A stretch of DNA of 64,000 nucleotides from NCBI RefSeq assembly GCF_001426585.1, contig NZ_LMEI01000009.1, positions 1 through 64,000 on the forward strand, written 5' to 3'. The DNA is from Streptomyces sp. Root431 (GTDB taxonomy: Bacteria; Actinomycetota; Actinomycetes; Streptomycetales; Streptomycetaceae). Made by a program: the position numbers and the translations under genes. The notes beneath the pieces are model-generated. The model did not search any database. It was not told the origin of the DNA and saw only the letters and a program-made list of their open reading frames with translations. Shown here one piece after another: positions 1 to 64,000 of this stretch (the stretch's first letter is position 1; the number at the start of each line of letters is the position of its first letter).

Positions 1-1
1 G

Positions 2-1507
2 GCGGCGACGGAGCGGCGGCATCTCGCGTACTACCGCGAGCTGGCCCGTCGTACCGACCCCGAGCTCCGCGGCTCCGGACAGGTCGCCGCCATCGCCCTC
101 CTGGAGCGCGAACACGGCAACCTCAGGACCGCGCTCCGGACCGCCGTGGCGCTCGGTGACGAGCAGGAGGCGCTCTGCCTCGTCCACTCCCTGAGCTGGT
201 TCTGGCAGCTGCGGAACCACCAGACGGACGCCCGTACGTGGGCGGCGACGGCCGCGCGACTCGGACCCGACCCGTTCCGGGAGCCCGTCCGCCCCGCCGA
301 ACCCTTCGAGGGCCGCTGCGTCGACGTCCCGCCGCCGTGGACCGGCGAGCGGCTCCGGGAGGCCCGCCGCGGAGGCCGGCTCTACGCGCTCGCGACCGAG
401 GGCGGCGAGGGCGCCACCGCCCTCGAACGGCCCGAGACCCGCGCCCGGCTCGCCGCCCTCGTCGCCGCGTACCGCCCGGGCCTCCCGCAGACCTGCCGCC
501 AGCCGGGGACGATGTGGTTCTTCGCCCGCCTGATGACGGGCGAGCTCACCGGCCTCGACGAGACCCTGACGCTGACCGTCGAGGCCGGCCGCGAGCACGG
601 GACCGGCTGGGAGCTCGGCTTCGCCCTCCTCATGCGGGCGAAGCTCCTCGGCCACGGCCCGGCGGACGCCGACGAGGCACTCGCCCTCTTCGAGGCCGCC
701 GAGGACGCCTGGGGCATCGCGGAGTCCCTCTCGGCGCGGGGCGAGGCGTACGAGCGCGCCGGCCGGCTCGCCGAGGCCGCCGCCGACTTCGAGCGGGCCA
801 CCCACGCCGCCGCCCTCGTGGGCGCCCGCTCCCAGGTGCCGCTCTTCACGGCGCGCCTGGCCGCCGTACGCCTCCGGATCGGCCCGCAGGGGGACGAGGC
901 GGCCGAACGGCTCCTGGCCGAAGCCGCCGACGAGGCCGGCGAGTGGGGGGCCGAGGCCGCAGGCACCGGCCGGCTGCTGCTCGCCCAGCACTACGGCCAC
1001 ACCGGACGCACGGCCCTGGCCCGCGCGCAGCTCACCCGGCTGGAGAGCGAGTTCGGCGAGAACACCCCGACGCTCTTCTGGGGCCTCGTCGGCGGGATGT
1101 GGGCCTGGCTCGACTGCCTGGACGGCGCCCACGACCGGGCCCTGGACCGCCTGGCCCGTGCCGTCGCCGACCTGGAGACCCTCGCCCACCTGGTCGCCCC
1201 CTACCTCGTCGTCGCCCAGTTCGCGACGGCCGCCTGGGCCCGGGGCGGCCGGGGCGGCCCGGGCGACGCCGAGACCGGCGCCGGGCTCCTCGGCGCGTAC
1301 GACCATCACATCGGCCCCGTGACCGGCGGCGGCTTCCGTCCCTTCGCCCCGCAGACGGAGGCCGAGATCAGGGCCCGCGCGGAGGAGACGCTCCGCGGGC
1401 GCCTCTCCCCGGAGACGTACACCCGCCACTACGAGGAGGGCGCGAAGTTCTCCCTCGCGGCTGCGACGGCCCTCGTCAGGCGGCCGGGGAAAACCAGGGA
1501 CGCCTGA
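2..1507 (+). CDS. C-terminal part of an AfsR/SARP- or MalT-like transcriptional regulator (5' truncated)
   Basis: The frame is open from base 2, so the gene starts upstream of the window and only the C-terminal ~500 residues are visible. The visible part begins with a helical segment containing LEREHGNLRTALR, which is typical of the region following the NB-ARC domain in AfsR/SARP and LuxR-MalT type regulators. Alanine/leucine-rich TPR-like helical repeats follow (for example the AxxDFERA and AxxxLxRLE pattern). The DNA-binding and ATPase domains are not in view, so the exact subfamily is uncertain. It ends at TGA 1505-1507. A pathway-specific or global regulatory role is inferred from the family only. 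Confidence 0.75.
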   Translation, partial: AATERRHLAYYRELARRTDPELRGSGQVAAIALLEREHGNLRTALRTAVALGDEQEALCLVHSLSWFWQLRNHQTDARTWAATAARLGPDPFREPVRPAEPFEGRCVDVPPPWTGERLREARRGGRLYALATEGGEGATALERPETRARLAALVAAYRPGLPQTCRQPGTMWFFARLMTGELTGLDETLTLTVEAGREHGTGWELGFALLMRAKLLGHGPADADEALALFEAAEDAWGIAESLSARGEAYERAGRLAEAAADFERATHAAALVGARSQVPLFTARLAAVRLRIGPQGDEAAERLLAEAADEAGEWGAEAAGTGRLLLAQHYGHTGRTALARAQLTRLESEFGENTPTLFWGLVGGMWAWLDCLDGAHDRALDRLARAVADLETLAHLVAPYLVVAQFATAAWARGGRGGPGDAETGAGLLGAYDHHIGPVTGGGFRPFAPQTEAEIRARAEETLRGRLSPETYTRHYEEGAKFSLAAATALVRRPGKTRDA

Positions 1508-1618
1508 CCGGCTACCCCGCGTGTCGTCACCGGGCCGTCGGGTGGCCGGCGCCCCGGATGCGCTCCGGTCGGCAGGACACGAGAATGGCGAGTGCCGGAA
1601 GAACACGTAGGAGGCGGC

Positions 1619-1819
1619 ATGAACGCTGAGCCCGACAAGATGTCCGCGGGGGATTTCCCGACGCCCGACCGGCTGCTCCACGCCGGATCGGAGGGCGAGT
1701 TCACGGCGGAGGACCTGGTCCTGGCCTCCGGCCGTGACGTGAATCCGAAGAGCCTCGCCTGGGCCGAACGCCGTATGGCGGAGAAGGGGCGCGCCTCCAT
1801 GGACGAGCTCCTGCCCTAG
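1619..1819 (+). CDS. small conserved-looking hypothetical protein (66 aa)
   Basis: The ATG at 1619 is preceded by AGGAGG at 1609-1614, a strong Shine-Dalgarno, so it is preferred over the in-frame GTG at 1592 that lies upstream of that site. The product is acidic at the N-terminus and has the segment SLAWAERRMAEKGRASMDELLP at its end, probably an amphipathic helix. No membrane segment, Cys pair or known motif is visible. I do not recognise the family. It stands alone between the regulator fragment and the acyl-CoA dehydrogenase. Confidence 0.6.
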   Translation: MNAEPDKMSAGDFPTPDRLLHAGSEGEFTAEDLVLASGRDVNPKSLAWAERRMAEKGRASMDELLP

Positions 1820-1870
1820 GCCCTGTCCGGCGGGCAGGCCTCAGGCTTCCTTCCCGTCCTGTCCTCCCGG

Positions 1871-1897
1871 CCCCGGATCGGTTCGCCCGAACCGGGG
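1871..1897. terminator. GC-rich dyad downstream of the small gene
   Basis: CGGTTCG (1879-1885) pairs with CGAACCG (1888-1894), and C- and G-runs flank the arms. It lies about 50 nt after the stop at 1819 and upstream of the acyl-CoA dehydrogenase start. There is no T-tract, which is usual for Streptomyces. It could be a weak terminator or an operator. Confidence 0.3.
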
Positions 1898-1972
1898 CTT
1901 CGGCCTTCCGCATTTGTGAAACACGTTCTACCGTGGCCGCCGTCGCACGAGCGCGCCGTCACGGGAGGACCC

Positions 1973-3163
1973 ATGCACCTCGAGTACACGCCCGCCCAGA
2001 ACAGCCTGCGCGCCGAGCTGCGTGCGTACTTCTCCGGGCTCGTCCCGGACGACTTCCACACCCGATACGCGGACCCCGCCGCGCAGAAGCGCTTCTACCG
2101 GGAGACCGTGCGCAAGCTCGGCGAGGACGGCTGGCTCGGAGTCGGCTGGCCCGTCGAGTACGGCGGCCGGGGACTCTCCCCGATGGAACAGTTCATCTTC
2201 TTCGACGAGGCCGCCCAGGCCGGCGTGCCCCTGCCGCTGATGGCCCTGAACACCGTCGGACCGACGATCATGCGCTACGGCACCGACGAGCAGAAGGCGT
2301 ACTTCCTGCCCCGGATCCTCTCCGGCGAGATCGACTTCGCCATCGGCTACAGCGAGCCCGACGCGGGCACCGACCTCGCCGCCCTGAAGACCCGCGCGGT
2401 CCGGGAGGGCGACGAGACGAACGGCCATTACACCGTCAACGGGCAGAAGATCTGGACCACCAACGGCGACACCGCCGACTGGGTCTGGCTCGCCGTCCGC
2501 ACCGACGTCGACGCCCCGCCCCACAAGGGCATCACCATGCTCCTCGTCCCGACGAGCGACCCCGGCTACTCCTGCACGATCATCAACACCCTCGCCTCGC
2601 ACGACACGACCGCCAGCTACTACGACGACGTCCGCGTCCCGGCCTCGCGCCGCGTCGGCGAGGAGAACAAGGGCTGGCGCCTCATCACCAACCAGCTCAA
2701 CCACGAGCGCGTGACGCTCGCGGCGCACGGGACCATGGCGATCCGCGCCCTCCACGACGTCCAGCGCTGGGCCGCCGACACGAAACTCACCGACGGCCGC
2801 CGCGTCCTCGACCTCCCGTGGGTCCGCCGCACCCTCGCCCGCACCCACGCCCGGCTCGACGCGATGAAGCTCCTCAACTGGCAGATGGTGAACGCCGTCC
2901 AGAACGGCACCCTCACCCCCCAGGACGCCTCCGCCGTCAAGGTCTACGGCTCCGAGGCCCGCCGCGACGCCTACGCGGCCCTCATGGAGGTCGTCGGCTC
3001 CGCGGGCGCCCTCAAGGAGGGCTCGGCGGGCGCGGTCCTCCACGGCGAACTGGAACGCGGCTACCGCTCCGCCGTCATCTTCACCTTCGGCGGCGGCAAC
3101 AACGAGATCCAGCGCGAGATCATCTCCTGGATCGGCCTGGGCATGCCCCGCGTCCGCCGCTGA
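1973..3163 (+). CDS. acyl-CoA dehydrogenase family protein
   Basis: This is a 396-aa FAD-dependent acyl-CoA dehydrogenase that would introduce a 2,3-double bond into an acyl-CoA thioester. The N-terminal helical domain is followed by the family signature around IGYSEPDAGTDLA (FAD/substrate-binding beta domain). The C-terminal helical domain ends with FTFGGGNNEIQREIISWIGL, where the GGxxEIQR segment is typical. Start ATG 1973 is chosen because GGGAGGA lies at 1963-1969; a longer frame from 1916 has no such site. No electron-transfer or acyl-CoA ligase partner is adjacent, so the substrate is unknown. Its size is normal for the family. Confidence 0.9.
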   Translation: MHLEYTPAQNSLRAELRAYFSGLVPDDFHTRYADPAAQKRFYRETVRKLGEDGWLGVGWPVEYGGRGLSPMEQFIFFDEAAQAGVPLPLMALNTVGPTIMRYGTDEQKAYFLPRILSGEIDFAIGYSEPDAGTDLAALKTRAVREGDETNGHYTVNGQKIWTTNGDTADWVWLAVRTDVDAPPHKGITMLLVPTSDPGYSCTIINTLASHDTTASYYDDVRVPASRRVGEENKGWRLITNQLNHERVTLAAHGTMAIRALHDVQRWAADTKLTDGRRVLDLPWVRRTLARTHARLDAMKLLNWQMVNAVQNGTLTPQDASAVKVYGSEARRDAYAALMEVVGSAGALKEGSAGAVLHGELERGYRSAVIFTFGGGNNEIQREIISWIGLGMPRVRR

Positions 3164-3249
3164 CCCGTTGTGACCTCGGCCGGCGTGTCGCGGCCAGGCG
3201 CACACAACTCGGCCTGTCCTGGGAGGATGTGGCTCAATTCGCCGTCCAC

Positions 3250-3792
3250 TCACATCAAAGGGACCATCAAGGGGACGACGGCGACCGGCGCGGGGCTGTG
3301 GTGGATGACCGCGTGGGCGACATGGCCCAGATGCGGGCCGAGAGGGACGTTGCGACTCCGGCGTCCCACGATGACAAGCCGCGCGGTCTGTGACGCCTCG
3401 ACCAGCTGGTACGCGGATGAGCCCACCACCGTTTCGGCCTCCACCTCCACGCCCGCGTACCGCTTCCGCCACGGTTCCAGCAGGCCGTCCAGCCCTCCAT
3501 GGAGGTCGTCGCCCAGCTCCTTGCCGATCCCCGGGTCCATGACGGCCGCGTAGCCGTACGAGGCGGGAAGCGTCCAACTGTGCAGGAACCGCAGGGGCAG
3601 GCCCCTGCGGGCCGCTTCGGCGAAGGAGAACCCGAGCAGGGCTTCGCACGGGGGGCCGATGTGGTCCTTCCGCGCGCGGTCCGCCGCGTCCCGCAACAGG
3701 CTCTCGGCCCGCTCGGTCACGTCGCGGACGTACGGCAGGGGCACCTCCGGGGTGTTCGGCCACTCCTCCACGTGCACCAGTCGGAGGGGCAC
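3250..3792 (-). pseudogene. internally deleted universal stress protein (UspA family)
   Basis: The 180-aa frame reads like two UspA domains collapsed into one. It opens with the end of a first domain (PLRLVHVEEWPN, then a helix up to RARKD). It then re-enters at another domain's first helix (FAEAARRGLPLRFLHSW) and continues through the usual LVIVGRRSRNVPLGPHLGHVAHAV C-terminal region. The VVVGVDGS beta-strand that begins every Usp domain is missing, and in-frame sequence upstream of 3792 reaches a stop without supplying it. Intact tandem Usp genes follow on the other strand. I read it as a decayed paralogue. The last residues contain a duplicated VPLM from a 12-nt near-perfect tandem repeat at about 3256-3279. 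Expression is possible, function doubtful. Confidence 0.65.
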
Positions 3793-3907
3793 GTGCCCCC
3801 TCAGTCGCGTCCGCTCCGTCCGGCCGTGGTCCGGATCGAACCGCGCATTCCGACTTCAGGCTGGTGCCCCGTTGCTCCCGGCAGCAGGGCCGGGCAGGTC
3901 TCGATCG

Positions 3908-3921
3908 GGGCCGAACGGCCC
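3908..3921. promoter_or_regulatory. DosR/OsdR-type palindrome GGGCC-N4-GGCCC
   Basis: GGGCCGAACGGCCC has five-base inverted arms around a 4-nt spacer. This is the geometry of the mycobacterial DosR box (GGGAC-TWWA-GTCCC). It lies about 90 nt upstream of the first intact Usp gene and between divergent Usp genes, which suits activation by a DosR-like response regulator. The assignment rests on geometry and context only. Confidence 0.45.
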
Positions 3922-4011
3922 ATCCCGAGGAGGCCGCCACGATGCCAGCGTGGGAGGTGTCGCCCTTCGGGACATGCTCCCGAGGCCGGGACGCACGCCG
4001 GAGGAGGAGCC

Positions 4012-4917
4012 ATGACCAGCGCGATCCCCGCCCGACCGGAGTTCGGCAACGTCGTCGTGGGAGTGGACGGGTCCCCCTCCGCACGCGAGGCCGTGCTGTG
4101 GGCCGCTGACGAGGCGGACCGACGGGGGCGGTCCCTGCATCTCGTGCACGCCGCCGACACCGACCGTCGGGCCATCTTCTCCAATGCGGAGACGATCCAG
4201 TCGGTACGCGAAGCGGGGCGCGACCTGCTGACCGAATCCGCGAGCGTGGTCCGTGACCTCTTTCCGGACCTCGCCGTCACGAAGGAGCTGAGCCGTCAGG
4301 AGGCGGTCGCCGGTCTCCGGGCGGCCGCCGGGAACCGAGGCACGATCGTGGTGGGCAACCGGGGGCTGGGAGGCTTCTCCGCGCTCATGCTCGGATCCGT
4401 CGGCCTGGGCGTGGCGGCCCGCGCCGAAGTGCCCGTGATCGTGGTCCGTGGTGACCGTGACCGGCCGGCGTCGGGCTCGGTGACAGCAGCCGTGCATGGT
4501 GCTTCGGATCTGGGCTGGCTGCTCGTCGCGGCCGCCGAGGCGGAGGCCCGCAAGGCGGCGTTGCGGCTGGTGAGTGTCTGGAACGTGCTCACCCATGTCG
4601 GCAGCGTCGCGACCATGCTGGACGACCTCGACGAGATCGCGCGGCAGCGCGTGCACGAGATCAAGTCGCTCGCCGACCTCGTGCGGGAGTTCTACCCCAC
4701 CCTGACCGTCGGCCATCACGTCGAGACGGGCACGAGCACGCCCGGGATCCTGGTGGAGGCGAGTGCCCACACCGATCTGCTGGTGATGGGGAGACAACAC
4801 CGCGCCCTGGGCGCGGGCCCGTCCCTGGGCCGAGTCGCCCACGTCCTGCTGCACCACGCCCACTGTCCGGTGGAGATCGTCCCCCCTGCCTTCGCCACCA
4901 GGGTCGAGGAGACATGA
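4012..4917 (+). CDS. tandem universal stress protein (two UspA domains)
   Basis: The 301-aa protein has two UspA domains. Domain 1 (about 8-150) begins NVVVGVDGSPSARE and carries an ATP-binding signature of the G-x2-G-x9-G-S type at GNRGLGGFSALMLGS. Domain 2 (about 160-295) is degenerate at its start and ends in LLVMGRQHRALGAG...GRVAHVLLHH. Start ATG 4012 follows GGAGGAGG. The stop overlaps the next Usp gene by ATGA, so the two are translationally coupled. In actinobacteria such tandem Usps belong to DosR/OsdR-type hypoxia or stationary-phase regulons. The upstream palindrome at 3908 supports that. Confidence 0.9.
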   Translation: MTSAIPARPEFGNVVVGVDGSPSAREAVLWAADEADRRGRSLHLVHAADTDRRAIFSNAETIQSVREAGRDLLTESASVVRDLFPDLAVTKELSRQEAVAGLRAAAGNRGTIVVGNRGLGGFSALMLGSVGLGVAARAEVPVIVVRGDRDRPASGSVTAAVHGASDLGWLLVAAAEAEARKAALRLVSVWNVLTHVGSVATMLDDLDEIARQRVHEIKSLADLVREFYPTLTVGHHVETGTSTPGILVEASAHTDLLVMGRQHRALGAGPSLGRVAHVLLHHAHCPVEIVPPAFATRVEET

Positions 4918-5924
4918 ACGAGATACTCCTCGGAGTCGACCCCCGGGAGCAGTCGATCCCCGCTCTCGTCTGGGCCGCTGCCGAGGCCGTGCGAAGAGGA
5001 CTGGTACTCCGGCTGGTCGTCGCCGTACCGCCTGCCCACGACGCCGTACGGTACGACGCGATCGCCCACCAGAGCGCCCTGCGAACCCGCGCGGAGTCGG
5101 CGATCGCCAACGCGGAGGACCTCGTCCGGGAACTGCACCACGGTCTGCGGACCGCGACGGAACGTGTGAACGGTGTGCCGGCGACCGTGCTGTGCGACAT
5201 GGCGGAGCACGTCGCACTCGTCGTCGTGGGCTCGCGTCGTCTCGGCAGAGTGGCCGAGGTGTTCAGCGAGAGCTCCGTGGTCGCCCCGCTCACGGCACGG
5301 GCGGACTGTCCCGTCGTCGTGGTCCGCGCACCCGAGCACACCACGACGCACCCACCGACCGTCGTCGTCGGCGTGGACGGAAGCGAGTCCTCACGGGCCG
5401 CGGTCGCCTTCGCCCTCGCGGAGGCGAGCCTCCGCGAGGCACGGCTGCGGGCCGTCTGGGTCTGGCCCCGGTCCGTGCTCGCCCACGACGACGGTGAGGA
5501 AGGCCTGGCCGAGCGGCGTCGGCTGCTCGCCGAATCGCTGGCGGGCTGGGCGGAGAGGTATCCGGATGTCGCCGTCTCCCAAGAGGTCCTGCGGGGGCAC
5601 CCGGTCGAACAACTCGCCCTGACGTCCCAGGAATCCCTCTCTCTGGTGGTCGGTCGCAGAGGCCGTGGCGGCTACTCCGGCATGCGGTTGGGTTCGACGG
5701 TCCACGGCCTGCTGCACCGTGCCCTGTGTCCCGTGATCACCGTCCCCCTCCCGCAGGGCGAGCGGCAGACCGGCCACGCGTCATGGGCCGACCGGTCCCG
5801 TTCCGGTACGACCGACCGGCCCGGGCCCACTGCCCCGCTCGGCACTGGGGCGCACCCACCTCCACGCGGGACGGTGGGGCGAGAGGACGCCCCCGGTCCG
5901 TCGGCCGGTTCCGCGGAGAGGTGA
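4914..5924 (+). CDS. tandem universal stress protein with disordered C-terminal tail
   Basis: This second tandem Usp (336 aa) starts at ATG 4914, overlapping the previous stop. Domain 1 starts EILLGVDPREQS and its ATP-binding loop is degenerate (GSRRLGRVAEVFSESS). Domain 2 starts VVVGVDGSESSRA and has an intact GRRGRGGYSGMRLGS loop, so nucleotide binding is expected in domain 2. After about residue 280 the protein runs into a Pro/Gly/Arg-rich tail of ~55 residues with no Usp features. The tail may be disordered or the result of a lost stop codon. The role is inferred as stress or dormancy survival. Confidence 0.88.
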   Translation: MNEILLGVDPREQSIPALVWAAAEAVRRGLVLRLVVAVPPAHDAVRYDAIAHQSALRTRAESAIANAEDLVRELHHGLRTATERVNGVPATVLCDMAEHVALVVVGSRRLGRVAEVFSESSVVAPLTARADCPVVVVRAPEHTTTHPPTVVVGVDGSESSRAAVAFALAEASLREARLRAVWVWPRSVLAHDDGEEGLAERRRLLAESLAGWAERYPDVAVSQEVLRGHPVEQLALTSQESLSLVVGRRGRGGYSGMRLGSTVHGLLHRALCPVITVPLPQGERQTGHASWADRSRSGTTDRPGPTAPLGTGAHPPPRGTVGREDAPGPSAGSAER

Positions 5925-6042
5925 GCATCATGCGGCACCGACGCGGGTCCACGGCGACCGCCCTGGGCCCCGTACAGGAGGAGCAGCACCATGGCCGAAG
6001 GCAGGGCGGAACGCAGGCGCAGCCCGTTCTTTCGGTGGCGCC

Positions 6043-6174
6043 GTGACCGCCGAGACGTCGGACCCGGTCGCCCGGGCCATGGTGAAAAGGGGCAAGGGCG
6101 GAGACTTCCGCAATCCGGAACGGATCCGGGCATGGGCCCACCACATCGGAACGGAACTCGGCGCCACCCCCTGA
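6043..6174 (+). CDS. possible small protein (43 aa) between Usp and Rv1733c-like genes
   Basis: A GTG at 6043 opens a 43-aa frame with the charged segment MVKRGKGGDFRNPERIRAWA and a normal-looking C-terminus. A stronger ribosome site (AGGAGGAG, 5976-5983) serves an ATG at 5991 in another frame. That frame begins MAEGRAERRRSPFFRWRR and later overlaps the real downstream gene. A single frame change near 6040 would join the two into one ~60-aa basic protein. I cannot decide between a real small gene, a frameshifted gene and chance. Confidence 0.3.
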   Translation: MTAETSDPVARAMVKRGKGGDFRNPERIRAWAHHIGTELGATP

Positions 6175-6216
6175 ACCGGGCCGGTTGGCGAGGCCACCCT
6201 CAACGGGAGGTGCGGC

Positions 6217-6807
6217 ATGCTCCACTACGAGCCGTCGGGGAGCGGGACCACCCCGCCCAGCAGGCCCGGGATGCGCGCCGCCCTGGCCTTCGTGCTGTTG
6301 ATCGCTGTGATCTGCGGTGCTGTGGCCGCCGGGAGCCTCTGGTCGGCGGGAGCCAAGGCCGACCGTGAACTCGCCGCGCACCGGCATCAGGTGACCGCGA
6401 CCACCACCGGGCCGGCGAAGGACCCGCCCGTCGCCACCCGGTACGGCACGAAGGCGCAGGCCGTCGCGCCGGCGGTGTGGGAGCAGCCCGAGCACGTCCG
6501 CCGGTCCGGGAACATCCACGTCCCGCCCGCGACGCCCCAGGGGCGCACCGTGACGATCTGGGTGGACGACGCAGGGACCCCCGCCCGGCCCCCGGGCAGT
6601 GCCGCGGACCGCGCTTTGACCGCCCTGTCGGGCGGTGTGGCGGCGGCAGGCGTCATCGGGGTCACCGGCGCCGGTGTGGTCCTCCTCGTACGACGGCGGA
6701 CCGAGGGTCACCGGCTCGCGGCCTGGGAACGCGAGTGGGAGCAGGTGGAACCCGTATGGTCCGGCCGGCTCCACCGGGGCAGCGGTGCGGGGAACGACGA
6801 CGAATGA
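6217..6807 (+). CDS. Rv1733c-like two-TM membrane protein
   Basis: The 196-aa protein has one hydrophobic segment at about residues 19-42 (MRAALAFVLLIAVICGAVAAG). An extracytoplasmic middle domain contains GRTVTIWVDDAGTPARPP, and a second hydrophobic segment lies at about 132-158. A basic, Trp-rich cytoplasmic tail follows. This layout and the V-x-IWVD-x-G-x...PP signature match the Rv1733c family, a DosR-regulated antigen of M. tuberculosis whose biochemical role is unknown. ATG 6217 follows GGGAGGTG. It lies downstream of the Usp pair on the same strand and fits the dormancy-type island. Confidence 0.8.
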   Translation: MLHYEPSGSGTTPPSRPGMRAALAFVLLIAVICGAVAAGSLWSAGAKADRELAAHRHQVTATTTGPAKDPPVATRYGTKAQAVAPAVWEQPEHVRRSGNIHVPPATPQGRTVTIWVDDAGTPARPPGSAADRALTALSGGVAAAGVIGVTGAGVVLLVRRRTEGHRLAAWEREWEQVEPVWSGRLHRGSGAGNDDE

Positions 6808-6888
6808 CCGAGCCGGCGGCAGGCGCGCCACCCCGGAGCGGACCGCTTCCCCCCACCGATGCGCTGAGCAGTACACGCAGCTGGCGAG

Positions 6889-7821
6889 TCAGGATCGCCC
6901 GCTGTCCCCGTCCTCTCGCCCGCTGTCCCCGTCCTGGGGAGGGCCGTCCGGTCCCTGGGGTTGGCCGTGGGCGTCGGCGTAGGCCGCGAAGACCCGCTCG
7001 GGTCCCTCGCCTGTACGCAGGAAGCGCTCGTCGAGCACGACGGCCAGGTCCTCCAGTGCCCTGCGCAGTACCGAAGCGGAGAGCCGGACGTCCGGATGAT
7101 GCGCCCCGTCGGCCCGGTCCGCGAGGCCGACCGCGTAGGGGAGCTGCCGGGGCAGGGACGTGTTCTCGTCCCCGTCGTGGAAGTAGTACGACTCGGCGTA
7201 CTGCAGGAAGTCGACCGTGATGGTGGAGAGGGCCGAGGCGAGCCCGTCGAGGAGCGCCGCGCCCCCGTCGGAGTCGAGTGCCCGGCCGGTGGCCCGGCTG
7301 CGGCGCACGTGTGACAGCCGCAGGGCCAGTGCTCTGCGGCGGGCCAGCGCCGGGTAGATGCCGAGGATCCAGGCGACGGTCGCCGACAGCAGGACGAACC
7401 CCACGAGGGCCTCCATGGGGGCGAGTACGCGCAGCCATCCGGAGGTCGGCGCGATGTCGCCGAGGCCGAGCGTGGCCAGGGTGACCAGCGAGATGTAGAG
7501 GGCGTCGAGCGGGCCCGCGTGTTCGGACGGGACGAGCCCTGCCGCGTACGAGAAATCTTCCGGCATGTGGGGCCAGTAGATGAGCCCCCATCCCACGGCC
7601 ACGGTCAGCGCCCACATGGCGACGACCGTCACCATGCCGAGCGGGCCCGCGAGACCCGCCGGCCGGCGGCGCTTGCCGAGGCGCGGGGACAGCCACCACA
7701 GCGACACCATCACGAGCTTGCTCAGACCTCCGTGACGGGTCGGGTGCCAGAGGGTGTGGAACACGTCCCGGAGGACGAACAGCACCAGGACAGCGCCCGC
7801 GGGCGTCGCAAGCCAGGTCAT
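6889..7821 (-). CDS. two-pore-helix type potassium channel family protein
   Basis: The 310-aa protein has transmembrane segments at about 8-22, 60-84 and 132-156. A pore loop lies at about 105-122, placing it in the Ion_trans_2 family. The selectivity filter reads TLGLGD (117-122) where TVGYGD is usual; replacing Val-Gly-Tyr by Leu-Gly-Leu could alter K+ selectivity. The C-terminal ~150 residues are cytosolic and largely helical and contain no obvious RCK domain. The tail ends in a duplicated DGDSGR unit. It is convergent with the Rv1733c-like gene and sits in the stress-gene island. Start ATG 7821. Confidence 0.85.
   Translation of the reverse strand: MTWLATPAGAVLVLFVLRDVFHTLWHPTRHGGLSKLVMVSLWWLSPRLGKRRRPAGLAGPLGMVTVVAMWALTVAVGWGLIYWPHMPEDFSYAAGLVPSEHAGPLDALYISLVTLATLGLGDIAPTSGWLRVLAPMEALVGFVLLSATVAWILGIYPALARRRALALRLSHVRRSRATGRALDSDGGAALLDGLASALSTITVDFLQYAESYYFHDGDENTSLPRQLPYAVGLADRADGAHHPDVRLSASVLRRALEDLAVVLDERFLRTGEGPERVFAAYADAHGQPQGPDGPPQDGDSGREDGDSGRS
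6895..6936. repeat. 21-bp tandem duplication in the K+ channel tail
   Basis: Two adjacent 21-nt units (6895-6915 and 6916-6936) are identical except for the last base. They encode DGDSGRE followed by DGDSGRS at the C-terminus of the potassium channel. This looks like a recent slippage event that kept the frame. Confidence 0.8.
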
Positions 7822-7935
7822 CCCGGCAGCCTTCCCGCGAACGGCGACGGAGTCCCGCCCTCCACCTTCGATCTCAGCCCCCTGGCGGCGCCGGCTCGCC
7901 CCTTCGGACGCAGCCTCCGCCGCGCGGCCCCGGTG

Positions 7936-9264
7936 CTACCGTCGCGACCGCGCCTCGATCCGGTGTCGTACGACGGTCGTCAGAGCCGACAGCCGGGTCG
8001 ACACGACCGGTACCGGTGGCACAGGGTCCTCGATGCGGCCCGCGGCCTCCGGCAGCGCGGCGACGTCCGCCTCGAAGCGGGCGCGGGCGGCGGCCAGGGT
8101 GTCGGGCGGTTCCGTGCGGAGCCCGCCGCGCATCACGGTCCGCAGCAGCGGCTCCGTGCCCTCGGGCGGCTCCTCGTTCGCCAGGCCGATGACGTCGCGG
8201 AGGCCGGGGCCGCGGAACACCTGCTTCGGGGCCGGAGCCGTCACCTTCGCCGACGAGAGCTTCATGACGGGCCGGCCGTCGTACTCGACGAGTTTGTAGG
8301 CCGCGTCCAGATACGGGGCGTCGGCCGCCGTGCCGACCTTCGTCCCCACGGCGAAGACGTCGATGGGCGCCCCGCCCCGTACGAGCGTGTCGACGGCGTA
8401 CTCGTCGAGGCCGCCGCTCGCGATGATCTGTACGTCTCCGAGTCCCGCCGCGTCGAGTGCGGTACGGGCGCGCCGGGCGAGCGCTCCGAGGTCGCCGCTG
8501 TCGAGGCGGATCCCGCACCCCGGACCGCGCCCCAGGTCGGCGAGGACGCGAGCGGCCGTCGCGACCCCGCCGTCGGTGTCGTACGTGTCGACCAGGAAGG
8601 TGAGCGGGCCGGGGTGGGTGCGGGCGAAGGCCCGGAACGCCTCCTCCTCGGAAGGGAAGGCCTCGACGTACGAGTGGGCCATGGTGCCGGAGGCGGGAAT
8701 GCCGTATCTGGTCGCGGCGGCGACGTTGCTGGTGCCGGCGAAGCCGACCAGCGCGCAGAGCCGCGCCGCCCGCATGCCGGCCTCGGGGCCGTGGGTTCGG
8801 CGCAGCGAGAAGTCCACGAGCGGCCGCCCGGCGGCGGCGAGCACGCATCGGGCCGCCTTGGAGGCGACCGCCGTCTGGTGGCAGAGGAGGGACAACAGGT
8901 ACGTCTCCACGAGCTGGGCCTGCGGGAGGGGCGCGGTGACCTCCAGGAGCGGCTCTCCGGCGAAGACGAGCCGGCCCTCGGGCACGGCACGGACCTGGCC
9001 GTCGAAGGTCAGACCGTGCAGCGGTTCGAGGTCCTCGACGGGGCGACGCAGCGCCTCGGCGAACTCCTCGACGTCGGAGCGGCCCACCCGGAAGCGGGAA
9101 AGGTGGTCGAGGGCCGGTTCGAGCCCGGCGGCGACCAGGAATCCGCGGCCCGGGGGGAGGTCCCGGACGAAGAGGCTGAAGGTCGCGGGGGCCCGCATGT
9201 CCTCCCGCAGGTACGAGAGGGCCATCGTGACCTCGTACAGGTCGGTACTGGTGACCTGGGACAT
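7936..9264 (-). CDS. pncB: nicotinate phosphoribosyltransferase
   Basis: The 442-aa enzyme would form nicotinate mononucleotide from nicotinate and PRPP, with ATP, in the NAD salvage pathway. It starts with STDLYEVTMALSYL, the conserved N-terminus of the family. It also has FSLRRTHGPEAG, GTMAHSYVEAF, the catalytic-barrel segment IRLDSGDLGALAR and IIASGGLDEY. Start ATG 9264 gives the canonical N-terminus; a GTG at 9279 is an alternative. The gene follows the CBS-BON gene on the same strand after a hairpin. A DosR-controlled pncB2 (Rv0573c) exists in M. tuberculosis, so its presence beside Usps and a CBS protein is consistent with a dormancy regulon. Confidence 0.93.
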   Translation of the reverse strand: MSQVTSTDLYEVTMALSYLREDMRAPATFSLFVRDLPPGRGFLVAAGLEPALDHLSRFRVGRSDVEEFAEALRRPVEDLEPLHGLTFDGQVRAVPEGRLVFAGEPLLEVTAPLPQAQLVETYLLSLLCHQTAVASKAARCVLAAAGRPLVDFSLRRTHGPEAGMRAARLCALVGFAGTSNVAAATRYGIPASGTMAHSYVEAFPSEEEAFRAFARTHPGPLTFLVDTYDTDGGVATAARVLADLGRGPGCGIRLDSGDLGALARRARTALDAAGLGDVQIIASGGLDEYAVDTLVRGGAPIDVFAVGTKVGTAADAPYLDAAYKLVEYDGRPVMKLSSAKVTAPAPKQVFRGPGLRDVIGLANEEPPEGTEPLLRTVMRGGLRTEPPDTLAAARARFEADVAALPEAAGRIEDPVPPVPVVSTRLSALTTVVRHRIEARSRR

Positions 9265-9303
9265 GCTTCGAGCATGCACGGCGGACGCGTGGCCTGCACC
9301 GGA

Positions 9304-9331
9304 AGGGCCGGACATGGCTACGTCCGGCCCT
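9304..9331. terminator. 10-bp hairpin at the CBS-BON stop codon
   Basis: AGGGCCGGAC (9304-9313) and GTCCGGCCCT (9322-9331) form a perfect stem with an 8-nt loop. The stem overlaps the stop of the CBS-BON gene and lies about 40 nt before the pncB start. It may attenuate read-through into pncB or stabilise the upstream message. Confidence 0.55.
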
Positions 9332-9971
9332 GGGTGGTGAGCTCGCACCGTACGTCCACCACGCCTTCGACGGCGCGGGTCAGGCGGGCTGCGAGCGGGA
9401 CGAGCGTGCTGTCGTGGACCTCGCCGGACAGCGTCACGACTCCGGCGTCGACTCGCACGTCGACCTGGTGCCGGGAGAGTGGGAAAAGGTGCTCGACGAC
9501 GTCGTGGCGCACGTCGGCGGCGAGATCCTCGTCCGGGCGGAGGAAGACCTTGAGGAGGTCGGACCGGCTCACGATCCCCTGGATGGTCCCGTTCGTGTCG
9601 ACGACCGGCAGCCGTTTCACGCGATGTGCGGCCATGAGGCGGGCGGCCTGGGGCAGGGACGCCCCGGGAGCGACGGTGACGGGGGGCGAGGTCATCAGGT
9701 CCTGGGCCCGGCGGGAACCGGCCTTGGCCGTGGCGTCGAGTCGTCGCATCTGCTCGACGAGTCCGAGGCGGTGGTCGTGGAACTCCTCCTTGAGGAGCAG
9801 GTCCGCCTCGGAGACCACCCCGACGACGCGGCCCTCGCCTTCGACGACGGGGACGGCCGTCACCTTCCACCGCTCCATGGCGGCGACGATCTCCTTGAAC
9901 TCCGCGCCGGGCAGGACGGCGACGACCTTCTTGGTCATCACGTCGGCGACGGTGAACGGCTGAGGTGTCAT
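9318..9971 (-). CDS. CBS-domain pair with C-terminal BON domain
   Basis: The 217-aa soluble protein has CBS domain 1 at about residues 7-62 (VADVMTKKVVAVLPG) and CBS domain 2 at about 90-145 (DLMTSPPVTVAPG; VKRLPVVDTNGTIQGIVSRSDLL). A BON domain follows at about 150-217 (VDVRVDAGVVTLSGEV). CBS pairs bind adenosine ligands; BON domains often contact membranes or other proteins. ATG 9971 follows GAGGAGAG. CBS proteins such as Rv2626c are part of the DosR regulon. It is divergent from the alcohol dehydrogenase and upstream of pncB, with which it is probably co-transcribed to some extent. Confidence 0.9.
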   Translation of the reverse strand: MTPQPFTVADVMTKKVVAVLPGAEFKEIVAAMERWKVTAVPVVEGEGRVVGVVSEADLLLKEEFHDHRLGLVEQMRRLDATAKAGSRRAQDLMTSPPVTVAPGASLPQAARLMAAHRVKRLPVVDTNGTIQGIVSRSDLLKVFLRPDEDLAADVRHDVVEHLFPLSRHQVDVRVDAGVVTLSGEVHDSTLVPLAARLTRAVEGVVDVRCELTTQGRT

Positions 9972-10162
9972 CGCTCTCTCCTCACCGGGCCGAACATCTT
10001 CAGGACCCGAGCCCCTTCCCACCCTCGCAGCAGGAACGTCCCGGTCATGAGGGCCCGAGCGGGCACTTTCGGGGCCCGACCGGCTCATGTGCCGCCGGAC
10101 AACCCTGCGGAGCCTGGTGGACGAGGACCAAAGCGACGCACGACAGGAAGTGGGTGGGCGCC
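9972..10162. promoter_or_regulatory. divergent promoter region, CBS-BON / alcohol dehydrogenase
   Basis: This 191-nt intergenic stretch should hold promoters for both genes. GGGCCGAAC at 9987-9995 repeats the left arm and spacer of the 3908 palindrome, but the right arm is absent. Around 10049-10085 two GGGCCC blocks lie inside an ATGAG...CTCAT dyad. No clear -10 or -35 could be assigned by eye. Confidence 0.3.
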
Positions 10163-11203
10163 ATGAAGGCACTCGTCTTCCAGGGGCCGGGTCGGATCGC
10201 CTGGCAAGACGTACCCGACCCGGTCATCGAGGACCCCGCCGACGCGATCGTCCGGGTCGACGTCGTCACCATCTGCGGCACGGACCTGCACATCCTGAAG
10301 GGGGACGTGCCGGAGGTGACGCCCGGCCGGGTCCTCGGACACGAGGCGGTGGGCACGGTGGTCGAGGCAGGCGGTGACGTGCGCTCGGTCCGGCCGGGTG
10401 ACCGCGTCCTGGTCTCCTGCATCTCCGCCTGCGGAAGGTGCCGCTTCTGCCGCGAGAGCCGCTACGGGCAGTGCCGTGGCGGAGGTGGCTGGATCCTCGG
10501 CCACACCGTCGACGGCACGCAGGCGGAGTACGTCCGGGTGCCCTTCGCCGATCTGTCCGTCCACGCGCTGCCGGATTCGGTCGACAGCGTCGACGCCGTC
10601 CTGCTCGCCGACATCTTCCCCACCTCCTACGAGGTCGGGGTGCTGAACGGTGCCGTGCGCCCCGCCGACACGGTCGTCGTCGTGGGCGCGGGCCCCATCG
10701 GCCTGGCCGCGATCATCACCGCCGGGTTCTACAGCCCCGGCCGTGTCATCGCCGTCGACCGGGCCGAGTCACGGCTGGTCGCGGCCCGGGCCCTCGGCGC
10801 GGACGCCACCGCGAACGCGGCGGAGGAGCCGGAACAGCTCGTCGCGGACCTGACCGACGGCCTCGGGGCCGACGTCGTCATGGAGGCCGTCGGCGTCCCG
10901 GAGACGTTCGAGATGTGCACGCGGATGGTCCGGCCGGGCGGACGGGTGGCCAACATCGGTGTCCACGGGAAGCCCGCGGTGCTCCACCTGGAAGACCTGT
11001 GGATCAAGGACGTCACGATCACCACCGGACTCGTGGACACCTCTTCCACACCCCTCCTGCTGCGCATGATGTCCGCCGGACGGCTGCCGTCCTCGTCTCT
11101 GATCACCCACCGTTACGCCCTGGGGCAGATGGAAGAGGCGTACGACGTCTTCGGGCGGGCGGCGGACACGGGCGCCCTCAAAGTCGCGCTCGGCGGGGCG
11201 TAG
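10163..11203 (+). CDS. zinc-dependent alcohol dehydrogenase (MDR family)
   Basis: This 346-aa medium-chain dehydrogenase would reduce an aldehyde or oxidise an alcohol with NAD(P). Catalytic zinc residues are visible in TICGTDLHILKG and GRVLGHEAVG. The structural zinc loop has four Cys (CGRCRFCRESRYGQC). The Rossmann motif is VVVGAGPIGLAA. Start ATG 10163 matches the family N-terminus MKALVFQGPG. The longer frame from 9965 overlaps the divergent promoter and is rejected. In S. coelicolor a similar dehydrogenase sits among Usp and CBS genes in the OsdR-controlled region, so a role in redox balance under oxygen limitation is plausible. Confidence 0.9.
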   Translation: MKALVFQGPGRIAWQDVPDPVIEDPADAIVRVDVVTICGTDLHILKGDVPEVTPGRVLGHEAVGTVVEAGGDVRSVRPGDRVLVSCISACGRCRFCRESRYGQCRGGGGWILGHTVDGTQAEYVRVPFADLSVHALPDSVDSVDAVLLADIFPTSYEVGVLNGAVRPADTVVVVGAGPIGLAAIITAGFYSPGRVIAVDRAESRLVAARALGADATANAAEEPEQLVADLTDGLGADVVMEAVGVPETFEMCTRMVRPGGRVANIGVHGKPAVLHLEDLWIKDVTITTGLVDTSSTPLLLRMMSAGRLPSSSLITHRYALGQMEEAYDVFGRAADTGALKVALGGA

Positions 11204-11231
11204 GACGTGCCGATGACCGGCGGCTCCCCCA

Positions 11232-11652
11232 TTACGGACAGGTTCTGGCGTCCTTCCGTTGTCCGGCGTCCGGGGTGGTGAGGCCGCCGGTAGTGAAGAT
11301 GCGGTCGAGGTGGTGGTGGAGTACGGCGATGGCCGACTCCGGTGTCCGTTGGGCGACGAGGATGCTGGTGCCCATGGTCGCGGTCATGGCGAGCAGGCTG
11401 ATGGCCTCGGTGCGTGCGTCGGCGCCGGGATCGGCCAGGCCTGCCGCCTGGGCTCCTTCGATCAGGCCGGTGAGAGCGTTCTCGGCCGCGTCGGGGTTGT
11501 CGATGAAGGGCTGGGCGGCGAGTGCTCCGTCGGTCACGGACAGGATCGAGTAGGAGCTGTACAGGAGGTGGAAGGTCCGGCTCTCCTGGTCGGTCGGCAG
11601 GGATGCCAGCAGCAGCGCCTCCCTCCCCGCCACGAGCCTGCGTTCAGGAGAT
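11232..11652 (-). pseudogene. C-terminal half of a TetR-family regulator
   Basis: Residues from ERRLVAGREALLL onward match the BetI-like TetR_C ligand-binding domain (helices with LLYSSYSILSV, ALTGLIEGAQAAGLADPG, LLAMTATMGTSILV). The usual N-terminal HTH (~50 residues) is absent. The in-frame sequence upstream of about 11652 is Pro/Gly-rich and not related. It therefore looks like a remnant cut between the alcohol dehydrogenase and the ceb promoter. A short product without DNA binding is possible but not expected to regulate by itself. Confidence 0.65.
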
Positions 11653-11766
11653 GACGGCCACGTACCGCAAGGCCCCGACGAAACCCCCGGAAAACCTTCC
11701 GGTAACGAATCCGCGTTCATGTCTTGACACCCGCACCCGCCAGGCAGCAACCTTCCGGCAACGACG

Positions 11767-11780
11767 TGGGAGCGCTCCCA
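11767..11780. promoter_or_regulatory. CebR operator upstream of cebE
   Basis: TGGGAGCGCTCCCA is a perfect 14-bp palindrome. It is identical to the published binding site of CebR, the LacI-family cellobiose/cellotriose repressor of Streptomyces. It lies 110 nt upstream of the cebE start. Confidence 0.92.
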
Positions 11781-11890
11781 TCGGGGCGCACAGAGCCTGC
11801 ATCAGGTCCTGGCGGGCAGCCGCCGAGCCGCGATCAGCCGGCCGGACCTCTTGGCGCACAACGAGCACCACCTTGGACGAGGAGAGTGGA

Positions 11891-13234
11891 ATGCGCACTT
11901 CCAGCAGCAGACGCGGACGCCGGGCGGCGATCGCGGCGGTCGCCGTCGTCGTGACCGGTACGACCCTGCTCACCGGTTGCGGCAGCGACAGCGACGACAA
12001 CGGCGGCGACGCCCAGGGCGGCGGCAAGATCACCCTGCGGGTCGGGACCTTCGGTTCCTTCGGCTACGACAACAAGACCGGCGCCAAGCTCTACGCCGAG
12101 TACGAGAAGTCCCACCCGAACATCAAGATCGAGGAGACGAACGTCTCCGACGGCCAGAAGTACTGGGACACGCTGAAGCTGCGCCTCGCCCAGAACAACG
12201 GTCTCGCCGACATCCAGGCCGTCGAGGTCGGCTACATCGCCGAGGCGACCGGCGAGACCATGGCGGACAAGTGGGTCGACCTCAGCAAGGAGGGGGGCGC
12301 GGACATCGGCGCCTTCCTCGACTGGAAGGTCAAGCAGGCGACGACGGCGAGCGGCAGCGTCATCGGCCTCGGCACCGACATCGGCCCCATGGCCATCTGC
12401 TACAACAAGGAACTCTTCGCCAAGGCCAAGCTGCCGACCGAGCGCGAGGCCGTCTCCAAGCTGTGGGCCGGCGACTGGGCCAAGTTCATCGAGACCGGCA
12501 ACACGTACAAGAAGAGCGCGCCCGCCGGCACGTCCTTCCACGACTCGGCGAGCGGCCTCTTCAACGCCGTGGTCTCCAGCGACCCCGTCCAGTACGCCGA
12601 CACGAGCGGCAAGCTCGACTGGGAGAACAGCCCCGGCGTGAAGAAGGCCTGGAACACCGCCGTGGCGGCGAGCAAGGGCGGACTCACGGCCAAGCTGCGG
12701 CAGTTCGACGAGAAGGGCACCTGGAACGCCGCCTTCAAGAACTCCAAGTTCGCCACCGTCGCCTGCCCGAGCTGGATGACCGGCATCATCAAGGACCAGG
12801 CTGGACCCGCCAACCAGGGCAAGTGGGACATCGCCGCGCCGCCGGTCGCCGGCAACTGGGGCGGCGCCTTCCTCGCCGTGCCGAAGTCCGGAAAGCACAC
12901 CAAGGAGGCGGCCGAGCTCGCCGCCTGGCTGACGGCTCCCGCGCAGCACGCCAAGGTCTTCGCGGTGAACGGCAACATCCCCTCGTCCAAGGACACGCTC
13001 ACCTCCGCGGCCGTCCAGGACGCCAAGCTTCCGTACTTCGGCGACACCCCCGTCGGCAAGATCTTCTCGTCCGCCGCCTCCGGGATCACGCCCGCCGTCA
13101 TCAGCCGCTGGGACGGCCAGGTGAAGACCTTCCTCACCGACAACGGCATCCTCGACATCGAGCAGCGCGGCACCGACCCGGCCAAGGCCTGGGAGAACGT
13201 CAAGAAGCTGGTCGACGACAAGATCGACCAGTAG
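11891..13234 (+). CDS. cebE: cellobiose/cello-oligosaccharide-binding lipoprotein
   Basis: This is a 447-aa family 1 solute-binding protein. A basic N-terminus precedes a hydrophobic segment and a lipobox LLTGC with Cys30, so it is anchored to the outer face of the membrane. The mature part has the expected sugar-binding pattern (ITLRVGTFGSFGYD; VIGLGTDIGPMAICYNKELF). ATG 11891 follows GAGGAGAG. The gene heads an operon with two permeases and a GH1 beta-glucosidase under an exact CebR box, which supports cellobiose/cellotriose as ligand. An ATPase is not encoded here, as usual for this family, which uses the shared MsiK. Confidence 0.9.
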   Translation: MRTSSSRRGRRAAIAAVAVVVTGTTLLTGCGSDSDDNGGDAQGGGKITLRVGTFGSFGYDNKTGAKLYAEYEKSHPNIKIEETNVSDGQKYWDTLKLRLAQNNGLADIQAVEVGYIAEATGETMADKWVDLSKEGGADIGAFLDWKVKQATTASGSVIGLGTDIGPMAICYNKELFAKAKLPTEREAVSKLWAGDWAKFIETGNTYKKSAPAGTSFHDSASGLFNAVVSSDPVQYADTSGKLDWENSPGVKKAWNTAVAASKGGLTAKLRQFDEKGTWNAAFKNSKFATVACPSWMTGIIKDQAGPANQGKWDIAAPPVAGNWGGAFLAVPKSGKHTKEAAELAAWLTAPAQHAKVFAVNGNIPSSKDTLTSAAVQDAKLPYFGDTPVGKIFSSAASGITPAVISRWDGQVKTFLTDNGILDIEQRGTDPAKAWENVKKLVDDKIDQ

Positions 13235-13245
13235 CGGGGGCGCCT

Positions 13246-13280
13246 GCCGGTCCGCCGCCGCCTGCGGGCGGCGGACCGGC
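13246..13280. terminator. 14-bp perfect hairpin between cebE and cebF
   Basis: GCCGGTCCGCCGCC (13246-13259) pairs with GGCGGCGGACCGGC (13267-13280) around a 7-nt loop. It starts 12 nt after the cebE stop. Such hairpins are commonly found after binding-protein genes, where they allow higher binding-protein than permease levels. Confidence 0.7.
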
Positions 13281-13324
13281 ACCGTCCGCACCACCGCACG
13301 CATCGACCCTGGAAGGACGCCCCC

Positions 13325-14329
13325 GTGGCCACCTCCGTTCGGGCGAAGCCGGACGGCTCCCCGCCGCCCGTCGCACCGCCCTCCTCCCCCGGCCCGCGCC
13401 GCCGCCGCTCCGCCCCCGGCGGCTGGCGCAGCACGCTCTACCGCTGGGACATCAAGGCGATCCCGTACGTCTTCATCGCCCCCTTCTTCCTCACCTTCGC
13501 CGCCTTCGGCCTCTTCCCGCTGATCTACACGGGCTGGCTCTCGCTCAACCGGGTCGAGCTCGGCGGTGAACCGCAGTGGAAGGGCCTGGAGAACTACACC
13601 GACCTCGCCACCAGCGAGTTCTTCTGGAACGCGCTCGTCAACACCTTCACCATCGGGGTCATCTCGACCGTCCCCCAGCTGCTCATGGCCCTGGGCCTGG
13701 CGCACCTGCTGAACTACAAGCTCCGCGGCCGCGGCTTCTTCCGGATCGCGATCCTCGCGCCGTACGCCACCTCGATCGCGGCGGCGACGCTGGTCTTCGC
13801 CCAGCTGTTCAACACCGACTACGGGATGATCAACACCGTCCTCGACTGGGTCGGCATCGGCCCCGTCCAGTGGGAGTCGTCCAAGTGGCCGGCGCAGATC
13901 GCGATCTCCGTGATCGTGACCTGGCGCTGGACCGGCTACAACGCCCTGATCTACCTGGCCGCCATGCAGGCCGTGCCCCAGGACCTGTACGAGGCCGCCT
14001 CGCTCGACGGGGCGTCGCGGTGGCGCCAGTTCATCAGCGTCACCATCCCGTCGATCCGGCCGACGATCCTCTTCACCGTCGTCGTCTCCACCATCGGCGC
14101 CACCCAGCTCTTCGGCGAGCCGATGCTCTACGGCGGCAGCGTCGGCATCAGCGGCGGCAGCGGCAACCAGTTCCAGACGCTGAGCCTGCTGATGTACGAG
14201 AAGGGGTGGGTGAACAACGCCCTGGGCCAGGCCTCCGCCATCGCCTGGATCATGCTGCTGCTCCTCCTGCTCATCGGCGGCGTCCAGGCGCTCGTCTCCC
14301 GTCACAACCGCAAGAAGCTGGGAGGCTGA
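13325..14329 (+). CDS. cebF: cello-oligosaccharide ABC transporter permease
   Basis: The 334-aa MalF-type permease has a ~40-residue Pro/Arg-rich cytoplasmic N-terminus and about six transmembrane helices (first near KAIPYVFIAPFFLTFAAFGLF). The EAA loop reads YEAASLDGASRWRQFISVTIPSI, which docks the ATPase. GTG 13325 follows GGAAGGA. It lies downstream of cebE after a hairpin and 4 nt before cebG. Function follows from family and operon. Confidence 0.9.
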   Translation: MATSVRAKPDGSPPPVAPPSSPGPRRRRSAPGGWRSTLYRWDIKAIPYVFIAPFFLTFAAFGLFPLIYTGWLSLNRVELGGEPQWKGLENYTDLATSEFFWNALVNTFTIGVISTVPQLLMALGLAHLLNYKLRGRGFFRIAILAPYATSIAAATLVFAQLFNTDYGMINTVLDWVGIGPVQWESSKWPAQIAISVIVTWRWTGYNALIYLAAMQAVPQDLYEAASLDGASRWRQFISVTIPSIRPTILFTVVVSTIGATQLFGEPMLYGGSVGISGGSGNQFQTLSLLMYEKGWVNNALGQASAIAWIMLLLLLLIGGVQALVSRHNRKKLGG

Positions 14330-14333
14330 CCCC

Positions 14334-15218
14334 ATGGCCCGCACTCTCGACAGGACGCCCCGGTCCGGGCGGCGCTTCCGCCAGTCGGCCGGCCGCCAGC
14401 ACCACGCGGGGCCCCTGACCTACGTCCTGCTGGCCGTGGCCGCCGTGGTCTCGCTCTTCCCGCTGTACTGGAACCTGGTCGCCGCGTCCCACAGCGGCGA
14501 GCGCGTGGTCCAGGCCCCGGCGCCGCTGCTGCCCGGCCCGCGCCTCCTGGACAACCTCAGCTTCGCCTGGAACCAGGTCCACATGGGTGAGGCGCTGATC
14601 AACACCACGATCGTCGCCGGCCTGGTGGCCGCGTCCACCGTCGTCTTCTCCACGCTCGCCGGCTTCGCCTTCGCCAAGCTGCCCTTCCGGGGCCGCGGCA
14701 TGCTGCTCTCGCTCGTGGTCGCCACGATGACGATCCCGCCGCAGCTCAGCGTCATCCCGCTGTACCAGATCATCACCGACCTCGGCTGGTTCGACCAGCT
14801 CCAGTCGGTCGTCCTGCCCTCACTGGTCGCCGCCTTCGGCGTGTTCTTCATGCGCCAGTTCCTCGTCGAGGCCCTGCCCATCGAGCTCGTCGAGGCGGCC
14901 CGCATGGACGGGGCGCACAGCCTCCGGGTGATCTGGCACGTGGTCTTCCCGGTGGCCCGGCCCGCGATGGCCGTGCTCGGCATGCTCGTCTTCGTCCAGG
15001 CGTGGAACGACTTCTTCTGGCCGTTCATCGCGCTCACCCAGGACGGCAACCCCACCCTCCAGGTGGCCCTCGCCGGCCTGGGAGCGGGAAACCACACGGT
15101 GGACCACGCCGTCGTCCTGACGGGCGCCCTCATATCCACCGTGCCGCTGCTGCTCGTCTTCGCCTTCCTCGGCAAGCACATCGTGGGCGGCATCACGGCC
15201 GGCGCCGTCAAGAGCTGA
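14334..15218 (+). CDS. cebG: cello-oligosaccharide ABC transporter permease
   Basis: The 294-aa MalG-type permease has six predicted transmembrane helices beginning at [21 protein letters not shown]. The EAA motif reads [26 protein letters not shown]. It starts 4 nt after the cebF stop, so translation is coupled. With CebE, CebF and the shared ATPase MsiK it forms the importer. The inner-membrane location and partner assignments follow from the family. Confidence 0.9.
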
Positions 15219-15327
15219 CCGGCCGCGCCGACGCCGTGCCGTACGCCTCCGCGTACCGCACGCGTCACCGCACCCGTACGCCCCGCCCGTACCGCACGCA
15301 TCGAACGTACCTACCCCGTACCCGCGT

Positions 15328-15341
15328 TGGGAGCTCTCTCC
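15328..15341. promoter_or_regulatory. degenerate CebR-like box overlapping the bglC ribosome site
   Basis: TGGGAGCTCTCTCC matches the CebR palindrome at 11 of 14 positions. It abuts the bglC start codon, and its GGGAG is the only plausible Shine-Dalgarno. CebR sites before bglC are known in other Streptomyces. The 3' arm is damaged here, so binding may be weak. Confidence 0.45.
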
Positions 15342-15342
15342 T

Positions 15343-16785
15343 ATGACCGCGTCCGAAACCCGGCCGCTCACCGCCACCCGCTCGTTCCCGCCCGGCTTCC
15401 TCTGGGGCGCCGCCACCGCCGCGTACCAGATCGAGGGCGCGGCGGCGGAGGACGGCCGTACGCCGTCCATCTGGGACACCTTCTCGCACACCCCCGGCAA
15501 GGTCTTCGAGGGCCACACCGGTGACGTGGCCGTCGACCACTACCACCGGTTCCGCGAGGACGTCGGCATCATGTCCGAACTGGGCCTGAACGCCTACCGG
15601 TTCTCCGTCTCCTGGTCCCGCGTCCAGCCCACCGGCCGGGGCCCGGCCGTCCAGAAGGGTCTGGACTTCTACCGGGCGCTCGTCGACGAGCTGCTCGCCG
15701 CCGGGATCGCACCGGCCTTGACGCTCTACCACTGGGACCTGCCCCAGGAGTTGGAGGACGCCGGCGGCTGGCCGGAGCGGTCGACCGCCGAGCGGTTCGC
15801 CGAGTACGCCGGGATCCTCGCCGACGCCCTCGGCGACCGCGTCACCCGGTGGACCACGCTCAACGAGCCCTGGTGCAGCGCCTTCCTGGGGTACGGCTCC
15901 GGGGTCCACGCCCCGGGCCGCACCGACCCCGTCGACTCCCTGCGCGCCGCCCACCACCTCAACCTCGGGCACGGTCTCGCCGTCCAGGCCCTGCGGTCGG
16001 CGCTCCCGGCGGACCGGCAGATCGCGGTCTCCCTCAACCTCCACGAGGTGCGGCCCCTGACCGAGTCGGCCGAGGACCGGGACGCGGCCCGCCGCATCGA
16101 CGCCGTCGGCAACCGGATCTGGCTGGGTCCGATGCTGGAGGGCGCCTATCCCGAGGACCTGCTCGCCGACACCGCGCACCTCACCGACTGGTCCTTCGTC
16201 CGGGACGGCGACGCGGCGGCGGCGCGGCAGCAGTTGGACCTCCTGGCGATCAACTACTACACGCCGACGGTGGTTTCGCACGTCCCGGAGGGTTCGGAGA
16301 AGCCGCAGGACGACGGCCACGGCAACAGCGAGCACTCGCCGTGGCCCGGCGCGGACTCCGTCGCCTTCCACCGCGCGCCCGGGGAGCGGACCGCGATGGG
16401 CTGGCCGGTCGACGCGAGCGCGCTGTACGACCTGCTGCGCCGGGTCTCCGCCGCGTACCCGGACCTGCCGCTGGTGATCAGCGAGAACGGCGCCGCGTAC
16501 GAGGACGAGGTCGCCGAGGACGGCTCGGTGCACGACCCGGAGCGCGCCGCCTACGTGCACGCGCACCTGGAGGCCGTGCACCGCGCGCTCGCGGACGGGG
16601 TGGACGTGCGCGGCTACTTCCTCTGGTCACTCCTCGACAACTTCGAGTGGGCGTACGGCTACGCGAAGCGGTTCGGGGCGGTGCGGGTGGACTACGACAC
16701 CCTGGAGCGCACCCCGAAGTCCAGCGCCCGCTGGTACGCGCGGGTCGCGCGGTCGGGCGAGCTGCACGTCCCGTACAGCGACTGA
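15343..16785 (+). CDS. bglC: GH1 beta-glucosidase
   Basis: The 480-aa family 1 glycoside hydrolase would cleave imported cellobiose and cellotriose to glucose. The acid/base is Glu175 in TLNEPW and the nucleophile is Glu381 in ISENG. The family N-terminus [16 protein letters not shown] is present. There is no signal peptide, so it is cytoplasmic, as expected for the ceb pathway. It follows cebG by 124 nt; that gap contains two near-copies of CGTACCGCACGC and a CebR-like box. A strong terminator follows. Confidence 0.93.
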
Positions 16786-16796
16786 GACGGACCCCT

Positions 16797-16832
16797 GAAC
16801 AGGCCGTGCCGGATCACCGGCACGGCCTGTTC
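16797..16832. terminator. 16-bp perfect hairpin after bglC
   Basis: GAACAGGCCGTGCCGG (16797-16812) and CCGGCACGGCCTGTTC (16817-16832) form a perfect stem with an ATCA loop. It starts 11 nt after the bglC stop. It is the intrinsic terminator of the ceb operon. Confidence 0.85.
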
Positions 16833-16985
16833 CCTGCCCCCGCGTCCCGCTCGTCCCTCACCGTCGGTCGTTCGTCCGGTTTCGCCCGCCCGGTCCCGTG
16901 AGTCGCGGGGGCGTCGCCGATTCGTCGGATGCGGTCCGGTGTGTGGTTCACGCAGCGTCACTGTCCGTACCTAAGCTGTACGTTC

Positions 16986-17879
16986 ATGAATGACGGACGA
17001 ACGACCACTCCTCGGCTCCGGCGCCCCGGACGCGTCACCTACGGCTCGACGGCGGTCGCCGCCGTTCTGGTGCTGGCCGCTCCCTCCACCCTCTTCGCCG
17101 AGCCGGCCGGCCACCTCGCGGGGAGGATGGCGGTCCGGGCGGCGCCGACCGTGATCGCCCACCGGGGCGCGTCCTCCGCCGCTCCCGAGAACACCCTGGT
17201 CTCCGACGAGGTGGCCCGGCGGGGCGGGGCCAAGTGGATCGAGAACGACGTCCAGCCCAGCAAGGACGGCGTGCCGTACATCCTGCACGACGCGACCGTC
17301 GACCGGACGACCGACGGCACGGGCCCGATCCGCTCCCTCACCTCCGACCGGCTCGACGCGCTGGACGCCGGCTCGTGGTTCGCGCCCGCCTACGCCGGGG
17401 CCCGCGTCCCGACCCTCGCGGCCCAGCTCGAGGACCTGCGGGAGCGCGGCGGGAACCTGCTCCTGGAGATCAAGGGCCGCCACAGCCACGCCGAGGTGGC
17501 CCGGATCCTCCAGGACGTCCGGGAGCAGTCCATGAGCGGCCGGGTCTTCGTCCAGAGCTTCGACATCCCGACGCTCCAGTACACCCGCGAGCTCGCGCCC
17601 GAGCTGCCGATCGGGCTGCTGCGCAGCACCCTCGACGCGGACCCGGTCGCCCTCTCCGAGGAGCTGGGCCTCACGGCGTACAACGTCTCGGACACCGCGC
17701 TCGCCCGCCGCCCCCAGATCGTCCGCGAACTGCACGCCGCGGGCGTGGCCGTGAACGTCTGGACGGTCGACAGTCCCGTCCGCTGGAAGGCGCTGGACGC
17801 CCTCGGAGTGGACGGGATCATCACCAACCGGCCGGCCGAGCTCGCCGGCTGGATCGCGGGAAGGACCCCTACGGGGTGA
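16986..17879 (+). CDS. secreted glycerophosphodiester phosphodiesterase
   Basis: The 297-aa protein has a signal-peptide-like segment at about residues 19-38 (TYGSTAVAAVLVLAAPSTLFA). A GDPD TIM barrel follows: HRGASSAAPENT (catalytic His and metal Glu), WIENDVQ, and LHDATVDRTTDG. Other barrel strands include LLLEIKGR and VNVWTVDSP. It would hydrolyse glycerophosphodiesters or teichoic-acid-like polymers outside the cell. ATG 16986 has no clear Shine-Dalgarno; an in-frame ATG at 16929 would add a poor extension. The 3' end overlaps the convergent gene by 11 nt. Confidence 0.88.
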   Translation: MNDGRTTTPRLRRPGRVTYGSTAVAAVLVLAAPSTLFAEPAGHLAGRMAVRAAPTVIAHRGASSAAPENTLVSDEVARRGGAKWIENDVQPSKDGVPYILHDATVDRTTDGTGPIRSLTSDRLDALDAGSWFAPAYAGARVPTLAAQLEDLRERGGNLLLEIKGRHSHAEVARILQDVREQSMSGRVFVQSFDIPTLQYTRELAPELPIGLLRSTLDADPVALSEELGLTAYNVSDTALARRPQIVRELHAAGVAVNVWTVDSPVRWKALDALGVDGIITNRPAELAGWIAGRTPTG

Positions 17880-18951
17880 CCTTCATATCGTCGACGAAGG
17901 ACCTGACCAGGATCGCGTGGGTGTAGATGACGGTCCCCGGCTTGATCAGTCCGCCCTCGCCGGCGTCGCCCTCGACCTGGATGGTGCGCTCCCCCAGGAA
18001 GGTGAGGGTCTTGCTGTCGAAGATCCACTCGGTGCGCGAGCCGCTGGACTCGTCGAGCCGCGCGACCGCGACGCCCTTGCGGCCGACGGCGTCGGTGGCG
18101 CTGTCCACCATGACGACACCGGGGATCTTCGCGGCGGCCCGGTAGAGGGCGGCGGTGAGGCGGGGGGACGGCCAGCTCTCGCCGAGGAGGTCGCCGATGG
18201 TGGTGAAGGCCTGCTGGTCCGGGCCGCTGCCCTGGCCCTCGGTCTCCTTGTAGATCTTCCGCAGCAGTGCGTCGGGGTCGGTGGGGAGCGCGGCGAGGTA
18301 GTCGTGCGTGGGCGCGCCGAGGTGCGGCTTCGCGGTGTTGCCGGTCTCGTCGGGTCCGGCCAGCGAGATGCCCTCGGGTCCGGTGTTGCCCGGCTCGATC
18401 ATCCAGCCCTCACGGCCGTCCGGGGACCGCCAGGACTTCCGGGTGTGCAGGGGCTCGCTGACGAGGCGGCTCTCGTCGCCCTCGGTCCTCACGTGCGTGT
18501 TCGCGGACCGGGACTCGATGTAGACGAACTGGTCGGCCCGGGCCTTCGGGGCGTCGACCTCGGCGGCGGCCAGCGAGATGCGGTCCAGGAGCCGGGGGGC
18601 TCCCTTCGCGTCGACGGCGCCGATCCGGGTGGTGAGGGCGGGGCCGAAGGCGCGGTCGTCGCCGTTCCCGCCGGTGCCGCCGGGGGTGAGGACGAGGACG
18701 CCGACCACGAGCGCGCCGGCGAGCGCGGTCACGGCGGGCAGGAGGACCGCCTTGCGCAGGAAGGGGTTGCGGCTGCCCGGGGCTCGCTGGGCGCGGGCAG
18801 CGGCGGCGGTGCGGTCGTCGTGGATCTGGCTCATCAGGCGCTCCTTGTGGAACTGGTGACGGCCCGGAGGAAGCTCGCGCTCCTCGATCGCCGGGAGGTC
18901 ACCGGCCTCGTGCCGGGGTGCCGTGCGGGGGTCGGTCGGTTCGGGGTTCAT
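17869..18951 (-). CDS. CU044_5270 family membrane protein (probable sigma-factor partner)
   Basis: The 360-aa protein has a hydrophilic cytoplasmic N-terminus of ~65 residues and one transmembrane segment (KAVLLPAVTALAGALVVGVLVL). A large extracytoplasmic domain follows, containing FVYIESRSANTHV and WMIEPGNTGPEG, typical of the CU044_5270 family. The start codon overlaps the sigma factor stop by 4 nt. That coupling and topology suggest an anti-sigma or sensor role, but no zinc-binding anti-sigma motif is seen. Confidence 0.8.
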   Translation of the reverse strand: MNPEPTDPRTAPRHEAGDLPAIEERELPPGRHQFHKERLMSQIHDDRTAAAARAQRAPGSRNPFLRKAVLLPAVTALAGALVVGVLVLTPGGTGGNGDDRAFGPALTTRIGAVDAKGAPRLLDRISLAAAEVDAPKARADQFVYIESRSANTHVRTEGDESRLVSEPLHTRKSWRSPDGREGWMIEPGNTGPEGISLAGPDETGNTAKPHLGAPTHDYLAALPTDPDALLRKIYKETEGQGSGPDQQAFTTIGDLLGESWPSPRLTAALYRAAAKIPGVVMVDSATDAVGRKGVAVARLDESSGSRTEWIFDSKTLTFLGERTIQVEGDAGEGGLIKPGTVIYTHAILVRSFVDDMKVTP

Positions 18952-19610
18952 CGGATTCCCTCCTGTGCGGGCCGGACCGCGTTCGTGCGATCACCTGTTG
19001 TCTGTCGGGGGCGGGGGGCGGGTTCCCGGATTTCGCGAGATTCCCTGATTTCTCGGGCGAGTTCTTCCTCGGCTCCGGTACGGAGCTTGGCGCGGGCGCG
19101 CGAGAGCCGGGAGCGGACCGTGCCGACCGGGACGTTCAGGGCGGCGGCCACCTCGGTGTAGGCGAGGCCCTCCCAGAGGCAGAGCACGAGGACCTCGCGT
19201 TCGGGGCGGCGGAGCGTGCCGAGGGCCCTGAGCGTGGCCGCGATGCGGCGCCGGTCGTCGAGCCGGCCCGCGACCTCGGAGGCGTGGTCGGGCACGGCGG
19301 CCCCGGCGGCGCCCGCCGCGGCGTACGCGGAGGCGGCCGCTCGGTACCGCCGGTTGCCGCGGCAGTGGTTGCGGGCGACGTTGGTGGCGACGCCCAGGAG
19401 CCAGGGCCGCAGCGATCCCCCGTCGGGGTCGACCTTCTGCCGCAGCCGCCAGGCCTCCAGGTAGGTCGCGGCCATCACGTCCTCGGCGACCGACCAGTCA
19501 CCGGTCAGCCGGAAGGCGTGGTTGTAGACGCTCCGGGCGTGGGAGTCGAAGAGTTCGGCGAAGGCCGAGGGGTCCCCGGCCCGGATCCGTGCGCGTGTGT
19601 CGGTGTTCAC
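18948..19610 (-). CDS. ECF-type RNA polymerase sigma factor
   Basis: The 220-aa protein has sigma region 2 at about 15-85 (FAELFDSHARSVYNHAFRLTG; AEDVMAATYLEAWR). Region 4 lies at about 125-180 (LRRPEREVLVLCLWEGLAYTEVAAAL; VPVGTVRSRLSRARAKLR). A ~40-residue Arg/Glu-rich tail is extra. Start is GTG 19610. It is coupled to the membrane CU044_5270 gene, its likely regulator. The target promoters are unknown. Confidence 0.9.
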   Translation of the reverse strand: MNTDTRARIRAGDPSAFAELFDSHARSVYNHAFRLTGDWSVAEDVMAATYLEAWRLRQKVDPDGGSLRPWLLGVATNVARNHCRGNRRYRAAASAYAAAGAAGAAVPDHASEVAGRLDDRRRIAATLRALGTLRRPEREVLVLCLWEGLAYTEVAAALNVPVGTVRSRLSRARAKLRTGAEEELAREIRESREIREPAPRPRQTTGDRTNAVRPAQEGIR

Positions 19611-19655
19611 GACTGTCGTCTGTCCGGCTCACGGGGCGGGTTCCCGTGAGCCGGG

Positions 19656-20174
19656 TCACATCTGAGGGGTGGTCCGGGCGCGCAGTTCCGCCAGGAGGTC
19701 GGGGTTGACCACCGTCAGGATCGCGGCGATCCGCTCGGCGTCGGCGCGCGCCCACAGGATGTCCCGCGCGCCGCGGTACTTGGCGGCGAGCCGCTCGCGC
19801 CGGGCGGGCGGCAGCTCCGCGGCCCGGTCCGGGCGGCTGTTGTGCGCGTTGTCGGCGATCTTGACGAGGGTGGCGTCGGGGTCCTCGGCGATGAGGCGGA
19901 GCTTCGCCTCGTAGGACAGGTCCGGCCGGTTGGTGACGGCTTCGACGACGGCGACGACCCGGTCCGGGACGCCCGCGGCCCTGAGCCGCTCGGCCGTCCA
20001 CGCGGTGTCCTCGATGACGTCGTGCAGGAGACCGGCCATCACCAGCTCCTCGCCGAAGGGTTCGAGCCCCGCGGCGACGGCCCGGACGTGCTCGACGTAC
20101 GGGACGCCGATCAGGTCGACCTGCCCGGCGTGCGCCTGCTCGACGAGTGCGTCGACCTCCGCGAGCGTCGTCAC
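19656..20174 (-). CDS. HD-domain phosphohydrolase (RelA/SpoT hydrolase-like)
   Basis: The 172-aa protein carries the HD motif in GLLHDVIEDT, a preceding YVEHVRAVA helix with a metal His, and VKIADNAHNSR. These match small alarmone-hydrolase-like (Mesh1/SpoT-like) HD proteins. It could hydrolyse (p)ppGpp or another nucleotide, but there is no synthetase domain. It starts 7 nt after the lipoprotein stop, so the two genes form an operon. Confidence 0.82.
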   Translation of the reverse strand: MTTLAEVDALVEQAHAGQVDLIGVPYVEHVRAVAAGLEPFGEELVMAGLLHDVIEDTAWTAERLRAAGVPDRVVAVVEAVTNRPDLSYEAKLRLIAEDPDATLVKIADNAHNSRPDRAAELPPARRERLAAKYRGARDILWARADAERIAAILTVVNPDLLAELRARTTPQM

Positions 20175-20181
20175 CGCCGCC

Positions 20182-21123
20182 TCACCGCCCGCTCATGAGC
20201 AGCTGCGGGAGCTGCATGGTGCGGTTCTGGTTGCCGGGGAGCGCCTGGGGGTTGTTGGCCCACTCCATGGTGACCATGGGGGTTCCGCCGCTGCCCGCGT
20301 CGACGGTGGCGCCCTCGAACCGCTTTCCGGAGTCGGAGGCGGTGACGGCGCGCAGCTTGTCGGCCGTGCGCTTGGCGCCCTCGGGAGAGACGGTCAGCGC
20401 GCACAGCCGCTCGCGTGACGTGCCGTCGGGCTCGGCGGTGGCCCCGATCGCGTACAGCGTGACGTCCGGCGTCTGGCTCTTGCCGCCCTTGCCGTAGAAG
20501 GTCGCGTAGAAGGTGCCGTCGCCGATGCAGCGGGCCACGGCCTGGTAGGCCGGGTCGTCCGCGACCGATCCCTTCGGCGCGGCGAGCGCCGGCGGGGGCG
20601 CGTCCGGCGACATGGACAGGGAGCGTACGGACGCCGAGACGGCGACCTTTCCGCCGTTCGGGTTCTTCAGGAGCACTCCGCCGTCGGTCGTGTCCTCGGT
20701 GTACCCGAGCTTCTTCATGCCGTCGGTGACGGCGTTCACGTCGAAGCGACCGGTGAGCCGCCAGCGGTCGGAGCCCATCTGGAGCGAGGTGTTCACGTCG
20801 TTCTCGTCGAACCCGTGGGTCGCCTTGAGGGGGAGCTTCTCGTACTGCGCCTGCTGGACCTCGGGGATGCCGTACGAGGCGAGGCCGCCGTACAGCTTCT
20901 TGTCCTGCTTCACCAGCCGTCGGGTGGCCGCCACGTCGGTGTAGGTGAGGACCGCGCCGGCGTCCGCCTCGGGTGCTGTGCCGAGCGCGGCGGTGAGTCC
21001 CGTCCGCGAACCGCCGGCCGAGTCCGCGGAGTCGTCGCCGCACGCGGCGGCTCCGGCGCCGATGACGCCGACGAGCGCCGTCGCGACGCAGCCTCGCAGG
21101 ACCCTTCGCCCGTTCCCCGTCAT
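20182..21123 (-). CDS. putative lipoprotein of unknown function
   Basis: The 313-aa protein starts at ATG 21123. An export signal with twin Arg near the N-terminus (GRRVLRG) leads to lipobox GAAAC, Cys28. The mature part is Gly/Asp-rich with regions such as ATRRLVKQDKKLYGGLASYG and VARCIGDGTFYATFYG. It has only two conserved-looking Cys late in the chain. No domain is recognised. It precedes and is probably co-transcribed with the HD-domain gene. Confidence 0.75.
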   Translation of the reverse strand: MTGNGRRVLRGCVATALVGVIGAGAAACGDDSADSAGGSRTGLTAALGTAPEADAGAVLTYTDVAATRRLVKQDKKLYGGLASYGIPEVQQAQYEKLPLKATHGFDENDVNTSLQMGSDRWRLTGRFDVNAVTDGMKKLGYTEDTTDGGVLLKNPNGGKVAVSASVRSLSMSPDAPPPALAAPKGSVADDPAYQAVARCIGDGTFYATFYGKGGKSQTPDVTLYAIGATAEPDGTSRERLCALTVSPEGAKRTADKLRAVTASDSGKRFEGATVDAGSGGTPMVTMEWANNPQALPGNQNRTMQLPQLLMSGR

Positions 21124-21250
21124 TCCCAGCCTCCGATGTCGCCACGAGCGATCCGGGTGGTAGGGATCGCCCGAGAAGGGTAGTGGGTCAGCCGGACGGC
21201 CCGTACGGCGGCCGTCCGGCGGGCCCGACGGTGCGAGGAAGGGAAGCGGC

Positions 21251-21916
21251 GTGCGGGAACAGGGGTCGGAGCGGAAGGCCTTGTCGGCGGCGGAGCTGTT
21301 CGACGGCATGGGGATCGAGTACGAGCGGGCCTTCGGGCACCTTCCGGCGCAGCTGGAGGCGATCGAGTGGCTCACCGGCCGGCTGGCCGCGGGGGCCCGG
21401 GTCCTCGACGTCGGCAGCGGCACCGGCCGGCCCGTGGCCGACCTGTTGGTGCGGTCGGGGTGCGACGTGACGGGGATCGACGTGTCCCGGACGATGGTCG
21501 AGCTGGCCCGCGCCCAGGTGCCGGAGGCGCGGTTCGAGCAGTGCGGCGTCCATGACTTCGAGGCGCCGGAGGGCGGTTTCGACGCGGTGTGCGCGTTCTT
21601 CCCGCTCCTCGTCATGAGCCGGGCCGAGGTGTCCGCCGCGCTGCTGCGGATGGCCGGCTGGCTGGCGCCCGGCGGCTACCTCGTGACGGCCACCGTCCCG
21701 GCGGACGTCGACGACGTGGAGATCGAGTGGATGGGACGCCGGGTCAGGGTCTCCAGCTTCTCGGCCGAGGAGTACGTGCGTCAGATCCGCGAGGAGTGCG
21801 GGCTCGACGTCCTCCACCACGCCGTCTCCGTCTTCCAGCCGGACGACGCTCAGGCGGGCCCTGAGGACCACGTCTTCTGTTACGCCCGCCGGGCGGAGGA
21901 ACTTCCCGGCGGGTGA
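21251..21916 (+). CDS. class I SAM-dependent methyltransferase
   Basis: The 221-aa protein begins at GTG 21251. Motif I is VLDVGSGTGRP, motif II is VTGIDVSRTMVELAR, and a post-motif region reads LLRMAGWLAPGGYLVTATVP. It is a small-molecule type methyltransferase by size and fold. The substrate is not indicated by neighbours. The gene is divergent from the lipoprotein gene and convergent with recQ. Confidence 0.85.
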   Translation: MREQGSERKALSAAELFDGMGIEYERAFGHLPAQLEAIEWLTGRLAAGARVLDVGSGTGRPVADLLVRSGCDVTGIDVSRTMVELARAQVPEARFEQCGVHDFEAPEGGFDAVCAFFPLLVMSRAEVSAALLRMAGWLAPGGYLVTATVPADVDDVEIEWMGRRVRVSSFSAEEYVRQIREECGLDVLHHAVSVFQPDDAQAGPEDHVFCYARRAEELPGG

Positions 21917-21954
21917 CCCCGGGCCGTGAGGGGTTCCTCCGGCCCGGGGGTCCG

Positions 21955-23988
21955 TCACTCGTCCCAGGGCGGCTCGAACTCGTCCATGTCGGCCGGCGGC
22001 TCGTCGAATTCGAAGGGCGGCTCGTCCTCGTACCGCGCCCCGCGTCCGGCAGCCGCCCCGCGAGGCGCGGGGGCGGGAGCGGAGGCAGGCGCGGGGGCGG
22101 AGGCGGGAGCGGGCGCGGCCGACCCTGCGGCCGGGGCCTCGCACTCCGCCAGCGTCGCGAGGACGCCCTCGGCGTACTTCGTCAGCTTGGCCTCGCCGAC
22201 GCCGCCGACGGTGCCCAACTCCGCGACCGTGCCGGGGAAGAGCGTCGCGATCTCGCGCAGCGTCGCGTCGTGGAAGACGACGTACGCGGGAACGCCCTGC
22301 TCGCGTGCCGTCGCCGCCCGCCAGGCGCGGAGGGCCTCGAAGACCGGCACGGCGGCGGCGGGCAGGTCGACCGGTACGCGGGCGCCCTTCCCCGAGCGCG
22401 CCCCGGACTCCTTGCGGGACGCGGCGGCGGGCGCCTTCTCCTTCCGCATCGGGACGCTGCGACGGCCTCCGAGCACCTCGCCGCTGTTCTCCGTCAGGAC
22501 GAGCGTGCCGTAGTCGCCCTCCACCGTGAGCAGGCCCTGGGCGAGGAGCTGACGGACGACGCCGCGCCACTCCGCCGTCCCGAGGTCCGAGCCGACGCCG
22601 AACACGGAGAGGCCGTCGTGGTCGAACTGGATGACCTTGGCCGTCTTCTTGCCCTGGAGGATGTCGATGATCTGGCCGGCCCCGAACTTCTGGCGCCGCT
22701 CCTTGGCCAGCCGCCAGACCGTGGACAGCAGCTTCTGCGCCGCGACCGTCCCGTCCCAGGACTCGGCCGGGGTCAGGCAGGTGTCGCAGTTGCCGCACGG
22801 CTCGCCCGACTGCCCGAAGTACGCGAGGAGCCGTACGCGGCGGCAGTCGACCGTCTCGCAGAGCGCGAGCATGGCGTCCAGGTGCATGCCCAGGGCGCGG
22901 CGGTGCGCCTCGTCGCCCTCGGAGCCGTCGATGAGCTTGCGCTGCTGGACCACGTCCTGGAGGCCGTATGCCAGCCAGGCCGTGGCCGGCTCGCCGTCAC
23001 GGCCGGCGCGGCCGGTCTCCTGGTAGTAGCCCTCGACCGACTTCGGCAGGTCGAGGTGGGCCACGAAGCGCACGTCCGGCTTGTCGATGCCCATGCCGAA
23101 GGCGATCGTCGCCACCACGACGACCCCGTCCTCGCGGAGGAAGCGCGACTGGTTCGCGGCACGCGCGCGGGCGTCCATGCCCGCGTGGTACGGCACGGCG
23201 TCGATGCCCTGCTCGACCAGGGCCGCCGCGGTCTTCTCCACCGAGGCGCGCGAAAGGCAGTAGACGACGCCCGCGTCCCCGTCGTGCTCGGTCCTGATCA
23301 GGTCGAGGAGCTGCTTGAGCGGGTTGTTCTTCGGGACGATGCGGTACTGGATGTTCGGCCGGTCGAAGCCCGCGACGAAGTGGCGGGCCTCCTCCAGGCC
23401 GAGTCGCGCCGCGATCTCGGCGTGGGTGGCCTCGGTGGCCGTCGCGGTCAGCGCGATCCGCGGCACCTTGGGCCAGCGCTCGTGCAGCATCGACAGGGCC
23501 AGGTAGTCGGGCCGGAAGTCGTGGCCCCACTGGGCGACGCAGTGCGCCTCGTCGATCGCGAAGAGCGACACCTTGCCCCGGTCGAGCAGCCGCTGCGTGC
23601 CCTCGGTCCGCAGCCGCTCGGGGGCCAGGTAGAGCAGGTCCAGCTCGTCCGCGAGGAAGGCCTGCTCGACGGCCTGCCGCTCGTACGGATCCTGCGTCGA
23701 GTTCAGGAATCCGGCCCGCACACCGAGGGCTCTGAGCGCGTCCACCTGGTCCTGCATGAGGGCGATGAGCGGTGAGATCACGACGCCCGTACCGTCTCTG
23801 ACCAGCGCCGGGATCTGGTAGCAGAGCGACTTGCCGCCGCCGGTCGGCATCAGGACGAGCGCGTCGCCGCCGCCGACGACCTGCTCGATGATCTCCTGCT
23901 GCTCCCCGCGGAAGGAGCTGTAGCCGAAGACGCGGTGGAGCACCTGCGAGGCGTCGGAGACCTGGGCGGATGCGTCGGAAAGGACCAT
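21955..23988 (-). CDS. recQ: RecQ-family ATP-dependent DNA helicase
   Basis: The 677-aa protein is a 3'-5' DNA helicase of the RecQ family. The Walker A motif is MPTGGGKS (47-54), the DEAH box is at 146-149, and the helicase C domain contains [10 protein letters not shown] RecQ zinc-binding region with Cys residues follows ([23 protein letters not shown]). An HRDC domain lies at about 535-605. The last ~70 residues are an Ala/Pro repeat followed by an acidic Glu/Asp/Pro tail, suggestive of an SSB or protein interaction. The length is slightly above E. coli RecQ. Confidence 0.93.
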
Positions 23989-24081
23989 TCGTGAAGCCTA
24001 GCGGCCCCGACCGACACCCCGGTCGCGTCCGCGGCAACCTGTGGACAACCCCCGGCCCGCGCGAGGCGGCGGATCCCTGGC

Positions 24082-24897
24082 TCAGCCCAGTACCAGCACC
24101 ACCGCGAGGGCGACGAGCAGGGAGTCGATCCGGTCGAGGAGACCGCCGGAGCCGGGAAGCCACCGGCCGGCGTCCTTCGCCCGGGCGCCCCGCTTGACCA
24201 TCGACTCCAGCAGGTCGCCGAGCGGGCCGCCGACGGCCACGGCCACCGCCGTCTGCCAGGTCAGGGACGAGAGCACGACGAGCGTGCCGAGCCCGGCCGC
24301 CGCCCCGGCCAGCGTGCCGCTCCACCGCTTGGCGGGCGACAGCGGGGAGAGCCGGGGGCCGCCGAACCGGCGGCCCGCCGCGTACGCGACGATGTCGGCG
24401 ATCGACACGGCCACGAACAGGACGAGGCCGAGGGCGCCCAACGGCACGAGGCCGGCCAGGGCGCCCAGCCACACGAGCCCGAGCAGGCCCGCGCCGAGGC
24501 GGCGGAGCCCGTGCTCCGCGTCGCCCGACAGCAGGGGCACGCCGGCGATCACGAGCGCTCCGGCCGCCGCGACCCGGAGCATCTCCCCCGGGGCCAGCCA
24601 GGCGGTCAGGACGAGCCCGACGACCGCCGCACCGAGCACCGCCCGGTCCACCGGGCCCAGCCGTAGCAGCCCCCCGAACTCGGCCACCGCGATCACCCCG
24701 ACCACGGCCGCGAGGACCGCGATCCCCGGCGGACCGAACCAGAACGCGGCCGTGACCAGGGGCACGCCGAGCGCCCAGACGCACCAGCGGACCATCAGCT
24801 CACGCCGCCGGGTCGCCGCCACCGCGATCCCTCCGGCCGCCAGGGCCCCGCCGAGGTACGGCACGAGGTCGGGGACGGTCGTCACCGGGAGACTCAC
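24082..24897 (-). CDS. phosphatidate cytidylyltransferase (CdsA-like)
   Basis: The 271-aa membrane protein has about seven hydrophobic segments and ends with the CDP-diglyceride synthase pattern. That pattern includes SIADIVAYAAGRRFGGPRLSPLSPAKRWSG spread over 165-195 and GDLLESMVKR...KDAGRWLPGSGGLLDRIDSLL near the C-terminus. It would form a CDP-activated lipid from phosphatidate and CTP. GTG 24897 overlaps the TGA of the upstream fusion gene (GTGA), so the two are translationally coupled. The housekeeping cdsA is normally elsewhere beside frr, so this is probably a specialised paralogue. Confidence 0.85.
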   Translation of the reverse strand: MSLPVTTVPDLVPYLGGALAAGGIAVAATRRRELMVRWCVWALGVPLVTAAFWFGPPGIAVLAAVVGVIAVAEFGGLLRLGPVDRAVLGAAVVGLVLTAWLAPGEMLRVAAAGALVIAGVPLLSGDAEHGLRRLGAGLLGLVWLGALAGLVPLGALGLVLFVAVSIADIVAYAAGRRFGGPRLSPLSPAKRWSGTLAGAAAGLGTLVVLSSLTWQTAVAVAVGGPLGDLLESMVKRGARAKDAGRWLPGSGGLLDRIDSLLVALAVVLVLG

Positions 24898-26663
24898 AGG
24901 GAGATCCGCCCACCCGGAACGCCCGACGCCACCGCCGCCGACTCCGCGTCCAGCGCTTCCAAGGCGCTCCGGCACGCCGCCACGATCCGCGCGTTCTCCG
25001 CCGTGTCGCGGACGGCGACGCGGAAGGTCCGCCCCTCGTACGCCGGGGACATCGGCGACAGGTCCCGCAGGTACACGTCGTGGCGGCGGCACTCGCGCAC
25101 CACCCGGGCCGCGCTCGGCCCGTCCGGCCGCAGGGTCACCGTGAGGAAGTTCGCCACTCCCTCGTCGACCGAGGCGAACCCGTCGAGCTCCGCGAGCCCG
25201 GCGGCGAGCTCCCGGCGCAGCATGGCGGTGCGCGCCCAGCGCTCCTCGTAGTACGCGGGGTCGCGCAGTGCCGTCACGGCGGCCAGCTGGGCCGGCAGGC
25301 TCACGGGCCACGGCGGCGTCCAGCGGCGGAGCTCTCCGGCCGTCGCCGGGTCGGCGACCAGGTAGGCGGCCCGCATGCCCGACAGCGCGTACATCTTCGA
25401 CAGCGAGGTGCAGACCACGACCCGGGGGTCGGCCGCGGCGAGCCCGGCCAGGGAGTCCGCGGCGTCGACGTAGCCCAGGTACGCCTCGTCGATCCACCAC
25501 CGGGTCCGCGCGGGCGAGGCCTCGATCACCGCACGCAGGGCGTCGGCGGGAGCGTGGCGGCCGGTGGGGTTGTTCGGGTTGACCACCACGACGAGGTCGT
25601 ACTTCCCGCTCCGGGTCGCGGCGGCGAGCCGGGCCGGATCGAGGAGCCAGCCGTCCTCGCGGCTCAGCCGGAGCCGGTCGACCCGGCAGCCGATCACCCG
25701 CTCGGTGACGTGGGCGTACTCGCCGTAGCTCGGGTCGAGGAGGAGCACCCGGCTGCCCGGTGTCAGCCACCGGCCGAACGCCCGGAAGATCAGGTCGGAC
25801 GAGCCCGCCCCGACGACCAGCGACTCCTCCGGCAGCCCGCGGACCGCGGCGATCTCCGCGAGCAGCCCTTCCGCGCCGGTCGGCGGCGAGGTCCGTGCCG
25901 CCCACCCCGGGTCCTCCGTCAGGACGGCGCGGACCGCCGGGGACGGCGGGTACCAGGCGTCCAGCACGTCGGCGGCGACCACCTCGTGACGGCGGGTCAG
26001 CGTCCGGAAGTCCGTTCCGATCGCCGAGAAGAAGGCGCCGCCGTGCTCGCAGCCGTCAGCGCGCGGTGCGAAGGGCACGTCCAGGCGCCAGTCGAGGGTC
26101 GCCCGCAGCCGCTCCAGGGTTCGGCCGTGCCGCTCCCCGACCGTCCTCGTCAGTTCGGCCACGGAGCCGTTCAGCACCTCGAAGGAGACGGCGCCCGAGC
26201 GGACCGTGCGCCCCACGGGCCGCAGCCCGGCGGCGAGGTACATGTCGAGCAGTTCCGTGCGGCCCATCGCCACCACCCGGCGGCCGCCGCGCGCCGCGAC
26301 CCAGCGCAGCGCCGCGTACATGAGGAGGGGCGCGGCGGCGGTGGACCGCCAGCGCGGCTCGACGGTCAGGACGCGGATCTCGAAGGGCGCCTCCTCCGTC
26401 AGTTCCGGCAGTTCCTCGCGCGTCAGGTACTTGTCCAGCGAGTAGCGGCCCACCCACGGCGGGGTGAGGCTGACGAAGCCGATCCGCGTCTCTCCGCGCG
26501 CGGCCACGAGATACACGTTGTCGCCGTCGAGCCCGTCGCTCAGCCGCCCCGACGGGTCCACCGGGTGCTGGCCCAGCTCCTCCGCGTACACGCGGTGGCG
26601 CAGTTCGTGGATCCAGTCGAGATCCCGAGGCGTGGCGGTGCGCAGCTGTACGGCGTGGTCCAT
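24894..26663 (-). CDS. GNAT/N-acyltransferase - PLP aminotransferase fusion
   Basis: The 589-aa protein fuses two enzymes. Residues ~5-170 look like a GNAT or LuxI-fold acyltransferase (LRHRVYAEELGQHPVD; IRVLTVEPRWRSTAAAPLLMYAAL; MYLAAGLRPVG). Residues ~215-575 form a fold-type I aminotransferase of the histidinol-phosphate/CobD group: NPNNPTG (362-368), IDEAY (Asp392) and the PLP Lys423 in TSLSKMYALSG. It is coupled to a CdsA-like gene and divergent from phosphonate oxygenase genes. I infer synthesis of an N-acylated amine or amino alcohol, possibly joined to a CDP-activated lipid. No substrate can be named. Start ATG 26663 follows GGGGGAA. Confidence 0.8.
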   Translation of the reverse strand: MDHAVQLRTATPRDLDWIHELRHRVYAEELGQHPVDPSGRLSDGLDGDNVYLVAARGETRIGFVSLTPPWVGRYSLDKYLTREELPELTEEAPFEIRVLTVEPRWRSTAAAPLLMYAALRWVAARGGRRVVAMGRTELLDMYLAAGLRPVGRTVRSGAVSFEVLNGSVAELTRTVGERHGRTLERLRATLDWRLDVPFAPRADGCEHGGAFFSAIGTDFRTLTRRHEVVAADVLDAWYPPSPAVRAVLTEDPGWAARTSPPTGAEGLLAEIAAVRGLPEESLVVGAGSSDLIFRAFGRWLTPGSRVLLLDPSYGEYAHVTERVIGCRVDRLRLSREDGWLLDPARLAAATRSGKYDLVVVVNPNNPTGRHAPADALRAVIEASPARTRWWIDEAYLGYVDAADSLAGLAAADPRVVVCTSLSKMYALSGMRAAYLVADPATAGELRRWTPPWPVSLPAQLAAVTALRDPAYYEERWARTAMLRRELAAGLAELDGFASVDEGVANFLTVTLRPDGPSAARVVRECRRHDVYLRDLSPMSPAYEGRTFRVAVRDTAENARIVAACRSALEALDAESAAVASGVPGGRISL

Positions 26664-26840
26664 GTGTGTTCCCCCTGCGGATGGTTCGGCGTTCGCGCCT
26701 CAGCATGGAGGAGCGCTGTCGGCGGCACCTGAGTACGCGTACTCACCCGGGGATGAGGAGAACGCGCGCGCCGGGGCGGCGCCGTCCATCCGGCCGTAAC
26801 CCCTCGGCCACCCGCGGCTGCGAGGCTCACGCCCGAACGA

Positions 26841-26858
26841 AAGTTGTCTGTACAACTT
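26841..26858. promoter_or_regulatory. GntR-type operator before the tmpA-like gene
   Basis: AAGTTGTCTGTACAACTT has perfect 7-bp inverted arms around CTGT. It ends 12 nt before the start codon, next to the GGAG ribosome site, so binding would block initiation. Related TTGT...ACAA sites occur before the phosphonate transporter operon at 34068-34098. The likely ligand is the GntR protein encoded at 28529-29290. Confidence 0.7.
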
Positions 26859-26870
26859 GGAGATCCTCTC

Positions 26871-27965
26871 ATGTCACTCGCCTCCGCCTCCCCCCTCTGG
26901 CTGCGCGACAACTGCCCCTGCGCGGACTGCCGGGACCCCAGGAACGGCCAGAAACTGTTCCAGATCACCGAACTCCCCGGCGCGCTCGCCGTCGACGCCG
27001 TCCGCGACGCCCGCACCCCTGACGGCTCGCCCGCGCGCGAGGTCGTCTGGTCCCCCGACGGGCACCGCTCCGTCTATCCCGAGAGCTGGCTGGGCGACCA
27101 CCTCCCCGGTGCCTCCGCCGCCCCCGGCGACGGCCGCACGGAGGACGACAAGGAGCTGTGGGCAGCGAGCCGCTTCGACGGCGGGCTGCCCGAGGCCGAC
27201 TGGAACGCCTACCTCGGCGACCCGGCCGTCCGCGCCGCCGCCCTCGACTCCGTCCTGCGCCTCGGCTTCGTCCTGCTGCGCGGGGTCCCGGTCCGCGACC
27301 GTCACGTCCTCGACGTGGCAGGGACGTTCGGATACGTCCGCGAGACCAACTACGGCGAGCTCTTCGACGTGCGGGTCGAGGCCGACCCCAACAACCTCGC
27401 CTTCACGGGCGCCCGCATCACCCCGCACACCGACAACCCGTACCGCGACCCCGTCCCCACGCTCCAGTTGCTGCACTGCCTCGTCAACGCCGCCCAGGGC
27501 GGCGACTCGGGCCTCGTCGACGGCTTCCACGCCGCGGCCCTGCTGCGCGCCGAGGCACCGGAGGCGTACGAGATCCTCACGCGCGTCCCCGTCCCCTTCG
27601 CGTTCGCCGACGAGCGCACCGAACTCCGCGCCCACCGGCCGCTGATCGGCACCGATCCGGACGGACGCATCCGCGAGATCCGCTTCAACAACCGTTCCAT
27701 CGGCACGCTGCGGCTGCCCGCCGACCGCCTCGACGCCTTCTACGCCGCCTACCGGCGCTTCGGCGAGCTGCTGCTGCGGCCGGAGCTCCAGCTGGACTTC
27801 CGGCTCGTGCCCGGCGACTGCCTGATCTTCGACAACACCCGTCTGCTGCACGCCCGGACGGCGTTCGCCGAGTCCGGCGACCGTCACCTCCAGGGTGCCT
27901 ACGCCGACATCGACGGCCTCGCCTCCACCCTCGCCGTCCTGCGCCGGGAAGGGAGCACCCGGTGA
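26871..27965 (+). CDS. TmpA/gamma-butyrobetaine-hydroxylase-like Fe(II)/2-oxoglutarate dioxygenase
   Basis: The 364-aa protein has an N-terminal zinc-binding DUF971-like module (LWLRDNCPCADCRDP, Cys15/17/20). A TauD-type dioxygenase domain follows, with HxD iron ligands His186/Asp188 in ITPHTDNPY, distal His327 in NTRLLHAR and a 2-oxoglutarate Arg near 338. This architecture is shared by carnitine-pathway BBOX and by TmpA, which hydroxylates 2-(trimethylamino)ethylphosphonate. The gene overlaps a PhnZ/TmpB-like gene by GTGA and faces an aminoethylphosphonate-type transporter operon. A phosphonate hydroxylase role is therefore favoured. ATG 26871 follows GGAGA. Confidence 0.82.
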   Translation: MSLASASPLWLRDNCPCADCRDPRNGQKLFQITELPGALAVDAVRDARTPDGSPAREVVWSPDGHRSVYPESWLGDHLPGASAAPGDGRTEDDKELWAASRFDGGLPEADWNAYLGDPAVRAAALDSVLRLGFVLLRGVPVRDRHVLDVAGTFGYVRETNYGELFDVRVEADPNNLAFTGARITPHTDNPYRDPVPTLQLLHCLVNAAQGGDSGLVDGFHAAALLRAEAPEAYEILTRVPVPFAFADERTELRAHRPLIGTDPDGRIREIRFNNRSIGTLRLPADRLDAFYAAYRRFGELLLRPELQLDFRLVPGDCLIFDNTRLLHARTAFAESGDRHLQGAYADIDGLASTLAVLRREGSTR

Positions 27966-28510
27966 ACCCGCTCGACATCCTCGCCGGTCTCTTCGAGGGC
28001 GAGGGCAGCGCCGAGTACCTCGGCGAGGCCGTCACGCAGGCGGAGCACATGCTCCAGGCAGGCGCGCTCGCCGAGGCCGCGGGCGCCCCGCCGCACCTGG
28101 TCGCCGCCGCGCTCCTCCACGACGTCGGCCACTTCCAGGGCGCGGCCACCGGCCGCGACCTGATGGAGAACGGCACCGACAACCGGCACAGCCACACCGG
28201 AGCCGACTGGCTGGGCCGGTGGTTCGGGCCCGACGTCACCGAGCCCGTACGGCTGCACGTCGCCGCCAAGCGCTATCTGTGCGCCGTCGAGCCCGGCTAC
28301 TTCGCCCTGCTCTCCGAGGCGTCCGTCCACACCCTGGCCGTGCAGGGCGGGCCGATGACCGAGGAGCAGGTGCGCGCCTTCGAGGCGCACCCGGGGGCCG
28401 CCGACGCCGTCGCCGTACGCCGCTGGGACGAGCAGGCGAAGGACCCCGACATGGACACCCCCGGCTTCGCCCACTTCCGGCCCCTGCTGGCCGGGCTGCT
28501 CACCAAGTGA
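27962..28510 (+). CDS. PhnZ/TmpB-like mixed-valent diiron HD-domain phosphonate oxygenase
   Basis: The 182-aa protein would cleave the C-P bond of a 1-hydroxyphosphonate with O2. Residues match PhnZ with a constant offset of 5 in my numbering: Tyr19 and Glu22, His29, the LLHDVGH motif (His53, Asp54, His57), His76 or His78, His99, Lys103, Arg153 and Asp156. GTG 27962 overlaps the dioxygenase stop, so the two act as a hydroxylase/C-P-cleaving pair. The product would be phosphate plus a carboxylate (glycine betaine or glycine, depending on the amine). It is convergent with the GntR gene. Confidence 0.88.
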   Translation: MNPLDILAGLFEGEGSAEYLGEAVTQAEHMLQAGALAEAAGAPPHLVAAALLHDVGHFQGAATGRDLMENGTDNRHSHTGADWLGRWFGPDVTEPVRLHVAAKRYLCAVEPGYFALLSEASVHTLAVQGGPMTEEQVRAFEAHPGAADAVAVRRWDEQAKDPDMDTPGFAHFRPLLAGLLTK

Positions 28511-28528
28511 CGGACGGCGGGCGCCGGT

Positions 28529-29290
28529 TCAGGACCCGAGCCGGCGCCCCAGCGCGCTCGTCGCCGTCGAGCTCTGCATCGTGAAGGCCACCGTCCCGGG
28601 CAGGTAGCGGTCCTGGGACCACTCCACCGGGTTCCCGGCGGGGTCGGTGGAGTGGCGCCGCTCCCGCAGCAGCGAATCGCCGATCCGGCAGCCGAGCAGT
28701 TCCGCGTCGTCGGCGTCGGCGGGCACGAGGTCGATGGTGTGCCGCGCGTCGGAGAACAGCACGCCGTGCAGCTCCAGTTGCTCCGAGTGCGAGACCATGT
28801 CCGGCGGCATCCCGGCGACCAGTTCCCCGATCCGCTCCGGATACGTCGTGCGCTCCACCATCACCGGCGTGCCCGCGAGCGTCCGCAGCCGCCGCACCCG
28901 GTAGACGGGCGTGCCTTCCGTGACGCGCAGCTTCTCGGCCTCCTCCGCGTCCGCCGGGACGCGGTCGACGGCCACGATCCGGCCTCCGGGCTCCTCGCCG
29001 AGCGAGCGCGCCCAGCGGGTGAAGGAGCGGAGCTCGCCGAAGCTGTGCAGCCGGGGCCCGCCGAGCACCACCCGGCGCGAACCGCGGCGTGAGGTGATGA
29101 GTCCGTCGGTCCGCAGCGCGGCGAGCGCCTGGCGGACCGTCCCTCTGGACACGCCGTACCGGCGGGCCAGTTCGTCCTCGGCGGGCAGCTTGGCCCCCGA
29201 GCCGTACTCGCCCGCGGAGATGGCGGTCCGCAGATCGGCGGCGACCTTCAGATACAGCGGCGTCCTGGCCCGTCCCTCACTCACACTCAC
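28529..29290 (-). CDS. GntR/HutC-family regulator with UTRA domain
   Basis: The 253-aa protein has a winged HTH at about 10-75 (LYLKVAADLRTAISAGEYGSG; LARRYGVSRGTVRQALAALRTDG). A UTRA ligand-binding domain lies at about 95-240 (VYRVRRLRTLAGTPVMVERT; LLRERRHSTDPAGNPVEWSQDRYLPG). The start is GTG 29290. It lies between the tmpAB-like pair and the transporter operon. TTGT-N-ACAA dyads at both promoters make it the likely local regulator, probably sensing a phosphonate. Confidence 0.9.
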   Translation of the reverse strand: MSVSEGRARTPLYLKVAADLRTAISAGEYGSGAKLPAEDELARRYGVSRGTVRQALAALRTDGLITSRRGSRRVVLGGPRLHSFGELRSFTRWARSLGEEPGGRIVAVDRVPADAEEAEKLRVTEGTPVYRVRRLRTLAGTPVMVERTTYPERIGELVAGMPPDMVSHSEQLELHGVLFSDARHTIDLVPADADDAELLGCRIGDSLLRERRHSTDPAGNPVEWSQDRYLPGTVAFTMQSSTATSALGRRLGS

Positions 29291-29315
29291 ACGCCCACCC
29301 TGTCACGGCCCTGGC

Positions 29316-29969
29316 TCAACGGACCAGGGAGATCAACATCTCGGGGTCCACGTCGGCCAACGAGTCCGCGAGCGTGACGCCTTCGGTCCCGGCGAAGTCC
29401 GCGAGCGGTTCCGTCGACGGCACGGCGAGCACCCGGCAGCCGGCGGCGAGCGCGGAGGCGACTCCGGTCGGGCTGTCCTCGACGGCCACGCAGCGGGCCG
29501 GTTCGACGCCGAGCGCCACCGCGGCCGCCAGGTACGGGTCGGGCTCCGGCTTCGTGCGTACGGTGTCCTCGGCGCCGAACAGCGCGTCGAAGCGGTGCCC
29601 GTCCAGGGTGCCGGCGACCTGCGCGACGACCGCCCGGGGCGAGGCCGACACCAGGGCCGTCGGGACGCGGCGGGCGCGCAGCGCGGCGAGGAGCCGCAGG
29701 GCGCCCGGCCGGGGCACGGCGGCCACGTCGAGGCGTGCGGCGAAGTCGGCGCCCAGCTCGGCGGCGAGCTCCGCCGCCGGCGCGTCCAGGTGGGCCCGGA
29801 GCAGGGCGGCCGTGTCCTCCACGGAGCGCCCGGTGACCGCGGTGCGGTGTTCGGCGTCCAGGGTGCGGCCCCGGCGCGCGGCGGCGGCCTCGACCACGTC
29901 GAGCCAGACGCCCTCGGTGTCGACGAGTGTGCCGTCCATGTCGAAGAGGACGGCCTGGAGCCGGGTCAT
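29316..29969 (-). CDS. HAD-IA family phosphatase
   Basis: The 217-aa hydrolase has motif I FDMDGTLVDTEG, motif II TALVSASP, motif III Lys in RTKPEPDPYL and motif IV VEDSPTGVASA. These are the marks of a beta-phosphoglucomutase-like phosphatase. It is not a phosphonoacetaldehyde hydrolase in the strict sense because the DxAGT form of motif I is absent. Its ATG overlaps the transporter ATPase stop (ATGA), so it belongs to the phosphonate operon. It may dephosphorylate an intermediate or an imported organophosphate. Confidence 0.85.
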   Translation of the reverse strand: MTRLQAVLFDMDGTLVDTEGVWLDVVEAAAARRGRTLDAEHRTAVTGRSVEDTAALLRAHLDAPAAELAAELGADFAARLDVAAVPRPGALRLLAALRARRVPTALVSASPRAVVAQVAGTLDGHRFDALFGAEDTVRTKPEPDPYLAAAVALGVEPARCVAVEDSPTGVASALAAGCRVLAVPSTEPLADFAGTEGVTLADSLADVDPEMLISLVR

Positions 29970-31039
29970 CGGGCACCGCCCGCTGCGGCGAGGACGACGG
30001 GCCGCTGCCGGGGCCGTACGGTGACGGCCGTGCCGGGTGTCAGCGCGGCGGCGGCGTGCGTCGGCACGTCGGCCTTGACGTCCGTGCCGTCCGCGAGGGC
30101 GACGCGCACGCGGGTGGTGGGGCCGTGGAACGCGGTGGCGACGATCCGGCCCGTACCGCCGTCCGCCGCCTCGATCTCCAGGGCCTCGGGGCGGACGAGC
30201 GCGGTGACCGGGCCGGAGCCCGCGGGGCCCTCGACCGGCAGCCGTACCCCGAGGACGTCGACCGTGCCGTCGCCGTCGGCACGGCCCGGGATCCGGTTCA
30301 TCGTGCCGATGAACTCGGCGACGAAGTCCGTCGCGGGACGCTCGTACAGCTCGGTCGGCGAGGCGCACTGCTCCAGCCTGCCGCCGTTCATCACGGCGAC
30401 CCGGTCGGCCATCGACAGCGCCTCTTCCTGGTCGTGGGTGACGAACACGGTGGTGATGCCGAGCTCCAGCTGGAGCCGGCGGATCTCCTCGCGCAGGGTC
30501 AGCCGCACGCGCGCGTCGAGCGCCGACAGCGGTTCGTCGAGGAGCAGGAGCCGGGGGCGGAGCGCGAGGGCGCGGGCGAGGGCGACGCGCTGCTGCTGGC
30601 CGCCGGAGAGCTGGTGCGGGAAGCGGTCGCCGTGGCCGGCGAGCCCGACGAGTTCGAGGAGTTCGGCGGCGCGCGCCCGTCGTTCGGCGGTGCGGACCTT
30701 GCGCATCCGCAGCCCGAAGGCGACGTTGTCGGCGGCGGTCAGGTGCGGGAAGAGGCTGTACGACTGGAACACCATGGCCGTGTCACGGCGTTCGGCGGCG
30801 ACGGGCACGATGTCCTCGCCGTCGAGCAGGACTTGGCCCTCGTCGGGCTTCTCGAATCCGCCGAGGACGCGTAGCGCGGTCGTCTTGCCGCAGCCGGACG
30901 GGCCGAGCAGGGCGAGGAGTTCGCCGGGGGCGACGTCGAGGTCGAGGCCGTCGAGCGCGACGGCGGAGCCGAAGGACCGGCGCAGGCCACGGATGCTGAG
31001 GGCGGCGCCGGTGCGTACCGGCTGGTCGAGCACGGTCAT
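29966..31039 (-). CDS. phnT: ABC transporter ATPase, 2-aminoethylphosphonate type
   Basis: The 357-aa ATPase has Walker A GPSGCGKT (46-53), signature LSGGQQQR (143-150), Walker B LLLLDEP (163-169) and H-loop VTHDQEEALSMADRV. A C-terminal TOBE-like domain begins near 240. It belongs to the spermidine/iron/phosphonate importer group. It overlaps its permease by 4 nt upstream and the HAD gene by 4 nt downstream. The substrate class is inferred from the operon (PhnZ-like oxygenase, GntR, PhnS-like binding protein). Confidence 0.85.
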   Translation of the reverse strand: MTVLDQPVRTGAALSIRGLRRSFGSAVALDGLDLDVAPGELLALLGPSGCGKTTALRVLGGFEKPDEGQVLLDGEDIVPVAAERRDTAMVFQSYSLFPHLTAADNVAFGLRMRKVRTAERRARAAELLELVGLAGHGDRFPHQLSGGQQQRVALARALALRPRLLLLDEPLSALDARVRLTLREEIRRLQLELGITTVFVTHDQEEALSMADRVAVMNGGRLEQCASPTELYERPATDFVAEFIGTMNRIPGRADGDGTVDVLGVRLPVEGPAGSGPVTALVRPEALEIEAADGGTGRIVATAFHGPTTRVRVALADGTDVKADVPTHAAAALTPGTAVTVRPRQRPVVLAAAGGAR

Positions 31040-31887
31040 CGGGAGGTCTTTCCTTGGGAAGCCGCGGGGACTTCGAACGTACGGGAGGAGCGCGGTGTCC
31101 GGCGGCGGTTTCCCACCGTCGTGAGGGCGAGGAGCAGCACCCAGGTCAGCAGCAGGCTGAGCAGCGAGACGGCCACGGAGAGGCGGGCGTCCGAGCCGGA
31201 GGCCTGCACCATCCAGACCGCGAAGGGCCGGAATCCGAGGAGCGAGGCGACCGTGAACTCGCCGAGCACCAGCGCGAGCGTCAGGAACGAGGCGTTCAGG
31301 AGGGTGCCCCGCAGATTGGGCAGCACGGCCGAGACGAGCGCCCGCGGCCAGGACGCCCCGCAGTCCCGCGCGGCCTCGACCAGGGTGCGCACGTCGACGG
31401 AGCGCAGCCCCGCGTCGAGCGCCCGGTAGACGAAGGGCAGCGCCATCACGGCGTAGGCGAGGACGAGGACGAGGGGGAAGTCCGGGTTCTGCACGGCCAC
31501 GAACGTCTGGTAGAGCGGGGTCGTCGACAGCTTCTCGGGGCCCCAGCGCAGGACGGTGCCGAGCCCGGCGGTCAGCGCGACCGGCGGCACCACCAGCGGC
31601 AGGGTGCAGACGACCTCCAGGACCGGGCGCAGCCGGGGCGCGGAGAGCCGGGCCGCGACCGCCGCGGGGACGGTTATCAGAAGGACGAGTGCGACGGTCG
31701 CGGCGGCGAGCCCGAGCGAGAGCAGCAGGCTGCCGGTGAAGCCGGGCGCCGTGAAGATCCGGGTGTACGAGGAGAGGGTGACCCCCTGTCCGGGGATGTT
31801 CACGGTGAAGACGGTGGAGGCGAGCAGCGGCACCAGGAAGTAGATCCCGGCGAGCAGGAGGACGAGGGGGCGGCCTAGGCGAGCCAT
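31036..31887 (-). CDS. phnV: ABC transporter permease, aminoethylphosphonate type
   Basis: The 283-aa permease has six predicted transmembrane helices (first at LVLLLAGIYFLVPLLASTVF) and an EAA loop LVEAARDCGASWPRALVSAVLPNLRG. ATG 31887 follows AAGGAG. It overlaps the upstream permease by 13 nt and the ATPase by 4 nt. A longer frame exists upstream but lies inside the other permease and is rejected. Confidence 0.85.
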   Translation of the reverse strand: MARLGRPLVLLLAGIYFLVPLLASTVFTVNIPGQGVTLSSYTRIFTAPGFTGSLLLSLGLAAATVALVLLITVPAAVAARLSAPRLRPVLEVVCTLPLVVPPVALTAGLGTVLRWGPEKLSTTPLYQTFVAVQNPDFPLVLVLAYAVMALPFVYRALDAGLRSVDVRTLVEAARDCGASWPRALVSAVLPNLRGTLLNASFLTLALVLGEFTVASLLGFRPFAVWMVQASGSDARLSVAVSLLSLLLTWVLLLALTTVGNRRRTPRSSRTFEVPAASQGKTSR

Positions 31888-32879
31888 CTTGTGCTCCTTC
31901 GCTGGAGGGGGAGGTGGACGGCCATCACGAGGGCCGCGACGACGACCATGTCGAGGCTGAGCGCGAGGGCGACGTTCTCCTGGCCGACGAGGACGTTGCC
32001 GGAGAGCGCGTCGGCGATCTGGAGCGTCACGAGGGGTACGGAGCTGCCGACCATGGCGGCGGCCGTCGCGTAGGCGGCGAAGGCGCTGCCGAAGAGGAGC
32101 ACGAACCCGCCGAGGAGGGACGGCAGGAGGACCGGGAGGCCGACGTGGCGCCAGTACTGCCGGGCGGAGGCGCCACAGTCGCGGGCGGCCTCCCGCCACT
32201 GGACGCGCAGCCCGTCGAGGGCGGGTGCCACGGTCAGGACCATGAGCGGCACCAGGAAGTACAGGTAGGTGAGGGCGAGGCCCCAGAAGCTGTAGAGCGA
32301 CCAGCCGTGGTCGCCGAGGCCGAGACTGGTGGTGAGGACGCCGGCGTTGCCGAGGGTCGCGACGAACGCGAAGGCGAGCGGGACGCCGCCGAAGTTGGCG
32401 AGCACGCCGGAGGCGGTGAGCACGGCCTCGCGCAGGGCGCGGCCGCGCGAGGAGACGACGGCCTGGGCGAGGAGCAGCCCGAAGAGGGTGCCGCCGGCGG
32501 CGGTGAGCGCGGAGAGTTCGATGCTGCCGAGGAGGGCGGTGCGGTAGGCGCCGTCGACCGAGCGGCTGAGGTTGTCGAGGCCGTACGAGCCGTCGGCGAG
32601 GGTGAAGGCGCCGTCGGTCATGGCGAGCGCGGGCAGTCCGAAGGCGAGTCCGATGACGAGGAAGAGGGGCAGGGCGGCGAACAGGCCGCCGGGGAGCGGC
32701 AGGCGGCGGGCCCGGCGTGCGGGAGCGGTCTTCGCCGGGCGGCCCGTGGTGCCGTCGATCATGGGGGAACCGGCGGTACCGGCGGGCGGGGTGGCCTCGT
32801 GGGCGGCACCCGCCGGGGCCGGCCGCGCGTCGTGCGCGCGGACGGCCCCGGACGGGGCTGCGGAGGAGTGCGGAGTCAT
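31875..32879 (-). CDS. phnU: ABC transporter permease, aminoethylphosphonate type
   Basis: The 334-aa permease has a ~60-residue Ala/Pro-rich cytoplasmic leader. About six transmembrane helices follow, starting at GLFAALPLFLVIGLAFGLPAL. The EAA loop is WREAARDCGASARQYWRHVGLPVLLPS. It starts 7 nt after the binding-protein stop. Paired with the next permease it forms the channel of the importer. Confidence 0.85.
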   Translation of the reverse strand: MTPHSSAAPSGAVRAHDARPAPAGAAHEATPPAGTAGSPMIDGTTGRPAKTAPARRARRLPLPGGLFAALPLFLVIGLAFGLPALAMTDGAFTLADGSYGLDNLSRSVDGAYRTALLGSIELSALTAAGGTLFGLLLAQAVVSSRGRALREAVLTASGVLANFGGVPLAFAFVATLGNAGVLTTSLGLGDHGWSLYSFWGLALTYLYFLVPLMVLTVAPALDGLRVQWREAARDCGASARQYWRHVGLPVLLPSLLGGFVLLFGSAFAAYATAAAMVGSSVPLVTLQIADALSGNVLVGQENVALALSLDMVVVAALVMAVHLPLQRRSTRWLA

Positions 32880-32886
32880 CGACGGG

Positions 32887-34038
32887 TCACCCGGAGACGG
32901 CCGCGGCCCAGCCCTGCGACAGGGTCTCCTTGGCCTTCGACGTCTGCTGCTCGGTGGGGAACTTCGGCGTGCCGGTGACCTTCGGGAGCGCCGCGGCGGC
33001 CGTCTTGTCGAGGGTGCCGTCGGCCTCCATGGCGGGCATGAGGACGGGCCGGGCGTAGCCCTTGAGCCACAGGTTCTGGCCCTCGGCGCTGTAGAGGTAC
33101 TCCTGCCACAGGCGGGCGGCGGCCGGGTGCGGGGCGTCCTTGTTGACGGCCTGCGAGTAGTACTGGGCGTAGACGCCGTCGGTGGGGACGGCGACCTTCC
33201 AGTCGACGCCCTTCGAGGCGAACTGCTCGGCGTAGCCGGCGTTCAGGTAGTCCCAGTCGATGGAGATGGGCGTCTCGCCCTTCTCGACGGTGGCGGGGGT
33301 CGACTCGACCGGGTTGTAGTTGCCGTTCTTCTTCAGCTTGCCGAAGAAGTCGATGCCCGGCTTGATGTCGTCGAAGGAGCCGCCGTTGGCGAGGGCCGCC
33401 GCGTAGACGCCGCCGAAGGCGGAGCCCGACTTGGTGGGGTTGCCGTTGAGGGCGACCTGGCCCTTGTACGCGGGCTTGAGCAGGTCGGCGAAGGTCTGCG
33501 GGCAGACCTTGACGCGCTTGGCGTCGCAGCCGATGGAGACGTAGCCGCCGTAGTCGTTGAACCAGCGGCCCTCCGGGTCGCGCTGCGCCTCGGGGATGCC
33601 GGCGAAGGCGGCGACCTTGTACGGGGCGGTGAGGCCCTGTTCGCCGGCCGCCTGGGCGAAGGAGGCGCCGAGGTCGAGGACGTCGGGCGCGCGGTCCTGG
33701 CCCTTGCGGGACTTCACCGCGTTGATCTCGTCCTGGCTGGAGCCGTCGGGGTTCTCGACGTTCACCTTGATGCCGTACTTCGCGGTGAAGCCGTCGATGA
33801 TCGCGCCGTAGTTCGCCCAGTCACGGGGGATGGCGATCGCGTTGAGCGTGCCCTCCTTCTTGGCGGCGGCGACCAGGGCGTCCATGCCGCCGGCGTCGGC
33901 GGCGGAGGCCGCGGTGGCGAGGTTCTTCCCGTCGGCGCCGGCGGCGTCCTTCGTGGGGGCGGCGCCACAGGCGGTGAGGGACAGGGCGGTCAGGCCGAGG
34001 GCGCCGGCGAGGATCGCGGCGCGGGCAGCGGAGGTCAC
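32887..34038 (-). CDS. phnS: phosphonate-type solute-binding lipoprotein
   Basis: The 383-aa family 1 binding protein starts at GTG 34038. A short signal peptide leads to lipobox SLTAC, Cys24. The mature part has DALVAAAKKEGTLNAIAIP, typical of iron/aminoethylphosphonate binding proteins, and FNDYGGYVSIGCDAK. It is first in a five-gene operon (binding protein, two permeases, ATPase, HAD). With tmpAB-like oxygenases nearby the ligand is probably 2-aminoethylphosphonate or its N-methylated form. Iron(III) is the main alternative, since related proteins bind it. Confidence 0.8.
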   Translation of the reverse strand: MTSAARAAILAGALGLTALSLTACGAAPTKDAAGADGKNLATAASAADAGGMDALVAAAKKEGTLNAIAIPRDWANYGAIIDGFTAKYGIKVNVENPDGSSQDEINAVKSRKGQDRAPDVLDLGASFAQAAGEQGLTAPYKVAAFAGIPEAQRDPEGRWFNDYGGYVSIGCDAKRVKVCPQTFADLLKPAYKGQVALNGNPTKSGSAFGGVYAAALANGGSFDDIKPGIDFFGKLKKNGNYNPVESTPATVEKGETPISIDWDYLNAGYAEQFASKGVDWKVAVPTDGVYAQYYSQAVNKDAPHPAAARLWQEYLYSAEGQNLWLKGYARPVLMPAMEADGTLDKTAAAALPKVTGTPKFPTEQQTSKAKETLSQGWAAAVSG

Positions 34039-34067
34039 GCGTACTCCATGGGGGAAGGGGCGAGGCC

Positions 34068-34098
34068 AAGCTGTATGAACAACTGTTGTCCATACAAC
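34068..34098. promoter_or_regulatory. overlapping GntR-type operators before the transporter operon
   Basis: GTTGT-CCAT-ACAAC (34085-34098) is a perfect 5-4-5 dyad. The adjacent AAGCTGTATGAACAACTG (34068-34085) matches the 26841 site at about 13 of 18 positions when read on the minus strand. The pair lies 30-60 nt upstream of the binding-protein start, suitable for repression by the local GntR protein. Confidence 0.6.
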
Positions 34099-34191
34099 TC
34101 CTGCATTACGGGGGGCCGCGATGTCCCGCCGGTGAACGCGGGGCGACGCCCGCCCTGCCATTCCCCGGCGGATCGGCGTGCCCGAGCACAG

Positions 34192-34212
34192 CCGACAACC
34201 AAGGGTTGTCGG
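34192..34212. promoter_or_regulatory. 9-bp inverted repeat before the quinone oxidoreductase gene
   Basis: CCGACAACC (34192-34200) and GGTTGTCGG (34204-34212) are perfect arms separated by AAG. It lies 55 nt upstream of the plus-strand gene and 150 nt from the divergent transporter operon. It is an operator candidate. Its GGTTGT core is only partly like the GntR sites. Confidence 0.5.
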
Positions 34213-34266
34213 TCGTGCTCGTTCGTTGTTGGATCACGGGGTGTCCGCCGGGGTTGCATCCTCCCC

Positions 34267-35187
34267 ATGCAGAGACTGATGCCCACGGGAGAGGCGGCGC
34301 GCCCGGTCGCCTTCGCCGAGGTCCCCCAGGCCGAGCCCGAACCCCATGAAGCACTGATCAAGGTCGAGGCCTTCGCGCCGAACCGCGGCGAGACGTTTCT
34401 CCTCGAAGCGCCCCGGCCGGGGCTGCTGCCCGGCAAGGACGTCGCCGGTCTCGTCGTCCAGGAGGCGGCAGACGGCTCCGGCCCCGGCATCGGCACCCGT
34501 GTGGTCGGCCACCCGGCGCAGGGCGGCTGGGCCGAGTACGCCGCCGTGCCCACGCACTCGCTCGCGGTGCTCCCCGACGGCATCGATCTCGTACGGGCCG
34601 CTGCCCTGCCGCTGGCCGGGATCACCGCCCTGCGGCTGCTGCGTACGGCCGGCTCCCTGACCGGCCGGCGCGTGCTGCTCACGGGCGCCTCGGGCGGCGT
34701 CGGCCACTACGTCACCGAGCTGGCCGTCGGCGCGGGAGCCGACCTGACCGCGGTGACGGCCACGCCGGAGCGCGGCGCGCGGCTCGCGGAGCTGGGCGCG
34801 CGGGTGGTCCACGACGTCGCGGCGGCCCAGGGGCCGTTCGACGTCGTCCTGGAGTCCACGGGCGGGCCGGACCTGCCCCTCGCCCTGTCGAAGGTGCGCC
34901 CGGGCGGCACGCTCGTCTGGTTCGGCCAGGCGAGCCGCACCCCGGTGACGCTCGACTTCTTCCACCTCCTCGGCGGGCCCGAGCGCGTCACGATCCGGCA
35001 CTTCCACTACGCCGGCGCCCCGTACGACTCCGACCTGTCGGCGCTGGTGCGCCTCGTGGAACAGGGCCGGCTGCACCCGGAGATCGGCCGCGTCGCCGAC
35101 TGGGCCGAGACCGCCGACACCCTGGTCGACCTGCGAGAGCGCCGGATCCGCGGCAAGGCCGTCCTGCTCACCGGAGGAACACGATGA
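34267..35187 (+). CDS. quinone oxidoreductase-like MDR protein (zinc-free)
   Basis: The 306-aa protein is an NADPH-dependent medium-chain reductase of the quinone oxidoreductase group. The N-terminal GroES-like domain (PNRGETFLLEAPRPG) lacks zinc Cys residues. The Rossmann motif is VLLTGASGGVGHYV. The C-terminal part reads GRVADWAETADTLVDLRERRIRGKAVL. It would reduce quinones or enones. The stop overlaps the next gene (ATGA). ATG 34267 is the first start after an operator-like dyad. Confidence 0.87.
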   Translation: MQRLMPTGEAARPVAFAEVPQAEPEPHEALIKVEAFAPNRGETFLLEAPRPGLLPGKDVAGLVVQEAADGSGPGIGTRVVGHPAQGGWAEYAAVPTHSLAVLPDGIDLVRAAALPLAGITALRLLRTAGSLTGRRVLLTGASGGVGHYVTELAVGAGADLTAVTATPERGARLAELGARVVHDVAAAQGPFDVVLESTGGPDLPLALSKVRPGGTLVWFGQASRTPVTLDFFHLLGGPERVTIRHFHYAGAPYDSDLSALVRLVEQGRLHPEIGRVADWAETADTLVDLRERRIRGKAVLLTGGTR

Positions 35188-36176
35188 ACCCCGCCGACTT
35201 CGCCGCCGCCCAGTGGACACGCGCCACCGGGGTGGGCATCGACCCGCACGAGTACCAGCGCGTCACCGCCGGCCTCGCCTCCGTCGCCGACTGGGGACCG
35301 TCCTTCCTGAGCACCGGACACGGCTACCTCCGGCGCGCGGAGCACGCCGACTCACCCGTCTCGGCGGGTGAACACCTCCTGATGGCGGCCCGCTGGTTCC
35401 ACCTGGCCACCTTGGCGCCGTGCGCGGAATCGCCCCGGGCCGCCGCCGAGGCGGATGCCGCGCTGGGCCGGGCGCTCACCGTGCTGGAGCCCGGTGCGCG
35501 GCGGGTGAGCGGCGAGGGCTTCACCGGCTGGCTGCGCGGCCCCGCGGACGCGCCGGGGACGGTGGTCGTGGTCCCCGGCCTGGACTCGGCCAAGGAGGAG
35601 TTCCTCGATCTGGTGTCCGCGCTGCTGGCCAGAGGTCTCGCGGTCTTCGCGATGGACGGCCCGGGACAGGGCGTGCTCGCCGCCACCACCACCTTCGTGC
35701 CGGACTACGAGCGGGTCGTGGGCCGGGTCGTCGACGCGCTCGGCGTCGCCCGCGTCGGGCTCGTCGGCCTGAGCCTGGGCGGCTACTTCGCGGCCCGGGC
35801 CGCGGCGTTGGAGCCGCGCGTGGCGGCCGCCGCCACCGTCAGCGGCCCCTTCCGCCTCGACTGGGACGAACTCCCCCCGCCCGTACGGGACATCATGGCC
35901 GCGCGCGCCGGAGGAGCCGACGCCGCGCACGAGTTCGTACGGCACGTGGACCTGTCCGCCCTGGCGCCCCGCATCGCGGCCCCGCTCCTGGTCGTGGACG
36001 GCGGCGGGGACGTCATTCCCGGCGTGACGAACGGCGAACCCCTGGCCCGCCTGGCACCGCACGGCAGCTACCTGTCCGTCCCCCACGGCGACCACCTCCT
36101 CGGCAACGCCCGGCCCGACTGGCTGCCCCACCTCGCCGACCACCTCGCGCACACCCTGACGGGAGCACAGGCATGA
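35184..36176 (+). CDS. alpha/beta hydrolase (FrsA / pseudooxynicotine-hydrolase type)
   Basis: The 330-aa hydrolase has an N-terminal helical cap of ~115 residues. An alpha/beta core follows (TVVVVPGLDSAKEEF; MDGPGQG), with nucleophile Ser in GLSLGGYF and a catalytic His near VPHGDHL. This size and cap resemble 2,6-dihydroxypseudooxynicotine hydrolase and FrsA-like enzymes, which cleave C-C or ester bonds. ATG 35184 is coupled to the oxidoreductase. The two probably act in sequence on the same compound, which is unknown. Confidence 0.82.
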   Translation: MNPADFAAAQWTRATGVGIDPHEYQRVTAGLASVADWGPSFLSTGHGYLRRAEHADSPVSAGEHLLMAARWFHLATLAPCAESPRAAAEADAALGRALTVLEPGARRVSGEGFTGWLRGPADAPGTVVVVPGLDSAKEEFLDLVSALLARGLAVFAMDGPGQGVLAATTTFVPDYERVVGRVVDALGVARVGLVGLSLGGYFAARAAALEPRVAAAATVSGPFRLDWDELPPPVRDIMAARAGGADAAHEFVRHVDLSALAPRIAAPLLVVDGGGDVIPGVTNGEPLARLAPHGSYLSVPHGDHLLGNARPDWLPHLADHLAHTLTGAQA

Positions 36177-36237
36177 ACCGCTTCACCGCACCCTCCTGAT
36201 CATCGACGGGACGGGCGGTGCCGGCCGGACACGACAG

Positions 36238-36276
36238 GGGCGCCGGTGGTCCCCTGGCAGGGGACCACCGGCGCCC
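36238..36276. terminator. 18-bp perfect hairpin, bidirectional terminator
   Basis: GGGCGCCGGTGGTCCCCT (36238-36255) pairs exactly with 36259-36276 around a 3-nt loop. It separates the hydrolase gene (stop 36176, plus strand) from the DsbA-like gene (stop 36284, minus strand). It therefore ends both the oxidoreductase and the azomycin-type operons. Confidence 0.85.
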
Positions 36277-36283
36277 ACCGGTG

Positions 36284-36982
36284 CTACAGCAGGCCCGCGG
36301 CCTGGGTCAGGAGCTTCTCGTAGACCTCGGGGCGGTCCTCGTCGATGACGGGGAAGCCGACGCCGAAGTCGCCGTTGACCCAGCGCGCCCGGATGCCCGG
36401 GTTGGCGCTGTCCGTGCCGTCGTGCAGGAACACGTGCGGGCTGCAGTTGACCCGGCCGTCGCGCGCCGACTCGTACTGCGCCATGACCGCCGGGCGGGCG
36501 GTGCCGCCGTCGAAGGCCTCGGCGAGCGCCGCCACGTCCACCGCGCCCGTCTCCCCCGCCACGTCGAGGATCACGTGGCGCTGGGAGATGCACCGGCCCT
36601 CGGCCCAGAAGGCGCGGCGCAGCGCCCGGTCGAGCTGTTCACTGGCGTGCCAGCTCTGGGCCTTGGCGGCGTGGACCGCTTCCAGGGCCGGCAGGGTGGT
36701 CACCGGGTACGTCCAGTCCGGGCCCTGCCAGAGCCGCCAGCCGGCCTCGGGCTCCAGCGCGCCGAGGACGGAGATCTCCGAGTCCACCCCGGGGCGGGCG
36801 TTGACCTCGCGGTTGAACAGCTCCAGCGGGAACGCCCGCAGGTCGAACCAGACGCGCCCTTCGAGACCGAGCCGCCGCCGGGTCTCGTGCAGCCGGTGCA
36901 CGGCGACGTGTGCGAAGGAGCAGTTCAGGTCGGTGTAGACGGCGATCGTGTCGGGTGCGGCGGGCAGCCTGGGGTCGTTCAT
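36284..36982 (-). CDS. DsbA-family (2-hydroxychromene-2-carboxylate isomerase/FrnE-like) protein
   Basis: The 232-aa thioredoxin-fold protein has the start IAVYTDLNCSFAHVAVHRLHE, where DsbA-like proteins place CxxC. Only a single Cys is present, so disulfide exchange in the usual form is unlikely. Later segments VWFDLRAFPLELFN and FLHDGTDSANPG fit the FrnE/HCCA isomerase group. ATG 36982 follows GAGGAGA and overlaps the multicopper oxidase stop (ATGA). It is the last gene of the operon; a glutathione- or mycothiol-dependent isomerase or a chaperone for the oxidase is possible. Confidence 0.78.
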   Translation of the reverse strand: MNDPRLPAAPDTIAVYTDLNCSFAHVAVHRLHETRRRLGLEGRVWFDLRAFPLELFNREVNARPGVDSEISVLGALEPEAGWRLWQGPDWTYPVTTLPALEAVHAAKAQSWHASEQLDRALRRAFWAEGRCISQRHVILDVAGETGAVDVAALAEAFDGGTARPAVMAQYESARDGRVNCSPHVFLHDGTDSANPGIRARWVNGDFGVGFPVIDEDRPEVYEKLLTQAAGLL

Positions 36983-39900
36983 GGTGTCTCCTCGACTCGG
37001 ATCAGTCCCCACCAGCCCTCACTGACACCCCAGTGGAGGTTTCCGGTGCGGTACACATGGTCGCCCGGGTGCTGGGCGCGGAAGCGCACCGTCCGGGTGC
37101 TCCCGGAGGCCAGCGCGCCGATCGTCGACACGTACCAGCCGAGACCGGTTTCCGAGGCGTCCCACACCTGGCCGTGCACGGTGAAGCCCTGGTTGCGCAT
37201 CCGGTGCGAGGCGACGGCCAGGTGGACGGCCACCTGGTCGCCGGCGCGCGCGGTGAGCAGCGGGGTCGGCGGCTCCGGGTCGGACAGCACCGGGTCCAGC
37301 GGGTGCAGGGCGGCGCTGCGGTAGTTGTACGCCTTCTGGCCCGCATCGTCGGGGCTGTCCGAGAACAGGTCGGTGACCGGCTGCGTCAGGTCCCCGTCGT
37401 GGTAGAGCCGCAGGCCGTCCTGGCTGACCAGGACGAGTTCCCGTACGGGCTCCGCGTCCGGCCTGCGGACCACGGCCCGCTCGCCGGTCCACCGCTCCAG
37501 GCCGGTGTCGGGGTCGTACGGGGTGGCGTCGGCCTCCTCCACGACCAGCACGCCGACCAGGCCGCGGCGCGGGTGGGAGATCACGTCCGCGTGGGAGCGC
37601 AGCAGCACCACGCCGGGCTCGGCCGCGTACCAGCGGTACGTGCGGGAGGCCCCCGGCTTGACCGTGGTGTCGGCGTTGCGGCCGACGTGGGCGCCGTCGT
37701 CGGTGCGCACGTCGAAGTCGAGCAGGGTGGGGTGCAGGGAGACGCGGCCGGATATCGTCCTGGCCCCGGCGTCGGCCTCGTTCATCAGCCGCGGGTCCAG
37801 CGGGCTGGCGGGCGGCGGCCCGTACAGCTCGTTGATCAGGGTGACGTCCACCCATTCGCCGGCCCGGCAGCGCAGGACCAGCGGCCCTTCCTCGGGGCCG
37901 CCGTCGCCGTCGGCCGTGAAGACGAGGCCGTACGGGTCGGTGCGCAGCGGGCTGTACTCGATGACCTCGGCGCGGGCCCGGACGGTGTGCCGGCGCACCC
38001 GGCGGCGTGCCGGGAGCGGCGGGGCGTCGGGGGTCCGGCCGGGCAGCGGCGGCAGGTCGGCCTGCGGACGGCCGTACAGCCGCAGCAGTCCCCAGCAGCC
38101 CAGCCACAGGTCGTTGGCGGCGCCGAACGACCACAGGTGGTCGCCGGGACCGAGGGTCGGGGCGAGGGCGAGTTCGGCGACGTTGGAGATGCCCAGGGTC
38201 TGCTGGTTGCGCCAGGCCGTGTCCTCGCGGCCGGCCCACTCGCGCCAGCGTGCGCCGGAGAGGGTGAAGCTGTGCTGGAGGTCGTGGGAGCCCTGGAGGA
38301 CGTGGATCCGCAGGTCCTCGCCGGGGTAGCCGCGGAGCAGCGGGGTCCCGGGGTCGCCGTGGACGGCGCTGGAGAACCAGTGGGCCGGGTCGCCGCCCCG
38401 CTCGGACAGCGGCGCGCTGCGGTAGTTGACGCCCATCGAGCCCTGGTCGTCGGGGGCCCCGGGGAACGGCGGCGGGTTGATGGGTCCGCCGTGGTCGCCG
38501 TGTCCGTGCTTGACCATGGGGACGAAGTCCCCGATGGCCAGGACGATTTCGCGGTGGGCCTTGCCGTCGGCGGTCTTGATGACGGCCTGGGTGCCGCGCC
38601 GCAGTTCCCGCTCGTGGTCGTCGGGCGAGACCCAGACCGCACCCTCGGGCTGTGTCTGGAGCGCGCCGAACAGGCCGTGCCGCTGGCGGTAGTTGGCGAG
38701 CAGGTGGTCGTGGAAGAGGACGGTGCCGAAGTCCTCGTCCACGTACCAGCGGTACGTCCAGGAGTTGTACTGCCCGTTCGTCTCGGCGCCCTGGTCGGCG
38801 GTGGTGGTCGCCGACAGGTAGTTCCAGCCCACGGCGGAGCCGTCGGAGACGAGCGGGTCGTACTTGACGAGGTGGGTGTGGAGTCCGCACTCGGGCTGGA
38901 AGGGCAGCTTCGGGTCGAAGGCGGAGTCCTTCTGGGGGCCGGTCGGCAGGGAGTTGGTCAGGGTGAGTTCGAGCACCTCGCCCTTGTTGGCCCGGATGAC
39001 CAGCGGCTCAAGGGTCCTTTCACCCTTGGCCAGTTGCCGCTTGAACTCTTCGAGGCCGCCCGCCTCCTCGATCTCCTCGGCGAGGACGTAGAAGTGGGCG
39101 TTGTGATCGTGCCAGGTCGCGGCGTGCTCGTCGGTCGGGTCGCCGTAGTAGTGCACGGTGCCGTTGGTGACGACCAGGTCGTAGCGCCGGACCGGCGCCC
39201 CGGGCGGGCCCACCTTGGTGAAGGCCTCGCCGGGCTGCGGGTCCTCGACGAACGCGGCGGCCTCCAGCGGGGTGGGCTCGCGGCCCATGCCCGGCGGCTG
39301 GAGCGGGGTCCGCGGCGGCCGGGGGTTCTTCTGCGGGAAGCGGGCCGCCTCGGCCAGGAACCCGGGGAAGCCGGGGCGTTCGGGCGTCGGGACCGGCGGG
39401 GCCTCGCGGTGCGGCAGGGGGACGAGCCGCTGGATCGGCCGGCCGTCGGGGTAGCCTCCGGTGCCGTTCTGGAGGGTGTCGAAGATCCGGAACATGCCCC
39501 ACATGCCCATGTGGAAGTGGACGTACATGTGGCAGTGCCAGATGGAGTCGCCGACCGCGCCCTGCGTCGAGCCGAGGCCGCCGATCAGTTCGAGGGTCAT
39601 GGCCTCCTGCGGGCCGATGCTGACGGAGTCGACGATCGGGGCGTTCTCGTCGTCGGCCCGCAGCCGCCACTGGTGCAGGTGGGTGTGGAAGACATGGGTG
39701 TCGCGCATGCCGCCGTGGACGAGCCGGATGACCGTCGGGTCGCCGGAGTAGCCGCGCAGGACGGGCGTGGACGGGTCGCCGAAGAGCCAGGAGCTGTGGT
39801 GCACCTCCTCGCCGAGCACCGCGTCCCGCACCGGGTCGATCCGGCCCTCCTCAAGGAGCTGCTGGTAGCGGTGCATCCGCCATTCCATCGGCTCGATGCG

Positions 39901-40767
39901 GTGGTTGACCGGGAGCATCGCCATGTTGAGCGGTGTCAGGTCGTCGATGGTGTCGGAGGTGCCGGGTCCGGCCGCCGGCGAGCCGGCGGCGGAAGCGGTG
40001 GGCCGGTAGATCCCGGCCGCCGCGGCGGTTGCCGCCTGCCCGGCGTCATGGCCTCCGCCGTGCCCGTGGCCGGGCATCGGCGGCGGGACCGCCGGGTTGT
40101 CGTTGCTCGGGTACTCCATCATGAAGATCACGAACTCGCGGAAGCTGCGGTCCGCCAGATGGATGTCCGCGTACAGGCCCGTGGCCAGCGGCCCTCCCGT
40201 CTCCGGGTCGGTCCAGGTGGCCTCGGGAGCCTCGACGACGACCGCGCCGACCATGCCGTGGCTCTGCGTCCCCTCGCCGCGGGCGTCGGACATGTCCCCG
40301 AAGTGGAAGACGCCCTCGTGCTCGCACACCCACTCGTAGACGCGGGTCTCGCCCGGCTGCACGCTGCTGTCCGGGTTGAGGCCCGCCGCGAGCCCGTCCA
40401 TCGTGCGGACGTCGTACCGGACTCCCTGGAGGGTGATGCCGGCGGGCCGCGCGAGCTCGTTGGTCAGCCGGACCCGCAGCCGCTCGCCGCGCCGGACCCG
40501 CAGGACCAGCGGGCGGGCGAGCGGGTTGGGTCCCGGCACCAGCTCCGGGTGCTCCAGATAGCTGGGGAAGGGCACCGGCCAGGTGGCCTCGACCTCCCTG
40601 AGCTCCGGCGCGTCCGAAGCCAGTACGTACAGGGCGCCGTTGCGGTCGTGGTCGCCGAACTCGTTGTACGCGATGGGCACATGGAGCGCGACGACGTCGT
40701 ACGTCCGCACCGGCCTGCCGTCTCCGTGGTGACGCTCGGCGGTTAATGCAGTGCTGCTGCTGTTCAT
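36979..40767 (-). CDS. giant multi-cupredoxin multicopper oxidase (MnxG-like)
   Basis: The 1262-aa protein holds about six cupredoxin domains. All copper motifs are present: HTHLH (361-365), HCHMYVHFHMGMW (411-423, with the T1 Cys412), HTH at 630-632 and HDH at 686-688. Ordinary laccases are 300-550 aa. This length and motif order resemble MnxG of Bacillus Mn(II) oxidase and ceruloplasmin-like proteins. No Sec or Tat signal is evident, so it may be cytosolic or exported with a partner. It lies in the azomycin-type operon, 103 nt after the Rieske-methyltransferase gene. A His/Gly-rich stretch at 233-240 may bind metal. Confidence 0.85.
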   Translation of the reverse strand: MNSSSTALTAERHHGDGRPVRTYDVVALHVPIAYNEFGDHDRNGALYVLASDAPELREVEATWPVPFPSYLEHPELVPGPNPLARPLVLRVRRGERLRVRLTNELARPAGITLQGVRYDVRTMDGLAAGLNPDSSVQPGETRVYEWVCEHEGVFHFGDMSDARGEGTQSHGMVGAVVVEAPEATWTDPETGGPLATGLYADIHLADRSFREFVIFMMEYPSNDNPAVPPPMPGHGHGGGHDAGQAATAAAAGIYRPTASAAGSPAAGPGTSDTIDDLTPLNMAMLPVNHRIEPMEWRMHRYQQLLEEGRIDPVRDAVLGEEVHHSSWLFGDPSTPVLRGYSGDPTVIRLVHGGMRDTHVFHTHLHQWRLRADDENAPIVDSVSIGPQEAMTLELIGGLGSTQGAVGDSIWHCHMYVHFHMGMWGMFRIFDTLQNGTGGYPDGRPIQRLVPLPHREAPPVPTPERPGFPGFLAEAARFPQKNPRPPRTPLQPPGMGREPTPLEAAAFVEDPQPGEAFTKVGPPGAPVRRYDLVVTNGTVHYYGDPTDEHAATWHDHNAHFYVLAEEIEEAGGLEEFKRQLAKGERTLEPLVIRANKGEVLELTLTNSLPTGPQKDSAFDPKLPFQPECGLHTHLVKYDPLVSDGSAVGWNYLSATTTADQGAETNGQYNSWTYRWYVDEDFGTVLFHDHLLANYRQRHGLFGALQTQPEGAVWVSPDDHERELRRGTQAVIKTADGKAHREIVLAIGDFVPMVKHGHGDHGGPINPPPFPGAPDDQGSMGVNYRSAPLSERGGDPAHWFSSAVHGDPGTPLLRGYPGEDLRIHVLQGSHDLQHSFTLSGARWREWAGREDTAWRNQQTLGISNVAELALAPTLGPGDHLWSFGAANDLWLGCWGLLRLYGRPQADLPPLPGRTPDAPPLPARRRVRRHTVRARAEVIEYSPLRTDPYGLVFTADGDGGPEEGPLVLRCRAGEWVDVTLINELYGPPPASPLDPRLMNEADAGARTISGRVSLHPTLLDFDVRTDDGAHVGRNADTTVKPGASRTYRWYAAEPGVVLLRSHADVISHPRRGLVGVLVVEEADATPYDPDTGLERWTGERAVVRRPDAEPVRELVLVSQDGLRLYHDGDLTQPVTDLFSDSPDDAGQKAYNYRSAALHPLDPVLSDPEPPTPLLTARAGDQVAVHLAVASHRMRNQGFTVHGQVWDASETGLGWYVSTIGALASGSTRTVRFRAQHPGDHVYRTGNLHWGVSEGWWGLIRVEETP

Positions 40768-40807
40768 GTTCTGCGGTACTCCCCCGTACTCGAATGCTTC
40801 TTCGCGG

Positions 40808-40859
40808 TGATCGGTCGTGCGGTGAACAGTCTTGCGCTGATCGGTCCCGTGGCGAACGG
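40808..40859. repeat. 30-bp-period direct repeat in the gap before the multicopper oxidase gene
   Basis: TGATCGGTCGTGCGGTGAAC (from 40808) recurs as TGATCGGTCCCGTGGCGAAC (from 40838). The 22-nt units match at 17 positions with a 30-bp period. The repeat fills most of the only sizeable gap inside the operon. It might be an internal promoter or mRNA processing site. Confidence 0.5.
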
Positions 40860-40870
40860 ATTTCCGGCGA

Positions 40871-42175
40871 TCAGCCGGCGGCGGGACCGGTGCTCTGGGC
40901 GAACCGGTCCACCACCCGGGAGCCGGAGAGGACCTGCCCCTCCCAGCTGTAGGTCTGGCCGAAGGGATTGCCGTCTCTGCCGCCCCGGCGGCTGAACGTC
41001 AGCGCGATCCGGTCGCCGCGCCGCACCCGCACCGGCCGCTCGACCGGCAGGTAGCAGTGCTTCCAGCTGTCGGACGTGGTGCGCCCCTCGATGTCGTCCC
41101 CGGAGATGTCGAGGGCGACGGAGTCCGAGAGCTCGGCGACGAAGTAGCCCTTGAACCCGGTGAACACCCCGTCACGCTGCACGGTGTACGCCAGCGGCAC
41201 GCGGTACGAGGTCTCGGTGCCCGGCTCCGGGGCCGCCCCCGGCGCGTACCGCCGGATCAGCCGGGGCGAGGCGAGGTGACCCGCGAGCGGCAGGACGGTG
41301 TCGTAGTACAGCGAGAAGGGGTCCTGCGCGCCCCGGGCGGCGAGCAGGGCCGCGAAGGCCTCGGGGCCGCCCGCGTCCCGCGGCCCCTCGCCGGTCAGCT
41401 GCGCGTGGGCGGACTCGGCGGTCACCGGGACCAGGAAGCTGTCGACCAGGCTGGGCAGCATCGCACCGCCGGGCTTCAGGAAGCGCTCCCGGGCGTCGTC
41501 GAGGATCGCGGAGAAGTTCTCGTTGTCGGCGAGGTTCCCCATGATCTCGGAGATCACGATGTCCACCCGCTCCGGCAGTTCCAGGTCGAAGGAGAGCCCG
41601 GACAGCGGGATGAAGCGGTCGGCGAAGCCCGCCTCGGCGAGCCGCTCGGCCGCCGTGGCGAGCACCGTCTCGTTGAGGTCGATCCCGTAGACCCGGGCCG
41701 CCCCGGCCTCCAGGGCCCAGCGGGCCAGGATGCCGGTGCCGGTGCCGAGGTCGAGGACGACGTCCCCGGGGCGTACGGCCTCGGTGATCGCCGTCCGGAA
41801 GGCCGTCATCCGGAGGTCGTCCCCGAGCATCAGCTCGTGGAACTCCTCGCCCCATTCGAGCAGTTGCTCGGATGCGGGGAGCCAGACCTGCTCGGCGGCG
41901 TAGTAGCCGGGCCAGATGCCCGCCCGGTACACGGTCAGCGGGTCGTCGCCGGGGCCGCGGACGCGGCAGCCGGTCCTCAGGTCGAAGCTGCTGTGGTGGA
42001 GCGGACAACTGATGCGCAGGGTGGCGGCGTTCACGAAGCCGTGGGCGAGCCGCCCCTTGCGGTGCGGGCAGGAGGCGTCGACGACGAACTCCTGGCCGGC
42101 GGCGCGGACGCGCAGCCGGTCACCGGGAAGCTCCGTGAGGGACGGCAGCTCGGTGGCGGGATCGGGGCCTGTCAT
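40871..42175 (-). CDS. Rieske domain - PRMT-like SAM methyltransferase fusion
   Basis: The 434-aa protein begins with a Rieske [2Fe-2S] domain (Cys36-x-His38, Cys57-x2-His60). A methyltransferase follows with motif I VVLDLGTGTG (139-148). The PRMT double-E loop SEIMGNLADNE has Glu210 and Glu219 at canonical spacing, and a THW-like loop appears as SDSWKHC. The C-terminal beta-barrel typical of PRMTs is present. PRMTs methylate guanidine nitrogens. In an operon that converts arginine to a 2-aminoimidazole, N-methylation of a guanidine or aminoimidazole, or electron supply to the N-oxygenase by the Rieske part, is a reasonable inference. ATG 42175 overlaps the rohS-like stop. Confidence 0.82.
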   Translation of the reverse strand: MTGPDPATELPSLTELPGDRLRVRAAGQEFVVDASCPHRKGRLAHGFVNAATLRISCPLHHSSFDLRTGCRVRGPGDDPLTVYRAGIWPGYYAAEQVWLPASEQLLEWGEEFHELMLGDDLRMTAFRTAITEAVRPGDVVLDLGTGTGILARWALEAGAARVYGIDLNETVLATAAERLAEAGFADRFIPLSGLSFDLELPERVDIVISEIMGNLADNENFSAILDDARERFLKPGGAMLPSLVDSFLVPVTAESAHAQLTGEGPRDAGGPEAFAALLAARGAQDPFSLYYDTVLPLAGHLASPRLIRRYAPGAAPEPGTETSYRVPLAYTVQRDGVFTGFKGYFVAELSDSVALDISGDDIEGRTTSDSWKHCYLPVERPVRVRRGDRIALTFSRRGGRDGNPFGQTYSWEGQVLSGSRVVDRFAQSTGPAAG

Positions 42176-43050
42176 GCCGCCGCCCGGGCGCCGAGCTCCC
42201 TGGCCCGCGCGACGGCGACGTCGAAGGCGCCGCCGATCAGCCCGGAGAGCAGTCGGGCGCCGGTCCACAGCCGGGCCGGGTCGAGGCCGTGCGCCGCCTC
42301 GTACTCCTTGATCGCCAACTGCATCTCCTGCATGTGGAAGGTGTCGATGTGCAGGTGCTCGGTGTAGTAGCGGCCCTGCCGGATGCCGAGCCGCTCGCAG
42401 GCGCGGGCCTGGTGGGTGAAGGCGTCCGGGATGGACGCCTCCAGGTACGCGAGGGCGCCGAGGAAGTACTCGACGTGCGGGGCGCGCTGCGTCAGCCAGT
42501 AGAAGACGTTGAGGAACTGGAAGGTCTCGTCCCCGGTGGTGTCGAGGAAGCCCTCGGGTTCCTGCGGCAGGCCCAGCTCGGCCAGGAGCAGCCGGTAGAG
42601 CTGGGAGTGCGCCTGCTGGAGGTTGCCGCAGCCGAACTCGTCGATCAGGACCCGCATCACGGCCATCTGTGCCTTGATCGGTAGCCGGGGGACGGCCGGG
42701 AAGAAGTTCTGCGCCTCGGTGAGCCCGTCGAGCGCGAACTCCCTTACGACGAAGGTGAATTCCTCCCGGGTGGCGTGATCGGCGAGGTACTCGCCGGACG
42801 GGCTGCCCGCCCGCTCCTCCGCGAGGAGGCCGTCGAGGAGGCGCTGCCAGGCGGCCCGGTCGGGGACCGGTTCACCACTGGAGTCGAGGGAGTCCACGAG
42901 CGGGAGGAGCCAGCCCCGCTCGATCTCCTCGACCCGGGCGAGCAGGCGGGAGTCCAGGAGCGCGCGGTTGTGCCGGAACAGCTCGCGGTGCGGCGACTCG
43001 CCGCCGGCGTCCGGGCGCGCGGCCTGGGCGGTGTCCGTTGCCGTGCTCAC
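42172..43050 (-). CDS. heme-oxygenase-like diiron oxidase (RohS-like N-oxygenase)
   Basis: The 292-aa all-helical protein belongs to the heme-oxygenase-like diiron oxidase family. Candidate iron ligands lie in DEFGCGNLQQAHSQLY (Glu and His) and in HLHIDTFHMQEM (Asp/His/Glu), plus an early Glu in the first long helix. In azomycin biosynthesis RohS oxidises 2-aminoimidazole to 2-nitroimidazole. The gene order rohP-Q-R-S here makes that the best assignment. GTG 43050 overlaps the aldolase stop by GTGA. Without a search, other HDO activities such as C-C cleavage remain possible. Confidence 0.8.
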   Translation of the reverse strand: MSTATDTAQAARPDAGGESPHRELFRHNRALLDSRLLARVEEIERGWLLPLVDSLDSSGEPVPDRAAWQRLLDGLLAEERAGSPSGEYLADHATREEFTFVVREFALDGLTEAQNFFPAVPRLPIKAQMAVMRVLIDEFGCGNLQQAHSQLYRLLLAELGLPQEPEGFLDTTGDETFQFLNVFYWLTQRAPHVEYFLGALAYLEASIPDAFTHQARACERLGIRQGRYYTEHLHIDTFHMQEMQLAIKEYEAAHGLDPARLWTGARLLSGLIGGAFDVAVARARELGARAAA

Positions 43051-43844
43051 GAAGACACCTCCCCGGTGTCCACGGTCCTGTCGGTCTCCAGTACGCCGCT
43101 GCGGTGCAGCGCCGCCTTGACCCAGCGGTACCAGTCGTCCTTCTCCAGGCCGTAGCGCGCACAGGCGGCGGTGAGGGCGGCTTCCGGATCCGCGAGTCGG
43201 CCGGCGAACAGATCGGCGCACAGGGCCGGTTCGACGTTGGCGAGCGCCACGACGTATCCGTCGACGGCTCCGGAGTCGAGCAGCAGGTGTTCGAGGCCGG
43301 CGAGGACGCGCGCGCCGGGCCGGGCCTCGACGAGGCGCCGGGTGAAGGCGGCGTCGCCGGAGGAGTCCTTGACGCCCACCACCGAGGGGAGCTCGCAGAT
43401 CCGCAGCAGCGTGTCGAAGTCGGCGGAGTTTCCGGAGACTTCGGTGCCGTGGTAGACGACCACGGGCAGTCCGCTGTGCTCGGCGAGGTCCGCGAAGTGG
43501 CGGTAGATCTCGCCCTGGGTGACCCCCGCGCCGTACGGGCTGGTGGCGACGAGTCCGTGGGCGCCGAGGTCGGCCGCGACCCGGGCCCGTTCGAGTACCT
43601 GTTCCGTGGTGGGCCGCAGGACGCCGGCGAGGACGGGCAGTTCGCCCGCGTGCTTCACCGTGGCCCCGAGCATGGCCTCCCACTGGTGGTCCGTGAGCCA
43701 CCGGCCCTCGCCGGTGCTGAGGTTCGGCAGCAGGGCGTCGACGTGCGGACGGAGGGTGTCGAGCAGTCGGGCGACTCCACTCTCGGAGACCTCGCCGGTC
43801 TCGGAGAGGGGCGTCACCAGGGCCGCTATCACTCCCTGGTTCAT
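43047..43844 (-). CDS. DapA/NAL-family aldolase (RohR-like)
   Basis: The 265-aa Schiff-base aldolase has Tyr131 in VVVYHGTE and the catalytic Lys159 in GVKDSSGD. The N-terminal dihydrodipicolinate-synthase strand ALVTPLSETGEVS is also present. In the azomycin pathway RohR splits 4-hydroxy-2-ketoarginine into pyruvate and guanidinoacetaldehyde. The chain is somewhat shorter than DapA (about 290). It begins one base after the stop of the preceding gene and is coupled to the diiron oxidase gene. Confidence 0.85.
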   Translation of the reverse strand: MNQGVIAALVTPLSETGEVSESGVARLLDTLRPHVDALLPNLSTGEGRWLTDHQWEAMLGATVKHAGELPVLAGVLRPTTEQVLERARVAADLGAHGLVATSPYGAGVTQGEIYRHFADLAEHSGLPVVVYHGTEVSGNSADFDTLLRICELPSVVGVKDSSGDAAFTRRLVEARPGARVLAGLEHLLLDSGAVDGYVVALANVEPALCADLFAGRLADPEAALTAACARYGLEKDDWYRWVKAALHRSGVLETDRTVDTGEVSS

Positions 43845-43845
43845 C

Positions 43846-44406
43846 TCAGACTCCCTCGATTGAGGCGCCGTGCCCTAAGGGCAGGCGCAGGGCGAGCGAT
43901 GTGAGGTAGAGCCGCTCCAGCGGCTCGGGGAAGGACGGCTCCGGCTCGCCGGCGGGCCAGGCGGGCACGGCGCGGACGGGAAGCCCCTCGAAGGCGGCCG
44001 AGCGGGGGCCGGCGGTGTGCAGCAGCCCCTTGCGGTTGATCACCTGGCCAATCAACATCCGGTCGATGAAGGGAAGTTGCTGCGGTGTGTCCGAGTCGGA
44101 GAGGGCCAGCCGGACGTCCGCCCGGTCGTATCCCTCCCGGCTGATGTCCATGACCGTGTGGAGGTGGTCCATGAACGGGTAGTAGAGGTCCTGGAGTTCG
44201 CGCGAATAGCCCCAGATCACGTCGTCGCAGCGGCCGACCTGCTCCAGGCTCATCACGACGCGCCCTTCGAGGCGGCGCACGAAGAAGGCCTTGGCGGCGA
44301 TGCGCAGACCTTCGTCGGCGCTGTGCATGCCGAGGAAGAGCGACGCGTCGATGAAGTCGTCGCGGGCGGCCTCCGCGCCTTCGACTCCGATGTGGTCAGC
44401 GGGCAT
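43846..44406 (-). CDS. RohQ-position protein with PIN-like N-terminus
   Basis: The 186-aa protein has [14 protein letters not shown] near the N-terminus, then [29 protein letters not shown]. This beta-strand-Asp-helix pattern is reminiscent of PIN-fold proteins. The middle reads [20 protein letters not shown]. No full nuclease acid cluster can be confirmed. By position between the RohP- and RohR-like genes it corresponds to RohQ, the cyclodehydratase that forms 2-aminoimidazole from guanidinoacetaldehyde. It overlaps the rohP-like gene by 11 nt. The name is positional; the fold call is tentative. Confidence 0.65.
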
Positions 44407-45580
44407 GGCGGTCCAGCACCTCCCGCAGCCGCTTCATGGCGCCGGCGAACATCTGCGGCTCGCGCGCGAGGGCCATCCGGACGAAGGGCTCGCCGCGGCC
44501 CGGCTGGCTCCAGTAGAAGAACCGTCCGGGCAGGACGTACACGCCCACCTCCCGCAGTTCCCGCTGGAGTTCCGTCGCGGTCAGGTCCGGGTGCTGGATC
44601 CTGGCCCAGGCCACGCTGGTCTTCGCGATCGGCTCCTGGTATTCGAGGATCGTGCCCTGGAGGGCCTCCTTGACGGCCGCCCGGTTCACGTCGAGGACGT
44701 CACGGATCGAGGCGAGGCCGTCCGCCTCGGAGTTCTCCACGTACTGGGTCAGCATGTTGAGCACGAACGGCGAGACGTTCAGGAGCACGCTGGTGTGGAG
44801 GTTGTACACCTCCTCCTTGATGTCGTCGCTCGCCGTGAGCATGGCCGCCTTCGCGTCCTGCACGGGCCACGTCTTGCCGGTGTCCTCGATGGCCAGATAG
44901 CGCACCCCGGACTCCTCCAGCAGTTCGTATACGTCGAACCGCGCGAGCTCGGGGTCGTAGAGGGTGAAGGAGGCGAAGCAGAAGTCGATGATGAGCAGCT
45001 TGTTGTGGTCCTTGCAGAACCTCACGACCTCCTCGAAACCCTTGCGCCCGTGCTGCATCAGGCTGAACCCCGTGGGGTTGTTGGGGTCGACGAGGAACAG
45101 CGCGTCGGTGCGGACCCGGCGCTTGAGCTCCGCGTAGATCCGGTCGGGGTCGTGCAGCGCCGACTCCTCGACGGGGTACAGCGGTACGCCCATGTTCGAC
45201 AGGACGTCGTGCAGGTTGTCGAAGCAGGGCTCGACGAGGGTCACGGCCATGCGCTGCTGCTTGAGGTACATCGCCACGACCATCGTGGAGATGGAGGCGG
45301 CGTACGACAGCAGGGTCTTCTTCTTCTCCAGCGCGGTGGGCTGGCGGTGGAGGCGGAAGAACGCCTCCATGAACCGCTGCTCGTAGGTGGCCTGGAGCCC
45401 CTCCTCCGCCTCGTACCACAGCTCGGGCAGCCGGGCGACGATCTTGTGCTGGGCCGCGGACTGGCGCTGGTGGGTGTGGGCGTCGGCGAGGTTGAACTCG
45501 GTGAGCAGGGCCTGGATCTCGTGCTGCGTGAGGTCGAGGAGTTCCTGGCTGCTCAGGGTCGTGCCGGCGTGCGCGGTCAT
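44396..45580 (-). CDS. PLP- and O2-dependent L-arginine oxidase (RohP/MppP-like)
   Basis: The 394-aa fold-type I PLP enzyme has PLP Lys236 in IEDTGKTWP and PNNPTG at 166-171. Its N-terminus, [19 protein letters not shown], is characteristic of MppP/RohP arginine oxidases, which differ from ordinary aminotransferases there. RohP converts L-Arg to 4-hydroxy-2-ketoarginine, the first step to azomycin. ATG 45580 follows GGAGGAA. It heads the seven-gene minus-strand operon. Related enzymes serve enduracididine or indolmycin pathways, but the partners here point to azomycin. Confidence 0.88.
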
Positions 45581-46000
45581 GGTTCCTCCATGCGTACGGC
45601 ATACGGGTGAGCGCGTGCGGGATTGCCGGCGTGGCGCGGGGCGCCACGGTTGTGCTCGTGCGCCGGGGGGCTGCTGCCGCAAGCCGCGGCCCCAGGGCAC
45701 ACGGAAGACCGTCACGGATGGACGGTGGGGGGACTACCTCTACGGGCAGGGGCCGAGGCGCTCATCGTCGGCTGCGATGCAATATCGGAAACCAGTTCCA
45801 GACATGTATCTCCCCCGTAAACGGACTGCGGTCCGATTGGGGGCGACTCTGCCACATGCTGCGGCGGCGGGACAAGCGATCCGGGGCAGGGCGGGTCGCG
45901 GCGACTCAGCGGCCATATGGGGGTTCCTGGCCGTAAACTGCGCAGACGCCGCCCGGCCCCCACCGGGACCCCCACGGAGCGTGAACCGAGAGGCCCCCAG
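45581..46000. promoter_or_regulatory. divergent promoter region, azomycin-type operon / TetR
   Basis: This 420-nt region without a gene separates the rohP-like and tetR genes. It holds CGGAC-TGCG-GTCCG (45822-45835), a perfect 5-4-5 dyad, as well as GGAA-ACCAG-TTCC (45787-45799) and CCATATGG (45913-45920). The first is the best candidate for a TetR operator. It has locally lower GC around 45780-45815, as expected for promoters. Confidence 0.4.
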
Positions 46001-46612
46001 GTGCAGCACGTGCCGCCGGACAGCTGTCCCCTCGCCGCCCCCGAGACGGCACCGGAGCGGTCGGACGCCGCGCGCAACCGGCTGCGCATCCTGGCCGCGG
46101 CCCAGGCGCTCTTCGACCGCCACGGGGTCGAGAGCGTGTCCATGGACCGCATCGCGGCCGAGGCCGGCGTGGGCAAAGGCACGCTGTTCCGGAGGTTCGG
46201 CAGCAAGGCGGGGCTCGCCGCCGCGCTGCTGGACACCCAGGACAGCCGGCTCCAGGAGCGCATCCTCTTCGGCCCGCCGCCGCTGGGCCCGGACGCCCCC
46301 GCCGCCGATCGCGTCGTGGCGTTCTTCGACGCGTACCTGGACCTCCTGGACGACAACCTGGAGCTCCTGAGGCTCTCCGAGACGGCCGCGCCCGGCGCCC
46401 GCTACCGGATAGGTTCGTACGGCTTCTGGCGCGTTCACCTCACCCTGATGCTGCGCGAGGCTTGTCCGGATCTCGACGCCGACTGCACGGCCCACCTGCT
46501 GCTCGCGCCCCTGGACTCCGACCTCCAGCACGCCCTGCGCCAGGGCCAGTTCCGCCCCGAGCGGATCCGGAGCACGCTGCTCACACTGGTGAATCGAGTC
46601 ATCGGCCACTGA
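46001..46612 (+). CDS. TetR-family regulator divergent from the azomycin-type operon
   Basis: The 203-aa protein has an N-terminal HTH at about 25-70 (NRLRILAAAQALFDRHGVESVSMDRIA; AGVGKGTLFRRFGSKAGLAAALL). A C-terminal ligand domain follows. GTG 46001 is chosen because GAGAGG lies ~8 nt upstream; an ATG at 45917 would add an Arg/Pro-rich extension. By position it likely represses the operon and senses its product, but it could act elsewhere. Confidence 0.87.
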   Translation: MQHVPPDSCPLAAPETAPERSDAARNRLRILAAAQALFDRHGVESVSMDRIAAEAGVGKGTLFRRFGSKAGLAAALLDTQDSRLQERILFGPPPLGPDAPAADRVVAFFDAYLDLLDDNLELLRLSETAAPGARYRIGSYGFWRVHLTLMLREACPDLDADCTAHLLLAPLDSDLQHALRQGQFRPERIRSTLLTLVNRVIGH

Positions 46613-46630
46613 CACGGCCGCACTACCGGG

Positions 46631-46660
46631 CAGGTCAGGGCAAGTCAGGGCAGGCCAGGG
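46631..46660. repeat. three tandem copies of a 10-mer
   Basis: CAGGTCAGGG, CAAGTCAGGG and CAGGCCAGGG follow each other directly after the TetR gene. Probably simple slippage in non-coding DNA. Confidence 0.6.
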
Positions 46661-46705
46661 GCACTCCGGGGGGAGGCCCGGGTACGTCAGGACATGACGA
46701 AGGCA

Positions 46706-46734
46706 CCTCGGTGCGGGGTACCACCGCACCGAGG
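46706..46734. terminator. 11-bp hairpin between tetR and yceI genes
   Basis: CCTCGGTGCGG (46706-46716) pairs with CCGCACCGAGG (46724-46734) around a 7-nt loop. It sits between convergent genes and can serve both. Confidence 0.75.
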
Positions 46735-46749
46735 CCCCTCGTCGAGCGG

Positions 46750-47319
46750 TCAGCTCTCCCGGATCGCCTCGAAGTCGAGGGACAGCTCGATCTCCTTGGA
46801 GACGAGGATGCCGCCGGTCTCCAGGACCATGTTCCAGGTCAGGCCCCAGTCCTCGCGGTTGACCTTGCCGTGGGCGGAGAAGACCGTACGGTCGTTGCCC
46901 CACGGGTCGCGCGCGTAGCCGAGGTAGTCCACCGCGAGCGTCACCGGGCGGGTGACGTCCTTGATGGTCAGGTCGCCGACGAGCGTGCCGGCCTTGCCGT
47001 CCCACGTCACCGAGGTGGAGACGAAGGTGGCCTTCGGGTACTTCTCCACGTCGAAGAGGTCCGCGGAGCGCAGGTGCTCGTCGCGCGTGGCGTCACCGCT
47101 GTCGACGCTGGCGACGTCGATGATCGCGGTGACCTTGCTGTCCTCGGGCCGCTCACCGATGACGAGAGTCGCGTCGACTCCGGTGAAACGCCCGCGGACC
47201 TTGGTCAGCATGAAGTGTCGCCCGACGAAGCCGACCTCGGTGTGACCCGGGTCGATCTTCCACGAGCCGGCGGCGGGCAGCTCCACGCCGTCGACGGTAC
47301 GAGTGGGTGCGGTGGTCAT
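46750..47319 (-). CDS. YceI-family lipid-binding protein
   Basis: The 189-aa YceI-like lipocalin-type barrel has GSWKIDPGHTEVGFVGRH, ATFVSTSVTW, GDLTIKDVTRPVTLAVDY and DWGLTWN. YceI proteins bind isoprenoid or amphiphilic ligands. No signal peptide is present, so it is probably cytoplasmic, as with many actinobacterial members. It lies 19 nt after the rhodanese gene on the same strand and forms an operon with it, controlled by the divergent MarR gene. Confidence 0.92.
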   Translation of the reverse strand: MTTAPTRTVDGVELPAAGSWKIDPGHTEVGFVGRHFMLTKVRGRFTGVDATLVIGERPEDSKVTAIIDVASVDSGDATRDEHLRSADLFDVEKYPKATFVSTSVTWDGKAGTLVGDLTIKDVTRPVTLAVDYLGYARDPWGNDRTVFSAHGKVNREDWGLTWNMVLETGGILVSKEIELSLDFEAIRES

Positions 47320-47338
47320 GGGCCGTGCGCTCCTTCGG

Positions 47339-47668
47339 TCAGGCGACGGACTCGGTCGGCAGGCCGGCCTCGACCCAGTCGTCCTTGCCCTCGTAGTACT
47401 CGAACACGTTGGTGTAGCCCAGCTCGACGAGGCGGTCGGCCGCGATGCCCGAGTTGGGGCAGGGGCTGTTGGCGCAGTAGACGGCGATCTCCGCGTCCTT
47501 GTTCGGAAGCAGGCTCGGCGCCAGCGCGTCCACCTGGTCGTGCGGCAGGTTGAGCGCTCCCGGCAGGTGCTTGTCGTTGTAGTACTGCGCCGGCAGGGCC
47601 TCGAGCACCGTCACCAGGTTCTCGTCGATCTTCTTCTTCAGCTCGTCACGCGAGATCCGCTGAGCCAT
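47339..47668 (-). CDS. rhodanese-like sulfurtransferase
   Basis: The 109-aa single rhodanese domain has HLPGALNLPHDQVD and the active-site loop YCANSPCPNSGIAADRL with the catalytic Cys in YCA. It may transfer sulfane sulfur or sense reactive sulfur. ATG 47668 follows GGGAGG. It is first in the operon with yceI and divergent from marR. Confidence 0.9.
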   Translation of the reverse strand: MAQRISRDELKKKIDENLVTVLEALPAQYYNDKHLPGALNLPHDQVDALAPSLLPNKDAEIAVYCANSPCPNSGIAADRLVELGYTNVFEYYEGKDDWVEAGLPTESVA

Positions 47669-47689
47669 GGGTGGCCTCCCTCAATCATG

Positions 47690-47739
47690 AATAGTCCGTG
47701 CGTCTGCACACACTCTAATAGTCCGTGCGTGCGCACACA
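47690..47739. promoter_or_regulatory. duplicated MarR operator
   Basis: Two 23-bp direct repeats (47690-47712 and 47717-47739) share AATAGTCCGTGCGT, two variable bases, then GCACACA, with a 27-bp period. Each has an inner dyad GTGCGT-GCAC. They cover the region between the rhodanese and marR starts, so one bound factor could control both directions. Confidence 0.75.
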
Positions 47740-47742
47740 AGC

Positions 47743-47748
47743 TATACT
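47743..47748 (+). promoter_or_regulatory. -10 box TATACT for a leaderless marR transcript
   Basis: TATACT lies 7 nt before the ATG at 47756, so transcription would begin at or beside the start codon. No Shine-Dalgarno is present before that ATG. The second operator repeat ends 3 bp upstream and would occlude the -35 region. Confidence 0.55.
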
Positions 47749-47755
47749 TCTCGTC

Positions 47756-48217
47756 ATGGTCATGAGAGAAGGTGAGTTCCGGGTCGAGGCATGGCGGGCC
47801 CTGCTGCTGGCCCACAACGCCGCGGTGCGCGCCATCGAGAGCGATGTGCAGCGCGACGGGCGCATCCCGCTCACCTGGTACGACGTGCTCCTGGAGCTCC
47901 GCGGGGCCGGCGAGCAGGGCCTGCGCATGCAGGAGGTCGCCGAGCGCGTGGTGCTCAGCAGGACCCGGGTGAGCCGGCTCGTCGACGAGATGGCCCGCTC
48001 CGGCCTGGTGACCAAGCAGCCCGACTCCACGGACAAGCGCGTGACCTGGGCGGTGATCACCGACGAGGGCCGCTCCGCCCTGCGCGCGACCGCGCCCGCC
48101 TACATGCGCGGCATCCGGGAGCACTTCGGCCGGTACCTCACGGACGAGGAGGCCACCGTGATCACGACGGCGCTCCTGCGCGTGGCGCACTCGGGCGACG
48201 ACATCCAGTTGGGCTGA
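47756..48217 (+). CDS. MarR-family regulator
   Basis: The 153-aa winged-helix protein has the MarR pattern LTWYDVLLELRGAGEQGLRMQEVAERVVLSRTRVSRLVDEM (split over 40-80) and wing DKRVTWAVITDEG. ATG 47756 (or 47762) appears leaderless. The duplicated operators upstream suggest autoregulation and control of the rhodanese-YceI operon. The effector may be a thiol- or sulfur-reactive compound; no redox Cys is seen in the protein, so a small ligand is also possible. Confidence 0.9.
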   Translation: MVMREGEFRVEAWRALLLAHNAAVRAIESDVQRDGRIPLTWYDVLLELRGAGEQGLRMQEVAERVVLSRTRVSRLVDEMARSGLVTKQPDSTDKRVTWAVITDEGRSALRATAPAYMRGIREHFGRYLTDEEATVITTALLRVAHSGDDIQLG

Positions 48218-48454
48218 GGACGGTCGGGCGGACACCCCCGAGGTTTCGTCGGGGAGGCCCAGGAGACCCCTGCGGCCGATCGCGGCCCGGAACCTCATCG
48301 CCCTCACCCACCCGAACCGGCCCACCTGGCTGGCGACCGCCTCCTCGCGGCCGACGCCCGCGTCCACCGGTCCTACGCCATCGGCCTCACCTCGGCCGGG
48401 CCCAGGCTCCGGCTCCTCGTCCCGGACACGCGCACCCTCCGCAAAGGGGCGTGA
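48218..48454. other. intergenic stretch with a possible gene-end remnant
   Basis: No confident gene. One plus frame ending at TGA 48452-48454 reads like a protein C-terminus (ADARVHRSYAIGLTSAGP, then LRLLVPDTRTLRKGA) but has no coherent upstream part. It may be the tail of a gene lost when the adjacent element inserted. Confidence 0.3.
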
Positions 48455-48485
48455 CCTGGTGCCGCATCAGGCGACGTTCGCCTCG
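48455..48485 (+). repeat. left terminal inverted repeat
   Basis: Begins CCTGGTGCCGCATCAGGC. It matches the reverse complement of 49829-49859 at 27 of 31 positions. Confidence 0.7.
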
Positions 48486-48525
48486 CCATGGGAGACTGCT
48501 CCGTCGACTGGGGGAGAGTGTGGCC

Positions 48526-49149
48526 GTGGAGCCTGCCAACCGCGCGCTGACTGCGGACGTGATCGCGGCACTGCGGTACTGGCCCGGTGTCATATGGGCA
48601 GGTCAGAAGAATCCTCCGGACCCGGTGGACATGACCGTCATGCCGCCCTTCCTCAACGACGTGCTGCAGGACCTTCCGTGGTGGAACCGCGACTGGACGG
48701 TCGACCGCGTCCAGCCGGGATTCCCCACAGAGACCGGGGAGCACCTCTGTGATCCCGCCGTGAGGTTCACCGAGGTGTCGATCCCGGGAACGGTCGCTTC
48801 CGGCAACGGGGAGAGCCTGCCGTTCGTCGCGAAGGTCGGATTCACGGGCGACCGGCTCATCCGCTTCCAAGCCAAGATCGGTGACGTTGTCATCGGCCCG
48901 GCCGTTGCCTCTGCCGGGCAGCCGGAGCCGCATCCGTTCGGACGGATGCTCACCGGGTTGATGGACCTGCGCGGGATTCCGGTCAGAGACATGGCCAGGG
49001 CCGCCGGGCTGTCGTTGTCCACCATCCACATGCTCCGCCGCGGACTCAATCCGAACTTGTTGCATGCACGCCTGATCGCCGGGATCCTGGACATGTCCGA
49101 AGCGGACGTCAGAGTCATCGCCGGACTCGACGACGGCAGTACGCAGTAG
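48526..49149 (+). CDS. HTH-containing protein, probable passenger of the IS element
   Basis: The ~207-aa protein has an acidic/aromatic N-terminal region (MTVMPPFLNDVLQDLPWWNRDW). A middle beta-rich region follows. The C-terminal XRE-like HTH reads DMARAAGLSLSTIHMLRRGLNP, then LIAGILDMSEADVRVIAG. GTG 48526 is placed 9 nt after GGGGGAG; GTG 48520 is the alternative. It lies inside the inverted repeats opposite the transposase remnant. It is not a recognised transposition gene; a regulator or defence-like passenger is possible. Confidence 0.65.
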   Translation: MEPANRALTADVIAALRYWPGVIWAGQKNPPDPVDMTVMPPFLNDVLQDLPWWNRDWTVDRVQPGFPTETGEHLCDPAVRFTEVSIPGTVASGNGESLPFVAKVGFTGDRLIRFQAKIGDVVIGPAVASAGQPEPHPFGRMLTGLMDLRGIPVRDMARAAGLSLSTIHMLRRGLNPNLLHARLIAGILDMSEADVRVIAGLDDGSTQ

Positions 49150-49191
49150 GTGACAGGTGGCGGCGCACAATGCGGAGTTGGCGCTGCGCCA

Positions 49192-49771
49192 AGCGACGTC
49201 CGCCCTGGTGGCGACTTCGCGTAGGCGCTCGTCGGCGGCGTGTTCCGACCCGCTGGCAACGCTTCGTCGTCGGGTGCGGCGAGTAGTTGTCACACGGTGA
49301 TCGCGATGCGGACGTTCCCCGGGTGCAGCGAGCGTAGGCAGCGGCAGAACTCCGGGAACTTCGACCGGTTCTTGCTCTTCTTGATGTGGCCGTAGACCTG
49401 GTCCTTGGCGAGGTCGTAGGCGGCGAACAGGTGCCGCACCCCGAGCGATCGTGTGTAGGTGGCCCGCCGCCGGGCTCTGGGTCCGCGGTCGGGGTCCCTA
49501 CCTCTGCCACCGCGTTCGGCCCACTGCCGGCCGGGCTTCGGGTGACGCGAGTCGAAGCTGTCGGCGTTGAAGTTGTGGATCACGTCGCGGACCCGGTCCG
49601 CGCTGGTGAACGTGACCTCGGCGATCTTCGCCGCGGGCATCCGCTGGGCGGACAGCAGCACCATCTGGGATCGCCGCCAGGTCACTAACGACCCGGTGCC
49701 CGGCGGACGATCCGTAGCAGTCGCCTGCCCTCGTCGTCATCGATCTCACGGACCTGCACGCGTTGAGCCAC
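49192..49771 (-). pseudogene. IS630-family transposase remnant
   Basis: From GTG 49771 the reading is AQRVQVREIDDDEGRRLLRIV, then a stop. Another frame continues with SQMVLLSAQRMPAAKIAEV, SADRVRDVIHNFNAD, a jump that drops the middle of the protein, then PGRQWAERGG and VRHLFAAYDLAKDQVYGH. Further frames give CDNYSPHPTTKRC and AADERLREVATRADVA, the usual C-terminal pieces. At least two frameshifts and an internal deletion covering the first catalytic Asp region make it inactive. Confidence 0.85.
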
Positions 49772-49828
49772 TTGATCATTCTGATGGTCCGATGCCGCCC
49801 GGCACAGCACCCGGGCGGCACGTCACGA

Positions 49829-49859
49829 CGGGGCGAACCTGGCCTGATGCGGCACTAGG
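49829..49859 (-). repeat. right terminal inverted repeat
   Basis: Read on the minus strand it begins CCTAGTGCCGCATCAGGC. The TAG in its fourth-position CTAG supplies the stop codon (49855-49857) of the M48 protease gene, so the element appears to have inserted into that gene's 3' end. Confidence 0.7.
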
Positions 49860-51759
49860 AAGGCGATCGTTGAATCTGCTGGGACATGACGAGCCGCACG
49901 TTCTTCAGGCGCGCCTCGGCGTTCGTGTGCGCGGCCCTGGCGACGAGCCGCCCGCTGCCCGCCGCCTTCAAGGACTCGGGGCCCGGCGGTACGGGGTAGG
50001 GCCGGCCAGGGTAGGGCTGCTGCACGGGATAGGGCTGACCCACGTACGAATGCCCGGGGTACGGCTGGGGCGGGTGGATCTGCCCTGGGTACGGCTGCCC
50101 GGGGTACTGCTGGCCCTGGTACTGCTGGCCCGGGTACTGCTGGGGGAACGGCGGCATGCCGGGCGGCAAATGCGCCGGCCCGTGCTGCGGAGCGCCCGGT
50201 ACCGCCGCCATCTGCGCCTCTGCCACGAGGACCGTCTCCAGCGCCTCGCCGAACCCGAGCCCCACCGCGTACGCGTCGGCACGGAACTCGGCCCGGCGGT
50301 GCAGCCACGCGATGAGCAGGGGACCGGCCGCCACCGGCAGGACGATCCACCACATCCCTTGCACGAAGGTGAACATGACGACGGCCTGGACGATCATCAG
50401 CGAGAGACAGCTCCCGCAGGCGATGCCCGCCCAGTGCTTCGTCCGGAAGAGCAGAAAGAGGAGGGCGAGAAGGGCCCGCCCGGCTGCCCGTGCGGGCAGG
50501 GCGTACCAGTCGGCCAGCATCGCCGCCCAGGTGTGACCGCCCACGTGGTGGCCGAGCTCGTGCGCGAGCACCGCGGCCAGACGGGAGTTGGGCAGTCGCT
50601 CCATCGCGTGCCGGGTGACGGCGACGATGTGGCCGGCGGCGGCCGTCGCGTTCAGCTCGGCGCGCTCCTGGATCCAGAGCTCGTACGTCTCCCGGTCCAC
50701 GCCCGCGCGCCGCGTCACCTGCTCCCACACCACGTCCAGCCGCTGGGCCTCCTCCGGCGTGGGCCTGCGCATGCCGAACAGGCGCCGGGCGATGGCCGCT
50801 TCAACCTTGCGCTGGAAGACCAACGGCCCGGAGAACAGCCAGAGCACCGGGACGATCATCGCGAGGAAGGGGTTGATCATCGCGGAGAGGAAGGTGACGA
50901 CTCCCAGGCTGATCAGCCCGATGGGCACGGTCACCAAGAGGTGCGACAGCGCGGCGCCGTCGATCCCTCGCTGTACGGACTTCCGCATCCTGCGGCCCTG
51001 CTCCAGGGCCAGGTCGTCATGCGCGGCGGCGGCTCCGGCCAGCGGCGCAGGTGGCGCTGCGGGCTGCGACGGCAAGGGCGCGGGCTGCGGTGGCGGGGCC
51101 ACGGGCTGCGCGGCGACGGGCGCCTGCACCGTTCCGTCCCCGACCCTCGGCGCGGGCACCGCCTCGCCGGGGTGGACGGGCGGGGAGCCGTCATCGCTGT
51201 ACGCCGGCTGCTTCTCGTCGCGTAAGGCGGTCTGTACGTCACCGGGGTACGAGGGGGCCGCAGCGCCCGGAAGGGCGGACGGGGGCAACGCCGCCTCGCC
51301 CGGGTACGCGGGAGGCGCGACGGCGTCACCCGGGTACGCGGGAGGGGGCGTCTCCCCCGGATAGGCGGGCGGACCGGCCTCCAGAGAGGGAGAACCCGTC
51401 TCACCCGGGCATGCGGGAGGCGCGAGTTCCCCCGGGTACGCGGGCGGCGCGGCCTCACCCGGATACGAAGGCGCAGGCATCTCCCCCGGATACGCGGGAG
51501 GGGTGACCTCACCCGGATACTCCGGGAGCCGCGATTCCTCCGGATACGCGGGCGGCGCCGACACCTCACTCGGGTACGGAGGAGGCGCGCCCTGCTCACC
51601 CGGGTACGGAGGGGGCGCATCCTGCTCTCCCGGATAGAGAGGCGACGTTCCCTGCCCTCCCGGATACGGAGGCGGCGCACCCTGCTCTCCCGGATACGGA
51701 GGCGGCGCACTCCGCTCCCCCGGATACGGCGGAGGCGGGACGTCCTCGTGGTCGGACAT
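49855..51759 (-). CDS. M48-family membrane metalloprotease with Pro-Tyr-Pro-Gly repeats
   Basis: The 634-aa protein has an N-terminal disordered region (1-175) made of about 15 PPxYPGE-type repeats and a Pro/Ala linker to ~245. Two transmembrane segments lie at about 272-312. The zinc-protease core has HELGH (400-404) and the third ligand Glu491 in AEFRADAYAV; two further hydrophobic segments lie at 425-485. The C-terminus (540-592) has a second family of QxYPGQ repeats. It is an HtpX/Ste24-like integral membrane peptidase. It ends at a stop inside a mobile-element repeat, so the true C-terminus may be lost. It is the last gene of the cyclase/SPFH/PycTM cluster, 112 nt after the PycTM-like gene. 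Confidence 0.85.
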   Translation of the reverse strand: MSDHEDVPPPPYPGERSAPPPYPGEQGAPPPYPGGQGTSPLYPGEQDAPPPYPGEQGAPPPYPSEVSAPPAYPEESRLPEYPGEVTPPAYPGEMPAPSYPGEAAPPAYPGELAPPACPGETGSPSLEAGPPAYPGETPPPAYPGDAVAPPAYPGEAALPPSALPGAAAPSYPGDVQTALRDEKQPAYSDDGSPPVHPGEAVPAPRVGDGTVQAPVAAQPVAPPPQPAPLPSQPAAPPAPLAGAAAAHDDLALEQGRRMRKSVQRGIDGAALSHLLVTVPIGLISLGVVTFLSAMINPFLAMIVPVLWLFSGPLVFQRKVEAAIARRLFGMRRPTPEEAQRLDVVWEQVTRRAGVDRETYELWIQERAELNATAAAGHIVAVTRHAMERLPNSRLAAVLAHELGHHVGGHTWAAMLADWYALPARAAGRALLALLFLLFRTKHWAGIACGSCLSLMIVQAVVMFTFVQGMWWIVLPVAAGPLLIAWLHRRAEFRADAYAVGLGFGEALETVLVAEAQMAAVPGAPQHGPAHLPPGMPPFPQQYPGQQYQGQQYPGQPYPGQIHPPQPYPGHSYVGQPYPVQQPYPGRPYPVPPGPESLKAAGSGRLVARAAHTNAEARLKNVRLVMSQQIQRSPS

Positions 51760-51871
51760 GGCGATGTGTCTCCTGACGGTTATGCGTGACGAATCGTCGA
51801 CGGCGCGGTCCGCCCGCGCGGCGGCCGGGGCCGTCCCGGCGGAGCCTGCGGACGCCGCGGGCTCCGCCGTA

Positions 51872-52429
51872 TCAGCCGATGAGCAGCGCGCCGGGCAGCA
51901 GCACCAGCGCGACCGTGAAGCCGGCGATGCCCACCCGTAGCCACTCGTACTTGATCGAGACGATCCGGCTGTTCTCCACGAGCGAGGCGACGACGGCGGC
52001 CCTGGGGGCGCGATCGGTCTCCCGGAGCGCCTCCTCCAGGACCGCCTGGCCGCGGCGGGCCGCGCCGCGGATGTCCGCGAAGTGGGTGAGGGGCTCGCCG
52101 GGCTGCCAGCCGGCCGTCCGGTAGCGGGGTACGACGGCCATGAGGAGGGCCGCGAGCGAGACGACGAAGCAGGCGGCCCCGGCCCACCACAGGACCTGGC
52201 CCAGCGCCGAGAGGTCGGTGGGGTGCCAGCCGCGCGTGGCGAGCACGCCGACGAGCGCGGCGGCGGCCATGCCCTGGGCGGCCACGAGGATCGAGCCCTT
52301 GGTGTCCGCCCGTACCGCCTCCTGGCGCAGTTCGCCCAGGAGCCGCTCGGCCGCGCCCTGCGGCAGGGGCGGTGTCTGCGGCTCCGCCCGTGCCGGTTCC
52401 GAACCCGTTGCGGGAGCGGTCGTGCTCAT
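51872..52429 (-). CDS. Pycsar-effector-like (PycTM) membrane protein
   Basis: The 185-aa protein has a Pro-rich N-terminus. The PycTM-type core follows: RQEAVRADTKGSILVAAQG leading into TM1 (~46-64), TM2 (~77-99) ending in MAVVPR, and a helical linker with FADIRG. The final segment RIVSIKYEWLRVGIAG enters TM3 (~165-185). In Pycsar systems such proteins respond to cyclic CMP or UMP by disrupting the membrane. ATG 52429 overlaps the SPFH-like stop (ATGA). The cyclase candidate lies three genes upstream on the same strand. Related proteins also occur without cyclases, so function is inferred. Confidence 0.78.
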   Translation of the reverse strand: MSTTAPATGSEPARAEPQTPPLPQGAAERLLGELRQEAVRADTKGSILVAAQGMAAAALVGVLATRGWHPTDLSALGQVLWWAGAACFVVSLAALLMAVVPRYRTAGWQPGEPLTHFADIRGAARRGQAVLEEALRETDRAPRAAVVASLVENSRIVSIKYEWLRVGIAGFTVALVLLPGALLIG

Positions 52430-53682
52430 CGCGGCGGCTGCGGAGGCGTCGGGTAGCCGAAGACCGGTCCGTCCTCCGGCATGGGCGGCACCGGGGGCCG
52501 AGTCGGCGCGGTCCCGGCTCCGGGCACCCGGTCCTCCACCGGGGCCGGGAACACGGTTCCCTCGACCGCGGTCCCCTCGACCACACCCGAGTCGACGACG
52601 CCCGCGTCAACAGGGCCCGCGTCGACGGCGGGCTGCCGCTCCACCGGTCCCTGGGACAGCTTCGCGCCCAACACTTCCTTGATGACGTTGGCCGCGAGCC
52701 GCCGCGGCTCGTCCATCTGGTGCTCCTCCAGGCCGCCGGGGCCGCCGCCGAGCGCCTGGATGGCGACCGTCAGCTGGTTCTTCATCGCCAACAGCTGGTC
52801 CTGGCGCAGGTTCTCCATCACGAGGCGGGCGTCCTCGGGATGCCGGGCGAGCTGGAAGGCCATGGCCGTCGGGCCGCCGCGCTCCAGGTAGTAGGCGTAG
52901 TACTCGATCTTCTTGGCCTCGATCTCCTGGAGCTCCAGCTCCTGTTGGCCCCGCGCGAGCGCGCGCTCGTGGTCGAGCTCCTGCTGCTGGAAGTCGATGC
53001 GGTGCTGCTGCCGGCCCTGAACGAGCGCGCGTTCCGCGGCCAGTTCGTCCTCGCGCATGAGCAGGGCGTGCTGCGGTTCGAGCTTCTCGCGCTCGAACGC
53101 GATCTCGCGCAGCTCGCGTTCCTGTGCGAGGGCCGCCTCGTCCCGTCGGATCTGCAGTCCGCAGCGGACGTCCAGGCCGGCCCGGGCACCCAGCGGCCCG
53201 GCGGCCTCGATGGCCTTGCGCGCGTGGGATTCGGCCGCCGCGCTGTCCTCCATGGCGAAGCCGCGGAGGACGGGCCGGACGGCCTCCTCGACGAGGCGCT
53301 GCACCATGGCCGGGACGTTGCGCTCGCCGCTCGCCACGAAGGCGGCCGGGTCGAGGACCTGCCAGGTGCAGCTCAGGGACACCTCGAACAGGAAGGCGTC
53401 GCGCCGACTGGGGAGCGCGAGGAGGGTGCCGGCCTCGTGCCACCCCATGTCCACCTCGTACACGCTGGTCCAGCGCCGGGTGGCGAGGTCCGTACGGCTC
53501 GGGCGGCGCGGCGGCAGATAGGTGTCGAGGCTCCCCTGGGCCGTGGTGAACACCAAGGCGTGGTCGATGCGCGTGGCGCGCAGCGGCTTGAAGCGGGACA
53601 GCTCCTGGATCGTGACCACCGGGTCGACGAGTGCGGTGTGGCGGTTCGCGTCCTGCTGCCACTGGGGCGGCTGGCTCATCAT
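52426..53682 (-). CDS. SPFH/band-7-like protein with long coiled coil
   Basis: The 418-aa protein has an N-terminal beta-rich SPFH-like domain (~15-180). It includes SLSCTWQVLDPAAFV, NVPAMVQRLVEEAVRPVLRG and AGLDVRCGLQIRRDE. A charged coiled coil follows (~182-262, rich in Glu/Gln/Arg heptads), as in flotillins. The C-terminal third is Pro/Val/Gly-rich and disordered. There is no membrane anchor, so association would be peripheral. ATG 53682 follows AAGGAG. It is coupled to the PycTM-like gene and may scaffold it, as flotillin-type proteins do for membrane partners. Confidence 0.72.
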   Translation of the reverse strand: MMSQPPQWQQDANRHTALVDPVVTIQELSRFKPLRATRIDHALVFTTAQGSLDTYLPPRRPSRTDLATRRWTSVYEVDMGWHEAGTLLALPSRRDAFLFEVSLSCTWQVLDPAAFVASGERNVPAMVQRLVEEAVRPVLRGFAMEDSAAAESHARKAIEAAGPLGARAGLDVRCGLQIRRDEAALAQERELREIAFEREKLEPQHALLMREDELAAERALVQGRQQHRIDFQQQELDHERALARGQQELELQEIEAKKIEYYAYYLERGGPTAMAFQLARHPEDARLVMENLRQDQLLAMKNQLTVAIQALGGGPGGLEEHQMDEPRRLAANVIKEVLGAKLSQGPVERQPAVDAGPVDAGVVDSGVVEGTAVEGTVFPAPVEDRVPGAGTAPTRPPVPPMPEDGPVFGYPTPPQPPR

Positions 53683-53828
53683 GGTGACTTGGCTCCTTGG
53701 GACCGTACTGGCGGCGCGCGTCCGGAGTGCGCGCCGGGAATGAACGTCGGGACTGCGCCCGGGAATTGCGTCGGTGATTGTGTCGGGGATTGCGCCGGTG
53801 ACGTACGCCGGGGATCGCTCCGGCCGGG

Positions 53829-56117
53829 CTACGCGAGGACGAGGGCCCGTAGCCGGAGGGCCACGGCGGGCGGGGCGGATTCACCCTCTCCGCGCAGGTT
53901 CTCCAGGAGGTAGGCGAGGCGCTTGTGATCCTCGGTGGAGACCGCGAGCAGGGGCAGCAGTTCGGCGAGCGCGCGCTCGGCCCCCCGGTCACTCTCGGCG
54001 GAACGGACCCATTGGCGCAGGGTGTTGAGTCCGGACGCCGAGCAGACGGGGTCGTTGAGGACGCCTCGCCACAGCGCGGCGAGGGCGTGCCGCAGCACCG
54101 CTCCGTCCGTACCGGGGGTCGAGTCGCCCCGTGCGAACAGGTCGAGCAGCAGGGGGCGGCCGGTGCCTCCGGGACCGTCCGTGGGTCCGCAGGCGTGGAC
54201 CGTCGCGCGCAGCGCGAAATCCCTGGTGGTGCCGCGCAGCAGGGGCGGAAGAGCGCCCCACAGACCGGCGACGGCGTCCCAGTCGTTACGGGCTGCCGCC
54301 TCCTGTCCCGCGGCGAGCAGCAGGGCCGCGGCGGACTGGGCGAGGTCGTCGCGCTCGTCCGTCCAGCCGCGGGCGGGCCCGCCCCGGGACTCCAGACCGC
54401 GTACGGCCTCGGTGAGCGCGGCGAGCGCCTCTTGGGGGAAGCGGTCCCCGACGAGGGCGTAGCCGCGGACGGCGGTCCAGCGGAGCCTGTGGTCGGGGGC
54501 GACGCACCACTCCGCGAGGATGCGGGAGACGTGGGGGGCGCCCAAGTGGTGTGCGAGGGCGAGGGCATTGGCAGCGGCGAGCCGGGCGCGCAACCGGCGG
54601 TCGGCCGCCCAGGAGCGGATGAGGAGCGCCATCGCCGACGGCAGGTCGGCCTCGGCCATGACGGCGGCGGTGGCGGCGGCGCGGGTACGGACGACGGGCC
54701 GGGGGTCGTCGGCGAGGCGGCGCAGCCACGCCACGAGCGCGGGCCGCGCGGACGGATGGCCCGTCCAGACCTCGCGCAGCAGGGTGATGGCGGTGAGCTT
54801 GTCCCTGAACTGCACCTTCGTCTGGAGGACCGGGCCCCACTCGGTCTCCTCCGGCTCCTGGTAGCGGTCCGCGAGCGCCTGCTCGACGCGTTGGGCGCTG
54901 GAGGTGCCGAAGACGGGGATGCGGGCCGGCTCCCCCGGGTTCTCGATGCGCTGGAGGAGGCCGAAGAGGACGTCGCTCAGTTCGGCGGTGAGGGGGTACG
55001 GAGCCTCGTCGAAGGTGGCGAGGGCGATGAGGAAGGCCTTGTCGTGCAGGCTGTGGTCCGCGCTGTCGAACCACTCCCTGACCTGGCGTTCGGCGGCATA
55101 GTGGCCGAACGCGCCGAGTTCGGCCAGGGACACCGTGCCGCGCGCGTGTGCGGCGACGCGTTCGGCGAAGCGGGCGGTGTCGGCGACCGGCCGGTGATGG
55201 GCGAGGACGGCCCGTACCTCTGCGAGGGCGAGGAGTTCGTCGACGGTCCGCCCTGCCAGGTCCTGGTGCCTGAGGTGTCCGGCGAGCAGGGCGGCGGGCT
55301 CGGGCGGCTCCCAGGAGACCGGGCCCACGCTGCCGTGGACGACGGGGTGGGGTCCGACGACGAGGACGAGGTGGCTGTCGGCGGCGTGGAGCCGCTCGCT
55401 GAGGGCGCGGATGTGGTGTTCGCGCAGGGGGCGTTCGGCGGTGGTGGCGAAGTCGGCGACGAGGTGGCCGCAGCCTTCGCGGAGCTCGCCGGCGAGCCGG
55501 CCTGGCGGGAGCGCGGGGTCGAGGGCCCGGTAGGAACGGGAGCCGACGGCACGGAGGAGCATGAGGGCGGCCGCCCTGCGGCCGGTCGTGGCGGGTCCGG
55601 AGAGGATGGCCACGCGGTGTTCCCTGAGCCCGGCGAGGGCGAGGGCGAACGGGCTTTCGGATTCCCACTGTTCGTCGGGTAAGCCCGCGTCGCCGCCTTC
55701 GGTCCCACCGTCCTTCTCCCCGCGAGGGTGGATGAAGTTCCGGGCGAGCGCCTCGACTTCGGAGCGGGGGATCTCGCCGGAGCGTTCCTCCGTGTCGCCG
55801 CCGAGGTGGTACTCCACCTTGCTGCCGCCGAGGATGACGTCTCCGGTGACGTGGCCGCCGCTGACGCCGTGCTGGTCGCCGCCGACGAGCGAGCCGCCGA
55901 TCCGGGCGGAGTGGCCGAGCATGATGCCGGGGCTGTGCCGGTAGAGGTCGCGGCGGGAGTCCCAGGCGTGCTCCGTCTCGCCGTCGGCGCCCGCCGACTC
56001 CTCGGCGCCGGTGGCAGCGTCGCCGGTCGCGTCCTGCGTGTGCGGGTCCGGCAGGGGCCGCTCCTGGTGCGGGCCCTGCCCGTCCGGGCCGGCCAGCGTG
56101 TCCTGGGGTGCGTTCAC
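53829..56117 (-). CDS. STAND/HEAT-like protein with N-terminal glycine-rich signalling motif
   Basis: The 762-aa protein has a disordered acidic N-terminus. The motif GSLVGGDQHGVSGG continues as HVTGDVILGG (75-98). A P-loop-like strand follows, HRVAILSGPATTGRRAA (168-183), in which the GKT/S of Walker A is replaced by GRR, so it is probably not an active ATPase. From ~460 on, Ala/Arg/Leu helical repeats resemble HEAT repeats (PVVRTRAAATAAVMAEADL). GTG 56117 overlaps the cyclase-like stop. The motif is shared with that neighbour, which suggests homotypic interaction between the two proteins. Confidence 0.72.
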   Translation of the reverse strand: MNAPQDTLAGPDGQGPHQERPLPDPHTQDATGDAATGAEESAGADGETEHAWDSRRDLYRHSPGIMLGHSARIGGSLVGGDQHGVSGGHVTGDVILGGSKVEYHLGGDTEERSGEIPRSEVEALARNFIHPRGEKDGGTEGGDAGLPDEQWESESPFALALAGLREHRVAILSGPATTGRRAAALMLLRAVGSRSYRALDPALPPGRLAGELREGCGHLVADFATTAERPLREHHIRALSERLHAADSHLVLVVGPHPVVHGSVGPVSWEPPEPAALLAGHLRHQDLAGRTVDELLALAEVRAVLAHHRPVADTARFAERVAAHARGTVSLAELGAFGHYAAERQVREWFDSADHSLHDKAFLIALATFDEAPYPLTAELSDVLFGLLQRIENPGEPARIPVFGTSSAQRVEQALADRYQEPEETEWGPVLQTKVQFRDKLTAITLLREVWTGHPSARPALVAWLRRLADDPRPVVRTRAAATAAVMAEADLPSAMALLIRSWAADRRLRARLAAANALALAHHLGAPHVSRILAEWCVAPDHRLRWTAVRGYALVGDRFPQEALAALTEAVRGLESRGGPARGWTDERDDLAQSAAALLLAAGQEAAARNDWDAVAGLWGALPPLLRGTTRDFALRATVHACGPTDGPGGTGRPLLLDLFARGDSTPGTDGAVLRHALAALWRGVLNDPVCSASGLNTLRQWVRSAESDRGAERALAELLPLLAVSTEDHKRLAYLLENLRGEGESAPPAVALRLRALVLA

Positions 56118-56228
56118 GACGGGCTCCCGTCCGCGGTGCCGTCCTCGGCACGCGTACCGCCGAGCACGACGTCCCCGGTGACCTGGCCGCCGCTCACTCC
56201 GTGCTGGTCGCCGCCGACGAGGGAGCCG
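55836..56228. repeat. 61-bp direct repeat in two adjacent genes
   Basis: 55836-55896 and 56168-56228 are 61-bp copies differing at about five positions. They encode the shared SLVGGDQHGVSGG...VTGDV motif near the N-terminus of the STAND/HEAT protein and near the C-terminus of the cyclase-like protein. The conservation at DNA level points to gene conversion or recent duplication. Confidence 0.8.
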
Positions 56229-57088
56229 TGGATCACGGGCCCGCCGTGGAAGTGGAAGACGGCCCCGGCGGGCCGCTCCTGCGGAGCCGCGGCGGGAGCG
56301 GGGGCCGCTGCCGGAGCGGGGGCCGCTGCCGGAGCGGAGCCCCCGGCCGGACCGGGGGCTTCAGCCGGAGCGGGGCCACCACCCGGAGCCGGAGCCTCAG
56401 CCGGACCGGAAGCCTTCTCCGCGGAGGCCCCGTCGGTCGCATCGGTCGCCGTGGCCACGGCGTCCCGCGCCGCCTCCCCCTCGCCCCCGGAAGCCCCGCC
56501 CGGCGCGGCCCCCCGGTGGATCCAAGCGGGCAGCACCCCGTCCTTCACGGTGACGTCCGCCCGCCGGAAGAGTTCCGGCCGTACGCCTCGGTGGCCGTGC
56601 CGGACCACGCCCTCGTACACCGGCGCGCTCACCGCGAGGACGCAGTGCTCGGCGCGGCGCTCGGCGAGGGCGGACCGCAGGACGTCGGCGTCGAGCAGCC
56701 GGCAGGCCTGATTGAGGTCGTGCCCGACGAGCCCCCCGGTCGTCCCGGCGTGCGGGTCGTGGGCCACCTCGCCGGCGGCGAGGACGATCCGCAGCCGCAT
56801 CTGGGCGCTGTCCGAGGCGAGCAGGTTGTGCTCGTGGAGGAGTTCGGGGGTGGTGGTGAGCAGCGACCGCAGGAGGACGGTCTTCGCCACGTCCCCGCTG
56901 AGCAGCACGATCAGACCGTCGCCGCGGTCCTCGCGGTACTGCTGGGTGGCCTCGACGCCCGCGGCTTCGAGGGTCTGGTCGACGATCTTGTGGAACGTGC
57001 GCCGCAGGACGGCCTGCACCACGTCGTCGCGACGACTGAACCGCTCGATGTCGAAGAGCAGGATGGTCCGGTTGACAGGCTCGCGCAT
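56114..57088 (-). CDS. class III nucleotidyl-cyclase-like protein with C-terminal glycine-rich motif
   Basis: The 324-aa protein has a cyclase homology domain at ~5-205. Metal Asp13 lies in LLFDIERFS and Asp57 in REDRGDGLIVLL, both at canonical places. MRLRIVLAAGEVAHDP and GHDLNQACRLLDADVLR match the later cyclase strands and helix. An Ala/Pro-rich linker (~220-276) follows, then the motif FHFHGGPVIHGSLVGG and its continuation to residue 311. Substrate-defining residues could not be assigned, so ATP, GTP, CTP or UTP are all open. The gene starts the cluster and lies ~160 nt from a Crp/Fnr gene. Confidence 0.75.
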   Translation of the reverse strand: MREPVNRTILLFDIERFSRRDDVVQAVLRRTFHKIVDQTLEAAGVEATQQYREDRGDGLIVLLSGDVAKTVLLRSLLTTTPELLHEHNLLASDSAQMRLRIVLAAGEVAHDPHAGTTGGLVGHDLNQACRLLDADVLRSALAERRAEHCVLAVSAPVYEGVVRHGHRGVRPELFRRADVTVKDGVLPAWIHRGAAPGGASGGEGEAARDAVATATDATDGASAEKASGPAEAPAPGGGPAPAEAPGPAGGSAPAAAPAPAAAPAPAAAPQERPAGAVFHFHGGPVIHGSLVGGDQHGVSGGQVTGDVVLGGTRAEDGTADGSPS

Positions 57089-57199
57089 GGCCGCCTTCCG
57101 CTGGAGACGCTGGTGAAACGGCCCGCTGGGGGCCTTCTGGACATCAAGAAGATGCCAGGGGCGGGGAGTTCGAGGCGACGGAACCTAGCACACTCCGAA

Positions 57200-57215
57200 T
57201 GTGACCGTGTGCACA
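57200..57215. promoter_or_regulatory. CRP-like site TGTGA-N6-GCACA
   Basis: TGTGACCGTGTGCACA matches nine of ten consensus arm bases of a CRP site (TGTGA-N6-TCACA). It lies 112 nt upstream of the cyclase-like start and 37 nt past the stop of the Crp/Fnr gene. It is a plausible control site for the cluster. Confidence 0.5.
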
Positions 57216-57251
57216 GAACGGGTCCCGCGCCGGCCGGTCCGGCGGTCGCGG

Positions 57252-57938
57252 TCAAGCGTTTCCGGAGCGGGCCATCTGGCGGAGTACGTCAGGTCGTACG
57301 ACGACGATCCCGCGCCGTCCCGTCCGTACGATGCCCCGCTCCCGCAGCTGCTTGAGCAGGCGCGCGACCGCCTCGCGCGAGGCGCCGACCGAGCCCGCGA
57401 GTTCGCTCTGGCTGAGCCCGGCGGTGAGCTGGACGCCGTCCTCCGACTCCTCGCCGTGGGTCCGGATCAGTTCGAGCAGGAGAAGGGCGAGCCGCTCCTG
57501 GACGGCGAGCGAGGCGAACTGCACGCGCCGCCGGTCGCTGTCGCGCGTGCGGTCGGCGGTCAGGGCCAGCAACTTCCGGGCGATGGCCGGGCGTTCGTCG
57601 AGGAGGGTGCCGAACCGTTCGGCGTCGACGGCGAGCGCCTCGACGGGTTCGAGCGCGATGACGGTGGCGCCGCGCGGCCGCCCGCTGAGCAGGGCCTGCT
57701 CACCGACGATGTCGCCGGGGCCCCGGAGTGCGAGGAGCGCCTCGTACCCGTTGGGCGCGGCCGAGGTCACCTTGGCCCAGCCGGAGAGGATGATCAGGAC
57801 GTGGGTCGAGGGCTCGTGCTCCCTGAGCAGCACCTGCCGCGCGGGGAAGGCGAGGTGGCCGCCGCTGCTGAAGAGCGCCTGCCGGTCCTCGGTGTCCAAG
57901 CGGACCACGAAGGGGACTTGGTCCTCGAACTGCGTCAA
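57252..57938 (-). CDS. Crp/Fnr-family regulator
   Basis: The 228-aa protein has an N-terminal cyclic-nucleotide-binding barrel at ~10-120 (LLREHEPSTHVLIILSGWAKVT; LRGPGDIVGEQALLSGRPRGATVIAL). The GEQALLSGRPRGATV segment corresponds to the phosphate-binding cassette. A C-terminal HTH lies at ~165-215 (LSQSELAGSVGASREAVARLLKQLRERG). The start is TTG 57938 with GGGGAGA five bases upstream. It precedes the cyclase cluster on the same strand. Whether it binds a nucleotide made by that cyclase is an attractive but unproven idea. Confidence 0.9.
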   Translation of the reverse strand: MTQFEDQVPFVVRLDTEDRQALFSSGGHLAFPARQVLLREHEPSTHVLIILSGWAKVTSAAPNGYEALLALRGPGDIVGEQALLSGRPRGATVIALEPVEALAVDAERFGTLLDERPAIARKLLALTADRTRDSDRRRVQFASLAVQERLALLLLELIRTHGEESEDGVQLTAGLSQSELAGSVGASREAVARLLKQLRERGIVRTGRRGIVVVRPDVLRQMARSGNA

Positions 57939-58025
57939 CTGTTTCTCCCCGACTACCTCTTCGGGCCGCTCACGACCGGGCGATCAGCCGGGAGGTTAGC
58001 GCATCCCCCGCTCGCGGGGCTCGCC

Positions 58026-58802
58026 TCAGGACGAGGGTTCGATTCCCCAGGCGGCGGCCCGGGCGGCGGCCGCCGCGCGGTTGGGGAGATCGAGCTTGGC
58101 GAGAATGTGCTCGATGTGCGTACCCACGGTCCGCGGGGTGATGTACAGCCGTTCGGCGATCTCGCGGTTGGTGCGGCCGGCGGTGAGCTCGGCGAGCACC
58201 TGGAGCTCCCGCGGCGAGAGCCCGCCCGGCCGCCGCGCGCCCCGCGCGGGGTCGGGAGCGGTGGCCGCTTCCTCGGACGGCGGGCACGCGCGGGGGTCGA
58301 CGGCCGCGGCCAGGGCCTCGGTGAGCAGGGTGACCACGGCGCGCGCCGGGTCGGCGGTGCGCAGCGGCGCTCGGGTGCTGACGTTCAGCATGCCGACGTA
58401 CCGGCCGTCGGTGGCGAAGAGGCACTGAGCCACGCCGTCCTCGATGCCGAGGGGGCTCAGCACCTCCTGGAACCCCGGCGACGCCGCGAGGAGCCGCCGG
58501 GGGACGTCCGTGAGCCAGAGCCCGCCCCGGTCCGGGCCGCGGAGAACGGGGAACACCGGGTCCTGGTGGAGGCGGGTCTCTATGTAGGCCGTGGCGTCGT
58601 CGGGGTAGGTCCCGGCCAGGGTGGTGTGGCAGTGGCGCAGCGGATCCCACCGGGCCAGGGAGGCGTGGTCGTACGCCATCACCTCGGACAGCGCCGCCAG
58701 GACCGTGTCGACGCCGGTCGCGCCGGTCGTGGCGCTCCTGGCGGCCTCACGGACGTGCACGGCCGCGTCCAGGATGTCCGCCGTACTCCGCTCCGCTGCC
58801 AT
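58026..58802 (-). CDS. LuxR-family regulator with GAF-like sensor
   Basis: The 258-aa protein has an N-terminal GAF-like domain (LAALSEVMAYDHASLARWDP; QCLFATDGRYVGMLNVST). A C-terminal LuxR HTH follows (LSPRELQVLAELTAGRTNREIAERLYITPRTVGTHIEHIL, split over ~195-235). ATG 58802 is chosen because it lies just after the amidohydrolase stop. GGAGGG touches the ATG without spacing, which is unusual. A GTG at 58862 would overlap the upstream gene. It probably controls or is co-expressed with the amidohydrolase. Confidence 0.87.
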   Translation of the reverse strand: MAAERSTADILDAAVHVREAARSATTGATGVDTVLAALSEVMAYDHASLARWDPLRHCHTTLAGTYPDDATAYIETRLHQDPVFPVLRGPDRGGLWLTDVPRRLLAASPGFQEVLSPLGIEDGVAQCLFATDGRYVGMLNVSTRAPLRTADPARAVVTLLTEALAAAVDPRACPPSEEAATAPDPARGARRPGGLSPRELQVLAELTAGRTNREIAERLYITPRTVGTHIEHILAKLDLPNRAAAAARAAAWGIEPSS

Positions 58803-58833
58803 CCCTCCAGGATGATCACATGCCCGGAATACG

Positions 58834-60546
58834 TCAATCGCGCAGCGTGTCGTGCACGACACGCCCGTCCATGACGGTGAGGAGGACGGGCATCTCCGGG
58901 ATGTCGTGGGGGTCGGCGGTGAGCAGGTCGCCGTCGAGCACGCACAGGTCGGCGACCTTGCCCGGCTCCAGGGAGCCCTTCCAGTCGTCGGCGAAGTCCT
59001 GCCAGGCCGCGTCGATCGTGTACGTACGGATCGCCTCGGCCAGGCCGATGCGCTGCTCGGGACCGCTGACGCGGCCGGTGGCCTTCGACTCGCGCAGCAT
59101 CATGGTGGCGACGCCCTGACGCCAGTCCGGGTACGTGACGGGGGCGTCGGACCCGCTCGCGACCCGTACGCCGGCGTCGAGGGCGTCGCGGTAGGGCCAG
59201 GCGTAGGCGGCGCGTCCGGTGCCGACGAACTCCTCCTCCATGTCGGCGACGGTCCACTTGATGGTGGGGTTCATGTTGACGCCGAAGTCGTGCGCGGCGA
59301 GGAGCTTCATGCTGTGCGCGGTGAGGAAGTCGCCGTGGATGACGTAGTGGCGGGCGTCGGCCCGCGGGTGTTCGGTCACGGCCGCGGCGAAGGCCTCCGC
59401 GACGGTGTCGCCGGCCCGGTCGCCGGTGACGTGGACGCCCAGCTGGTAGCCGGCGGCGTGGGCGTGCCGGATCATGGCGCCGATCTCGGCGATCCGGTCG
59501 TCGTCCGTCTCGCCGCCGACACAGAGGGAGCCGCAGCCGCCGCCGACGTACGGCTCGTGCATCCAGGCCGTCTTGTTGGGGACGATGCCGTCGCCGAAGA
59601 TCTTGACGCCGTGGATCGCGAGGAGCCGCGGATCGGCGTCACCGGAGGCACCGGCGTCGGCGAGGTCGGTGAGGGTGCGGGCGAACTCCTCGGCGGTGCT
59701 CGCCATTCCGGTGGGCAGGAGGAGGACGCCGACGCGGGCGGTCAGGTCGCCGTCGGCGTGCAGGCGCCGGTAGACGTCGAGGGTCTCCCCGCCGAGCGCG
59801 CCCCGCATGATGCCGTCGCCGCCGGGGCCGAGCCCGGGCTCGGTGTAGCTGGTCACGCCGAGCCGGGCGAGTGTGGCGAGGGTCGACCTGATCGCGTCGG
59901 TCCGCTCCTGGCGGGCGAGTGCGGGCAGCGCGTTCTGGACGAGGGCCTGGGCGCCCTCGTGGAGCAGCCCGGTCGGCTCCCCGGCCTCGTCCACGACGAT
60001 GGCCCCGCCGGGCGGAGCGACGGTGTGCCGGTCGATCCCGATGAGCTCCAGCGCCTTGGAGTTGACCCACGTGGCGTGGCCGGAGAAGGAGTAGAGGACG
60101 ACGGGGTGGTCCGGGCTCACGGCGTCGAGGTCGTGCAGCGAGGGCTGCCGCGACGGATCGGCGACGCACTCGTCGAGGTAGCCGGTGTCCCAGCCGTGCC
60201 CCGTGATCCACTGCCCGCCCGGCACCCGCCCGACGGCCTCGCGGACCACGTCGGCCACGTCGGCGAGGGAGGAGACGGCGGGGTGGGCGACATCGAGGGA
60301 GAGCGGCGGCGTCGCCATGCCGAAGGCGCATCCGTGCAGATGGGAATCGTTGATCCCGGGAAGCAGCGTCGCCCCCCGCAGGTCGACGACGCGGGTGTCG
60401 GGTCCGACGAGCGGCGCCACGTCGTCCCGCCCGCCGACGGCGCTGATGATCCCGCCGGTCACCGCCAGGGCCGAGGCGACGGAGAACTCCGCGTCGACCG
60501 TGACCACCCGGCCGCCGAGAAACACCAGGTCCGCATACGTGTCCAC
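58834..60546 (-). CDS. YtcJ-like amidohydrolase (amidohydrolase 3 family)
   Basis: The 570-aa metal-dependent hydrolase starts at GTG 60546 after AAAGGA. It has DLVFLGGRVVTVDAEF at the N-terminus, the metal motif SHLHG, the HVTGDRAGDT and YVIHGDF His sites, and SGSDAPVTYPDW with the catalytic Asp. The C-terminal beta-sandwich reads LEPGKVADLCVLDGDLL. YtcJ-type enzymes hydrolyse N-acyl or cyclic amides; the substrate is unknown. The LuxR gene follows after 31 nt. Confidence 0.88.
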   Translation of the reverse strand: MDTYADLVFLGGRVVTVDAEFSVASALAVTGGIISAVGGRDDVAPLVGPDTRVVDLRGATLLPGINDSHLHGCAFGMATPPLSLDVAHPAVSSLADVADVVREAVGRVPGGQWITGHGWDTGYLDECVADPSRQPSLHDLDAVSPDHPVVLYSFSGHATWVNSKALELIGIDRHTVAPPGGAIVVDEAGEPTGLLHEGAQALVQNALPALARQERTDAIRSTLATLARLGVTSYTEPGLGPGGDGIMRGALGGETLDVYRRLHADGDLTARVGVLLLPTGMASTAEEFARTLTDLADAGASGDADPRLLAIHGVKIFGDGIVPNKTAWMHEPYVGGGCGSLCVGGETDDDRIAEIGAMIRHAHAAGYQLGVHVTGDRAGDTVAEAFAAAVTEHPRADARHYVIHGDFLTAHSMKLLAAHDFGVNMNPTIKWTVADMEEEFVGTGRAAYAWPYRDALDAGVRVASGSDAPVTYPDWRQGVATMMLRESKATGRVSGPEQRIGLAEAIRTYTIDAAWQDFADDWKGSLEPGKVADLCVLDGDLLTADPHDIPEMPVLLTVMDGRVVHDTLRD

Positions 60547-60630
60547 AGAAGGTCCTTTCACACACCGGGCGCGCGACGGCACCCGCATTCGATCTCCCGA
60601 GGACTATGGCCGCGCCCGCGCACCCGGCAC

Positions 60631-60681
60631 ATCGGTCATCCCACCGATACGCGGTCGGTCCGGGGCGGATCCGCGACCGAC
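60631..60681. promoter_or_regulatory. two dyads upstream of the amidohydrolase gene
   Basis: ATCGGT-N6-ACCGAT (60631-60648) and GTCGGTC...GACCGAC (60654-60681) lie side by side in the 257-nt gap 60547-60803. They may be operators for the amidohydrolase-LuxR operon. The rest of the gap holds only the terminator at 60772-60789. Confidence 0.35.
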
Positions 60682-60771
60682 ATAGGCCTGCGCGTCCACG
60701 TCGACCCCGATGCCGAACGGCGTGGAGGCACCGGCCCGACCTGAACGCACCAGGAGGGCCGGTGAGTTGGG

Positions 60772-60789
60772 CCCCGGGGAGTCCCGGGG
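60772..60789. terminator. terminator of the protease-inhibitor gene
   Basis: CCCCGGG-GAGT-CCCGGGG forms a 7-bp GC stem 15 nt after the inhibitor stop on the minus strand. Confidence 0.6.
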
Positions 60790-60803
60790 TTCCGTCAGAA
60801 GTA

Positions 60804-61250
60804 TCAGAACGCGAAGACCGCGGCGTCCGCCGTGCGGGCCCGCAGCTCGCACGGGTTGCCGTAGGTCTCCGACCAGGAGACGCGCCGCCCCTGCCAGACG
60901 CCGTCACCGGTGATCGTCACCGGGTTCCACTCGCGCGTACAGGGACGGCCGTCCCCTAAGCCCGTCAGGCTCGTGAAGTCACCGTCCGCAGCTGCCAGTT
61001 CGGCGCAGGCCTCTTCCGGAGCGGGGTGGCTGCCGGACGGGGCGGGGGCGCAGTTCAGGGTGACCGCGCGGAGGACGGTGCCGGTCGCCGGGTGCGCGCC
61101 CTCGCCGACGGTGAGCACGAGCGCCGACGGAGCGTAGAGGCTCGCGGGCGCCGCCTCTGCGGTGCCGGCGCCGGTGAAGGCGGTGCCGACGAGCGCGAGA
61201 CCGGTCGCGGTGGCGAACGCGGAGGCGCCGAGGGTACGGAAGTAACGCAC
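60804..61250 (-). CDS. subtilisin-inhibitor-like protein (SSI family), Arg at P1
   Basis: The 148-aa secreted inhibitor starts at GTG 61250 after AAGGGA. A signal peptide of ~35 residues ends near GTAEAAPASLYAPS. The mature protein has the four SSI Cys (LNCAP, EEACAEL, RPCTREW, GNPCEL) and the family segments GVWQGRRVSWSETYGNPC and AAVFAF at the end. The reactive-site loop aligns as CTREWNPV where SSI has CPMVYDPV, so P1 is Arg and trypsin-like proteases are the likely targets. Confidence 0.92.
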   Translation of the reverse strand: MRYFRTLGASAFATATGLALVGTAFTGAGTAEAAPASLYAPSALVLTVGEGAHPATGTVLRAVTLNCAPAPSGSHPAPEEACAELAAADGDFTSLTGLGDGRPCTREWNPVTITGDGVWQGRRVSWSETYGNPCELRARTADAAVFAF

Positions 61251-61736
61251 GGGGGTGTCCCTTCGTGGGGTGACGGGGGTGATGCGAGCCGATCGGCTGC
61301 GCACCGGAGTCTCGTCGACGCGGAGCGTGATCGCACACGTGGTCGGCCCTTTCCGGCCGCGACCCCGGACCGGCCCCTACCGACTGGTCGTTCGGCCAGT
61401 TGAGAGGCGGTACTCCGGCACTCCACCCCACCTCCCGTGGCATGGTCGCCCGGGAAGGTCCAAGCTCGAACGACCCGCTGACCTGCGCCGCCACGGAAAA
61501 GGTTCGCTATTGGACCGCCCGAACGCCCCCGTGATCGTCCGGAACCCAAGGCCCGCGGCGCTCCGTGCGAAGTCCCCCGAAACCGAGACTCCTGATGCTG
61601 ACGCTGTCCGGGGGACTCGTGCGGGTCAGAAACGGGTTCCCCCTTCCCTGCGTGGTGAACTGGGCCGGACGACGCACAGGTGGATGCTCGCCGATCGTGC
61701 GTGCCATGCAGCACCTTTTATCGGAAAGGTCGCAGG
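61251..61736. other. 486-nt intergenic region, no gene seen
   Basis: It separates the inhibitor gene from the membrane hydrolase gene and must hold both promoters. Small frames here have random composition. Base composition drops around 61480-61520 and 61700-61735. No clear palindrome was found. Confidence 0.4.
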
Positions 61737-63539
61737 ATGGAGCCGGTCGAGATTCGCGTGCACGGCGTCGGCGGTCACGAGCCGCTGACCGCCCTGGGGA
61801 GCGGAACGCTCGAACACGCCGACCCCATGGAGCGCTGTGGCGGGGTCGATTCCTACATCCCGCCTCCGAGCCCGGATCACCGGCTCCAGTTCGTCAACTG
61901 GTGGCGTACATCACGCGGTATCGCCGGCTTCGCCTGGTACCTCGCGACGCCGTTCACCCTCATGAACGTCGTCGGCCACATGACCCCCCGGAAAGTCAGC
62001 CGACGGAGGCGTCACTCCGTCATCACACATCTCATGAGCGCGGTCCTCACCATCGTGCTGACGGCCTGGCTCATCACCATTGTCGAAACGGTGCTGGAGT
62101 ACACGCCTGGGCTGCAGACACGACAAGAGCGCGCGGAAGTCCTCGCCACCTTCGGCCCGGCGGTGGCCCTTGCCGCCGTGATCGTCACCCGGGCACACGT
62201 CATGAAGGATCGCCACATCAGCCGACGGCTCGCCTGGAGCCACGCGATCTGCTGCCTCGGTCTGGCGGCCGCCGTGCTGTTCTGGAAGCCCAGCCGCCGG
62301 GTCCACTGGAGTCACTGGCCCAACAGCGCCAGCCCCGGCGGCGTCTCGGCACCGGCACCGGAGCCCCGGCTGGACGCGATGATCGCCTTTGTCGTCGTCT
62401 CCGTGGTCGTCTTCCTGGTGCTCGCCGCAGTTCAGCGAAATGCCGGGGCCACGGTGGTGGCGCTCTTGACCCTGCTCACGATGCACGCGGTCGGCGCGCT
62501 GATCCGGCTGGGCGTCGAGTGGTTGATGAAGTATCTGGACGCTCTCGGCGCCTTCGCCGATCACTCGTCCGGAATCCTTCACGAGAGTCACCTCCTCCGG
62601 ACCGTCACTCCCCCGGGGAGACAGGTTCTCCTCCTCGACCTGGTTCCGGTGGCAGTGCTGCTCGCCTTCCTGGGATTCGCGCTCGCCTTCACCCTTTCCG
62701 CCGTCCGCACGGAGGGGCGCCGTCCCGGTCCCGCTCCGGTGGTGTCCTCCGTCATCCGTCGGTGGATTCTCGTGCACAACACCGTGACATCCCTGCCACA
62801 GCGCATCCGAAGCGCTCTCTGGCCGACGGCCGCCGTATACGTCCTGATGCTGGCCGTCCTCCTGACGGTGGCCTTCGGGGGGAACTGGGGCGGGTGGCCT
62901 CTCACCGTCACGCTCCTGATCACGCACATCGCCACTGTCGTGGTGCTGGCCTTCATGCTGATGCTGGGCAGAGCGCATCCGGCCCGCAAAGTCTTCGACA
63001 TGGTCGCCGACGTCGCCGGATTCTGGCCGATCCGCTATCACCCACTGGCGGGTCAGTCCTATCGAGAGGACGTCCTCAAGGGGCTTCGCTGCGAACTCGC
63101 CCGCCACTCCTCGGACAGAGTCGTCCTGTTCTCCCACAGCCAGGGATCGGTTCTCGCCGCATGGCTCCTCGCCCACGACCAGTCCGCAGAGGCGCCACAG
63201 AACAGTCCGAAGCTGCCCCCGAAGGGGAACTTCCATCTCATCACCTGTGGTTCCCCCCTCAAATCCCTGTACCAGGGATTCTTCCCTCTGTACTTCGACG
63301 ATGCGTTCTTCCAGGCCGTCCGGGGCCGGGTCGACACGTGGTGCAATGCCTGGCGGCTCACGGACCCCATCGCGACGGACATGCCGTCCTCCGCGGCCCC
63401 CGTGGCGGATTACTCCCTCCCGGAACCGGATCAAGCCGACCCACGGGTCCACAGCGACTACTGGATCGAGCCCGACCTCACCGACTGGGTGAATGCTCGG
63501 CTCGGCGGACAACCACCCACACCGGAGCACGTGCCATGA
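61737..63539 (+). CDS. polytopic membrane protein with C-terminal alpha/beta-hydrolase domain
   Basis: The 600-aa protein starts at ATG 61737. It begins IRVHGVGGHEPLTALG, as in lipase-like proteins whose first strand carries an HG motif. It then has about six or seven transmembrane segments (for example MSAVLTIVLTAWLITIVETV; MIAFVVVSVVVFLVLAAV; VYVLMLAVLLTVAFGG). The C-terminal part has the nucleophile Ser in VVLFSHSQGSVLAAWLL and FHLITCGSPL. The hydrolase core is thus split by membrane segments. The stop overlaps the next hydrolase gene (ATGA). The substrate is unknown. Confidence 0.75.
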   Translation: MEPVEIRVHGVGGHEPLTALGSGTLEHADPMERCGGVDSYIPPPSPDHRLQFVNWWRTSRGIAGFAWYLATPFTLMNVVGHMTPRKVSRRRRHSVITHLMSAVLTIVLTAWLITIVETVLEYTPGLQTRQERAEVLATFGPAVALAAVIVTRAHVMKDRHISRRLAWSHAICCLGLAAAVLFWKPSRRVHWSHWPNSASPGGVSAPAPEPRLDAMIAFVVVSVVVFLVLAAVQRNAGATVVALLTLLTMHAVGALIRLGVEWLMKYLDALGAFADHSSGILHESHLLRTVTPPGRQVLLLDLVPVAVLLAFLGFALAFTLSAVRTEGRRPGPAPVVSSVIRRWILVHNTVTSLPQRIRSALWPTAAVYVLMLAVLLTVAFGGNWGGWPLTVTLLITHIATVVVLAFMLMLGRAHPARKVFDMVADVAGFWPIRYHPLAGQSYREDVLKGLRCELARHSSDRVVLFSHSQGSVLAAWLLAHDQSAEAPQNSPKLPPKGNFHLITCGSPLKSLYQGFFPLYFDDAFFQAVRGRVDTWCNAWRLTDPIATDMPSSAAPVADYSLPEPDQADPRVHSDYWIEPDLTDWVNARLGGQPPTPEHVP

Positions 63540-64000
63540 CCTCGACGGCCCCCACGTCCGACCTCGACGGCTGGATCCCCTCACCCTTCACCGCTGCGGG
63601 ACTCACCCACACGTGCTACGAGAAGAGCGGTGGGGGGCCCGGCGTGGTACTCCTGCCGGAACTTCCCGGCATCAGTCCGGAAGTGCTGGGACTGGCACAA
63701 CACCTGGTGGACCGCGGCTTCACCGTGGTGATTCCGTCGCTGTTCGGCGTGCCGGGGAAGGCCGGCACCGTCCTGCGCACGGCTCTCGTCGGCCTCCGGG
63801 TGTGCATTTCGAAGGAGTTCCGGGCATTCGCGTGCAACGCCCGCCGACCGGTCGCCGATTACCTCCGGGCCCTGGCGCACGACCTCAACACCCGCACTTC
63901 CGGCCCGGGCGTCGGTGTCATCGGTCTCTGTTTCACGGGTGGCTTCGCCCTGGCGGCCGCCGTCGACGACTCGGTCCTCGCCGCGGTGATGAGCCAGCCG
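63536..64000 (+). CDS. dienelactone-hydrolase family protein (3' truncated by window)
   Basis: ATG 63536 overlaps the previous stop. The visible 155 residues have an alpha/beta-hydrolase start (GVVLLPELPGISPEVLGLAQHLVDRG), then VVIPSLFG. The nucleophile elbow is VIGLCFTGGFALAAAV with Cys, as in dienelactone hydrolase. The remaining part, with the catalytic Asp and His, lies beyond base 64000. It is coupled to the membrane hydrolase, so both may act on one pathway. Confidence 0.85.
   Translation, partial: MTSTAPTSDLDGWIPSPFTAAGLTHTCYEKSGGGPGVVLLPELPGISPEVLGLAQHLVDRGFTVVIPSLFGVPGKAGTVLRTALVGLRVCISKEFRAFACNARRPVADYLRALAHDLNTRTSGPGVGVIGLCFTGGFALAAAVDDSVLAAVMSQP

Follow-up and report, generated by a model that had tools for sequence, protein, structure and literature searches.

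Organization of the roh region

The window analyzed here, a 64,000-nucleotide stretch of DNA from Streptomyces sp. Root431, carries at positions 45580-36284 seven genes, all on the minus strand, in the order rohP-rohQ-rohR-rohS, a Rieske-PRMT fusion, a MnxG-like multicopper oxidase (MCO) and a DsbA-like protein. As stated in the initial annotation, the genes mostly overlap: rohP (44396..45580) and rohQ (43846..44406) share 11 nt, rohR (43047..43844) and rohS (42172..43050) share a 4-nt GTGA, and rohS shares a 4-nt ATGA with the fusion ORF (42175-40871), with only 1 nt separating rohQ from rohR. The stop of the fusion ORF is followed by a 103-nt gap before the start of the MCO gene (36979..40767), which in turn overlaps the DsbA-like gene (36284..36982) by 4 nt if the ATG start of the latter is used, a GTG at 37012 being the alternative start.

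The third-position GC content was 0.90-0.95 in six of the seven cluster ORFs, i.e., those that passed the composition filter; the RohS frame, which is open far upstream, is not part of this list. When compared with two or three relatives, ten genes of the roh region gave dN/dS values of 0.06-0.49, and by this measure they are under purifying selection. The matches of RohP, RohQ, RohR and RohS to PDB and Pfam entries were far above the chance level. The locus is an azomycin-type (2-nitroimidazole) cluster with a well-supported core, just as the initial annotation had claimed, since structures of Roh proteins in the PDB match RohP, RohQ and RohS, and RohR is an aldolase of the DHDPS type.

The core enzymes

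The presence of RohP, RohQ, RohR and RohS in the known order was borne out by PDB entries 6c3a, 9oq8/9c5w and 9pfx/9pfw and by PF00701. RohP (394 aa), a PLP- and O2-dependent L-arginine oxidase, matched 6c3a in phmmer searches with an E-value of 1e-202, and the match to MppP (5dj1) was far weaker (E 1e-63). Residues K236, D16, T18-E21 and D33-Q38 were each kept in at least 95% of 85 sequences. Its N-terminal DxTQHE motif, whose counterpart in MppP presumably contacts the guanidinium group, was found in 58/58 of the rows lacking the PRMT and in 32/34 of those carrying it.

RohQ (186 aa) is a cyclodehydratase of the DUF6190 family with a PIN-like fold (PF19689, E 1e-60). It matched the PDB RohQ entries 9oq8/9c5w (phmmer E 8e-27), and its AF2 model (pLDDT 90) matched 9c5w in Foldseek (E 1.2e-14). 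RohR (265 aa) is a retro-aldolase of the DHDPS/NAL superfamily (PF00701, E 7e-31; DHDPS 3flu, E 2e-25), in which K159, a Schiff-base-type Lys, and Y131 were kept in at least 95% of 84 sequences; no chain named RohR appeared among the best 60 of its 122 PDB matches. RohS (292 aa) is a haem-oxygenase-like diiron N-oxygenase with PF14518 (E 4e-36) as its sole Pfam match, so that it consists of a single domain. It matched 9pfw (E 6e-57) and 9pfx, or PbrRohS (E 4e-55), and residues E138, H148, E204, E231, H232, D236 and H239 were kept in at least 90% of 79 sequences. Hence, the assignment of these four genes as RohPQRS is made with high confidence. The RohS of Actinokineospora terrae is reported to convert 2-aminoimidazole into azomycin in vitro, and RohS activity in vitro is reported with PMS, NADH and iron (PMC10724926).

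The Rieske-PRMT fusion

Three extra genes had been described downstream of rohS; they do exist, but the first of them is a fusion whose Rieske half occupies the RohT position. The Rieske [2Fe-2S] domain is encoded by the 5' part of the ORF (41905..42175, minus strand, inner border approximate; PF00355, E 4e-8), and its C36, H38, C57 and H60 were kept in at least 95% of 77 sequences. In other roh loci the Rieske protein is encoded by a stand-alone gene 3' of rohS, the slot of the fifth gene of rohPQRST, and from this gene order the Rieske half is probably RohT. We withhold any claim on its fold, as in the predicted model the pLDDT was 57-77 over residues 1-70 and below 50 at residues 73-90.

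The C-terminal part of the fusion is a PRMT-like SAM methyltransferase domain (40871..41884, minus strand, inner border approximate). The phmmer matches were to PRMTs, the best PDB entry being 3r0q (E 3.5e-22), and the PRMT fold, with both the catalytic domain and the beta-barrel, was recovered by VIA-align with Z 29.9-31.3 over 300-315 residues and an rmsd of 2.8-3.9 for the best 50 entries. The loops SE..GN..DNE and S.SWKH, which we take to be the PRMT double-Glu loop and the THW-type loop, respectively, were present in 32/32 of the copies checked, which exclude that of locus L137 (set A3 comprises 26 of the 33 PRMT sequences, from 32 loci and the window). The retention of these guanidine-type catalytic loops suggests that the enzyme acts on a specific substrate. 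The fused ORF is not a sequencing artefact, because the Rieske-PRMT fusion recurs in 9 loci besides that of the window.

The multicopper oxidase and the accessory genes

The MCO (36979..40767, minus strand, 1262 aa) is a giant protein matching MnxG (PDB 9bxa) with an E-value of 4e-206. Its copper-type ligands H358, H361, H363, H411, C412, H413, H417, M422, H630, H632, H686 and H688 were kept in at least 95% of 17 sequences, and the ligand motifs agreed with those of 9bxa wherever the alignment was shown. Identification of the protein as MnxG itself was rejected, as it scored 209.4 bits against an equivalog cut-off of 3100 for NCBIfam NF041487.

The last gene (36284..36982, minus strand) encodes a thiol protein of the DsbA fold (PF01323, E 4e-11, 43.7 bits against a Pfam cut-off of 25.6) with a weak match to DsbM in the PDB (E 0.003). 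CSFA replaces CxxC in this protein, leaving a single Cys at the active-site position; this C31 and the distant C190 (numbered from the GTG at 37012) were kept in at least 95% of 65 sequences.

Upstream of rohP lie a divergent TetR-family regulator (45917..46612, plus strand; PF00440, E 2e-16) and two further members of the extended cluster, a YceI-family protein (46750..47319, minus strand; PF04264, E 4e-50) and a rhodanese-like protein (47339..47668, minus strand), which matched NCBIfam rhodanese models below their cut-offs. The intergenic region between the TetR gene and rohP was searched for an operator and yielded a single 8-nt hairpin together with an overlapping palindrome, the meaning of which is not clear. 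Matches to the YceI family at E 1e-40 were found in 130/150 genomes of the genus, and orthologues of at least 80% identity in 5/150 (own genome included). In 5/5 of the latter the gene stands beside RohP and rhodanese genes, and at the 25 weaker YceI loci among those listed (about 3.5 kb each) both were missing. The idea that the YceI and rhodanese genes simply belong to the usual chromosomal surroundings was therefore rejected.

Distribution of the extension genes

The survey covered 80 roh loci from 105 confirmed RohP relatives, and a gene was scored as absent when no tblastn match (E 1e-4) was found within at most about 10 kb on each side, or less at contig ends. PRMT was present in 22 actinobacterial and 7 proteobacterial loci, and 51 loci lacked it. 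The 22 PRMT-bearing actinobacterial loci nearly always carried YceI and rhodanese, and usually the MCO. The rhodanese gene was present in 21/22 of these extended loci and 0/58 of the others, the TetR homologue in 9/22 and 31/58, respectively, and DsbA-like genes also occurred in 41/58 loci outside the extended set. Among the PRMT-bearing proteobacterial loci, three of 7 had a laccase-type MCO, and a glutathione-transferase-like gene was present in all 8 of those seen (L105, L106, L108-L111, L113 and L137).

PRMT adjoins the roh genes in members of the Streptomycetaceae and Pseudonocardiaceae as well as in proteobacteria. Of 394 genomes of Streptomycetaceae, those having an extended-type RohP (at least 71%) carried a PRMT orthologue (at least 66% identity) in 7/8 cases; the others did so in 0/386, three of them having weaker PRMT-like matches (35-45%). 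In a quick RohP tree, built without bootstraps and excluding the broken-RohP loci L144 and L145, the extended-type clade comprised 27 rows, 26 of them with PRMT. The A. terrae locus (L054) falls in the same clade as the window and has both PRMT and MCO.

The MCO motif was detected in 21/31 PRMT-bearing loci and 0/59 loci without PRMT, and two different families contribute to it, the MnxG type in actinobacteria and the laccase type in gammaproteobacteria. The Fisher test on these counts treats each locus as an independent case and should not be relied on by itself; with the tree considered, only 4-5 independent pairs exist and significance is out of reach. No MCO motif was seen in 10/31 PRMT-bearing loci, of which L053 and L111 are truncated by contig ends close to the cluster, nor in the extended loci L026 and L028, which are not among these 31; the presence of an MCO is therefore not obligatory. 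Within the extended actinobacterial set the MCO was counted in 17/22 loci by motif and in 15/22 by ORF, two ORFs running off the contig.

The RohP-bearing Pseudomonas genomes lacked PRMT in 8/10 cases, and these PRMT-less Pseudomonas loci, as well as other actinobacterial loci, dispense with PRMT, MCO, YceI and rhodanese altogether. Together with a published deletion of rohPQRST, the PRMT-less Pseudomonas loci suggest that the PRMT/MCO extension is unnecessary for azomycin itself. The extension genes are conserved across phyla and seem dispensable for the core pathway.

Possible role of the extension genes

Gene identity and order, fold, conserved ligands and co-occurrence of the cluster genes are observed, and the reading that we favour, with reasonable confidence, is that of an azomycin-type cluster in its extended actinobacterial form, in which PQRS(T) would lead to azomycin, the PRMT would N-methylate and the MCO would oxidise. 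Going by the published chemistry of the homologues, RohP would convert L-arginine into 4-hydroxy-2-ketoarginine, which RohR would cleave to give guanidinoacetaldehyde; RohQ would cyclise this compound to 2-aminoimidazole, and RohS would convert the amine of the latter into the nitro group. The Rieske domain would donate electrons to RohS, a role that we consider likely. The PRMT might act before or beside RohS by N-methylation of a cationic guanidine, the simplest being 2-aminoimidazole, which is a cyclic guanidine; methylation of such a pathway intermediate is plausible rather than probable. The MCO might then oxidise a methylated amine or hydroxylamine, and the DsbA-like, YceI and rhodanese proteins could be redox or self-protection partners. 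We propose tentatively that the published azomycin pathway stops short of the end product of this family, which would be an undescribed nitroimidazole or aminoimidazole that is N-methylated or oxidatively coupled. With equal reserve, this product could arise from the action of the PRMT on 2-aminoimidazole together with an MCO recruited separately in actinobacteria (MnxG) and gammaproteobacteria (laccase).

Alternatively, azomycin could be the sole product, and PRMT, MCO, DsbA, YceI and rhodanese could serve self-protection or copper, redox or thiol homeostasis, for instance by detoxifying a reduced nitroimidazole or by masking 2-aminoimidazole, a proposal that we regard as somewhat unlikely. 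Azomycin is the reported product of S. eurocidicus (PMC12713392), whose locus L048 resembles that of the window, the DsbA-like gene in 41/58 non-extended loci is evidently not tied to methylation, and the glutathione-transferase-like gene accompanies PRMT in the proteobacteria; all of this would fit protection. However, the guanidine-type loops, invariant in the PRMT copies checked, suggest a specific substrate, and the PRMT-less Pseudomonas and other actinobacterial loci that live without PRMT, MCO, YceI and rhodanese also speak against this proposal.

A third proposal, which we consider improbable, is that the PRMT is SznE-like and methylates free L-arginine before RohP, so that an N-methyl-arginine pathway would lead to an N-methyl-2-aminoimidazole series. 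It has the precedent of SznE (PMC11705231) and the 30% identity between the window PRMT and a SznE-like protein of a szn locus on its side, but the A. terrae RohS takes unmethylated 2-aminoimidazole (PMC10724926) and, as a mild argument, the DxTQHE motif of RohP does not differ between loci with and without PRMT. Finally, that Rieske-PRMT, MCO and DsbA are bystanders from an adjacent operon or hitch-hikers is very improbable, and for PRMT already largely ruled out, because the 103-nt gap and the absence of the MCO from some loci are set against overlapping frames, the recurrent fusion, PRMT beside roh across families and phyla, and purifying selection.

Azomycin is the natural parent compound of the nitroimidazoles, a class of drugs. 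Its pathway of five genes is published, and the literature searched gave no account of a role for the genes that share the roh operon in the reference clusters (PRMT, MCO and the thiol protein). The extended form raises a testable question, namely what purpose a copper oxidase and a methyltransferase of the guanidine type serve in the biosynthesis of a 2-nitroimidazole. Should 2-aminoimidazole prove to be its substrate, the PRMT would be an enzyme with the PRMT fold that uses a free cyclic guanidine, much as SznE uses arginine.

Comparison with known systems

The L027 locus, whose RohP is identical to PDB 6c3a over residues 26-410, is inferred to be that of S. cattleya. The window RohP is 74-76% identical to that of L027; across L048 and L027 the range is 74-78%. 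In S. eurocidicus L048 and in L027 the rohPQRS order is followed by Rieske, PRMT, MnxG-like MCO and DsbA, as in the window, and rhodanese and YceI lie upstream of the roh genes in all three. Rieske and PRMT form a single ORF in the window and are separate genes in L048 and L027, and the TetR gene between YceI and rohP was found in the window but not in the other two. The view that the three downstream genes mark the window off from the azomycin reference clusters was therefore rejected, because L027 and L048 carry PRMT, MCO and DsbA too, and the argument from these genes to a product other than azomycin is not supported in that form. We know of no methylated product from S. eurocidicus. This organism, a reported azomycin producer, has two roh loci, and the published RohP and RohS identities favour L048 as the published rohPQRST, although this is only indicative and CMR5c is absent by name from the loci used in the matching.

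Pseudomonas sp. DF41 and CMR5c are reported to make azomycin, and in DF41 the deletion of rohPQRST abolishes it (PMC12713392). The Pseudomonas clusters have the five core genes in the order seen in the window. In 9 Pseudomonas loci, which do not include DF41 and CMR5c, the core proteins were about 36-53% identical to those of the window, and no MnxG-like MCO, DsbA, YceI or rhodanese was found. The MCO of the window aligns with MnxG 9bxa over most of its length, in three main stretches, but it differs in being far under the NCBIfam MnxG cut-off and in being located in an antibiotic cluster.

In streptozotocin synthesis, the arginine-guanidino methyltransferase SznE works with the diiron enzyme SznF (PMC11705231). 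The window resembles this system in that a PRMT-like guanidino methyltransferase adjoins a haem-oxygenase-like diiron N-oxygenase, and the PRMT-like protein that was 30% identical to the window PRMT stands next to a SznF (786 bits) in a szn-type locus. The two systems differ in that SznF-type proteins have a cupin domain, according to the PDB name, and yield an N-nitroso product, whereas the RohS of the window is a 292-aa protein with no cupin.

Core genes of the cluster

Seven ORFs form an operon-like run on the minus strand (36284-45580), with very tight spacing from rohP through the Rieske-PRMT fusion gene, and likewise between the final two genes. The initial annotation had proposed an azomycin-type cluster, and the comparison with solved structures confirmed it: RohP matched PDB 6c3a (E = 1e-202), RohQ matched the solved cyclodehydratase RohQ (9c5w/9oq8) by sequence (E = 8e-27), and RohS matched PbrRohS (9pfx, E = 4e-55; 9pfw, E = 6e-57), while RohR belongs to the DHDPS superfamily and has a Schiff-base-type lysine (K159) that is kept in 95% or more of 84 sequences. 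An AF2 model of RohQ (pLDDT 90) also matched the RohQ structure in Foldseek (E = 1.2e-14), and its weaker fold matches were mostly VapC/PIN proteins, so that the fold is PIN-like; this is not new, since the RohQ structure is already deposited. The same genome carries a second strong Haem_oxygenas_2 gene (G000:C9:347564-348094; 202 bits), which shares only 27% identity with RohS.

A PycTM-type (Pycsar effector) domain protein is also encoded in the window (51872-52429, minus strand; Pfam 72 bits, PADLOC E = 5e-10). Among the scanned neighbours PADLOC matched 57252-57908 to PycC/PycTIR. By Pfam, however, this stretch encodes a Crp-type regulator that binds cNMP, and hence no defence system is claimed.

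Genes of the extension

Two proteins are joined in the first extra ORF. One is a Rieske [2Fe-2S] domain, whose CxH and CxxH ligands are conserved; the other is a methyltransferase of the PRMT fold (structure matches to PRMT2, 4, 5 and others, Z about 30-31). Pfam gave Rieske, methyltransferase and PRMT5_C matches. The fusion is real, because it recurs in nine other loci (L036-L043 and L102); the remaining 13 of 22 extended loci encode the two parts as neighbouring separate genes. The second extra ORF is a MnxG-like multicopper oxidase (MCO) of 1262 aa with intact copper motifs (9bxa, E = 4e-206), and the third is a DsbA-fold protein in which CSFA replaces CxxC and the second conserved cysteine lies at another place.

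Distribution of the extension

Genomes were scanned with a RohP alignment, one genome per species, and 80 loci were taken from 105 confirmed ones. PRMT was present in 22 actinobacterial loci, all with RohR, RohS and Rieske, and most with RohQ (20/22), YceI (21/22), rhodanese (21/22), the DsbA-like gene (20/22) and the MCO motif (17/22). YceI, rhodanese and MnxG-like MCO were not found in any of the remaining 58 loci, seven of which, all proteobacterial, carried PRMT. In a quick tree, extended-type RohP formed a clade of 27 rows (SH-aLRT 95), 26 of them with PRMT; in the sole exception, L052, RohS and Rieske were not seen either. Streptomyces sp. UNOC14_S4 (L046) and S. griseocarneus (L047) have RohP, RohR, RohS, Rieske and PRMT, but a RohQ match in the interval from rohP to rohR was not found in either.

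RohP of at least 60% identity occurred in 20 of 394 Streptomycetaceae genomes, and the extended type (at least 71%) in eight. PRMT orthologues (at least 66%) were found in seven of these eight genomes and in 0 of the 386 others; weaker PRMT-like matches (35-45%) occurred in three Streptomycetaceae genomes, one of them at a streptozotocin (szn)-type locus. With the first 456 MCO residues as the query, matches of at least 74% were obtained in five genomes (the window's own included), all PRMT-positive, and two further genomes gave matches of 53% and 35%.

Second roh clusters and other roh loci

Another roh cluster, one without PRMT, lies elsewhere in the window's genome (L029, G000:C11:383000-402000). 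Its RohP, RohQ, RohR and RohS are 65, 53, 47 and 48% identical to those of the window, and Rieske and DsbA are also present in it. One locus of each type was likewise observed in S. eurocidicus, S. olivoreticuli, S. albireticuli and Streptomyces sp. UNOC14_S4. In nine loci of one PRMT-less subgroup, a pyruvate dehydrogenase E1-type gene lies near DsbA and the roh genes (L090:5344-8160, assigned by Pfam; L083, L085, L087, L088, L089, L091, L092 and L095, by BLAST grouping), and its product may be a resistant version of the target. RohP (52-57%) and RohR were found in four metagenome-assembled genomes (L100, L103, L107, L112; three bear candidate-phylum labels and one is unclassified), two of which gave a RohQ match; RohS and Rieske were not found in the locus stretches scanned. 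Such genomes may come from organisms that make 2-aminoimidazole but do not nitrate it, or may reflect errors in binning. In two Pseudomonas-genus genomes (G512 and G475; L144, L145) rohP is split into two frames and the other roh genes were matched.

Proposed role of PRMT and MCO

The glutamate pair of the PRMT domain, which in PRMTs generally clamps a cationic guanidinium, is invariant (32/32 copies checked), and azomycin at physiological pH is either uncharged or an anion; a guanidine intermediate, especially the cyclic guanidine 2-aminoimidazole, would thus be a more likely substrate than azomycin. MCO motifs were present in 21 of 31 PRMT-positive loci vs 0 of 59 PRMT-negative ones. The actinobacterial MCO is MnxG-type; the gammaproteobacterial one is laccase-type, and in three loci (L109, L110, L113) its gene is the immediate upstream neighbour of rohP. 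This distribution points to a shared oxidation step, although a tree-aware test left only 4-5 independent pairs, which puts significance out of reach. A PRMT-like enzyme that works with a diiron N-oxygenase has a precedent in SznE (PMC11705231), and L035 is a szn-type locus in our genome data. A putative novel product may exist, but as a trait of the entire clade and not of the window in particular.

The extension is probably not required for azomycin. A five-gene set, rohPQRST, was described in S. eurocidicus and Pseudomonas, and a DF41 deletion mutant lost azomycin (PMC12713392). Pseudomonas makes azomycin from rohPQRST; RohP occurred in 10 of 249 Pseudomonas-genus genomes, a comparison that lies outside the DF41 genome itself, and only two of the 10 carried PRMT anywhere. 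The terms methyltransferase, Rieske and multicopper do not occur in the main text of PMC12713392, and a term search of PMC12511057 gave no relevant passage. A literature search joining azomycin with a multicopper oxidase gave no paper, and among the matches listed for the 2-nitroimidazole, arginine methyltransferase and gene cluster literature and in the related searches no title or abstract treated the extension genes; the original 2019 pathway paper may mention them.

Comparison with reference clusters

Azomycin formation by the RohS of A. terrae has been reported (PMC10724926). The A. terrae locus (L054) carries both PRMT and MCO. The nearest named relatives of the window are S. narbonensis and S. 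gardneri (98 and 97% RohP identity). RohP of locus L027 is identical to PDB 6c3a, which we take to be the S. cattleya enzyme, across residues 26-410, with a few differences ahead of residue 26, and we infer that L027 is the S. cattleya locus. As in the window's extended cluster, PRMT, MCO, DsbA, YceI and rhodanese are all present in L027 and in the S. eurocidicus ATCC 27428 locus (L048), and the window is therefore an ordinary member of the extended group.
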